Of a stretch of 37,097 nucleotides of DNA, positions 1 to 37,097 are shown in pieces. Origin of the DNA: a bacterium (GTDB taxonomy: Bacteria; Bacteroidota; Ignavibacteria; Kapaibacteriales; UBA2268). The stretch's first letter is position 1. The number at the start of each line of letters is the position of its first letter. The stretch covers positions 1-37,097 of the forward strand of contig JAUIIX010000029.1 in assembly GCA_030431515.1 (NCBI GenBank), in the 5' to 3' direction. The notes below the pieces were generated by a model. That model was not told the origin of the DNA. It did not search any database and saw nothing but the letters and a program-made list of their open reading frames with translations. The position numbers were made by a program, and so were the translations under genes.

Positions 1-1162
1 TAGTGCATACTAACTCAGAGAATACTTTACTATTATTTTCTAAATTCCCAAACCTAATGCAATAATCTTGTCCTTTGTGATTCCAAATATCTAAATATAT
101 TGATTCTTCACCTTGTTCATTATGATACAAGTTAAACGAACTAATCGAAGCTTTTTGACTTACATCAAAATCTTTTATAAAGGTGTTTTTATACCCTCCG
201 CTATTTCCGGCAGAAGTAACAATTATTCTTCCTGGTCCTGATAATTTATTACAAGCTTTATCAAATAGTCCAGTTCCATCATGCGGACCTATGTGATGAC
301 CTAAAGACATATTTATTACTGCAGCTTTATTTTTATTTAGTGCATATTCAAATATATATTTTATAGCATCTAAAACATTAGATTCTCCGGTCGAAACTTG
401 CTCATCGAAAGTTATTATTGGAGTAACAGCAATTATTTGGGCATTTGGAGCAACACCTCTAATAGCGTTGTTTTTAAAGAAAGATTGACCAGCAGCAATA
501 CCAGTCACGTGAGAAGCATGCGATTCTGTTTTGAAATCTTCTTGAAATGTTGAATTTGAATTTGGATTAAATTCCACACCATAATTATATCTTGTCGGAC
601 CTCTCATAGATGAAGATGACAGACTTTGTATCCACGCAGAAATAATTCTGGTATTAGAATTATTAGAATTTAAAAACATTTGATGTTTATAGAAAAATCC
701 AAAGTCGATAATTCCTATTATTGCATTATTATAAGTAAAGTCTGAGTTTCCTAGAATACTAGTTTGTACTTCATTATCATTTGATAATCTGAGTGCTTGA
801 TCCAAATGAATAGTAATCTTATTATCAATTTGTAAATATTTAAAATAACTAGAGTTTGCAAATTCTTTAAAGTAATCAAATGGAATTTTAAGTGATTGAA
901 TATCTTCAACATCAGCACCTATTATACAACCCTTTGCTTCTAAAATTTCTCTATTAAAATTTTTATTAGTTAAGATTAAAGAACCAACATAAAGTTTATC
1001 ATTAATAGTATAAATCTGATATTTTTTAATTAAATGATCAAGCTCTAATTTATCTATATCTTCAATAAAAAATGAAGTTAATGGCGAATATCCTTTTTCA
1101 TTTGAGTTTGAAGAGAAGGAAAAGTAATTGAAAGAAATTATAAGTATTAATATTATCTTCAT
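1..1162 (-). CDS. Subtilisin-like S8 family serine protease, C-terminus cut by window edge
   Basis: The reading frame is open from an ATG at 1162 to the left edge (387 codons), so the C-terminal part lies outside. It starts with a hydrophobic signal peptide (MKIILILIISFNYF). The catalytic Asp is D153 in AIIGIIDFGFF and the catalytic His is H215 in HASHVTGIAAG, a variant of HGTHVAGxxAG. A NMSLG segment and GPHDG follow near residues 284-296, and the oxyanion-hole Asn is N320 in VTSAGNSGG. The Ser motif (GTSMAxP) would lie just beyond the edge, so activity cannot be confirmed. Residues 20-140 probably form a propeptide. The protein is secreted. In this genome a T9SS C-terminal sorting domain would be expected, but it is not visible. 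It is separated from the next gene by a terminator, so it is likely transcribed alone. Confidence 0.88.
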   Translation of the reverse strand, partial: MKIILILIISFNYFSFSSNSNEKGYSPLTSFFIEDIDKLELDHLIKKYQIYTINDKLYVGSLILTNKNFNREILEAKGCIIGADVEDIQSLKIPFDYFKEFANSSYFKYLQIDNKITIHLDQALRLSNDNEVQTSILGNSDFTYNNAIIGIIDFGFFYKHQMFLNSNNSNTRIISAWIQSLSSSSMRGPTRYNYGVEFNPNSNSTFQEDFKTESHASHVTGIAAGQSFFKNNAIRGVAPNAQIIAVTPIITFDEQVSTGESNVLDAIKYIFEYALNKNKAAVINMSLGHHIGPHDGTGLFDKACNKLSGPGRIIVTSAGNSGGYKNTFIKDFDVSQKASISSFNLYHNEQGEESIYLDIWNHKGQDYCIRFGNLENNSKVFSELVCT

Positions 1163-1222
1163 ATTTTATTTACTTTTTATAAATTTTTATTATTTATTAA
1201 CTCTTTAATAAAGAAATTATTA

Positions 1223-1260
1223 TAAAAAAAATCCAACACTTTATAAAAAAGTATTGGATT
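1223..1260 (-). terminator. Rho-independent terminator of the OmpA-like/WD40 operon
   Basis: On the minus strand, arms aatccaatactt and aagtgttggatt (12 bp, one G-U wobble) close a loop of about 7 nt and are followed by a run of T. It sits just downstream of the stop at 1293 and upstream of the protease start. Confidence 0.8.
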
Positions 1261-1292
1261 AACTTATATTTAATCTAAGAAAAATTTATTTC

Positions 1293-2000
1293 TTATTCAC
1301 CAATATTCACTATTTCAATATAGCAAGGTCCAACATATCTTTTACCTTTTGCAGCTTTTTCAGTTGGAGGTGGATTGTTAGGGTCAACATTCCCATTTCC
1401 TTCTGTTGCAAATCTACTAGCACCTATTCCTTTAGAAACAAAATATTCTTTAATTGCCTTAGACCTTTCTTCTGTAGTCTTTTTATTTTCTGAAGCATTT
1501 CCTTTCTGATCTGGGAATGATACAACTTTAAATGTAACTGTTGGATTATCATTAAACACATCAATCCAATCATCTAAATACAATTCAGATCCAAATCTTA
1601 ATTTTGATTTTCTCAATTCAAAAGGAGTAACAGCTATAGGAATTTGAACACCAGCTTTAAGCGGTTTAATCAAAAAATCCTGAGAAATTTCTAAATATTT
1701 ACCAGTATTAGGAACAGTTACTTTATACTTTTCAGTCATAAAGTTTTTCTTAGTGATCAAAACTTGGTAAGTTTGACCAGGTTTCAAGCCAGGAACAAAA
1801 TAAGCTCCATTTTGTGCTCCATTACTTCTGGCAGCACCTACTCTTCTCCCATCCATATCTAAAACTTTAATTACAGCAGTCTCAGGTAACTTATTAACTT
1901 GATTGAATACATTACCAGTCAATGCTACTGTAGCGTTAATTAGTCCTTGACTAAAACTAAGAGAACTAGCTAAAATTATTAATATTATTATCTTGTACAT
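1293..2000 (-). CDS. Secreted CRD + OmpA-like protein (possible half of a split PorE-like factor)
   Basis: This 235-residue protein has a signal peptide (MYKIIILIILASSLSFSQG). Residues about 22-115 look like a carboxypeptidase-regulatory/CNA-B-type beta-sandwich (TVALTGNVFNQ, SNGAQNGAYFVPGLKPGQTYQV). Residues about 125-235 look like an OmpA C-terminal domain: a D..G...N...TEERSKAIKEYFVSKGI segment holds the Asp and Arg positions that contact peptidoglycan in the family, and ASRFATEGNG follows. The domain is shorter than usual in its first helix. The start has an AAGGAA Shine-Dalgarno. It lies 8 bp downstream of a secreted WD40 gene, so the two are almost certainly co-transcribed. The CRD + OmpA order matches the C-terminal half of PorE, a T9SS component. 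The functional link is inference. Confidence 0.72.
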   Translation of the reverse strand: MYKIIILIILASSLSFSQGLINATVALTGNVFNQVNKLPETAVIKVLDMDGRRVGAARSNGAQNGAYFVPGLKPGQTYQVLITKKNFMTEKYKVTVPNTGKYLEISQDFLIKPLKAGVQIPIAVTPFELRKSKLRFGSELYLDDWIDVFNDNPTVTFKVVSFPDQKGNASENKKTTEERSKAIKEYFVSKGIGASRFATEGNGNVDPNNPPPTEKAAKGKRYVGPCYIEIVNIGE

Positions 2001-2008
2001 ATATTTCC

Positions 2009-2959
2009 TTATTTCTTTTTAACTAAAAATCTAACAGTACCATCTTGGCAACCTAACACAATCACAGATTGATCGCTAATCAAATCGACAGACCAAATCT
2101 CTACACCAGCATCAAATTCATAAATTAACTTACCTGTCATCGAGTCCCATAGTTTGATTTTTTTATCTAAACTCGCACTAACTATAGTTCTATCATCATT
2201 ATAAGCAAATGAAACGTCCTGAATTAATTCATCATGTGCTTTAATTGTTCTTAATAGCTGGCCATCAGGCATACTCCATATTTTGATATTACCATCTTGA
2301 TCAGTAGATGCTATTTTTTTAGAATCAAAACTAAATAAAACAGTTAAAACAGGAGCTTCGTGACCTAATAAAGTCATAATTGGCTCTTTAGTTTTCAAAT
2401 CCGTTGACCAGATTTTAATACTTTTATCATCAGAACAAGAAGCAATATAATCGCCATCGTAACTATAAGCAACGTTATTAATTGCTTCAGAGTGATCTCT
2501 CAAAGTTTTGATTTCTGTACCATATCTCCAATCCCATAACTTCACAGTTCTATCAAAACTTGTAGAAGCTACATAAGTAGAGCTATCATCTTGAGAAAAA
2601 TATACTCCAATAACTTGGTCAGTATGACCTTTTAATACTTTTAGTTGTTCACCACTTTTAACATCCCAAATTCTTACAGTTTGGTCAGAAGACCCAGAAG
2701 CAATATATTGGTCATTTCCAGAAAAAGAAAGGTTGTTTACTTGCCCCAAATGACCTTTCATTTGAATTAGCATTTTTCTATTTGGAATATCCCAAACTTT
2801 AATTGTCTCATCAAGACTACAAGTAGCTACTTTAGTGTCATCTTCGTTTACGAAAACACCAAGCACTTCATCGTCATGATTTCCAACTGTAATCATTTCA
2901 TATTCTACAGCAAAGACATTGCTTATAGATAATATTAGTAGTAAAAAGAAAAATTTCAT
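2009..2959 (-). CDS. Secreted seven-bladed WD40 beta-propeller protein
   Basis: This 316-residue protein has a signal peptide (MKFFFLLLILSISNVFA) and is then filled by seven WD40 repeats. Blade ends read IKVWD, VRIWD, VKLWD, IKIWS, IKIWS, IKLWD and, degenerate, VRFL. Preceding GH/H-D dyads such as MKGHLGQV, LKGHTDQV, RDHSEAI, LGHEAPV and KAHDELI are visible. Seven blades make a complete propeller, so the product appears full length with no enzymatic domain. The start is supported by GGAG about six bases upstream. It is the first gene of a two-gene unit with the CRD/OmpA-like gene 8 bp downstream. A periplasmic scaffold role is likely. With its neighbour it mirrors the domain set of PorE except for the TPR part. 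Confidence 0.85.
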   Translation of the reverse strand: MKFFFLLLILSISNVFAVEYEMITVGNHDDEVLGVFVNEDDTKVATCSLDETIKVWDIPNRKMLIQMKGHLGQVNNLSFSGNDQYIASGSSDQTVRIWDVKSGEQLKVLKGHTDQVIGVYFSQDDSSTYVASTSFDRTVKLWDWRYGTEIKTLRDHSEAINNVAYSYDGDYIASCSDDKSIKIWSTDLKTKEPIMTLLGHEAPVLTVLFSFDSKKIASTDQDGNIKIWSMPDGQLLRTIKAHDELIQDVSFAYNDDRTIVSASLDKKIKLWDSMTGKLIYEFDAGVEIWSVDLISDQSVIVLGCQDGTVRFLVKKK

Positions 2960-3035
2960 TATAACTCCAATTAAGATTTATGTTCTATATTATATAAAAA
3001 ACTAAAGATCCCTATATATATAATCGTAAAAAAGC

Positions 3036-3404
3036 TTATAATTGTTTCAAATTAGCAGATAAATCTTTCAGAAACTTAATCGTTTCTTTGATCAAATTTT
3101 TATCAACACTAATAGAAGTATCCTTATCAAAGCTTTTGATTTTACCATCAATTATATTAAGATTATTTAATTTTTTATTATTATCAATTATTTCACGAGC
3201 AGTTAAAAGATTCATTTCAGAATCCCTCAAGAGTTCTTTTATTTTTTTTAGTAACTCTATATCTTTAGCATTATACTTTCTATTCCCCGCAGAATTTTTT
3301 TTTGGCTTCAAAGTTTTGAATTCTTTTTCCCAATATCGTAGTATATGTTGCTCCTCATCAAGCATCTCACTTACTTCACGAATAGAATAATACAGTTTTT
3401 GCAT
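3036..3404 (-). CDS. MerR-family transcriptional regulator
   Basis: This is a 122-residue protein. An N-terminal winged helix-turn-helix of MerR type is plain: YSIREVSEMLDEEQHILRYWEKEF, then LKPKKNSAGNRKYNAKDIELLKKIKELL. The LRYWE and NRKY signatures are characteristic. The C-terminal 50 residues are short, helical and lysine-rich, and contain no cysteine, so there is no visible metal- or drug-sensing domain. Such short MerR proteins are common in Bacteroidota and their targets are often unknown. It is divergent from rpoZ, with about 155 bp of shared upstream DNA. It ends about 75 bp before the WD40 gene, so co-transcription with that operon is possible. Confidence 0.85.
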   Translation of the reverse strand: MQKLYYSIREVSEMLDEEQHILRYWEKEFKTLKPKKNSAGNRKYNAKDIELLKKIKELLRDSEMNLLTAREIIDNNKKLNNLNIIDGKIKSFDKDTSISVDKNLIKETIKFLKDLSANLKQL

Positions 3405-3493
3405 TTTTTGATTTTAATATAGCATTTTAAAAAAAACTAAAATAGTGTATTATAGTTAAAAATAAAAATTTTTTTGAAAAAATAATGTTAATA

Positions 3494-3524
3494 ATTGTTT
3501 ATTCAAATATTTTTCGTAGTTTTG
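3494..3524 (+). promoter_or_regulatory. Bacteroidota-type promoter of rpoZ
   Basis: ATTG at 3494-3497 (-33 element), 19-nt spacer, then TAGTTTTG at 3517-3524, an exact match to the TAnnTTTG -7 consensus. It lies about 35 bp before the rpoZ start codon. Confidence 0.72.
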
Positions 3525-3560
3525 TAATCCTGTATTTTCTAACTTAAAGAAAAGATTACA

Positions 3561-3860
3561 ATGGCAAAATATATAGTAAACCCAATCGAAGTAAGAATGA
3601 TAGAATCTCAAAAGAGATCAATATATCAATCAATAGTAGCAATGGGTGTTCGTGCAAGACAAATTAACGCAGATGTAAAAAGCGAAATAATGGAGCAAAT
3701 GGAAGATATTGTTCCAACTGCAGATGACAATGAGATTGCAAATGCTGATCAGGTAAATATTAGCAAAAAATTTGAAATGATGCCAAAACCATCTTTTATT
3801 GCAATGAAAGAGATATTCGATGGCGACCTTGACTACGAATTACCTGTATTACCACAGTAA
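3561..3860 (+). CDS. rpoZ: DNA-directed RNA polymerase omega subunit
   Basis: This is a 99-residue protein of the Rpb6/omega superfamily. The core helix region IYQSIVAMGVRARQIN corresponds to the Y..vv...kRAnQI motif. The later KKFEMMPKPSFIAMKEIFDGDLDY matches the K.yE.lPKPtlIA..E...GkiyY segment typical of the Bacteroidota form. Omega binds the beta-prime subunit and helps assembly and ppGpp response; the role here is assigned from family knowledge. The gene has its own promoter and a strong terminator, so it is probably monocistronic. Confidence 0.85.
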   Translation: MAKYIVNPIEVRMIESQKRSIYQSIVAMGVRARQINADVKSEIMEQMEDIVPTADDNEIANADQVNISKKFEMMPKPSFIAMKEIFDGDLDYELPVLPQ

Positions 3861-3882
3861 ATTTGTACAAATATTTTTATAG

Positions 3883-3913
3883 AAAAAGGAACTTAAATAG
3901 AGTTCCTTTTTTT
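3883..3913 (+). terminator. Rho-independent terminator of rpoZ
   Basis: Perfect arms aaaaaggaact (3883-3893) and agttccttttt (3901-3911) enclose a 7-nt loop and end in a T run, 22 bp after the rpoZ stop. Confidence 0.88.
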
Positions 3914-4480
3914 ATGCCCTAACCATACGTATCCTAATATCGCAACATTCTAATATTTAGCATATTCAAAATGAAGAATCCTAAATCAAGCCCTTATGTC
4001 TGTAGCATTATATCTTTTTACGTGTCAATTAAATAGAATATTTACTTTTTTCAAATATATTTATTAATTTAAGTTTGATAAGTGTTATTCAAATTCGATG
4101 TATATATAGTTTCCTGTTCCCATCATATTGAAAGAAACGAAATATCTCGTTAAAATTACCAACAATTTAAATCCGTGCGATCAGCGTAATCCATTAAATC
4201 TGTGATTCTGAATTCTCAAAATTCCCCTTTTTAAAAAGCTGCGTAGCAGTTTAATATCAATAGAAAACGAAACAAAAAAACAAACTGCTCCGTAGGAGTA
4301 GAATATAAAAAAATAATAATTAAATATATGCCAAATACATATACACAAATCTACCTACATATAGTATTGCAGTTAAAGGAAGAGAGAATTTAATATTAGA
4401 AAGTTAGGAAAGTCAACTGTATAAATATACTTCTGGCATAATAAAAACGAAAGGACAAAAATTATATTTAATCAATGGAT
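3914..4480. other. Long non-coding stretch after rpoZ
   Basis: No gene can be supported here. It holds an interspersed repeat (about 4183-4305) and otherwise featureless AT-rich DNA. The phrase aatctgtgattctga near 4197-4211 recurs in similar form near 12411, 31433 and 36651, so it is part of a dispersed family. Confidence 0.6.
4183..4305. repeat. Interspersed repeat with two short palindromes
   Basis: It contains palindromic arms around ctgcgtagcag (4239-4249) and gctccgtaggagt (4287-4299), joined by atatcaatag and A-rich DNA. The same order of parts recurs at about 31300-31400 (ctgcagcgcag, then tcatatcaatagcaac, then gctccgtagg). Confidence 0.65.
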
Positions 4481-4576
4481 TTACCGACCATATTCATCTA
4501 TGGTAATGTATTTAGGTACTCCAATTGGATCCCAATCAGCTAAAACACGATTTATGTCTATGAATATCTTTTTCAT
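4481..4576 (-). pseudogene. Truncated copy of the DUF1871-like gene at 5657-5917
   Basis: From ATG at 4576 the product would begin MKKIFIDINRVLADWDPIGV and stop after 31 residues. The first 29 residues are near-identical to those of the 86-residue gene at 5657-5917. DNA similarity breaks abruptly at about 4491 and runs upstream to about 4675. The remaining two thirds of the gene are missing. This is a recombination remnant of a duplication, and whether the short peptide is made is unknown. Confidence 0.8.
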
Positions 4577-4681
4577 TTTATTCAATCCATTTAAAACCTT
4601 TTTTAGTTGATAGCCATTATACATCTTTATTTAATTCCATAAAATCTCTTATTTTATGTTGGTGACGAATATAAAAACAAA

Positions 4682-4755
4682 TATTTAATTATAATCCTCA
4701 CCAGACCAAGAGTCAGCTCTTATTTCCGAACAACGTACATCTACTAAAAACTTCA
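4682..4755 (-). pseudogene. Short coding-like remnant of unknown gene
   Basis: On the minus strand a frame reads KFLVDVRCSEIRADSWSGED and then Y, N, stop, with a TTG available as start. The composition looks protein-like rather than random, but no upstream portion of a gene is present. It may be the tail of a lost gene between the vapC remnant and the truncated DUF1871 copy. Confidence 0.3.
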
Positions 4756-4779
4756 AAGACTAAATAAATATAAATTAAT

Positions 4780-5165
4780 TTATATATTTTGAATTTTATT
4801 AATATCAATAAGGTTTAATTCTTCAATATTAATAAAATCTTTAGTATTGTATGTGAGTAATTCTAAATTGTAGATAAGTGAGGTGCTTGCTATAAAGGCG
4901 TCTCCCAGAGAGAGTTTATACTTTTTTCGTAAATTTATCGTAGCATTTATAATACTATTATCAATCTTTATAATGTCAGAATTTTCAAAGAATTTTTCAA
5001 AATAGAAACACTCCGTTGATGTAAGCTTAGAATAACCTAATACTTCAATTTTACTAATTATTGATACTTTAAACGGAATACTACCTAAATAATTTCTTAA
5101 ATTTTTAAATTCTTTTTTAGCTAAATATATAAATATATAATTATATTACTATCAATTAAAATCAC
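4780..5165 (-). pseudogene. vapC: VapC-family PIN-domain toxin, frameshifted by an 8-bp tandem duplication
   Basis: A GTG start at 5165 overlaps the end of the antitoxin gene and begins VILIDSNIIIY, the PIN first strand with its catalytic Asp (D5). The frame then hits a stop within a few codons. Removing one copy of the 8-bp repeat taaatata (5122-5129 and 5130-5137) restores a continuous 125-codon frame. That frame gives IYLAKKEFKNL, ISKIEVLGY (acidic E38), LSLGDAFIAS (D86) and LLTYNTKDF, which are the conserved PIN acidic and asparagine positions. The 386-bp span minus 8 is exactly 126 codons including the stop. PIN toxins are Mg-dependent RNases that cleave tRNA or rRNA. The gene is currently out of frame, either dead or switchable by slippage. 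Confidence 0.85.
5122..5137. repeat. Two tandem copies of an 8-bp unit inside vapC
   Basis: taaatata occurs twice in direct tandem (5122-5129, 5130-5137). The extra unit shifts the reading frame by two bases, and loss of one unit restores the toxin. Confidence 0.9.
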
Positions 5166-5376
5166 CTATTTCTACTCTTTGCTCTTTTTGCCAATCAACA
5201 GGATTAGAAATAGAATCTGTTGCTGATAATTCGGATAATTTTTCCAAAAAATTAATACTTTTTTTTGAATTTACATTATAATACAATAACTTATTATTAA
5301 TATAAGTTATTAACTTAGTTAGTTCTTCTTTTTCCAAATTATCTATAATATTATATGTTGCTTGTAGTTCATTCAT
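5152..5376 (-). CDS. Antitoxin partner of the frameshifted VapC
   Basis: This is a 74-residue protein with an N-terminal helical region (MNELQATYNIIDNLEKEELTKLITYINNKLL) and an extended, charged C-terminal tail ending NPVDWQKEQRVEIGDFN. A helical N-terminal half with a DW/W-containing acidic tail is the typical design of small antitoxins whose tail occupies the toxin. It overlaps the vapC start by 14 bp, so translation is coupled. No named DNA-binding fold is recognised. The frame is intact while the toxin is broken. TATATTCG at 5388-5395, 12 bp upstream, resembles a -7 promoter element. Confidence 0.65.
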   Translation of the reverse strand: MNELQATYNIIDNLEKEELTKLITYINNKLLYYNVNSKKSINFLEKLSELSATDSISNPVDWQKEQRVEIGDFN

Positions 5377-5656
5377 AAAAGCATATACGAATATAAAATT
5401 ATAATATTTTATAAAGTTAAAAGCAAATTAATATATTTGTATAAATATACCACATCTTAGCCTATTTCCTGTTTTGTAAGGAACATCTTGATAGAATTCA
5501 TTACAAAATGAGAGGATAGTTTCTCGACTTTGCACAATGACCTAGAAATTGCATTTTTTGCATTTTTTTTCCCTATCTAATTGCTGCACTTATTCTTTCA
5601 CATTAGCGATAAGATAAACAAAAACTAACAGTAATATTTTAACAAACAACTTCATT

Positions 5657-5917
5657 TTATCTATTGTATACTTCGATTAGTTTATCACACACTTGTTGTA
5701 AATCCTTCGAATGTTCGTTGTTGGCAGGATTATAACCAAGTTCTAATTTGTTGATTAATATATCTTCTAAGCATTTCAAAAGCTGTTCTCGGCTTTCAAT
5801 AGATTCAAGTATCAAAGGAATGTATCTTATATATTCATCTATGGCAATGTATTTAGGTACTCCAATAGGATCCCAATCAGTTAAAATACGATTTATGTCT
5901 ATGAATATCTTTTTCAT
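5657..5917 (-). CDS. Small DUF1871-like protein, possible immunity protein
   Basis: This is an 86-residue acidic helical protein. LTDWDPIGVPKYIAIDEY near residues 12-29 resembles the N.WDPIGv...DEY signature of DUF1871-type proteins, which are often found as small orphan or immunity-like genes. No catalytic motif is visible. AAGGAG lies a few bases upstream of the ATG, and the start overlaps the stop of an upstream remnant in the form ATGA, a classic translationally coupled arrangement. A near-identical but truncated copy lies 1.34 kb away (4481-4576). The immunity role is inference from context (Rhs fragments and toxin-antitoxin genes nearby). Confidence 0.6.
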   Translation of the reverse strand: MKKIFIDINRILTDWDPIGVPKYIAIDEYIRYIPLILESIESREQLLKCLEDILINKLELGYNPANNEHSKDLQQVCDKLIEVYNR

Positions 5918-6020
5918 ATTATTACTCCTTTTAAAACCTTTCTTAGTTGAAAGCCATTCATATCTTCTGCAATTAATGTACCATCTATATCTCTTGTTTT
6001 ATGTTAGTGACGAATATAAA
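5832..6020. repeat. Duplicated segment, second copy at about 4491-4675
   Basis: Both copies span the first 29 codons of the DUF1871-like gene and about 95 bp upstream, ending at the shared sequence tgacgaatataaaa. They are direct repeats separated by 1.34 kb. Upstream parts are less conserved than the coding part. Confidence 0.75.
5914..6003 (-). pseudogene. C-terminal remnant of a gene coupled to the DUF1871-like gene
   Basis: An open frame of 29 codons (RDIDGTLIAEDMNGFQLRKV and then LKGVII) follows an in-frame stop and has no good start. It ends in TGA overlapping the next ATG as ATGA. The reading is consistent with the last residues of a larger upstream gene whose body is gone. An upstream toxin with a downstream immunity gene is a plausible but unproven interpretation. 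Confidence 0.4.
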
Positions 6021-6067
6021 ATTTATTTATTTATAAACCATTGTTAACAAAAATAGTATTAATTTTT

Positions 6068-6868
6068 GGGAGATTCTTCAGCTACGCCTCAGAATGACGT
6101 AGAGTTTTTTTATGGATTCTTCGCTTCGCTCTGAATGACCTATTTTTGCAGAAATCTGCAGTTTTTGCAGTTTTTTTGCAGTGGTTATTTTTAATATTTT
6201 CCTTATTTTACCCTTTTAACTGTCTGTTATTTATTATCTTATGTGATTTTTGCAGTTTTTAGCTCCGCTGAATTTTTTGTATTATCATTCGGATGAAAAA
6301 ATTTGCAGTAAAATGGGTGTTTTTTTTGTTTTTTGTTGGGGAAATTCATGAATTTCCCTTACGGTTACAATTTTTTTTTACAGTATTTGCAGTATTTGAA
6401 AGAACTGGGTTCAGAATTATGTTTGTCATTTTTTAGAGATTCTTCGGCTACGTCTCAGAATGACGTAGAGTTTTTTATGGATTCCACGCTTTGCTCTGAA
6501 TGACCTATTTTTGCAGAAAACTGCAGTTTTTGCAGTTTTTTTGCAGTGGTTATTTTTAATATTTTCCTTATTTTACCCTTTTAACTGTTTGTTATTTATT
6601 ATCTTATGTGATTTTTGCAGTTTTTAGCTCCGCTGAATTTTTTGTATTATCCTTCGGATGAAAAAATTTGCAGTAAAATCGGTGTTTTTTTTGTTTTTGT
6701 AGGAGAAATTCATGAATTTCCCTTACGGTTACAATTTTTTTTTACAGTATTTGCAGTATTTGAAAGAACTGGGTTCAGAATTACGTTTGTCATTTTTTAG
6801 AGATTTTTCAGCTACGCCTCAAAATGACGTAGAGCTTTTTATGGATTCCACGCTTTGCTCTGAATGAC
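6068..6868. repeat. 365-bp tandem repeat, two full copies plus a partial third
   Basis: Unit 1 (about 6068-6432) and unit 2 (about 6433-6797) are nearly identical. A third copy keeps only the first 70 bp (6798-6868). Each unit starts with a pair of the dispersed repeats (GATTCTTC..CTACG..TCAGAATGAC and GGATTC..GCT..GCTCTGAATGACC). It then holds several TTTTTGCAG motifs, TTTTAGCTCCGCTGAA and GAAATTCATGAATTTCCC (an inverted repeat). Single-base length changes in T runs between copies break every reading frame, so it appears non-coding. Confidence 0.85.
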
Positions 6869-7220
6869 CTTATTTGTAGTTTTTTTAGTAAAAATGGTGT
6901 TATTTTTGGTTTACCCTTCCGAAGGTTCTAAACCTTCGGAAGGGTTTGGATTTGCATAGAGTATTATGAAATGACAAGAATGAAGGAACGATTTTTTGTA
7001 TTTTTGGAGTTGAAAACAAAAGAAACACCCCGTCGGCAATCCGACACCCCTCTAAAAGATGGCAATTTTAAGACAAGATTCTGAAACAAGTTAAAAATGA
7101 CAAGTGCGAAATTAATAATAAATAAATTTTTATAAAGATTTTTATTTTAGAATTATTATAATTTATTTTTAAAGATGTGTACTTGGTGATTTTGGTATTT
7201 TATTTTGCTAATAGTTTTAT
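6869..7220. other. Non-coding DNA upstream of the propeller gene end
   Basis: No gene is supported. It contains the 33-bp hairpin at 6913-6945, followed by ggatttgcatagagtattatg, which recurs inverted at about 14262-14282. It ends in AT-rich DNA before the stop at 7221. Confidence 0.6.
6913..6945. repeat. Palindromic repeat with 15-bp perfect arms
   Basis: Arms acccttccgaaggtt and aaccttcggaagggt flank a 3-nt loop (cta). Each arm is itself nearly palindromic. A sister element is at 14283-14315 in the opposite orientation relative to shared flanking DNA. Confidence 0.88.
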
Positions 7221-9479
7221 CTAATTATTTAATTTTAAATATATCAACGGAATTAAAGCTAATATTATTAGTAAATAATACCAATCCCAAATAGGAATAT
7301 TAGCACTTACGGGGATTGATGGTCCACCTGGGTCATATATTACGCCGTTTACTTCGCCATCATAATCGCCAAGTCCACCGTCTATAAGTGTTAATATTGC
7401 ATAAGCAGTTCTTACCCCACTTAGCAATTCACTACCGAATACTACATTATCAAAGCCCTTATATGTTCCGTCTGGAAATAATTTTCTATATGAAAACCCT
7501 TCTAAACTTTCATATCCATGATAATATATTTTAACAGTAGCATTAGAAGCGTTTATTTTGAACTCTGTTATTCCAAATGGATAAGTGTATTCATCATCAC
7601 TTTTCGAGCTTACGCTTTCATCTGAAATTGTTGTACTATTGTCAGAAATTATTGTTAAATATGTTCCATCTTCATTTCTTGATAAAGTTGAGATATTATT
7701 TTGTAAAGAGTCTGGTATTCCATCTTGATTCCCATCATGTGGAATTTCATAACGTGTTCTAAAACTATAAACATTTCCATATCCTGTTCCTATACTATTT
7801 GTAGCATAAGATTTGAGATAGTATGTAGTACCAGCACTTAAACCAGACACATTTGAAACAAATGAACTTAACCCACTACCATCACTTGTAAAGCCACCGT
7901 TTGGAGCATTTCCTAATTCAAAAGTATTTGATGTACTCCATACAACTCCTTTACTAAGAATTGAAGAATTTCCATCATCACTTATAATTCCACCACTTGT
8001 TAAAGTATATTTGGTGATATTATTTACTAAATTTGTTGTTAATGTAGGTGGAAAAGTTTGCGAATATTTGAGCAGAAAAGCGTCAATACCACCTAATGAA
8101 GTTCTATTTGCAGTAGCAGCACTTGGGTCAAAATCTACAGTTCCAGCGAAATCACCACATAGAAATATATTTCTTGCATTATCTAAAACAACACTACGAC
8201 CGAGATCATTCCCTGAACCACCAACTTTGAAAGCTTGTTTAAATTCACCATCAAAATCATAAGTTGCAACAAAAACATCTGTTCCACCACTTGAAGTTAA
8301 ATTTGAAACACCAGTACCTAAGTCAAAATCTACAGTTCCAGCAAAACTTCCTGTAATATAGATATTACTAAAATTATCATTATAAATACTATGCCCATCA
8401 TCATTACTACTTGAGCCAATATTTTTTGCCCAATTCAAATTACCATCAGGTGTATAACTTGCAAAAATAATATCATTTCCACCATTAGATGTAAGATTGT
8501 ATGTTGAAGCACTTGGATCAAAGTCAATAGTATTTGTAAAATAACCTAAAATGAGTACATTTTCATCATCATCAAATTCAATTGCTCTTATGGATTCTGC
8601 ACCAGTAGAACTAAATGCATTTACCCATAGAAAATCACCATTACTATCATATTTGGCAACATAAGCATCGTTTCCACCAAGATTTGTAGCAGTTGTAACT
8701 CCTGCATCAGGATCAAAATCTAAATCTGCAGTAAAATGACCTGAAATATAAATTTGTCCTGAACTATTTGCTTTAATATCTACACCTGATTCACTTGAAG
8801 AAGAACCAATAACTTCTGCTAAAAGGAAATTTCCATTGTTGTCATATTTAGAAAAGAATATATCGTTACTACCTTTTCCAGCAATATTATATGAACCATT
8901 AGGATTAAAATTTGAAGTTCCTGCCATATATCCAATAACATAAATATTTCCATTCTCATCAATATCTAAATTGTTACAATAATCATATTGACTACCACCT
9001 ATATCATTTGCCCAAACAAAATTGCCATCACTATCATATTTTGCTACGAAACCATCAGTATTACTTGCAGAGCGAACATAAGTGGCTCCACTTGGATCGA
9101 AATCAATCGGATTATTAAAATAACCACTTACAATTACATCTCCATTAGGATCAATTCCAATATCTACTCCAGATTCTCCATTAGGTCCACCAATATTAAA
9201 AGCCCAAACGTAATTTCCATCACTGTCATATTTGGCAACATAAATATCAGATGATCCAATAGAGGTCAAATTATTTACACTAGCACTTGGATCAAAATCT
9301 ACAGTTCCTCTAAAAGAACCCGTTATATAAGAATTGCCATCGCTATCATAAGCAACAGCAGTTGCATATTCCGCATTAGAACTACCAATAGCATTTGCAA
9401 ATTCAAATATCTGTGTCGAGTTTGAAATTGTGGTACTAAAAAGTAAAACACAAATGTAAGTCAAAATTTTAGTTTTCAT
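7221..9479 (-). CDS. Surface SBBP-type beta-propeller protein with FN3-like domain and C-terminal membrane anchor
   Basis: This 752-residue protein has a signal peptide (MKTKILTYICVLLFSTTISN). Residues about 28-480 hold seven repeats of roughly 63 residues, each with G(S/N)YITGSF.GTVDFDPS and DIYVAKYDSDGNYVWA-type strands, typical of SBBP beta-propeller repeats. Seven copies fit one closed propeller. An FN3-like segment follows (about 480-575; KGVVWSTSNTFELG, LSAGTTYYLKSYATNS), then HDGNQDGIPDSLQNN and a region ending NGVIYDPGGP that resembles the choice-of-anchor U domain. The tail IPIWDWYY is followed by a hydrophobic helix (about 730-748) and ends KLNN. There is no T9SS sorting domain, unlike other surface proteins here. 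Function is unknown, probably cell-surface display. Confidence 0.8.
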   Translation of the reverse strand: MKTKILTYICVLLFSTTISNSTQIFEFANAIGSSNAEYATAVAYDSDGNSYITGSFRGTVDFDPSASVNNLTSIGSSDIYVAKYDSDGNYVWAFNIGGPNGESGVDIGIDPNGDVIVSGYFNNPIDFDPSGATYVRSASNTDGFVAKYDSDGNFVWANDIGGSQYDYCNNLDIDENGNIYVIGYMAGTSNFNPNGSYNIAGKGSNDIFFSKYDNNGNFLLAEVIGSSSSESGVDIKANSSGQIYISGHFTADLDFDPDAGVTTATNLGGNDAYVAKYDSNGDFLWVNAFSSTGAESIRAIEFDDDENVLILGYFTNTIDFDPSASTYNLTSNGGNDIIFASYTPDGNLNWAKNIGSSSNDDGHSIYNDNFSNIYITGSFAGTVDFDLGTGVSNLTSSGGTDVFVATYDFDGEFKQAFKVGGSGNDLGRSVVLDNARNIFLCGDFAGTVDFDPSAATANRTSLGGIDAFLLKYSQTFPPTLTTNLVNNITKYTLTSGGIISDDGNSSILSKGVVWSTSNTFELGNAPNGGFTSDGSGLSSFVSNVSGLSAGTTYYLKSYATNSIGTGYGNVYSFRTRYEIPHDGNQDGIPDSLQNNISTLSRNEDGTYLTIISDNSTTISDESVSSKSDDEYTYPFGITEFKINASNATVKIYYHGYESLEGFSYRKLFPDGTYKGFDNVVFGSELLSGVRTAYAILTLIDGGLGDYDGEVNGVIYDPGGPSIPVSANIPIWDWYYLLIILALIPLIYLKLNN

Positions 9480-9564
9480 ATTTTAACTTATCGACCTAAA
9501 AACAAAAATCTTTAATAAGTTTATGAGATGTATTTTAACTAAGAAATTTAGATGAGTTTATTAA

Positions 9565-10365
9565 CTATTTTTTTTCCCAATTATCAAATATTTGGGATAT
9601 TATTTCTACTCCATCAGTCAATGAAGCAGGTCCTGGCTGGAGAATAATTTCGGCTTTAATTTCAAATATTTGGTCGTTTTTAACTGCTGAAATTGTTTCC
9701 CAATTTGCTCGAGAAATCATTTTCTTTTTTCGGAATGCTTTACCACACCATGATACTAAAATAATATCTGGGTTAGCTTCTAATATTTTTTTATCATCTT
9801 CTAAAATCCTATCTTTAGCAAGTGACGAATTTGATTTTTCAGAAAATATATTTATTCCACCACATAATTCAATAATTTCTGAAACCCATTTAATTGAAAC
9901 AATTAATGGATCAAACCATTCTTCAAAATAAACTTTTGGTTTATGTTTTCTTTTATCCCCTATTTCTTTGAATTTATTTAGATGGCTGATTAATTTATTC
10001 AAATAAACATCTGTTTCAGTTTTTTTATTTAATAAATAACCTAATTTCTGCATAAATGATAGAGTTTCATTTATACTTCTATGATTAAAACAAATTACTT
10101 CAATTCCATTTTTGATTAATTCTCGAGCAGTATCAGCTTGCAAGTCTGACCATGCTAAAACTAAATCCGGCTTTAAGGCAATTATTGCTTTAATATCGCT
10201 ATCTATATACCGAGAAACGATTGGCTTTTCTTTGACTGCTTGAGGTGGGCGTTTAGTATATTTAGTGATGCCGATTATTAAATCATCGGCACCAATATTA
10301 TATAGAAATTCTGTTGTTTCTTCAGTTAAGCAGATTATACTTTTTATTTCTTTTGCTTCAAACAA
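9565..10365 (-). CDS. BtuF-like helical-backbone metal receptor (cobalamin-binding-like) without signal peptide
   Basis: This is a 266-residue protein of the periplasmic binding protein superfamily with a helical backbone. Motifs include SIICLTEETTEFLYNIGADD at the N-terminus, IIALKPDLVLAWSD around residues 61-74, ANPDIILVSWCGKA near 197 and ILQPGPASLTDGVEII near the end, all typical of BtuF/FecB-like proteins. It lacks any signal peptide or lipobox, so it would be cytoplasmic, and no ABC permease or ATPase is adjacent. It starts 2 bp after the biotin carrier gene stop, so it belongs to the same transcript. Cobalamin or another chelated metal is the likely ligand, but the sequence does not decide it. 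Confidence 0.75.
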   Translation of the reverse strand: MFEAKEIKSIICLTEETTEFLYNIGADDLIIGITKYTKRPPQAVKEKPIVSRYIDSDIKAIIALKPDLVLAWSDLQADTARELIKNGIEVICFNHRSINETLSFMQKLGYLLNKKTETDVYLNKLISHLNKFKEIGDKRKHKPKVYFEEWFDPLIVSIKWVSEIIELCGGINIFSEKSNSSLAKDRILEDDKKILEANPDIILVSWCGKAFRKKKMISRANWETISAVKNDQIFEIKAEIILQPGPASLTDGVEIISQIFDNWEKK

Positions 10366-10367
10366 AA

Positions 10368-10892
10368 TTATTTACTTACTTTAAGTTCTTCTAATTCGAC
10401 TAAAATAGTATCTTTTTCAACTGGATTATTTTCGCTTACATTGATTTTAGATACAACTCCGTCAATCGGTGAAGCAAGAGAATTTTCCATTTTCATTGCT
10501 TCAATTATAACTAATTTATCGCCTTTTTTAACTTCATCACCTACTTTAGTAAGAATTTTAATCACCAAACCAGGCATTGGAGCAATGATACTTTTTTCTT
10601 CTGCACTCAAGCCAGCATCTTTCATAAACTCTTCAAGCAATGCTTTCGTTTCAGTCTTGATATTTACTTTATGCTCGAAGTTATTATAGATTATTTTTGA
10701 TTCGCCATTCTTTTCATCATATTGAACCAAATAAACTTTATTATTAACTAAAAAACTAAATACATTGCCACCGTACTCTTTTAATATCTTAACTTCGTTG
10801 GGGTTAGAGTTTAATATAATTTTCTCTGGGTGATTATAATTTACTTCTGTTTCAAACTCTTGTTCGTCAATTTTAACTATTATTTTTTCCAT
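10368..10892 (-). CDS. Biotin carboxyl carrier protein of an acyl-CoA carboxylase
   Basis: This is a 174-residue protein. The C-terminal 75 residues form a biotinyl/lipoyl domain: IIAPMPGLVIKILTKVGDEV, then EAMKMENSLASPIDGVV. K134 of EAMKM is the biotinylation site. The N-terminal half is a beta-rich region (MEKIIVKIDEQEFETEV) like that of Bacteroidota carrier subunits of acetyl-, propionyl- or methylmalonyl-type carboxylases. The carboxylase subunits are not in the window, so the specific substrate cannot be told. It sits between a CBS-type beta-synthase (7 bp upstream) and the BtuF-like gene (2 bp downstream). Confidence 0.88.
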   Translation of the reverse strand: MEKIIVKIDEQEFETEVNYNHPEKIILNSNPNEVKILKEYGGNVFSFLVNNKVYLVQYDEKNGESKIIYNNFEHKVNIKTETKALLEEFMKDAGLSAEEKSIIAPMPGLVIKILTKVGDEVKKGDKLVIIEAMKMENSLASPIDGVVSKINVSENNPVEKDTILVELEELKVSK

Positions 10893-10899
10893 TGTTTCC

Positions 10900-12276
10900 T
10901 TAGAAATTACGATTTGACATAAAATTTAAGATGTCAATATCCGTAAGTATTTCAATTATTTTATCATCTTTTTCAACTAAAACTGTTTTTCTTTGTATCA
11001 AATTACTTGCTACTTTGTCAAGTAAATCATTAATATTTACAAGTTCAAAATTTCTGTCAACAGCGATAGAAATATTATCGCCAAGACTTATTTTACCTTC
11101 AAATAATGATCTCAATACATTCTTTTCATTCACTATTCCAAGTAAATTGCCTTTCGAGTAAATTGGAATTTGTGATATATTTTCTTGTTTCAATATTTTA
11201 ACTGCGTCTGATACTGTGTTCTCGTCTGACATAGAAATAACATCATCATTGCCCTTTCCAAGCGTTGATAATACATCACTTATCGTAACATTTAAAGTAT
11301 TATCCCAATAGCCATTATTTCTCATCCATTCATCATTAAAAATCTTTCCAGTATATCTATTACCAGAATCATTTAAAATCACAAGTATTTTCTTTGGCTC
11401 TTTTAACTGCTGAGCATATCTAATTGCAGCAACTACAGCCGCACCAGAAGATCCACCAGTATAAATTCCTTCTCTTGTTAGTAGTTGTCGTGTCATTATA
11501 AAGCTTTCTTTATCATTTACTTCAACCATATCATCCATAACAGAAAAATCAACATTATCAGGGAAAATATCTTCTCCAATTCCTTCTAAAACGTAAGATT
11601 TTGCTTCTACAACTTTACCAGTTTTGAAGAAAGGAAGTAAAATAGAACCTTCGATATCTACACCAACAATTTTAACATTTGGCATTTTTTCTTTTAAATA
11701 CATGCCAGTACCAGAGATAGTTCCACCAGTACCAACACCGCACATAAAAACATCAAATTCACCATTTGTCTGCTCGAAAATCTCAGGACCAGTCGAATGA
11801 TAATGAGCCATTTTATTATCTAAATTATAATACTGATTGGCATAAAAAGAGTTAGGAGTAGTTTCGGCTAACCTTTGAGCAACCGAGTAATAAGAACGAG
11901 GATCATCAGCAGCTACATTAGTCGGTGTAACAATTACCTTTGCACCAAATGCTCTTAAATTATTAATTTTCTCAATTGATTGCTTGTCAGGAAGAACAAA
12001 AATAGTCTTATATCCGTGAACAGCGGCATACATAGCCAGCCCAACACCTGTATTACCAGATGTACCCTCGATAATAGTTCCACCAGGTTTTAAATCACCT
12101 CTTTTGATGGCTTGTTCAAGAATATAAACTGCAATTCTTTCCTTGATAGAACCACCAGGGTTCATATATTCAAGCTTTACATAAATTTCGGATTCTACGT
12201 GAGATGCAACTTTTTGAAGTTTAATAATTGGTGTATTTCCAATCACATCGATTACTGATCTATCAAATTTTTTCAT
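10900..12276 (-). CDS. Cystathionine beta-synthase-type PLP enzyme with C-terminal CBS pair
   Basis: This is a 458-residue protein. The N-terminal 320 residues are a fold-type II PLP beta-synthase. K45 in NPGGSIKERIA is the Schiff-base lysine, SGNTG at 73-77 binds phosphate or substrate, GTGGTISGTG is the PLP phosphate loop, and GGSSGAAV lies near 270. The C-terminal 120 residues contain two CBS motifs (MSDENTVSDAVKILKQENIS and the region ending VEKDDKIIEILTDIDILNFM). This architecture and length match cystathionine beta-synthase, which condenses serine and homocysteine. O-acetylserine sulfhydrylase activity is an alternative that motifs alone do not exclude. It is the first gene of a three-gene operon. 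Confidence 0.87.
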   Translation of the reverse strand: MKKFDRSVIDVIGNTPIIKLQKVASHVESEIYVKLEYMNPGGSIKERIAVYILEQAIKRGDLKPGGTIIEGTSGNTGVGLAMYAAVHGYKTIFVLPDKQSIEKINNLRAFGAKVIVTPTNVAADDPRSYYSVAQRLAETTPNSFYANQYYNLDNKMAHYHSTGPEIFEQTNGEFDVFMCGVGTGGTISGTGMYLKEKMPNVKIVGVDIEGSILLPFFKTGKVVEAKSYVLEGIGEDIFPDNVDFSVMDDMVEVNDKESFIMTRQLLTREGIYTGGSSGAAVVAAIRYAQQLKEPKKILVILNDSGNRYTGKIFNDEWMRNNGYWDNTLNVTISDVLSTLGKGNDDVISMSDENTVSDAVKILKQENISQIPIYSKGNLLGIVNEKNVLRSLFEGKISLGDNISIAVDRNFELVNINDLLDKVASNLIQRKTVLVEKDDKIIEILTDIDILNFMSNRNF

Positions 12277-12595
12277 TAAAATATATCTTATTGAATAATT
12301 ATATCTTACAAAAATAAGAATTTTTTACTCAAATTAAAAAATGGACTTAAAATCAATACTTCATTTAGTAATAAATCGGAACAAGTAAGGGTGACTTTCT
12401 TAAATCCATAAAATCTGTGATTCTGAATTTCCAACAAATCAAAGATTTGAATAAATTATTTGATATACCAATATAAATTATTAAATTACAATATTAGAAA
12501 AGCAAAAAATAGAAATGAATAATAAGTTTTTAGCAGATGTGCGAAGCATAAGTAAAGTAATTAAAATATAATTAAATTTTTATCGTTAATAATTT
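12277..12595. other. Intergenic region upstream of a toxin-antitoxin module
   Basis: No gene is seen. It contains a dispersed repeat phrase (ttaaatccataaaatctgtg, then attctga, 12399-12425). It also holds gtttttagcaga (12526-12537), which recurs about the same distance upstream of the next toxin-antitoxin operon. Confidence 0.55.
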
Positions 12596-12787
12596 ATGGA
12601 AAATCAAATTTTACAAAAAGAAGAATTATTTATTCAACTATCAAAGTATGATAAAAATACTTTGTTTGATGTATTTGAAAGATTATTTATTGAATACGAT
12701 GAATCAGAACTTTCAAAAGAAGAACAAGAGTTAATTAACAAAGCACGCGAAGATTACAAAAAAGGTGATTTGGTTGAATGGAACTAA
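12596..12787 (+). CDS. Antitoxin of a RelE/ParE-type module
   Basis: This is a 63-residue acidic helical protein. The N-terminal 35 residues are a predicted amphipathic helix pair (QILQKEELFIQLSKYDKNTL, FDVFERLFIEY). The C-terminal tail ELSKEEQELINKAREDYKKG and DLVEWN ends in the W-containing acidic motif common in antitoxins of RelE-type toxins. It overlaps the toxin start by 10 bp (12778-12787), so the two are translationally coupled. The frame is intact although the toxin is broken. No specific DNA-binding family is recognised. Confidence 0.7.
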   Translation: MENQILQKEELFIQLSKYDKNTLFDVFERLFIEYDESELSKEEQELINKAREDYKKGDLVEWN

Positions 12788-13028
12788 AAATTTTATTTAC
12801 TAAAAAAGCTTTTAAAAATTATCAAAAAATTCCACAAAGATATAAACTTCTTATTGATAGAGAATTAGACAAATTAAAGAAAAAAGAAAAAGCAGATATA
12901 AAGCCAGTTAAAGGGTAAAAAATATTTATCGTTTAAGAGTAGGAAATTATAGAGTTTTGTATGAAATTATAAAACCAAACTTAATTATTGTAAATATTGA
13001 TGTTAGAGGTAGCATTTATAAAAATTGA
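12778..13028 (+). pseudogene. RelE/ParE-superfamily toxin with a single-base frameshift
   Basis: ATG at 12778 opens MELKILFTKKAFKNYQKIPQ, then RELDKLKKKEKADIKPVKG and an in-frame TAA at 12916. Just after it, in another frame, the sequence continues KNIYRLRVGNYRVLYEI and ends VDI-type strand residues with DVRGSIYKN and TGA at 13026. YRLRVGdYRVLYEI is the defining motif of RelE/ParE toxins. Adding one base near 12916 (ggg-tta) restores a continuous 83-residue protein; the 251-bp span plus one is exactly 84 codons. RelE toxins cleave mRNA on the ribosome. This copy appears inactivated. Confidence 0.88.
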
Positions 13029-13053
13029 TAGATTTTATTATAATTATCTAGCA

Positions 13054-13149
13054 CAGAATCGCACCATCACCTCGGAGAGAAAGGCTACGAAATCAAAGAC
13101 AACCTTGGCAATGATTGGGGAATGATTTCAAATCATTCCAATTATTAAA
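13054..13149 (+). pseudogene. Rhs-repeat protein fragment
   Basis: The frame reads RKGYEIKDNLGNDWGMISNH and stops. YEIKDxLGNV(R) is the conserved motif of Rhs/YD-repeat polymorphic toxin shells in Bacteroidota (usually YELKDHLGNVR). Only about 30 codons remain, with no start and no flanking Rhs sequence. Confidence 0.55.
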
Positions 13150-13261
13150 AATGCAGATGATTATTCTTTATCTGCTTCGTATTGGAGGTTTTTAGCAGAT
13201 ATGCACAGATAACTAAATAATTATAAATCTAAATCGTTTATAAATGTAAAAAGGTAATAAC

Positions 13262-13477
13262 ATGGATAAAGACACATTAATGGAACAAACTATTTCTGAC
13301 TTAAATAAGTTATCTACTGATGATTTATTTCAGATTAAGAAAATTATTGATAGTTTGAATAGAAATTTAGATTCTAATAAAAAGTTAAATTTATTAAAAT
13401 TTAGCTGGGAAGGTGCTTTGTCAAATGAAAAAACAAGTTCGGTTGAAATGCAAAAAGAGGCATTAAATTGGCGATAA
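13262..13477 (+). CDS. Antitoxin of a VapBC-type module
   Basis: This is a 71-residue protein with a helical N-terminus (MDKDTLMEQTISDLNKLSTD, then DLFQIKKIIDSL) and an extended tail (KFSWEGALSNEKTSSVEMQK, EALNWR). The WEGAL and LQ..AL.WR-like tail is the pattern of small antitoxins that precede PIN toxins. AAAGGT lies before the start. It overlaps the next gene by 10 bp (13468-13477), indicating coupling. It probably binds and neutralises the PIN protein and represses the operon, but its DNA-binding fold is not recognised. Confidence 0.75.
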   Translation: MDKDTLMEQTISDLNKLSTDDLFQIKKIIDSLNRNLDSNKKLNLLKFSWEGALSNEKTSSVEMQKEALNWR

Positions 13478-13899
13478 ATCAGAACTATTTGTTTGATACA
13501 AATATCTTTTTAGAAATATTTTTAAGTCAAGAAAATTCTGAATTATCAAAATCGCTGATTAACAATAAAAATTTAAATACAATTTTTATAAGTGATTTTT
13601 CTTTACATTCTGTGGGAGTTATTCTAAGTCGTAAAAATAAATCTGAAATGTTTGAGGCATTCATTGATGATATTTTAATGAGTAACAAATTTAAAGTACT
13701 ATCAGTTTCAATTGACAAGATGCCTAACATTATTAAAAATATAAACCTACATAATCTTGATTTTGACGATGCTTATCAACTTACAATATCTACTATTTAT
13801 AATTTAGGTATAGTAACTTACGATAAAGATTTTAATAAAATTGATATTAATTCTATAAGTCCTTTTAACTTATCCAATTTATTAAATAATTATCAATAA
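13468..13899 (+). CDS. vapC: VapC-family PIN-domain toxin (ribonuclease)
   Basis: This is a 143-residue protein. NYLFDTNIFLEIFLSQ supplies the first PIN Asp (D10) and Asn. The middle motif FISDFSLHSVGVILSR is characteristic of one VapC subfamily. NLHNLDFDDAYQLTISTIYN gives the second acidic cluster, and LGIVTYDKDFNKID supplies the last Asp. All positions expected for a Mg-dependent PIN RNase are present and the frame is intact, so this is the only module of three here that looks fully functional. It is co-transcribed with, and overlapped by, its antitoxin. An Rhs fragment follows 15 bp downstream. Confidence 0.85.
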   Translation: MAINQNYLFDTNIFLEIFLSQENSELSKSLINNKNLNTIFISDFSLHSVGVILSRKNKSEMFEAFIDDILMSNKFKVLSVSIDKMPNIIKNINLHNLDFDDAYQLTISTIYNLGIVTYDKDFNKIDINSISPFNLSNLLNNYQ

Positions 13900-13913
13900 T
13901 ATATTATTGTTAA

Positions 13914-13973
13914 AATATACCGCATAAACGTTACGAAATCAAAGACCACCTTGACAATGTTAGGGCATTGTAG
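13914..13973 (+). pseudogene. Second Rhs-repeat protein fragment
   Basis: The frame reads IPHKRYEIKDHLDNVRAL then stop. It is nearly the canonical KRYEIKDHLGNVRAL motif of Rhs proteins, with one Gly to Asp change. About 18 codons remain. It is partly repeated in the 13054-13149 fragment. Confidence 0.55.
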
Positions 13974-13974
13974 T

Positions 13975-14245
13975 GAATGGTTAGAAAACAACAAACTAGA
14001 ATTCGCAACAATTTTAAGACTAAATGAGATAATATAAACTACCTTACTGCACAAAACCCTTCCTAAAATATCTATCACTAAAACAAAGTTCTTTGAAAAA
14101 CGATAAACAATTTCCGTCATTCAGAGCGTAGCGAAGAATCCATTGTATTCGCATGGAACGGTTAGAAAACAAGAAACTAAAACTCGCAACCATTTTAAGA
14201 CTAAATGAGATGATACAAACTGCCTTACTGCACAAAACCCTTCCT
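13975..14245. repeat. Direct duplication of a 90-bp segment
   Basis: Segments 13975-14064 and 14156-14245 are near-identical (ggttagaaaacaa, ctaaatgagat, ttactgcacaaaacccttcc), 181 bp apart. In plus-strand translation both give LEN.KL..ATILRLNE, and the second is open from an ATG at 14153. This may be a decayed coding repeat. A dispersed repeat (14116-14142) lies between the copies. Confidence 0.7.
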
Positions 14246-14282
14246 TCTTTCTCGTCATTCCATAATATTCTATGCAAATCCA

Positions 14283-14315
14283 AACCTTCCGAAGGTTTAG
14301 AACCTTCGGAAGGTT
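14283..14315. repeat. Palindromic repeat with 15-bp perfect arms, sister of 6913-6945
   Basis: Arms aaccttccgaaggtt and aaccttcggaaggtt flank the loop tag. Flanking DNA at about 14262-14282 is the reverse complement of that following the 6913 element, so the two copies are inverted relative to each other. Confidence 0.88.
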
Positions 14316-15130
14316 AAATTTTAAATACCTCATTCAAAGAAAGAGAATAATTGTATTATGAATAGGGCCGGGCTTCAGTCCAGTTATTTAAACGATTAAA
14401 AATAATAGCATTAGCTAAATTTACAACATAATCTAGTCATTCAGAGCGAAGCGATGAATCCAGAAAAAACCTCCCCTTCATTTTTCTTCGTAAAATCATT
14501 TATTTGTCATGGCTACTTAAAAAACTTAGGAGAAGTTTAATGTTAATAGTAAATATAAATCAATAGTATATCACAACTTCGGAGAAATTGAACATAGATA
14601 TTTGAATACAACAAAGAACATAATTAACACTACAAAAAATTGGAAATATTGTCATTCAGAGCGAAGCGAAGAATCCATATTCTCTCAAAATTCCCCTCGG
14701 TCATTGAGCGTAGGCGAAATGTAAAAAAGGTGTATCGGTTTGCCGACAGTGTATTTCTTGCTTTCTTTCGGCATATCTTCAAAACAAAAACAACCAAAAA
14801 GACAAATGAAGAACAAAAAAACTAAATTGCGACATAAACTAACATTAACTAAACAATCACAACAATGAAAAGCAAACAAAAAATCACTAATTTTTTTCAG
14901 ACCTATTTTTTTCACCCTTGTAAAATATTGTAGCAAAACCATTTACAAGAAAAGTGCAAAAACAAAAAAATGAAAAAATTAGTAATTTTGACAAAAAAAA
15001 ATAATAAACAAAAAATTACTTTCTCGAGTATTTTTCTGGATTCTTCGCTTCGCTCTTAATGACAAGATTTCTCGACTACGCTCGAAATGACAGGGAATGG
15101 ATTCTGAGCTTTGCTCTTATTAAGAAGACA
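14316..15130. other. Non-coding, repeat-rich stretch
   Basis: No convincing gene. It holds copies of the dispersed TCATTCAGAGCGAAGCGAAGAATCC-like repeat (14436-14462, 14651-14677, and inverted at 15038-15063 and 15066-15092). It also holds gggccgggcttcagtcc (14367-14383) and two A-rich mini-frames near 14865 and 14970 (MKSKQKITNFFQ..., MKKLVILTKKNN...) that are too short and biased to support. Confidence 0.6.
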
Positions 15131-15160
15131 AAAAAAAACCGACGAATTGCCGGCTTTTTT
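15131..15160. terminator. Terminator downstream of the lipoprotein gene
   Basis: A-run, ccg...cgg stem around gaattgc and a T-run give a hairpin with U-tracts on both sides. It serves the minus-strand lipoprotein gene whose stop is at 15182. Confidence 0.65.
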
Positions 15161-15181
15161 AAATTTATATTTAATTATAAA

Positions 15182-16027
15182 TTAATTAGATACAGATGCT
15201 ACTGAATAACTGTTCAATTCATAGTTTGTAGCTGGGAATTTACCTAATGCATCTATAAATGATGCTACTGTCCCAGTACCTGTTACATTGACTGCTGAAT
15301 CAGATCTTTTTACCATTCCTATGTCTTTCATATACCATCTTTCAACCGTGGATTTTACTGTGATAGTTCCAGCATCAACAAATGAAAGTTTAACATCTCC
15401 AGTTATTTCGAATGCATATTCAAAAGCTGCTACATTTCCATTTAAACTAAGAGTTGTATTAGAATATGCTTTTTCACCCAAATATTTTGCTTTTAATTTA
15501 GCAGTTCCAGTGAAGTTAATATTCATTCCATTAAACTCAAGTGGAAGATCATTAAATGGAATTTCTATTACATCCCAAGATGTTGCATTTACATCTATTA
15601 ATTTAATAAAGTTGATTTCTGTATTTAATGGAATTGTAATTCCTAATGCTTCAACTGTAAGTAATTGTTCTACAAAAGATATAGAAGCATATACTTTTCC
15701 ATTATCATTATAATAGTTGTTTGATGCTGATGCTTCTGAACCAAAATTATTTGGTGCATCGCTTTCATAAGTATTTACTTTTGTTGTGTTATGACCAGCA
15801 ACAACTTCTTCCATATCAACTTCTTCTCTTTCGTAAGTTGGCGTTCCTACATTTCCTTCGGCATCGACTTCTGCTCTTGAATATACCCAATAGGAACCAC
15901 TTGCTAAAGGATAATAGTTTGTACTTGTGTCAGTTGGTGTTTTTTTGTCATCATCATCGTCTTCTGCACAAGATACTGCAAAAGCAAGTAATGAGATGAT
16001 TAAGAGATATTTGAATGAATTTTTCAT
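15182..16027 (-). CDS. Acidic-tethered lipoprotein of unknown function
   Basis: This is a 281-residue protein with a type II signal peptide and lipobox AVSC (C20). The mature N-terminus is CAEDDDDDKK, an acidic stretch immediately after the lipid-modified Cys. In Bacteroidota such acidic residues near +2 to +6 act as a surface export signal, so outer-face exposure is likely (inference). The body is beta-rich (NYYPLASGSYWVYSRAEVDA near the start; FEITGDVKLSFVDAGTITV later), without a recognised domain. The YYPLA.GSYWVY opening is common in unannotated Bacteroidota lipoproteins. SD AAAGGA is upstream. It lies 53 bp downstream of the glycosyltransferase gene. Confidence 0.8.
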   Translation of the reverse strand: MKNSFKYLLIISLLAFAVSCAEDDDDDKKTPTDTSTNYYPLASGSYWVYSRAEVDAEGNVGTPTYEREEVDMEEVVAGHNTTKVNTYESDAPNNFGSEASASNNYYNDNGKVYASISFVEQLLTVEALGITIPLNTEINFIKLIDVNATSWDVIEIPFNDLPLEFNGMNINFTGTAKLKAKYLGEKAYSNTTLSLNGNVAAFEYAFEITGDVKLSFVDAGTITVKSTVERWYMKDIGMVKRSDSAVNVTGTGTVASFIDALGKFPATNYELNSYSVASVSN

Positions 16028-16080
16028 AATTAATCCTTTTATAAAATTTTGAATATTAAAATAATTTGCAATTTACGTAT

Positions 16081-17193
16081 TTATTTTGATTTTTTTATTA
16101 CATCTAAAATTTTCTTTAGCATTTCATCAGCCGATTTATCCCAAGAAAATTGTCTTGCCCATTCTAAAGAACCACTTTCTAACTTATGTAATAACGTATT
16201 ATCTGTGATTAAGTTGTTAATTTTATTTACCATTTCATCAATATTGCCATATTGGTAAAGCAATCCAGATAGATTTTCTTTAACTGAATCTTTTAAACCA
16301 GGTACATTTGCAGAAAAAACAGGTGTTCCACAAGCATTGGCTTCTATGTTTGTTATTCCCCAACCTTCTTTCAAAGATGTATTGACAACTAAGTGTGATT
16401 TAGAAAGTAATTCGTTTTTAGTTTTGTTGTCAACAAAGCCATGAAAAGTTATTGATTTATCGATATTTAATTCTTTTGCAAGTTTTTCTAATTCAGGTTT
16501 ATAATCACCTTTTCCAATTATTTCTAATCTACTATTAGGATGATTTTGATTTACAATTTGGAATGCTCTAAGTAAGTGATCAACAGATTTATATTTTTTT
16601 AATCTACCAAAGTAAGTTAAAGTAAATTCTTTATTTTTTTCGCCTATCTTCATAGGATATTCTTCATGTGATAGTGCGTTATGAATAATTGTAAAATCGC
16701 TGGTGTCATATCCACGAGCAATAAAATCATCTAAAGTAGATTGCGAAACTGTAGCAAATGGAGTTTTGAAATAAATAAACTTCATCAGATATTCAGCTAA
16801 ATTTACATATAGCCCAGCTATAAATGATGCTTCTCTAAATATACTTTTACCAAAAAAATGATGGTTAATAGCGAGTAAAGGTTCTTTTACATACAATGGA
16901 GTATAAAAAGGAATTTTATTAATATCATCAATTACAATATCATACTTAAATTTGTTGCTTAGTTCTTTGTATGCTTTAGGTACAGTAAAATTAAAGGTAT
17001 TTCTACTACCTTTTCTGATTATTTGAATTCCATCAATTACTTCAAAATCAGATAAGGTTTCATCTTTACAGCATAGCAAAGTTACTTGATGACCTTTTGC
17101 TGCAATACGTTTGAATATCTCGTGGAAATGTACTTCTGCACCTCCACCAAAAGGATTTTTAATATCTTGCCAGTTAATTACTAATATGTTCAT
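16081..17193 (-). CDS. Family 4 glycosyltransferase
   Basis: This is a 370-residue protein with the GT-B two-domain layout. The N-terminal Rossmann domain has INWQDIKNPFGGGAEVHFHE (the glycine-rich acceptor-side loop). The C-terminal domain starts near residue 185 (FTLTYFGRLKKYKSVDHLLR) and contains EIIGKGDYKPEL. The donor-binding EGWGITNIEANACGTPV carries the E-x7-E motif of GT4 retaining transferases. No signal peptide or membrane helix is present, so it is cytosolic or peripheral. The acceptor is unknown; cell-envelope glycan or lipid-linked sugar synthesis is likely. No other glycan genes surround it. Confidence 0.87.
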   Translation of the reverse strand: MNILVINWQDIKNPFGGGAEVHFHEIFKRIAAKGHQVTLLCCKDETLSDFEVIDGIQIIRKGSRNTFNFTVPKAYKELSNKFKYDIVIDDINKIPFYTPLYVKEPLLAINHHFFGKSIFREASFIAGLYVNLAEYLMKFIYFKTPFATVSQSTLDDFIARGYDTSDFTIIHNALSHEEYPMKIGEKNKEFTLTYFGRLKKYKSVDHLLRAFQIVNQNHPNSRLEIIGKGDYKPELEKLAKELNIDKSITFHGFVDNKTKNELLSKSHLVVNTSLKEGWGITNIEANACGTPVFSANVPGLKDSVKENLSGLLYQYGNIDEMVNKINNLITDNTLLHKLESGSLEWARQFSWDKSADEMLKKILDVIKKSK

Positions 17194-17264
17194 TTGCTCT
17201 TTGGCACTTTTTTTGAATTGTATATTTTAAAATCTTAATTTATTGAAAAAATACTGAAAATACT

Positions 17265-18344
17265 ATGAAAACTATTAAAATATTTGGAAAAGAAGTATGT
17301 TCGTGTGTAATAATACGCATTGCTTTAAGCACATTGGCTATTATTACACTTGTTTCACTTAGCTCTTGCGTAGTACCAAGTTCAGTTCGAGGAAATAAAG
17401 ATATTGAAATTTCTGAACGATTAGATGAATCTGAATCAAGAAAAGATAAACGTAAAAAAGTAGATGAAGAAATAAGTAGAGATGATGAATTTGCTGAATT
17501 AATAAAAGAAGCAAATCAACAAAATAATACTACTAAGACTGAAGAAAAAGTTGAAGAAATTAAAAATCAAGATTTTGCAAATTTATTAATGCCGCTAAAT
17601 AAACAAGTAGAAGTATTAACTAATAATCAAACGGATATTAAAAATAAGTTATCTAATATCAAAAGTGATGTTAGCGTAATGAAAAGCGATATTAATGAAA
17701 TAAAAGAAACTTTGAAGTTAATGACAAATAAAACTGTTAAAAATGAGATTGCATCAGCTGGTATTGTAGAAGATGAAAGTCCTAAAAAGAATGGGAAGTT
17801 TACTATGAAATCTGACCAAGAAGTTGAAAAAACAAAAGAACCACTTTTTGTAGTTAAAGCAGATGCTAAAACAAAAGCTGCATCAAAGAAATTAGAAGAA
17901 AAATACGAATCTAATGAAAAAGATCTTTCATCAAGTAAAGTAGATAAAGAAAGAAATAGCGATAAACAGATTAGCGATTTGAATAAAGTTAGTTTTGAGT
18001 TAACTCAAAGTTACTTAGATAACAAGGATTATTCTAAAGCAATTGCTAAACTAAAAGAAATTGAAAGTGGGATAACTACAATCGTAGAGAAGAATAAGCA
18101 TAATTATTTGTTGGGTGAATCTCACTATGGTATGCAGCAATATGCTAAAGCGATTGAGTATTTTATCAAAGTATTGGAAAGCCCAGAATTTACAGCAAAG
18201 GAAGATGCTAAACTTATGATTGCAGAATCTCAAATAAGAAATGGTGAAACAAATTCAGCGAAGCAGACTTTTAAGCAATTGATTGCAGATTATCCAGAAA
18301 GTAAATTTGTACCGAGGGCAAGAAAAATGCTTCAGAAATTATAA
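17265..18344 (+). CDS. YbgF/CpoB-like lipoprotein with coiled coil and C-terminal TPRs
   Basis: This is a 359-residue protein. A long N-terminus with a hydrophobic segment ends in the lipobox SLSSC (C35). Residues about 40-170 are highly charged and coiled-coil-like (QVEVLTNNQTDIKNKLSNIK). Residues about 240-359 carry tetratricopeptide-like repeats (YLDNKDYSKAIAKLKEIESG, YGMQQYAKAIEYFIKVL, NGETNSAKQTFKQLIADYPE, then SKFVPRARKMLQKL). The last repeat with YP.SKFVP.A is the YbgF/CpoB signature. In proteobacteria CpoB links the Tol-Pal system to peptidoglycan synthesis, but no tol genes are visible here, so the role is inferred from domains. It is divergent from the glycosyltransferase. Confidence 0.72.
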   Translation: MKTIKIFGKEVCSCVIIRIALSTLAIITLVSLSSCVVPSSVRGNKDIEISERLDESESRKDKRKKVDEEISRDDEFAELIKEANQQNNTTKTEEKVEEIKNQDFANLLMPLNKQVEVLTNNQTDIKNKLSNIKSDVSVMKSDINEIKETLKLMTNKTVKNEIASAGIVEDESPKKNGKFTMKSDQEVEKTKEPLFVVKADAKTKAASKKLEEKYESNEKDLSSSKVDKERNSDKQISDLNKVSFELTQSYLDNKDYSKAIAKLKEIESGITTIVEKNKHNYLLGESHYGMQQYAKAIEYFIKVLESPEFTAKEDAKLMIAESQIRNGETNSAKQTFKQLIADYPESKFVPRARKMLQKL

Positions 18345-18351
18345 GATAATA

Positions 18352-19848
18352 TTAATCACCTAACCATTTGGCTACCATATCAGATTCAAATGTTGTTTCA
18401 TTTAAGTGATTAAATGTATTTGTTTTAGGAAGGTATATATATTCTTTTACCCATTCTTTATGGTTTTTAGCGAGTTCAATTACACCATTAATAATATAAT
18501 CTATTTCATCATCTGAGTTCACTGGGTGGAAAGACATTCTAATCCAACCCGGTTTTTCTGAATAATCACCACAAGAAATTTTATCAGTAATTTGCTTAGA
18601 AGTGTATTGATCTACGTGGAGCAAATAATGTCCGTAAGTACCAGCACAAGAGCAACCACCACGCACTTGAATCCCATATTTATCATTAAGGATTTTAACT
18701 CCTAAGTTATAATGAAGGTCATCAATATAAAAAGAAAAAACACTTAGACGTTCTTTGTGATTATCTGCAAGAAAATGTAAATTCTTAATATCTTTAAAAC
18801 TATCAAATACTTTTTTATTTATGATATGCTCTCTTTGAAGAGTTTTCTCATAGCCCATTTCTTCTTTCAATTTTACTACTAAAGCAGTTTTAATTGTTCC
18901 AAGAAAAGCTGGAGTTCCAGCATCTTCACGTAATTCAATATCATCAAAAAACTTATGTCCACCCCAAGGGTCAGTCCATTCTACAGAACCACCGCCAGCA
19001 ATATCAGGGACAGAATTGTCGTACAATGAAGAACAGAAAATAGCTACACCTGGTGTACCAGGACCACCTAAAAATTTATGTGGTGAAAAATAAATTGCGT
19101 CTAATTTTTCTTCTTCACTTTTGTGCATATCAATTTTTACATGAGGAGCAGAACATGCATAGTCAACGAAGCACTTGCCACCGTGTTTATGCATAATCTT
19201 CGCAATTTCGTGAACAGGAGTTTCTATACCAGTTACATTAGAACACGCTGTTACAGAGGCAACTTTCCACGTTCTATCTTGATATTTCATTACTTGTTCT
19301 TCGAGATCATTTAAGTCAACTAAACCAGTTCCATCGTGTTTTAATATCACAACTTCAACTAATGATTCTTCCCATTGAGTTTGATTAGAGTGGTGTTCCA
19401 TGTGAGTGATAAACACAACAGGTTTTTCTTTTAATTCTAAATTAACCCAGTTTCTAAGTCTGTATGGAACTTGAAATCCCATAATTCTCATTAACTTAGC
19501 CAAGGCACCTGTCATACCAGAGCCACACATTAGGATAACATCACTACTTTCAGCATTTACGTGCTTTTTGATTATTTTTTGAGACTTATGGTAAGCTTTG
19601 GTCATCAAAGTACCAGTAAGATTAGATTCCGAATGAGTATTGCCTACATATTGAGCAATTTCATTACAAAGTTTATCTTCTATGTCTTTGTAAAGTCTGC
19701 CACTCGCAGTCCAATCACTATAATAAATTCTTTTTTGCCCATAAGCGGCAGTAAAAACAGTATCATATCCGATAATTTTTTTTCTAAATTTATCGAAATA
19801 CTTATCTAATGTTGGGTCATTAGGGTCAATATTATAGTTTTCATTCAT
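18352..19848 (-). CDS. Class V aminotransferase / cysteine desulfurase-like PLP enzyme
   Basis: This is a 498-residue protein. PLP-site motifs are present: the MCGSGMTGALAKLMRIMGF phosphate loop, THMEHHSNQTQWEESL, DYACSAPHVKIDMH (Asp), and YFSPHKFLGGPGTPGV with the Schiff-base lysine. RGGCSCAGTYGHYLL near residue 395 has the cysteine position used for persulfide formation in desulfurases. It is longer than SufS/IscS (about 400), with extra residues at both ends. No Suf or Isc scaffold genes are adjacent, so the substrate is uncertain. It converges on the YbgF-like gene with a 7-bp gap. Confidence 0.8.
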   Translation of the reverse strand: MNENYNIDPNDPTLDKYFDKFRKKIIGYDTVFTAAYGQKRIYYSDWTASGRLYKDIEDKLCNEIAQYVGNTHSESNLTGTLMTKAYHKSQKIIKKHVNAESSDVILMCGSGMTGALAKLMRIMGFQVPYRLRNWVNLELKEKPVVFITHMEHHSNQTQWEESLVEVVILKHDGTGLVDLNDLEEQVMKYQDRTWKVASVTACSNVTGIETPVHEIAKIMHKHGGKCFVDYACSAPHVKIDMHKSEEEKLDAIYFSPHKFLGGPGTPGVAIFCSSLYDNSVPDIAGGGSVEWTDPWGGHKFFDDIELREDAGTPAFLGTIKTALVVKLKEEMGYEKTLQREHIINKKVFDSFKDIKNLHFLADNHKERLSVFSFYIDDLHYNLGVKILNDKYGIQVRGGCSCAGTYGHYLLHVDQYTSKQITDKISCGDYSEKPGWIRMSFHPVNSDDEIDYIINGVIELAKNHKEWVKEYIYLPKTNTFNHLNETTFESDMVAKWLGD

Positions 19849-19888
19849 AAGTTTACAAAATTACAGAATAAAAATAAAACATAAAAGT

Positions 19889-19923
19889 ACTATTCCAATA
19901 TATTTTTAAAATATTGGAATAGT
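19889..19923 (-). terminator. Hairpin between small gene and aminotransferase
   Basis: Perfect 13-bp arms actattccaatat and atattggaatagt with a 9-nt AT loop. It lies downstream of the small minus-strand gene ending at 19964. The following T tract is weak, so terminator function is probable but not certain. Confidence 0.6.
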
Positions 19924-19963
19924 TGTTACTTATTTTAGTTAAACCAAATAAATTAATAATTAG

Positions 19964-20233
19964 TTATAAAAAATTAACTTTAACTGGTGGTTTGTTTGGT
20001 GGACCCCAGTCTCCTTTAATCCCTCTAACCGTAGAACTTACATTATGTTCACCATCTATATGAGGAGGAACATCAATATTGTCAGTTGGTGTTGAGCCAA
20101 TAATAACGAAAGTACCATTAATTTCAACTGAAACTTGAGTTTCTATCGAATCATTTGAGCTTAAGTCAAAATACAATTTCTTTATTCCATTAGGAACTAA
20201 TACTCTATAATTAGTTGGTGGTGCTGGTCCCAT
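19964..20233 (-). CDS. Small unknown protein, possible beta-sandwich
   Basis: The start is placed at the ATG at 20233 (MGPAPPTNYRVLVPNGIKKL), because GGAG lies 5 bases before it. An in-frame ATG at 20275 would add 14 residues with no such site. The 89-residue product is rich in Val, Pro and Thr with alternating hydrophobic residues (LYFDLSSNDSIETQVSVEIN), suggesting beta strands. No signal peptide or known family is recognised. It ends with PPNKPPVKVNFL. It is a lone gene with a hairpin after it. Confidence 0.55.
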   Translation of the reverse strand: MGPAPPTNYRVLVPNGIKKLYFDLSSNDSIETQVSVEINGTFVIIGSTPTDNIDVPPHIDGEHNVSSTVRGIKGDWGPPNKPPVKVNFL

Positions 20234-20444
20234 AATATCTCCAAATATTGAAAAAAAATACTCTATAATAAACAACTTACAAAATTAATTTTATTTTTTA
20301 AAATAATTATTATTAATTTACACAAATTTTTATTTCAAATTTTATTATTTATTGTAACTATTACTTAATAAATTGATAAATACTTAATATTTAAGACACG
20401 GTAGTCTTTAATTATTTTTCAAATTATTTTTAATTTAGGATATT

Positions 20445-21794
20445 TTGTTTTACCTCATATTCATATTAAATATTTTTTTTGCCAGCGGTAATGATGGGAC
20501 TTATTATCTAAACAAAGGATTAGAGAATAAGGAAAATTATGCTGAAGCTGAAGTTAATTTTAAAACTGCTATAGAATTATTTAAAAAAGATTATAATTAT
20601 AAAGACTTAGCTCAAACTTATTATTATCTTGGATATTTGAATGAATTATATTCTAAATTCGAACCTTCTATTATCTATTATAATAAAAGTTTAAGTGCAT
20701 TAAATAAAATCCAAGACAACAATCTGTTATTTAAGTGTAATGAGAGACTTATAACTATTTATATCTATTTAAACAATTTTAATGATGCTAATAGATATTT
20801 AAAACTAAATTCACAATTAATAAATGAGATAGATAATAAAAATAGATATTATTATACAGAAGCATTTTATTATTATTCAATTAGAGAAAATGGCAACGCA
20901 CTTCAATCTTTAAGAAAATTTGATTTAAAAAATCTTGATTATTTGGAATTAGATTATTATAATATTTTAGCATCTGTTTTTGATCAAATGGGAGATTATC
21001 ATAATGCTTTAGAAAATTACAATAATCTCTTAAATAAAGATTCCTCAAATATTACTTTTTTACTAAATACTGTTAAATTTTTATATAAGAATAATGATTA
21101 TAAAAAAGGCGATAGGTATTATAAAAAATTAAGAGGCATGAAAGACTCCACAATATTAATTGAACGAGCACAAAATAATCTATTACATTCTGAAATATTA
21201 TTTCTAAAAGGTGATTATAATAAATCTTTATCAATATTAGATTCTATCAAACCTTTTTTTGAAACAAATCAAATTTATAATAAACTCAGCGAATGTTTAG
21301 TTGTTTATAAAAATAATTATAGAGAATTGAAAAGATATGAGGATTATGATAGGGTTGTAGAGGAAATATTATCTGTAAAAGAGAAACAAATAAATAGCCA
21401 ATTAGAAACTGTATCAAAAATAAATGATGCTCTGTTTAATCTTGAAAAAGAGAACTTAGAACTAAGTCACCAAAATGATATTTATACTTTAACAACTTAT
21501 TCTACTATTGCTATTTTTATTTTGACTATTGTTGTAGTTATTATTGCATTTATCAAAAGACGTAAAACTAATGAGTATAAGCAAAAAATAAAACAAATAG
21601 ATGCAGAAAATCAAGCACTGAGAGATATTCTAGATAATGATTTTCATAATGCTCTGGATAGTTATCACGAAACAATTTATTCAAATTTAGACGCTAATAA
21701 AGATTCAAAAGTATTTAATGATTTTGATAAGTTAGTGAAAATTAAAAAACAAATTAATGATTTTTTAAGTAATAGAAATAAGAAGATATTTTAA
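20445..21794 (+). CDS. TPR-repeat membrane protein with cytoplasmic coiled coil
   Basis: This is a 449-residue protein starting at TTG (20445) with AGGA just upstream; no ATG is near and a hydrophobic signal follows at once (FYLIFILNIFFASG). Residues about 20-300 contain TPR-like helical repeats (AEVNFKTAIELFKKDYNYKD, LAQTYYYLGYL, FDQMGDYHNALENYNNLL). A coiled-coil linker follows, then one transmembrane helix at about 348-370 and a cytoplasmic tail of some 75 residues. This is the layout of Bacteroidota TPR sensor proteins, but the kinase or LuxR output domain is absent. The tail shows no known domain. It ends 1 bp from the convergent next gene. Confidence 0.75.
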   Translation: MFYLIFILNIFFASGNDGTYYLNKGLENKENYAEAEVNFKTAIELFKKDYNYKDLAQTYYYLGYLNELYSKFEPSIIYYNKSLSALNKIQDNNLLFKCNERLITIYIYLNNFNDANRYLKLNSQLINEIDNKNRYYYTEAFYYYSIRENGNALQSLRKFDLKNLDYLELDYYNILASVFDQMGDYHNALENYNNLLNKDSSNITFLLNTVKFLYKNNDYKKGDRYYKKLRGMKDSTILIERAQNNLLHSEILFLKGDYNKSLSILDSIKPFFETNQIYNKLSECLVVYKNNYRELKRYEDYDRVVEEILSVKEKQINSQLETVSKINDALFNLEKENLELSHQNDIYTLTTYSTIAIFILTIVVVIIAFIKRRKTNEYKQKIKQIDAENQALRDILDNDFHNALDSYHETIYSNLDANKDSKVFNDFDKLVKIKKQINDFLSNRNKKIF

Positions 21795-21795
21795 A

Positions 21796-22884
21796 TTACA
21801 TATTAAAAGGATAGTCAATATATCCCTTTTCTGTATCAGTATAGAAAGTTGATACATCCCAATCATTTAATTCATCATTTTCTTTAAATCGTCTTGGTAA
21901 GTCAGGATTTGAAATAAATAATTTCCCAAATGCGATTATATCACAATATGATTTAGAAATATATTCATTTGCTTTTTTAAAGTCAAAGCCACTATTTCCT
22001 ACGATAATTCCTTTATAAATTTTTCTGAAGTATTTAATCACTTCACCTTCTTGAAGATAGTGAGCAGGTGCTTTGTAAGATTTCCCAGGAGGATTGTAAA
22101 ATTCTGCCAAATGCAAGTAACTCAAACTAAAATTGTTTAATTCCTTTATTAAATATGAAAAGGTTTCAATAACTGTTGAGTCATTCATAGAATTAAAAGT
22201 ACCAGATGGAGAGAGTTTTATAGCTACCTTTTTTCTACTAATCCTATCGGATACTGCTTTTACTACTTCTAAGGCAAATTTACATCTATTTTCTATGCTA
22301 CCTCCATATTCATCTGTTCTTTGATTCGATCCATCACAAATAAACTGGTCAATCAAATATCCATTTGCACCGTGAATTTCTACACCGTCAAAACCTGCTT
22401 TAATTGCATTTTCAGCGGCGTTTGCGTAATCATCGATAACTTGTTTTATTTCGCTAATTTCTAATTCTCTTGGTACTTCTTTGTCTTTTAAACCGTAAGG
22501 AGTTTTGATTTGGCCTTTGGAAGCAATTGCAGAAGGAGCTACGGGCAATTTACCATTATGAAAATCAGAGTGGGAAGACCGTCCTACATGCCATAATTGA
22601 CAGTAAATCTTCCCACCATAATGATGTACTGAGTCAGTAATTCTTTTCCATTTTTCTATATGAAGATTAGTATAAATACCAGGGGTATTAACATATCCAG
22701 TAGCTTGAGATGATATATTAGTAGCTTCGGATATTATCAAACCAGCAGTAGATCTCTGATTATAATAAATCCTCATCATCTCATTAGGAATAGTCGCTTT
22801 TGCCCTATTACGTGTAAGAGGTGCCATAGCAATTCTATTACTTAATTGACAATCTCCAATAGTTATAGGGTCAAAGAGGTTCAT
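21796..22884 (-). CDS. Old yellow enzyme family ene-reductase (FMN)
   Basis: This is a 362-residue protein. It has LFDPITIGDCQLSNRIAMAP and LTRNRA at the N-terminus, CQLWHVGRSSH around residue 94-104, and AGFDGVEIHGANGYLIDQF with the His/Asn pair that binds substrate. The C-terminal part is VGNSGFDFKKANEYISKSYC, DIIAFGKLFISNPDLPRRF, the FMN-phosphate loop region. Length and motifs match NemA/OYE alkene reductases, which reduce activated C=C bonds with NAD(P)H. The physiological substrate is unknown. Its ATG overlaps the cyclophilin stop by one base (TAATG), so translation is coupled. Confidence 0.88.
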   Translation of the reverse strand: MNLFDPITIGDCQLSNRIAMAPLTRNRAKATIPNEMMRIYYNQRSTAGLIISEATNISSQATGYVNTPGIYTNLHIEKWKRITDSVHHYGGKIYCQLWHVGRSSHSDFHNGKLPVAPSAIASKGQIKTPYGLKDKEVPRELEISEIKQVIDDYANAAENAIKAGFDGVEIHGANGYLIDQFICDGSNQRTDEYGGSIENRCKFALEVVKAVSDRISRKKVAIKLSPSGTFNSMNDSTVIETFSYLIKELNNFSLSYLHLAEFYNPPGKSYKAPAHYLQEGEVIKYFRKIYKGIIVGNSGFDFKKANEYISKSYCDIIAFGKLFISNPDLPRRFKENDELNDWDVSTFYTDTEKGYIDYPFNM

Positions 22885-23387
22885 TATTCTTCAATTTTTA
22901 TAATTTTCATTTCCACTTTTTCATGTGGGTTGTCGCTTCTATCTCTTGTTACATTTACTACTTTATCAACAACTTCTAAGCCATCTAATACTTTACCATA
23001 AACAGTATATTGTCCATCTAAAAATTTTGCATCTGCTACACAAATGAAAAATTGAGAAGATGCACTATTAGGATCCTGTGATCTTGCTGCTGATAAAATT
23101 CCTCGAGTGTGTGAAATATCATTAAATTCAGCTTTTACTTTTTTCTGACTTTTATTTCCCATTCCCCAAGTGTGTCTATCGCCGCTAATTGAGTTAGGGT
23201 CGCCACCTTGAATCATAAATCCAGGTATAACTCTATGAAAAGCACAGCCATCATAAGCACCTGCTGTAACTAATTCATCAAAATTAGCAGCATGTAATGG
23301 AGCTACTTCTGGGAATGTTTCTAATGTAATTGTTCCGAAATCTTCGTTTTCTTGAGTTACTGTTATTTCGTATTTTGGGTTTGCCAT
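22884..23387 (-). CDS. Cyclophilin-type peptidyl-prolyl isomerase
   Basis: This is a 167-residue protein of one cyclophilin domain: AANFDELVTAGAYDGCAFHR, VIPGFMIQGGDP, then ILSAARSQDPNSASSQFFIC and LDGQYTVYGKVLDGLEVVDK. The catalytic FHRVIPGFMIQGGD motif is intact. It has no signal peptide, so it is cytosolic. It belongs to a minus-strand run with clpS upstream (27 bp) and the ene-reductase downstream (1-bp overlap). Confidence 0.93.
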   Translation of the reverse strand: MANPKYEITVTQENEDFGTITLETFPEVAPLHAANFDELVTAGAYDGCAFHRVIPGFMIQGGDPNSISGDRHTWGMGNKSQKKVKAEFNDISHTRGILSAARSQDPNSASSQFFICVADAKFLDGQYTVYGKVLDGLEVVDKVVNVTRDRSDNPHEKVEMKIIKIEE

Positions 23388-23414
23388 TTTTTCCTTAATA
23401 ATTTTATAATTCTA

Positions 23415-23702
23415 TTAATATTCAATTTGTGTGTGTAAACCAATTTCTTCTAATACTGAACTTACTCTAAGGCACTCGTGCATTTCGCCAGAAAAAACAG
23501 CTGCTTTTCCTTTTGAATGAACTTCCCAAGTAAGAGCTTCAGCTTCATTTTCTGAGCATTTTATTGCCTTAATTATCTGTTGAGTTACTTCTTCAAAAGA
23601 ATGCCAATCATCGTTAAATAAAATAACTTTTGATCCTAATGTAACATCAATCTCATCAATAACTTCTGGATTTTCAATTTCCTGAATATTCATACGATGC
23701 AC
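23415..23702 (-). CDS. clpS: ClpS, N-degron adaptor of the Clp protease
   Basis: This is a 95-residue protein. VILFNDDWHSFEEV carries the N30-D31-D32 triad and EVHSKGKAAVF carries H62, the residues that bind the N-terminal residue of substrates in ClpS. The gatekeeper Met of the E. coli protein is replaced by Phe (F36). The C-terminus LEEIGLHTQIEY is a divergent version of the ClpA-binding helix and strand. ClpS delivers proteins with destabilising N-termini to ClpAP/ClpCP. Its partner tagger Aat is at 35906 in this window. It is in a run with dapD (11 bp upstream) and the cyclophilin. Confidence 0.85.
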   Translation of the reverse strand: MHRMNIQEIENPEVIDEIDVTLGSKVILFNDDWHSFEEVTQQIIKAIKCSENEAEALTWEVHSKGKAAVFSGEMHECLRVSSVLEEIGLHTQIEY

Positions 23703-23713
23703 TATCTTTTAAA

Positions 23714-24544
23714 TTATCTTAAAATATCTTCTAATGCAGTTTTTGCGTCTGTTTTCTCATCTCTGTACTTTATTATCAAAGGTGTCGAAACTGATAAACC
23801 ATGTTCTTTACCATAAGGTGATTGAATTGCTCTCGCACCTGGAATAACAACAGCACCTTCTGGAATTACAAGTGGTTCTTCATTTGTTGCTTTGATTACA
23901 GCATTATTTACCAAATCATAAACACGAGTAGAAGCATTTAAAATTACACCTGTTCCAAGAACTGCTCTGCGTTTAACCATAACCCCTTCATAAACTCCAC
24001 AATTCCCACCTATCATCACATCATCTTCAACTATTACCGGTCTTGCTCCCGCTGGTTCTAATACTCCGCCAATTTGAGATGCTGCTGATAAGTGTACTCT
24101 TTTACCAACTTGAGCACAAGTACCAACTAAAGCGTGCGAATCAATCATTGAACCTTCATCTACATAAGCACCGATGTTGATATACATTGGTGGCATACAA
24201 ATTACGCCTGGTGCAACATAAGAGCCAGTTCTGATAGATGAACCACCTGGTACTAATCTAACGCCATCTTCCAATTTTAATGATTTAAGATGTAATATAT
24301 CTTTATCAAAAAACTTAAATTCATCATTAATTGAAAAATCTGTTAAACTTGAGTGTTTAAATAATGTTAGTATCCCTACTTTAACCCAAGAGTTTACAAT
24401 CCATTCTTGATCTTGGTTCTTCTGCGCACATCTTATACTACCATTATTCAAGCTATCTATAAAATCGTTTACAAAAGAAGTAATAAAAGATTTATCAGTA
24501 TTTCCATTTATAATAGATTCTAATCTATTTCTCAATTCAGACAT
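23714..24544 (-). CDS. dapD: Tetrahydrodipicolinate N-succinyltransferase
   Basis: The start is placed at ATG 24544 ([15 protein letters not shown]), giving 276 residues, because DapD proteins begin this way; a start at 24574 would add ten hydrophobic residues not seen in the family. Hexapeptide repeats of a left-handed beta helix occupy about residues 95-245: [80 protein letters not shown]. It catalyses the succinyl-CoA-dependent step of lysine/diaminopimelate synthesis. It is the first gene of a four-gene minus-strand run. Confidence 0.92.
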
Positions 24545-24642
24545 TTTTGACCAATTAATAAAAATAAAATACAAAAATAAGAAATTTTACTTTATTTAAA
24601 GAAATTGAATAAAATACGATATATAAAAGCAATAGTTATTAA

Positions 24643-27561
24643 TTACTTAACTATATTAATTTTATAAGTTTCACTTATATTATTGCTGTTAATTAGTAGT
24701 AAATAATTACCATTAGGGATTTCATTGAAAGTAAATTGTAAGTTGTAATACGCTGGATTAAAATTTTCAGATATAGAGAAATACTCTTCTCCTAAGTTAT
24801 TTATCAATTTAAAATTAATAACTCTATTAATATCATTGTTTATATTAATATTAATTTGATTTGTAGCTGGATTAGGGTAAGGAACAGATAAATTAAATGC
24901 TTTACTATTTACTTTTTTAAGTTCAATTTTCAAATCACAATTAGAATTTAATTCTCGATTTTTTTCAATTAATACTGAACTTAGAGGGTAACTATTTTCT
25001 ACGCAATCATTAAAATTTAATTTGATTGATTCATCAATTCCTTTATAATTTTCCGAATCAAAGCAAACAACTAATTTTGCTTGTGATTTTGCTTTAACTA
25101 ATAATGGAAATTGAGAAATAGGTATTGAGTAATTTATATTCTCTTCAAAAGTATAATTATCAAAAATAAAATCTCTTTCACTTTTATTATAAAATGTTAT
25201 TGAATCACATCTGTAAGTATCGATCATAATATCTTCAAAAGTATATTCATTATTTTCTTCTAACTCTAATACTAATCCACCGATAGAGCCAGTTATATTG
25301 ACTTCATTATTTGCAGAATCAATAGCAATTATCTCATAGTATCCATTTTGAAAAATATCATCTAATTGTAGTTTTACTTCATATTGATTGTTTACAATCG
25401 TAGCTGATTCAACAATATTATCTAATTGGATATATTTTATTTCTTGTAATCCAAAGTCAATGTCTTCATTATCCGTTATAATCAATAAATCATAAAAATC
25501 TTCACATTCTTCAAAATTACTTAGCTCATATTGGGGATTTAAATTATCTTTCCAAATCCTTATTAATGAATCCTGTGTCTTTTCTTGAAAACAATCGTGA
25601 TCTAATTCTGAAACAAATGTTAGTTCATCAAAATCAGCATAAGATTCTTTTTCTATTTTTAGATTTAAAATTACATCTTCACCTGGATTAATGGTCGCTG
25701 GTGGATTATCAATAAGTAATAATCTATTATCCAATTTTAACTTTAATTTCTGGGTAAATTTTCCATAATTATTTACTTTTAATTTCAAGTAATAATCATT
25801 AATTGCTCTTTGACCTTTGTCAGGTATGTCTGGCAGAATGAATTCTTGAGACAGAGTGAAACCAGGAATATCAATAGTATCAGAAGAGTATAAACCAAAT
25901 TTATCATAAATTCTATAAGTAACATATCCATCTTGGTAGGGGTCAACTAAACTAAATATTGATTTAGCATTATCTAAAGAATCACCATTCAAATTATCAT
26001 TATATTTTATATTTTCATTATCTAAAATCATAATACTATCTAAACCAGAATCATAATTATTTAACTCAGAAAAATCAATTTCATAATTATCACAATTACT
26101 TTTTCCTTTTATCCCTGGCGGATTATGATCAAGTATTCTTAATTTCAATCCACCACCTACACTACCGTAACTATTAGCATATCCATAGCCATAAGAGTAA
26201 CATAATATTGGGTCAGCCGAACTAACTAAATGTGTTCCTAAATTAACTGGGATATGAGCATAAACATATTCTGTGTTGTGAATCTTTACAAAATTCAAAT
26301 TAGAAGGCAATGGCTTAAAGTCTAATAAAGTATTAACTATTGATTCTTGTTTTAATACGATTGTAATAAAATGTTCATTATAAATTCTGGAGTGAAGTCC
26401 ATTCCCAATTTCTTCATAAGCTTGGAAATTAATAACTTTATAAGTTTGGTAAAACTGTTGAATTGGAGGATTCACAAGCAAAAAAGGGTCTCCAGTTTCT
26501 TTATTGCCAAAATCATCCGCAAATCCTGAACGTCTTATAGAATAAACATAGGAAGTCTTACTTGTTTTAATATGATATGCTTTGTCAATATCTGCTTCAA
26601 AAAACTCACCTTTACTCAAAGTCTTAAAGTACTTATCATTCAAATAAACTTCAGTATCATCAAAATATGCAATTACTCTAAATTTAGAATGTATATCTCC
26701 ATAACTATTATTTTGAAATGGTGTTACTAAATATTCAATTCCAGAAGTTTCGAAAGGACTCATCTGAGTAACTAAATAATCTCTCGAGTTTGTACTGGTA
26801 TAAGGTACACTCGTTCTTTCAACACCAGAAAACACTGCGAAATTTTTATCACCTTCTACTTCTGTACCAGTTAAATCTTCTCCTCCTCCAAAATCCTTAG
26901 CACGAGCATAATATACTTCACCTTTATTTAAAGTAATATTTACATCTTTCATATCGCTTTTAGATAATTCAGCAGTTGGTTTTATAGTAATCTTTGTGTT
27001 ATCTTCACTTGCAACTATAGAAAAATGGGAAGCTCTATGAGTTAATCCTACTTCATAAATTGAGCTATAACATGCTAAGATATACTTTTTCCCAGTTGCT
27101 TTGGTTGGATAAACTAACATTCCATCGCTTGACCATTTAGCTTGGTTATGTCCTAAAACAGTAATTTCCTCATCTGATTCTATATGTATAGACATTTTGT
27201 TTGCATTCTGAATATATTCAATGCCATTTCCAAACCTATGATTATCTTTATCTTGAGCAGGAATTTCAAAGTCATACCAAGGAATACCAAATGTTTCATA
27301 TTGAAGAACTTCATTAATCCTGATTGTTTTTTTAAACTCTTTACCTTCATAATTCCAATAAGTAAACCTAACATCTGTTGGTACATTAGAAGCAAAAAAT
27401 ATAAATAACGAATCTCTTTCTCTATCTTTTTTATCAAAGTCATTTATATTAACATGAGCATTCGGAGGAAAAGTAAGCCAAAAGTCTTTTCCCTGTGTTT
27501 CTGATTCTTGAGCAACTAAATTAAATTGCAAGATAAACGATATGATTAAGTTAATTATCAT
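24643..27561 (-). CDS. Giant secreted protein with IgGFc-binding-like N-terminus and T9SS sorting domain (paralogue B)
   Basis: This is a 972-residue protein with a signal peptide (MIINLIISFILQFNLVAQES). The N-terminal half resembles the IgGFc-binding domain family (TQGKDFWLTFPPNAHVN; VLGHNQAKWSSDGMLVYPTK; KYILACYSS; LTGTEVEGDKNFAVFSG; CYSYGYGYANSYGSVGGGLK). The middle carries Ig-like beta domains. The last 85 residues are a type A T9SS sorting domain (PYPNPATNQINININ; NGNYLLLINSNNISETYKIN). It would be exported by T9SS and attached to the surface. The family name comes from human FCGBP and does not show IgG binding here. Its ATG overlaps the stop of the upstream paralogue by four bases (27558-27561). 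Confidence 0.85.
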   Translation of the reverse strand: MIINLIISFILQFNLVAQESETQGKDFWLTFPPNAHVNINDFDKKDRERDSLFIFFASNVPTDVRFTYWNYEGKEFKKTIRINEVLQYETFGIPWYDFEIPAQDKDNHRFGNGIEYIQNANKMSIHIESDEEITVLGHNQAKWSSDGMLVYPTKATGKKYILACYSSIYEVGLTHRASHFSIVASEDNTKITIKPTAELSKSDMKDVNITLNKGEVYYARAKDFGGGEDLTGTEVEGDKNFAVFSGVERTSVPYTSTNSRDYLVTQMSPFETSGIEYLVTPFQNNSYGDIHSKFRVIAYFDDTEVYLNDKYFKTLSKGEFFEADIDKAYHIKTSKTSYVYSIRRSGFADDFGNKETGDPFLLVNPPIQQFYQTYKVINFQAYEEIGNGLHSRIYNEHFITIVLKQESIVNTLLDFKPLPSNLNFVKIHNTEYVYAHIPVNLGTHLVSSADPILCYSYGYGYANSYGSVGGGLKLRILDHNPPGIKGKSNCDNYEIDFSELNNYDSGLDSIMILDNENIKYNDNLNGDSLDNAKSIFSLVDPYQDGYVTYRIYDKFGLYSSDTIDIPGFTLSQEFILPDIPDKGQRAINDYYLKLKVNNYGKFTQKLKLKLDNRLLLIDNPPATINPGEDVILNLKIEKESYADFDELTFVSELDHDCFQEKTQDSLIRIWKDNLNPQYELSNFEECEDFYDLLIITDNEDIDFGLQEIKYIQLDNIVESATIVNNQYEVKLQLDDIFQNGYYEIIAIDSANNEVNITGSIGGLVLELEENNEYTFEDIMIDTYRCDSITFYNKSERDFIFDNYTFEENINYSIPISQFPLLVKAKSQAKLVVCFDSENYKGIDESIKLNFNDCVENSYPLSSVLIEKNRELNSNCDLKIELKKVNSKAFNLSVPYPNPATNQINININNDINRVINFKLINNLGEEYFSISENFNPAYYNLQFTFNEIPNGNYLLLINSNNISETYKINIVK

Positions 27562-30512
27562 TTATTTATTATGAATTTCCGTGTTATTCTTTGTTTTTCA
27601 AATTCAAATATAATGTCATAAGTACCATTATTCAAATTTGTAACATCTATTTCTAATATAAACAGACCTTGACCTATTTTTATTGTATTCTGATCTACTA
27701 TATTTCCATTCAAATCCAATATGTAATATTTCAAATCACTTTCAAAGATGGAAGATAATTCGATATTCAATTGATTTTGAACAGGATTAGGATATACATC
27801 TCCAAATCCCTCAAATTTTGCTTTCTCTTTAAGTACTAATTTCAAATTACATTTTGAATTGGTTTCATTAATCTCTCTAATAATAAATGATTCCATCGGT
27901 ATTTTAGTATCAATACATAGTGCATTTAATACTAAAGTGTCTAATTCCAATATTCCTAAATTAGGAGAACTTAGACATAATTCTAATTTAACACTATCTT
28001 TTGGTAATATTGTTAAAGGAAATTGACTAAATGGAATTGAAAATTCTTCATTATTTATTAAATTGTAATTATAATAAGTAATTGCGTAATCACCATAATT
28101 ATATATCGGCAGTAAATAACAATCATTAAAGTTTTTAGTAATATTCCCGAAATCTACGCTTGCACTTCTTTGGTTTTCCTCTCCAAATCCAAGGGTATGT
28201 CCTGGGATTACTCTTTCAAATGTATTAACAAAACCAGCAGAATCTTCTACTTCGATACTAATAAGTGCATCTTGATAAGGGTCAATAACTTGAAAAGTAT
28301 AATCCATATTGAAAGTATTATTTTTTTTATTAATTACTTCAATATTTAAAGATTCAATTACTCTAAATTCTTTAATTCCATAATCAAAGTCATCAGATTC
28401 AGTGATTGATAAATTTATACTTCTATCACAATCACTTGCATTAGCAAGTACTCTTGGAGCTTCGCTATCTTTATTAACATCAATATTTAAATTAATTCTC
28501 TCCTCTTGTTCGCAATCGGTTTTCAAATCGAGTTCAAGTTTATATTCACCTAATTTATCTTTGGTATCAAAACATATTTCAATAGTTGCTTCTTCACCTG
28601 CTTTCAAATTCATCGGAAAAGTATAATCAACTGTAAATAGCCCAACATCACCTCTTAATTCTAAGTTATCAATCCTTTTGTCAAAGATTCCATAATTCTT
28701 AACAGTATATTTCTTACAGAAATTCTTATTATCAGGATATTTATAATTTTCATTTATTAAACTATTCACAGTATCAATACTAAATGTAAAACCTTTAATT
28801 TGATATGTCTCAATTACTTCTTCACCTGATTTATCTGAAGTAGTTAAAGTAAATTCACCATCTTGATATTTATCGATTAAAGATGCTTTAAAAGTTCCAA
28901 GACTTGAGTCAGCATTAATATTTTGAGTAAAATTAATATTAGTATCATCTAATATGCTGATTTCCTCTAAGTTCTCATCGGTAACAGTTCCATTTATTTC
29001 GTAGCAATCAGAAATAGAAGCTATTGTAGGTGCTTTATTTTCTAAGTTTTTAAGACCCAAGCCACCAACATATCCATAACTATTTGCCACTCCGTACCCA
29101 TAAGAAGTTATACCAAAAGTAGTATCTGCTTCAACTAATTTTGTACCAGGGCTTACTCTTATCTGTGCATAAGAAAAAGTGCTATTTGGAACATTATTCC
29201 AAGTTTGGTTAGTTACTAATACTCCATTTATTTTTAAAGTATTTTTAAAATCATTTTCAATTACTACATTTATATAATGTTCTGTGAAAACGGTAGATTC
29301 ACGATACGACCACCCAGATCTTTCTGTTTCGGTAGTTGACGGACTAATTGTCTTATATTTTTTTAAATATTGTTCTTTAGGCGGAACAATCATCATAAAT
29401 GGATCACCAATCTTTAGAAAGTATGCACTTGATGCTTGAGATTTACAATACTGCACTACGCTAATCACATTATTTGAAGTAATATTTAAAGGATTAGAAT
29501 CAAAAATATCATAATATTCCCCTTTAGACAAGGTTTTTACTAAATTACCATTTACAAATACCTCAGTATTATCATAAGCCGCTATAATACGAGTAACATC
29601 TTCACCTAATCTATTTTCAAAATTTTTCTGAACAAATGGAATAGAAAAAGCACTTTTGCCCCATTTATCAATCGGTATATTTTGCGATAATAAATGATCT
29701 CTACTATCTCCTTCTCTCTCTATGGGTACTTTTGCTCTTAGTTGACTACCTATCACTACAATATTTTTATCAGCATAAACAATTGTCCCTGTCAAATCTA
29801 TAATATCATTGCCTACTTCTGATTGAACTAAATAAGTTTCACCTTTATTTAATATAACTCTTTGAATTTGACCTTTCAATTTTTGTGTTTTAGTAGATGG
29901 AGTAATAGTTATATCAGTATTATCCTCTGTACCAATCAATATAAACTGCGATGGTGTACTTGCTCTTGAAGAAAAATTTGAATTATAAGCGGCAACAATA
30001 TAATTTTTTCCTAATGAATTAACAGGAAATAACAAAGTACCATCTGATGATTTTGTTGCTTGATTCATAATTGTAACTGTTACATCTTTTTCAGAGACTA
30101 AATGCCACGAAAGATTACTTACTACTTCATTATGGTTTGTATTTCTTAAAGGATGACTATTCTCATCATCAAACCTATCGTAATCTTTTACAAACTTATA
30201 CGAAATCATTTCAAAATCCCAAAAAGAATTTGCAATAGTATATATTTCATCTGGATTAGTTATATTAAAGGTAAAAGTCTTTGAATTTCCAAAAATATCA
30301 TTTACTTCAATATAACCTGAAGTAGCTTCTTCTGCCGCAATGAATACATATAAACTATCAGCAAGGCTTAATCTATCAGAATCTGAAAATATATTTGTAT
30401 GAAAATTAGGTGGAAATGCAAAATAAAACTCTTTCCCAGAACTTGAAATTTCCTGTGAATACGAATTATAAGACATAATCGTCAATATTAAAATCAGTAA
30501 TTTTATTATCAT
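27558..30512 (-). CDS. Giant secreted protein with IgGFc-binding-like N-terminus and T9SS sorting domain (paralogue A)
   Basis: This is a 984-residue protein with a signal peptide (MIIKLLILILTIMSYNSYSQ). It shares layout and many motifs with the next gene: SSGKEFYFAFPPNFHTNIF; MNQATKSSDGTLLFPVNSLG; IDLTGTIVYADKNIVVIGSQ; SYGYGVANSYGYVGGLGLKN. Ig-like and choice-of-anchor-like beta regions follow. The C-terminal T9SS type A sorting domain begins VYPNPVQNQLNIELSS and ends with a basic strand (RITRKFIINK). The two genes arose by tandem duplication and are co-transcribed with an ATGA overlap. The start codon lies only 12 bp from the divergent methyltransferase start. A surface adhesin or matrix role is inferred. 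Confidence 0.85.
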   Translation of the reverse strand: MIIKLLILILTIMSYNSYSQEISSSGKEFYFAFPPNFHTNIFSDSDRLSLADSLYVFIAAEEATSGYIEVNDIFGNSKTFTFNITNPDEIYTIANSFWDFEMISYKFVKDYDRFDDENSHPLRNTNHNEVVSNLSWHLVSEKDVTVTIMNQATKSSDGTLLFPVNSLGKNYIVAAYNSNFSSRASTPSQFILIGTEDNTDITITPSTKTQKLKGQIQRVILNKGETYLVQSEVGNDIIDLTGTIVYADKNIVVIGSQLRAKVPIEREGDSRDHLLSQNIPIDKWGKSAFSIPFVQKNFENRLGEDVTRIIAAYDNTEVFVNGNLVKTLSKGEYYDIFDSNPLNITSNNVISVVQYCKSQASSAYFLKIGDPFMMIVPPKEQYLKKYKTISPSTTETERSGWSYRESTVFTEHYINVVIENDFKNTLKINGVLVTNQTWNNVPNSTFSYAQIRVSPGTKLVEADTTFGITSYGYGVANSYGYVGGLGLKNLENKAPTIASISDCYEINGTVTDENLEEISILDDTNINFTQNINADSSLGTFKASLIDKYQDGEFTLTTSDKSGEEVIETYQIKGFTFSIDTVNSLINENYKYPDNKNFCKKYTVKNYGIFDKRIDNLELRGDVGLFTVDYTFPMNLKAGEEATIEICFDTKDKLGEYKLELDLKTDCEQEERINLNIDVNKDSEAPRVLANASDCDRSINLSITESDDFDYGIKEFRVIESLNIEVINKKNNTFNMDYTFQVIDPYQDALISIEVEDSAGFVNTFERVIPGHTLGFGEENQRSASVDFGNITKNFNDCYLLPIYNYGDYAITYYNYNLINNEEFSIPFSQFPLTILPKDSVKLELCLSSPNLGILELDTLVLNALCIDTKIPMESFIIREINETNSKCNLKLVLKEKAKFEGFGDVYPNPVQNQLNIELSSIFESDLKYYILDLNGNIVDQNTIKIGQGLFILEIDVTNLNNGTYDIIFEFEKQRITRKFIINK

Positions 30513-30524
30513 ACAAAACCCTAA

Positions 30525-31058
30525 ATGAGAAAATTAAGCTATCAAGAAATATTATCTGAAAGACCAAATGAAGACGAACTTAAAAGACTCGCAAAACATA
30601 AAATAATTGTAATTCTTGATAATATTAGAAGTACATATAATGTTGGCTCTATTTTCAGAACATCCGACTCTACCCGAATAAGCGAAATACTACTTTGTGG
30701 CTATACTCCACATCCGCCCCGAAAAGACCTTGAAAAAACCGCACTCGGTGCATTAGATACAGTAAAATGGCAATATTTCAAGACGACTAAAGAAGCAATC
30801 GAATACGCCAAATCTATAAATTACAAAGTAATAGCAGTTGAACTAACAGATAAAAAAAGACAATACACAGATATTCAAAAGACTGAATTTCCAATAGCAA
30901 TAGTTATGGGAAATGAACTTTCCGGCATAGATGATGACATAATTTCAATCTGCGACGACTCCATCGAAATTCCTATGTATGGCATAAAACATTCTTTAAA
31001 TGTATCAGTTGCAACTGGAGTAATATTATATGAACTTTGCAAAATACATAATTCTTAA
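30525..31058 (+). CDS. SpoU-family (SPOUT) RNA 2'-O-methyltransferase
   Basis: This is a 177-residue protein. The three SpoU motifs are clear: motif 1 LDNIRSTYNVGSIFRTSD with the catalytic Asn/Arg, motif 2 FPIAIVMGNELSGIDDD, motif 3 IEIPMYGIKHSLNVSVATGV. The fold is the trefoil-knot SAM-binding SPOUT domain. It lacks the N-terminal RNA-binding extension of RlmB, so TrmH/TrmL-like tRNA modification is more likely, but the target base cannot be read from the motifs. The gene is divergent from the giant paralogue, with 12 bp between start codons. Confidence 0.87.
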   Translation: MRKLSYQEILSERPNEDELKRLAKHKIIVILDNIRSTYNVGSIFRTSDSTRISEILLCGYTPHPPRKDLEKTALGALDTVKWQYFKTTKEAIEYAKSINYKVIAVELTDKKRQYTDIQKTEFPIAIVMGNELSGIDDDIISICDDSIEIPMYGIKHSLNVSVATGVILYELCKIHNS

Positions 31059-31241
31059 ATTTGTAAAAATTATATACACAATAAACACATTAAACGTCTT
31101 TTTGTTACAAAAATAGGGTGTTTATTTTAAAAACATAGTTTAACTTCAAAAAACTATATTTTGTGATAAAATTAAAATCAGATTATTTTTATTGTCATTC
31201 AGAGCGAAGCGTGGAATCCATTGTTTTAGATTAATCAAAAA

Positions 31242-31269
31242 GTAGTGAACGCAAATTTGCGTTCACTAC
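31242..31269. repeat. Perfect 28-bp palindrome
   Basis: Arms gtagtgaacgcaaa and tttgcgttcactac meet with no spacer. It sits 21 bp after a dispersed repeat and 280 bp from the nearest start codon. Confidence 0.9.
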
Positions 31270-31299
31270 AATTCCAAAAAAACTAATCTCCCTTTCTTA

Positions 31300-31400
31300 A
31301 AACTGCAGCGCAGTTTCATATCAATAGCAACAACAAACAAAGCCCCTCACAACGCCGTAGGTGTTGCACCCAAAAGCTCCGTAGGTGCAAAATGTTAAAT
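31300..31400. repeat. Two-palindrome interspersed repeat, sister of 4183-4305
   Basis: Contains aaactgcagcgcagttt (31300-31316), then tcatatcaatagcaac, caacgccgtaggtgttg and agctccgtaggtgc. The order and linking sequence match the copy after rpoZ. Confidence 0.65.
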
Positions 31401-31547
31401 TTACAAAACCATAATCCGCCAAATCCATAAAGTCTATGATTCTGAGAAAATAATCCATCCAAAAATGTAACAAAATCGCCTCTGAAAAGTTAATTGGATA
31501 TAGAAATAGTACAAAAAATAAAAATGTTTTATATTTAGAAATTTTAT

Positions 31548-31555
31548 TATTTTTG
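31548..31555 (+). promoter_or_regulatory. -7 promoter element of the BNR-propeller gene
   Basis: TATTTTTG matches TAnnTTTG, 34 bp before the start codon. No good -33 TTTG is seen at the expected distance. Confidence 0.45.
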
Positions 31556-31589
31556 TAGAAAGTAATTTACATTATGAAGGATATGATAT

Positions 31590-33932
31590 ATGAAAACACT
31601 TTTACTTATTATTTCACTATTAAATATCTATTTATATTCACAGCCAGTTATAGAGTCTGAAAATATTAATGAATATTATTCTGTTTCCAGTTTATATATG
31701 AATGTATTAAAACTTCGTGAAGGTGAACTTGTTTTGTATGGTGGTGATGGTGGTGTATTACGTACTTATGATAATGGTCAAACTTGGAATCAGTCTTATT
31801 CTGGTACAAAGACTTATATTCCCAAAATGCGATTTAATAATAATAATGTATACGGTGTAACTCAAGATGGTAGATTTATGAAATCAACTGATAAAGGTGA
31901 TTTTTGGAAATATCAGACATTATCAAATGGGTTTAATGACTTAATAATTCATAAAAATTCAATTTATATTTCAACCTTTTCTGATTCTATATTTGTTTCT
32001 AGTGATGATGGAAATACTTGGAAAAAATATAAGATGAATATTGATTCAATATTAAATATTTCAAGTTTTGAAGAATATATTATTATTAATACTAAGACTG
32101 GAAAAATATTTTATACTGATGATATCAATTCTGAATTGATAGAATTAGAAAAACCATTAACTAGTTTTTATGTAAATAATAAATATTCAGGGTTTTATAT
32201 ATATTCAAATTCACAAATTGCCGAATTAAAAAGCGATTTAACTTGGAATCTATACGACTTAAGTTCACTAAATCGTAGATTCAAATTTATACCTGAAGAT
32301 AATCAATTCAAAATTTTCTCAGCTTCAAGAAAAACTAGAAGTGAACTAGGATTAGAGACTTATGTGTTTGATAAAAATACTCAGGAACTTAAGTTTATCA
32401 ATAAATTTAGGAATGAATTATTAAACTCTAATGATCAAATTTATAATCAAGAATATGAACCATTTGATGTTGAGTTATCTAATGGTGTTTATTTCTCAAG
32501 TAATTACTACAAAACAATTTTAACTACTAGAAATTTAATTAATTGGGATATTAACATTAATTGTAATATTACTGGAAACGTTCCAAAATATATTTTTGAT
32601 GATAAGAATATAGCAGTATTAAAATCTGGTAAAGCTGAAATAGTACGTTCTTCCAATGGTGGAAAAACTTTTAAAATTAATCAGAATATACCCTACGATA
32701 CAATTGATGGTAAAGAATTGGTTCCTAAAGCAAATGATATATTTATGGTTGATAAAGATAATGCATTAATTTACCTAAATAATGTTGGGGATTTTCATAG
32801 TGGTGCAACTGCCGCTTTTTCTAAAAAATTTATTGAAATTAAAGATTGTGAATATAAATCTTTAGATTTAGATTTGAGATATAGTGTAGAAACTGGGTAT
32901 ATTGATGATATATTTATTACAAACAATACCTTTGGCAAATATATTATTGAGTTAAGAAACAAAAGTAAAAAAATTATTCCTGATGAAAACGGTAAATATT
33001 TAGACTCATCGTACTTTTATAAATATTATGCATACAAAGATAATGAGTTAGATACTTTATTTAGTTTAACCAAGCAGATTATATTTCATAATAATATTTC
33101 AAGTATAAATACTATTTATTTCACAGGGAATTTAGAAGTTGAAGACTCAACTAAAAATGGAAAAACCATTTTATATTCTATGAATGATGCTTTTAAAAAC
33201 ATTAAAATTGAAAATGAGTTTGGTTATGATATAGGTCATTATGATATTCATAAGGATATTAACAATAATTATATAGTTTTAAATAATTCTGACATATATA
33301 TGTATGATAAAGAATTTAGTTTAATTAGAAAAATAGAAACAGAATATGATGGAATTGAAATCATTGGTAATTTGACAACTGTAAAAAATACTTATTTTAG
33401 GTTTGGTAGACCTTATTCTGATACAATAAATGGTATTATAATTAATAAATTTAAATCATTTAGATTTTACTTTGATGAAAACTATATTCCTATTGAAGTT
33501 GAAAATGACAATGAGGTTTATATTTTTAAAGAATCAATGTTTAACAAAAGCTTTAAATATAATATAGAATTTAGAGGTCTTTTTAATGCTTTAGTTGTCC
33601 CGATTGAACCTGATAGACTTGAATATTATACTTCTGTTGAAGAATTTACTCCACCATCAATTTGGACATATCCACCTTATCCTAACCCTGTTAAAGATAG
33701 ATTAAAGATGAAGTTTTATTCTGCTATTATGGGTCAAATAGGAAATCTTAAAGTAGAATTAATCGAAATTGGTAGCGGAAGAGTTTATAATATTAATGAT
33801 TATAAAATATCAACGACTGATGACTATTTTGGTGAGATAGATATAAACATTAGTAATTACAATTCTGGTGCATATTTGATAAACTTCAAACTTGGTGAGT
33901 CAAATAAAAGCGAGTCAATAATTATAGAATAG
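31590..33932 (+). CDS. Secreted BNR/Asp-box beta-propeller protein with T9SS sorting domain
   Basis: This is a 780-residue protein with a signal peptide (MKTLLLIISLLNIYLYSQ). Asp-box repeats S.D.G..W mark propeller blades: LRTYDNGQTWNQ, MKSTDKGDFWKY, FVSSDDGNTWKK, VRSSNGGKTFKI. The long middle region has beta strands without other motifs. The C-terminus has PYPNPVKDRLKMKFYS followed by a strand-rich end (ISNYNSGAYLINFKLGESNK, SESIIIE), a type A T9SS sorting domain. It would be exported and anchored. Substrate or ligand is unknown; the Asp-box fold does not by itself mean sialidase, and no sialidase catalytic residues were seen. SD AAGGA precedes the ATG, and a strong terminator follows. Confidence 0.82.
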   Translation: MKTLLLIISLLNIYLYSQPVIESENINEYYSVSSLYMNVLKLREGELVLYGGDGGVLRTYDNGQTWNQSYSGTKTYIPKMRFNNNNVYGVTQDGRFMKSTDKGDFWKYQTLSNGFNDLIIHKNSIYISTFSDSIFVSSDDGNTWKKYKMNIDSILNISSFEEYIIINTKTGKIFYTDDINSELIELEKPLTSFYVNNKYSGFYIYSNSQIAELKSDLTWNLYDLSSLNRRFKFIPEDNQFKIFSASRKTRSELGLETYVFDKNTQELKFINKFRNELLNSNDQIYNQEYEPFDVELSNGVYFSSNYYKTILTTRNLINWDININCNITGNVPKYIFDDKNIAVLKSGKAEIVRSSNGGKTFKINQNIPYDTIDGKELVPKANDIFMVDKDNALIYLNNVGDFHSGATAAFSKKFIEIKDCEYKSLDLDLRYSVETGYIDDIFITNNTFGKYIIELRNKSKKIIPDENGKYLDSSYFYKYYAYKDNELDTLFSLTKQIIFHNNISSINTIYFTGNLEVEDSTKNGKTILYSMNDAFKNIKIENEFGYDIGHYDIHKDINNNYIVLNNSDIYMYDKEFSLIRKIETEYDGIEIIGNLTTVKNTYFRFGRPYSDTINGIIINKFKSFRFYFDENYIPIEVENDNEVYIFKESMFNKSFKYNIEFRGLFNALVVPIEPDRLEYYTSVEEFTPPSIWTYPPYPNPVKDRLKMKFYSAIMGQIGNLKVELIEIGSGRVYNINDYKISTTDDYFGEIDINISNYNSGAYLINFKLGESNKSESIIIE

Positions 33933-33947
33933 ATAAACAAATAAATC

Positions 33948-33969
33948 AAGGAGCTTCGGCTCCTTTTTT
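33948..33969 (+). terminator. Rho-independent terminator of the BNR-propeller gene
   Basis: aaggagc-ttcg-gctcctt with a stable UUCG tetraloop, followed by a T run. Confidence 0.92.
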
Positions 33970-34168
33970 AGCCATTTTATATTTTGCCTGCTGTAAGAAA
34001 TAATAAAACAACAAATTATAAGCGAATACATAAAACACAATAAACGAATTTGTTCATATATTTCCAACAATTTAAGAAAGTGGTTCACTATTTAATTCGA
34101 GATCTAATAATAATTTCACAATAAAAGAAAAAAATCTAATTTAATTTACAATAAGTTGATAAAAATAA

Positions 34169-34199
34169 TTTGGTAGTTTAATATTTATGCCGTAATTTG
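34169..34199 (+). promoter_or_regulatory. Probable promoter of rpmI-rplT
   Basis: TTTG at 34169-34172 and TAATTTG at 34193-34199 keep the normal distance between the two TTTG cores, although the -7 box is one base shorter than TAnnTTTG. It lies about 40 bp before the rpmI start. Confidence 0.45.
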
Positions 34200-34237
34200 C
34201 GTTTCTTTTTATTACAAAAATCCGAAAAAGGTGATTT

Positions 34238-34432
34238 ATGCCTAAGATGAAATCAGTTTCAGCGGCAAAAAAACGTTTTAAAAAAACAGCAAATGGCTTT
34301 AAAAGAAAGAAGGCATTTACTAGTCACATTCTAACAAAGAAATCTTCTAAGAGAAAAAGACAACTTAGAGGTACTACTACGATAGATAAGACTAACATGA
34401 AAGCTGTTAGAAGAATGTTGCCTGGCCTTTGA
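34238..34432 (+). CDS. rpmI: 50S ribosomal protein L35
   Basis: This 64-residue highly basic protein has [40 protein letters not shown], then RLGT-like [20 protein letters not shown], all diagnostic of L35. AAGGTG precedes the ATG. infC, which usually lies directly upstream, is absent; a T9SS cargo gene takes its place. It is followed by rplT with a hairpin between. Confidence 0.96.
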
Positions 34433-34446
34433 TTTTACTACTATGC

Positions 34447-34480
34447 TTATAGGGGATTGAAGCTCTCCCTATGGCTTTTT
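34447..34480 (+). terminator. Weak terminator or attenuator between rpmI and rplT
   Basis: Arms ATAGGG (34449-34454) and CCCTAT (34467-34472), extended by GA/TC with a bulge, are followed by ggctttttattatt. It may allow partial read-through and set the L35:L20 ratio, or bind L20 for feedback. Function is inferred. Confidence 0.5.
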
Positions 34481-34511
34481 ATTATTATAATTTTTATTAA
34501 GGAAATGTATT

Positions 34512-34856
34512 ATGCCTAGATCGCAGAATAAAGTAGCTTCGCACCGCAGACGTAGAAAATTCCTCAAACTTGCAAAAGGTTACTGGGGTCTTAGAAAAAA
34601 TGTCTGGACAGTTGCGAAAAACCATATCGAAAAAGGTCTCCAACACGCATTTGTTGGTAGAAAACTTAAAAAAAGAGAATTTAGAAAACTTTGGATAGTT
34701 CGTATTAATGCTGCTGCTCGTATGAATGGCACAACTTACTCTCGCCTAATTAATGGCTTGAAAAAGAACAATATCGATATAAATAGAAAAGTTTTGGCTG
34801 ATTTTGCTATGAATCAACCAGATGTATTCGCTTCTATTTGTAAAAAAGTTGCTTAA
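34512..34856 (+). CDS. rplT: 50S ribosomal protein L20
   Basis: This 114-residue basic protein has [79 protein letters not shown], the full L20 sequence pattern. AAGGA lies upstream. L20 binds 23S rRNA and, in other bacteria, represses its own operon. Confidence 0.96.
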
Positions 34857-34875
34857 TATTTTATTTATGTGAATT

Positions 34876-34902
34876 AAGCTCCGTTCTCGGGGCTTTTTTT
34901 TT
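34876..34902 (+). terminator. Terminator or attenuator between rplT and pheS
   Basis: Arms aagctccg and cggggctt (one G-U) close a ttct loop and run into nine T. It ends 13 bp before the pheS ATG, so pheS expression must rely on read-through or attenuation unless a promoter lies elsewhere. Confidence 0.8.
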
Positions 34903-34915
34903 GGGAAGTTTTTAT

Positions 34916-35899
34916 ATGATTGATGAAATTAAAGAAATTAATAATCTAATTTTAAAAGAGTCTAAGTCTATTGGAACTAAGGACGAATTAGAAAGTTTTA
35001 AAATGAAATTCCTTGTTAAAAAAGGTTTAGTTCAATCTTTATTTCTAAAGATGAAAGATGTTCCCAAAGAAGATAAGAAAGATGTTGGATTACTTCTTAA
35101 TAAATTAAAACAAGACTCTGAAAGTATTTACAAAGAGTTAGAAGAGAAATTTCAAGAGGAAGAAGCAAATACTCCATCAATCGATTTAACATTACCTGGT
35201 AGAAATTCAAATATCGGAACTCAACATCCAGTTACTCAAACAATTGATATGATGATTGAGATATTCAAAGATATGGGCTTTGCAGTAGCAGAAGGCCCAG
35301 ATATTGAAGATGGATACCACAATTTTGATGCTTTAAATTTCCCTCATGACCACCCAGCACGTGACATGCAAGATACTTTCTTTATTCAATCAGATAAAGA
35401 ATTGGTATTAAGAACTCATACTTCTCCAGTTCAAATTAGAATGATGGAAAATATGAAGCCACCAATCAAAACTATTATGCCCGGAAGAGTATATAGAAAT
35501 GAATCATTAGATGCTACTCACCTTGCTGAGTTCCATCAAATAGAGGGTTTGTATATTGATGAAAATGTGTCAATGGCAGAGCTTAAAGCAATGATGATGA
35601 CATTTGCTAAAAAACTTTACGGCGACAATTTAGAATTTAGATTTAGACCATCGTTTTTCCCATTCACAGAGCCAAGTGCAGAAATGGATATTCGCAGACC
35701 AGGAACTACAAAATGGATGGAAGTAGTTGGTTGTGGAATGGTTCACCCTAATGTGCTAAAATCTGGTGGAATTGACTCCGAAAAATATACTGGCTTTGCA
35801 TTTGGATTTGGTATCGAAAGAATAACAATGATACGTACAAGTTTAGATGATATTAGAGCATTATACGAAAATGATATTCGTGTATTAAAACAGTTTTAA
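34916..35899 (+). CDS. pheS: Phenylalanyl-tRNA synthetase alpha subunit
   Basis: The start is set at ATG 34916 (MIDEIKEINNLILKESKSIG), giving 327 residues. A TTG at 34901 would lie in the terminator T run. The N-terminal 100 residues are the tRNA-binding coiled coil. The class II core follows: motif 1 near HPVTQTIDMMIEIFKDMGFA, motif 2 FRFRPSFFPFTEPSAEMDIR and related VYRNESLDATHLAEFHQIEG, motif 3 FAFGFGIERITMIRTSLDDI. It is catalytic for Phe activation. pheT, normally next, is not here; aat follows after 6 bp. Confidence 0.95.
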   Translation: MIDEIKEINNLILKESKSIGTKDELESFKMKFLVKKGLVQSLFLKMKDVPKEDKKDVGLLLNKLKQDSESIYKELEEKFQEEEANTPSIDLTLPGRNSNIGTQHPVTQTIDMMIEIFKDMGFAVAEGPDIEDGYHNFDALNFPHDHPARDMQDTFFIQSDKELVLRTHTSPVQIRMMENMKPPIKTIMPGRVYRNESLDATHLAEFHQIEGLYIDENVSMAELKAMMMTFAKKLYGDNLEFRFRPSFFPFTEPSAEMDIRRPGTTKWMEVVGCGMVHPNVLKSGGIDSEKYTGFAFGFGIERITMIRTSLDDIRALYENDIRVLKQF

Positions 35900-35905
35900 G
35901 CCCAA

Positions 35906-36484
35906 ATGAAGGAAAAACTGAATGTAGATGAACTGATTAGTGCATACACACAGGGCTTCTTTCCTATGGCAGAAAGAGATGGCATATATTGGCATTCTCC
36001 AGAACCAAGAGCAATTATTCCTCTCGAAAATGTCCCCAAAAAACCAAAATCACTCGCAAAATCAGAACGTAAACATGAGTTTACACATACTATAGATTAC
36101 AATTTTGAATATGTAATAAGAGAATGTTCCAAAAGACGAGACACTTGGATTTCATCAGAAATAATTAATTCATTTACAGAACTCAATATTATTGGCTTTG
36201 CACACAGCATCGAAACTTGGAAAGATGGTAAGATTGTTGGCGGACTATATGGAGTTTGCATAGGAGCGGCTTTTTTTGGCGAATCAATGTTTAACTTAGT
36301 AGATGACGCAGCAAAATCTGCATACTTTTATTTAATCGAATTGCTTAGACGAAATAATTTTTTACTTTTAGATAGTCAATATATCAATCCCTTCACAGAA
36401 AAACTTGGAGCAATCGAAATCCCAAAACAAGATTATATTAATAAACTAAACTTTGCAATAAGCCAAGTCAGAGAATTTAAGTAG
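35906..36484 (+). CDS. aat: Leucyl/phenylalanyl-tRNA-protein transferase
   Basis: This is a 192-residue protein. YTQGFFPMAERDGIYWHSPE and PRAIIPLE are the N-terminal signature. GGLYGVCIGAAFFGESMFN is the catalytic core, and LLDSQYINPFTEKLGAIEIP matches the LiDsQ....hl.sLGA motif, with INPF replacing the usual HL region. Aat adds Leu or Phe from tRNA to N-terminal Arg/Lys, producing N-degrons for ClpS. It is placed 6 bp after pheS, so tRNA charging and use are co-expressed. It is slightly shorter than the E. coli enzyme (234). Confidence 0.92.
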   Translation: MKEKLNVDELISAYTQGFFPMAERDGIYWHSPEPRAIIPLENVPKKPKSLAKSERKHEFTHTIDYNFEYVIRECSKRRDTWISSEIINSFTELNIIGFAHSIETWKDGKIVGGLYGVCIGAAFFGESMFNLVDDAAKSAYFYLIELLRRNNFLLLDSQYINPFTEKLGAIEIPKQDYINKLNFAISQVREFK

Positions 36485-36562
36485 AGTTATTTACTATTTA
36501 TTTAATATAAATTTAAAAAAGAAAAATTATCGTTCTGAATTTGTTTCAGAATCTTTTGACTT

Positions 36563-36630
36563 GTCATTCAAAGAGAAGCGATGAATCCAGTTAAATCAGC
36601 CCGTCATTCTGAGCGTTAGCGAAGAATCTC
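36563..36630. repeat. Two dispersed repeats in tandem
   Basis: gtcattcaaagagaagcgat(gaatcc) at 36563-36588 and gtcattctgagcgttagcga(agaatc) at 36603-36628 belong to the dispersed 27-bp family. Confidence 0.8.
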
Positions 36631-36677
36631 CCAAAAATTACCACAATCTTAAATCTGTGATTCTAAAACAATCTACC

Positions 36678-37097
36678 TCACTCCACAAAAACTATCTTCC
36701 TTGTTTGGATTTTTCCTGGTTCTTGGATTTTGATGATGTATGTTCCGTTTGTTAAGTTGTAATTGAAGTTTATTGTTTCATTGTCTGTTGTGGTTTTAGT
36801 TTTTTGATACAATGTGTTGCCTGAGATGTCGGAAATTGTGATTTCGTAATCACCTGCAAAATATGTGTTTAATGTTGTTTTTGTTTTACTGATTTCATTG
36901 ATTATTGCTTCGTTGTAATGCTCGATTAGTCGTTCTTCATACAAGCAAACTTCGTAGATTTTTATGTTTCCGTTTTGTCTGATTGGAATTAAATATTGAT
37001 TATCCGTCTCAAATTTTGTGATAATAAGTTCGTTTTCAAGGTTTTTTGCAAGCATTATTTTTGAGTTAATATCTTTTATTTTTTCATCGTAACTTGT
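36678..37097 (-). CDS. C-terminal part of a T9SS cargo protein, N-terminus beyond window
   Basis: The frame is open to the right edge (140 codons visible). An internal ATG at 37055 is not the true start, because the frame continues upstream without a stop (TSYDEKIKDINSKIM). The last 80 residues are a T9SS type A sorting domain: YFAGDYEITISDISGNTLYQ, then LTNGTYIIKIQEPGKIQTRK and a final IVFVE. The upstream part is a charged region of unknown type. Since only the tail is visible, its function cannot be named. Confidence 0.85.
   Translation of the reverse strand, partial: TSYDEKIKDINSKIMLAKNLENELIITKFETDNQYLIPIRQNGNIKIYEVCLYEERLIEHYNEAIINEISKTKTTLNTYFAGDYEITISDISGNTLYQKTKTTTDNETINFNYNLTNGTYIIKIQEPGKIQTRKIVFVE

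Follow-up and report, generated by a model that had tools for sequence, protein, structure and literature searches.

The gene pair described here is a real and deeply conserved two-gene periplasmic module, in which the theme of a propeller, a carboxypeptidase-regulatory-like domain (CRD), and an OmpA domain recurs with a non-homologous propeller supplied in trans. Literature searches found no description of such a WD40/CRD-OmpA pair. Both genes lie on the minus strand of the analyzed stretch of 37,097 nucleotides (hereafter, the window): the first, of 316 codons, encodes a WD40 propeller (2009..2959; PF00400), and the second, of 235 codons, encodes a CRD followed by an OmpA_C domain (1293..2000; PF00691, PF13620, and NF052230). 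The preliminary description of a secreted seven-blade propeller and a separate secreted CRD/OmpA protein, encoded 8 bp apart with the propeller gene at the 5' side, is confirmed by the agreement of open reading frames, Pfam matches, and AlphaFold2 models. By inspection, both proteins start with Sec-type signal peptides (MKFFFLLLILSISNVFA, followed by VEY, and MYKIIILIILASSLSFS, followed by QGL). Neither of the two window proteins has a lipobox cysteine, and a lipobox-like motif occurs in one of 30 members of each family. No T9SS sorting domain was detected in the WD40 or the CRD-OmpA protein.

The 3' end of the two-gene unit is marked by a hairpin resembling an intrinsic terminator (1230..1260, minus strand), with 13 pairs and a subsequent T run; two hairpins of this type were found in the scanned region against 0.6 expected from shuffles. 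According to a Pfam scan of the window, the nearest genes around the pair encode a MerR-type regulator, an rpoZ-like protein, and an S8 peptidase. The MerR gene (3036..3404, minus strand; PF13411, E 2e-18) is located upstream of the WD40 gene, on the same strand and at a distance of 76 bp, and possibly belongs to the same transcription unit. The rpoZ-like (Rpb6/omega) gene (3561-3860, plus strand) is divergent from it. Further away, the window encodes a 752-aa SBBP-repeat protein with a choice-of-anchor U domain at its end (7221-9479, minus strand).

The 316-aa protein is a canonical, WDR5-like WD40 propeller. It matches PF00400 with E 2e-61, and its AlphaFold2 model (pLDDT 94.6) contains 28 strands, that is, seven blades of four, starting right after the signal peptide. 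The closest solved folds are 2ymu (Z 45), the WD40 domain of PkwA (5yzv), and WDR5, all at Z 43-45. None of the NCBIfam models matches the protein, including NF052230 and TIGR02800. A comparison of its profile with the PD40 propellers of fused PorE-like proteins likewise gave no match (hhalign probability 0.3%). TPR repeats were not matched by Pfam in either chain of the pair; in the AlphaFold2 models, which were predicted as single chains, everything past the signal peptides is occupied by the propeller, the CRD, and the OmpA domain.

The 235-aa protein (pLDDT 92.5) consists of two domains. The CRD, of the transthyretin-like (TTR-like) type (approximately residues 25-115; 1656..1928, minus strand), is matched in VIA by the TTR-like domain of carboxypeptidase D (5aq0_B; Z 12.5, 80 residues, 1.6 A), and in Pfam by PF13620 with E 8.5e-5, which is under the gathering score. 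The OmpA_C peptidoglycan-binding domain (approximately residues 116-235; 1296..1655, minus strand) is matched by PF00691 (E 1.6e-9) and by OmpA_C structures (VIA Z 12-14). The best NCBIfam match of the whole protein is NF052230 (T9SS_PorE; E 6e-21, model positions 422-600), with a score of 74 bits, below the NCBI cut-off of 600; the same model is matched by all 30 examined members of the CRD-OmpA family. Aligned with a profile built from eight PorE-like fusion proteins, the CRD-OmpA profile gave E 6e-28 over 200 columns (hhalign 99.8%). The structural likeness to the CRD-OmpA part of PorE, on which the preliminary description depended, is present: both Foldseek and phmmer rank the C-terminal domain of PorE (6TOP) first for the protein, although on VIA-align Z this domain stands level with other OmpA_C domains. 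Judged by sequence, the CRD-OmpA protein is thus a homolog, by descent, of the C-terminal half of PorE.

In PorE, the stem peptide of peptidoglycan is contacted by Asp576, Asn584, and Arg591 (PMC7192894). The window protein has Asp164, Asn172, and Arg179 at the corresponding positions, with the same spacing of 8 and 15 (1464..1511, minus strand). Among 30 members of the family, Asp164 and Arg179 are present in all, and Asn172 in 29. Retention of this contact triad makes anchoring to peptidoglycan plausible.

Orthologs of the WD40 protein (55-81% identical) were found in 44 of 60 sampled relatives. The CRD-OmpA gene lies directly 3' of the WD40 gene and on the same strand for 48 of the 50 WD40 copies in these 44 genomes; two copies are exceptions, of which the one on contig C203 of genome G008 is fragmentary and lies at the end of a contig. 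Three genomes (G016, G022, and G027) contain two complete pairs each, which indicates that the pair was duplicated as a unit. A single-sequence scan of genome contigs with the 235-aa protein gave no matches; a search with a profile of the WD40 alignment alone gave instead 24 further, clearly orthologous loci (some of the records being genomes already in the sample of 60 relatives), and a CRD-OmpA partner is present in all 24. These loci are filed as Kapaibacterium, Kapabacteria, Ignavibacteria/Ignavibacteriae, Bacteroidetes, Chlorobi, and, once, Parcubacteria. The last of these is a contig of Parcubacteria GW2011_GWA2_43_11 (L076, LCFC01000031.1), for which misbinning is likelier than transfer because its WD40 protein is 71% identical to that of the window.

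The adjacency held over nine family-level groups, with a mean pairwise identity of 68% for the WD40 protein, 43% for the CRD, and 46% for the OmpA domain, which indicates that the pair is highly constrained. In a sample of 296 genomes of the phylum, WD40 scores reach 347 bits or more within the order and at most 212 bits outside it, and CRD-OmpA scores 215 bits or more within and at most 122 bits outside. The pair appears to be limited to this single order, which is most probably the Kapaibacteriales (NCBI taxonomy: Eximiradiales). No fusion of the WD40 and CRD-OmpA proteins was seen, nor did any long frame in the 296 genomes contain a WD40 match at the level of the orthologs (at least 347 bits). 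A WD40 protein of 320-370 aa (approximately 1e-44 to the profile) is encoded in many sampled genomes of one other family (f28, genera g94 and g99), with no CRD-OmpA partner detected.

The pair was not detected in 16 of the 60 relatives, some of which are incomplete; in one genome (G012), a piece of the CRD-OmpA gene coding for 89 aa was found at a fragmented locus. It appears to be truly absent from at least g3, g20, g31, g33, and G023 (92-100% completeness). Since good genomes of several lineages do without it, the pair is dispensable within the order.

Beyond the pair itself, the MerR gene is the only neighbor conserved across the order. Of 26 comparison loci, 16 have it at the corresponding position, and several of the remainder are cut off by a contig end. 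A frequent gene order is an rpoZ-like gene diverging from MerR, WD40, and CRD-OmpA, and the divergent rpoZ-like/MerR arrangement stands beside the pair in six comparison loci.

Shared regulation, perhaps by the upstream MerR protein, could by itself keep together the genes of two independent envelope proteins that form no physical complex. The frequent presence of the MerR gene would fit such an explanation, as would the existence of CRD-OmpA paralogs that stand alone, without a WD40 gene. It is nevertheless quite unlikely, given that the adjacency extends across nine family-level groups, that the pair was duplicated as a unit, and that Asp164, elsewhere invariant, is lost from CRD-OmpA copies that stand alone. 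This residue is present in all 42 compared copies beside a WD40 gene and in five of nine solitary paralogs; Arg196 is present in 42/42 paired copies and in three of the nine solitary ones, which are related to each other and hence do not represent nine independent events. Arg179 is kept in all 42 copies adjoining a WD40 gene. The pattern of Asp164 and Arg196 suggests that the paired copies are under a constraint that the solitary copies escape, and the triad, invariant beside WD40 and decayed without it, connects binding to the wall with the propeller being there. One of the solitary paralogs (L160; 6187-6870, minus strand of contig C115) is encoded in the window's own genome (G000); it is 37% identical, has no WD40 neighbor, and forms one subclade with several other solitary paralogs, in which the peptidoglycan-contacting Asp is often altered.

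Some lineages show additional genes at the locus. In family f3, an extra exported CRD-like gene (138-174 aa), barely detected by Pfam, is inserted between the WD40 and CRD-OmpA genes (e.g., L169 4053-4469, plus strand; also L087 and L170), which suggests that a CRD-type module is able to act in trans. Genes for outer-membrane barrels occur 3' of the pair in some lineages (L195 6760-8391, L074 6622-8232, and L071 6789-7589, all on the plus strand). By Pfam, the L195 protein is POTRA/Omp85-like (540 aa) and that of L071 is OMP_b-brl; the L074 homolog of the L195 protein has no Pfam match. Such barrel proteins are possible clients of the pair. A gene for an ABC-type ATPase (cluster 5) is located directly or nearly directly 3' of the pair in L067, L068, L070, L073, L074, and L075; it is often accompanied by a substrate-binding or permease-like protein, and the copy in G020 matches Pfam ABC_tran.

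The preliminary description interpreted the pair as a split PorE, i.e., a part of the type IX secretion system (T9SS) whose propeller and CRD-OmpA part, as separate chains, would tether the system to peptidoglycan. The PorE ancestry of the CRD-OmpA half stands, and the order of parts (propeller, CRD, OmpA) is the same as in PorE; for the propeller half the interpretation fails, as it is a canonical WD40 domain with no profile match to the propellers of PorE-like proteins. The PorE propeller belongs to PF07676 according to Heath et al. (PMC5053529), and the pair, its propeller being of the WD40 and not of the PD40 type, does not represent a PorE divided into two chains. The expectation that the genome would encode no complete PorE elsewhere largely failed as well: at least four fused propeller-CRD-OmpA proteins coexist with the pair in this genome (two copies on contig C125, and others on C119 and C47), and a fused PD40-CRD-OmpA protein is present in 58 of the 60 relatives (E 1e-50). 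The fused proteins of the window's genome carry PF07676, and none scores above the NCBI cut-off for PorE. In those checked, Pfam detects no TPR even at E 10, although the fused protein on C138 may contain a divergent one. The fused propeller-CRD-OmpA architecture thus clearly accompanies the pair, while a full PorE with all four domains is not strictly established for this genome.

A T9SS is present in all relatives, as judged by SprA, which was used as the marker (the GldM model, TIGR03517, matched nothing, controls included). SprA was found in 60/60 genomes, among them the 16 in which no pair was detected; the pair is therefore dispensable for having a T9SS. The presence of the system had earlier been expected from four window proteins with T9SS sorting domains; among the 20 proteins scanned, only two match TIGR04183 (NCBIfam), at 30.4 bits (cut-off 23) and at 20.6 bits, the latter below the cut-off. 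These two are adjacent large proteins of 972 and 984 aa (24643-30512, minus strand), whose T9SS type A sorting domains range from weak to clear. The comparison loci show no conserved T9SS gene beside the pair. The sprA gene lies approximately 1.7 kb from the pair in G005 (C114) and approximately 8.4 kb from it in G020 (C7); no such proximity is seen in the remaining genomes that have the two on a single contig. This proximity would favor a role in the T9SS, but sprA in G005 is convergent and not co-directional with the pair. With neither TPR nor lipidation in addition, a split T9SS component is very improbable. The label "split PorE" is to be dropped; the accurate name is "PorE-type wall anchor paired with a WD40 propeller".

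The favored interpretation, with chances evenly balanced, is a two-protein periplasmic module in which the peptidoglycan-bound CRD-OmpA protein holds, in trans, a WD40 docking platform for an envelope partner. Both proteins would be exported by Sec and retained in the periplasm, consistent with their signal peptides and with the finding of no T9SS sorting domain in either. The OmpA_C domain of the small protein is predicted, with good support from homology and its intact triad, to bind the diaminopimelate stem peptide of peptidoglycan. The CRD or an adjoining face may then hold the WD40 propeller in trans, as suggested by the order-wide pairing of the genes and by the layout of PorE. Fixed to the wall in this way, the propeller could offer a docking platform to a partner in the envelope, which would probably be an outer-membrane protein. 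As neither protein is a lipoprotein, nothing was seen that attaches the putative complex to the outer membrane.

Such a module bears on the question of what connects the outer membrane of Bacteroidota to the cell wall in the absence of a recognizable Tol-Pal system. It has been reported that Bacteroidetes have no identifiable tol-pal loci, PorE has been proposed to act as a fused CpoB-TolB-Pal tether, CRD-type domains have been implicated in contact with TonB, and further systems connecting the outer membrane and the wall have been argued to await discovery (PMC12204202). The pair constitutes a sharply defined, non-lipidated two-gene tether candidate, whose parts can be produced and tested separately. 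Full-length PorE and the PorE propeller were insoluble (PMC7192894). The pair could also show whether placing a propeller on a CRD-OmpA anchor is a general design, one into which an unrelated propeller family can be built.

The TolB-Pal system resembles the pair in its gene order, an exported propeller being followed by a peptidoglycan-binding OmpA_C protein. By analogy, the pair might represent a Tol-Pal-like stabilizer of the outer membrane, with the WD40 protein in the place of TolB, the CRD-OmpA protein in the place of Pal, and the CRD possibly touching a TonB-like protein. The published absence of tol-pal and the CRD-TonB contacts would agree with this, as does the lack of TolB (TIGR02800) and Pal (TIGR02802) matches above cut-off in the 60 genomes, in which search the E. 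coli and Caulobacter controls pass. Such a role is nevertheless unlikely: several lineages without the pair also lack TolB and Pal, and the fused PD40-CRD-OmpA proteins, present in nearly all relatives, would fit the role of a general tether better. The proteins themselves also differ. TolB is six-bladed and has an N-terminal domain, while the window propeller is seven-bladed without such a domain; Pal is a lipoprotein without a CRD, while the window protein is non-lipidated and has one (its score against TIGR02802 is 20.7 bits, with a cut-off of 125.35). TolB is not among the fold matches of the propeller, although the lists are filled by WD40 chains and hence give no evidence of a differing fold. 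Without lipidation and without a TolB fold, the pair is not a member of Tol-Pal. It seems doubtful, too, that it is an independently assembled counterpart, i.e., a force-transmitting or outer-membrane-stabilizing device made of a PorE-derived CRD-OmpA anchor and a WD40 protein recruited in trans.

In its layout, the pair is like TolB-Pal, or like a PorE with a replaced and detached propeller, and is a member of neither. With PorE of Porphyromonas gingivalis (PG1058) it shares the succession of CRD and OmpA_C, the three peptidoglycan-contact residues, and a propeller in the set. PorE, however, is a single lipidated chain with TPR and a PD40 propeller, whereas the pair consists of two non-lipidated chains without TPR and with a propeller of another family. 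The fused proteins of the same genome have a CRD-OmpA half homologous to that of the window protein; they are longer, with varied N-termini, and carry a PD40 propeller in the same chain, in contrast to the separate WD40 protein of the pair. The seven-bladed fold is common to the window propeller and to 2ymu, the PkwA WD40 domain, and WDR5. Propellers of this type are mostly cytoplasmic or embedded within larger proteins, whereas that of the window is exported, and its gene is paired with that of a predicted peptidoglycan binder.
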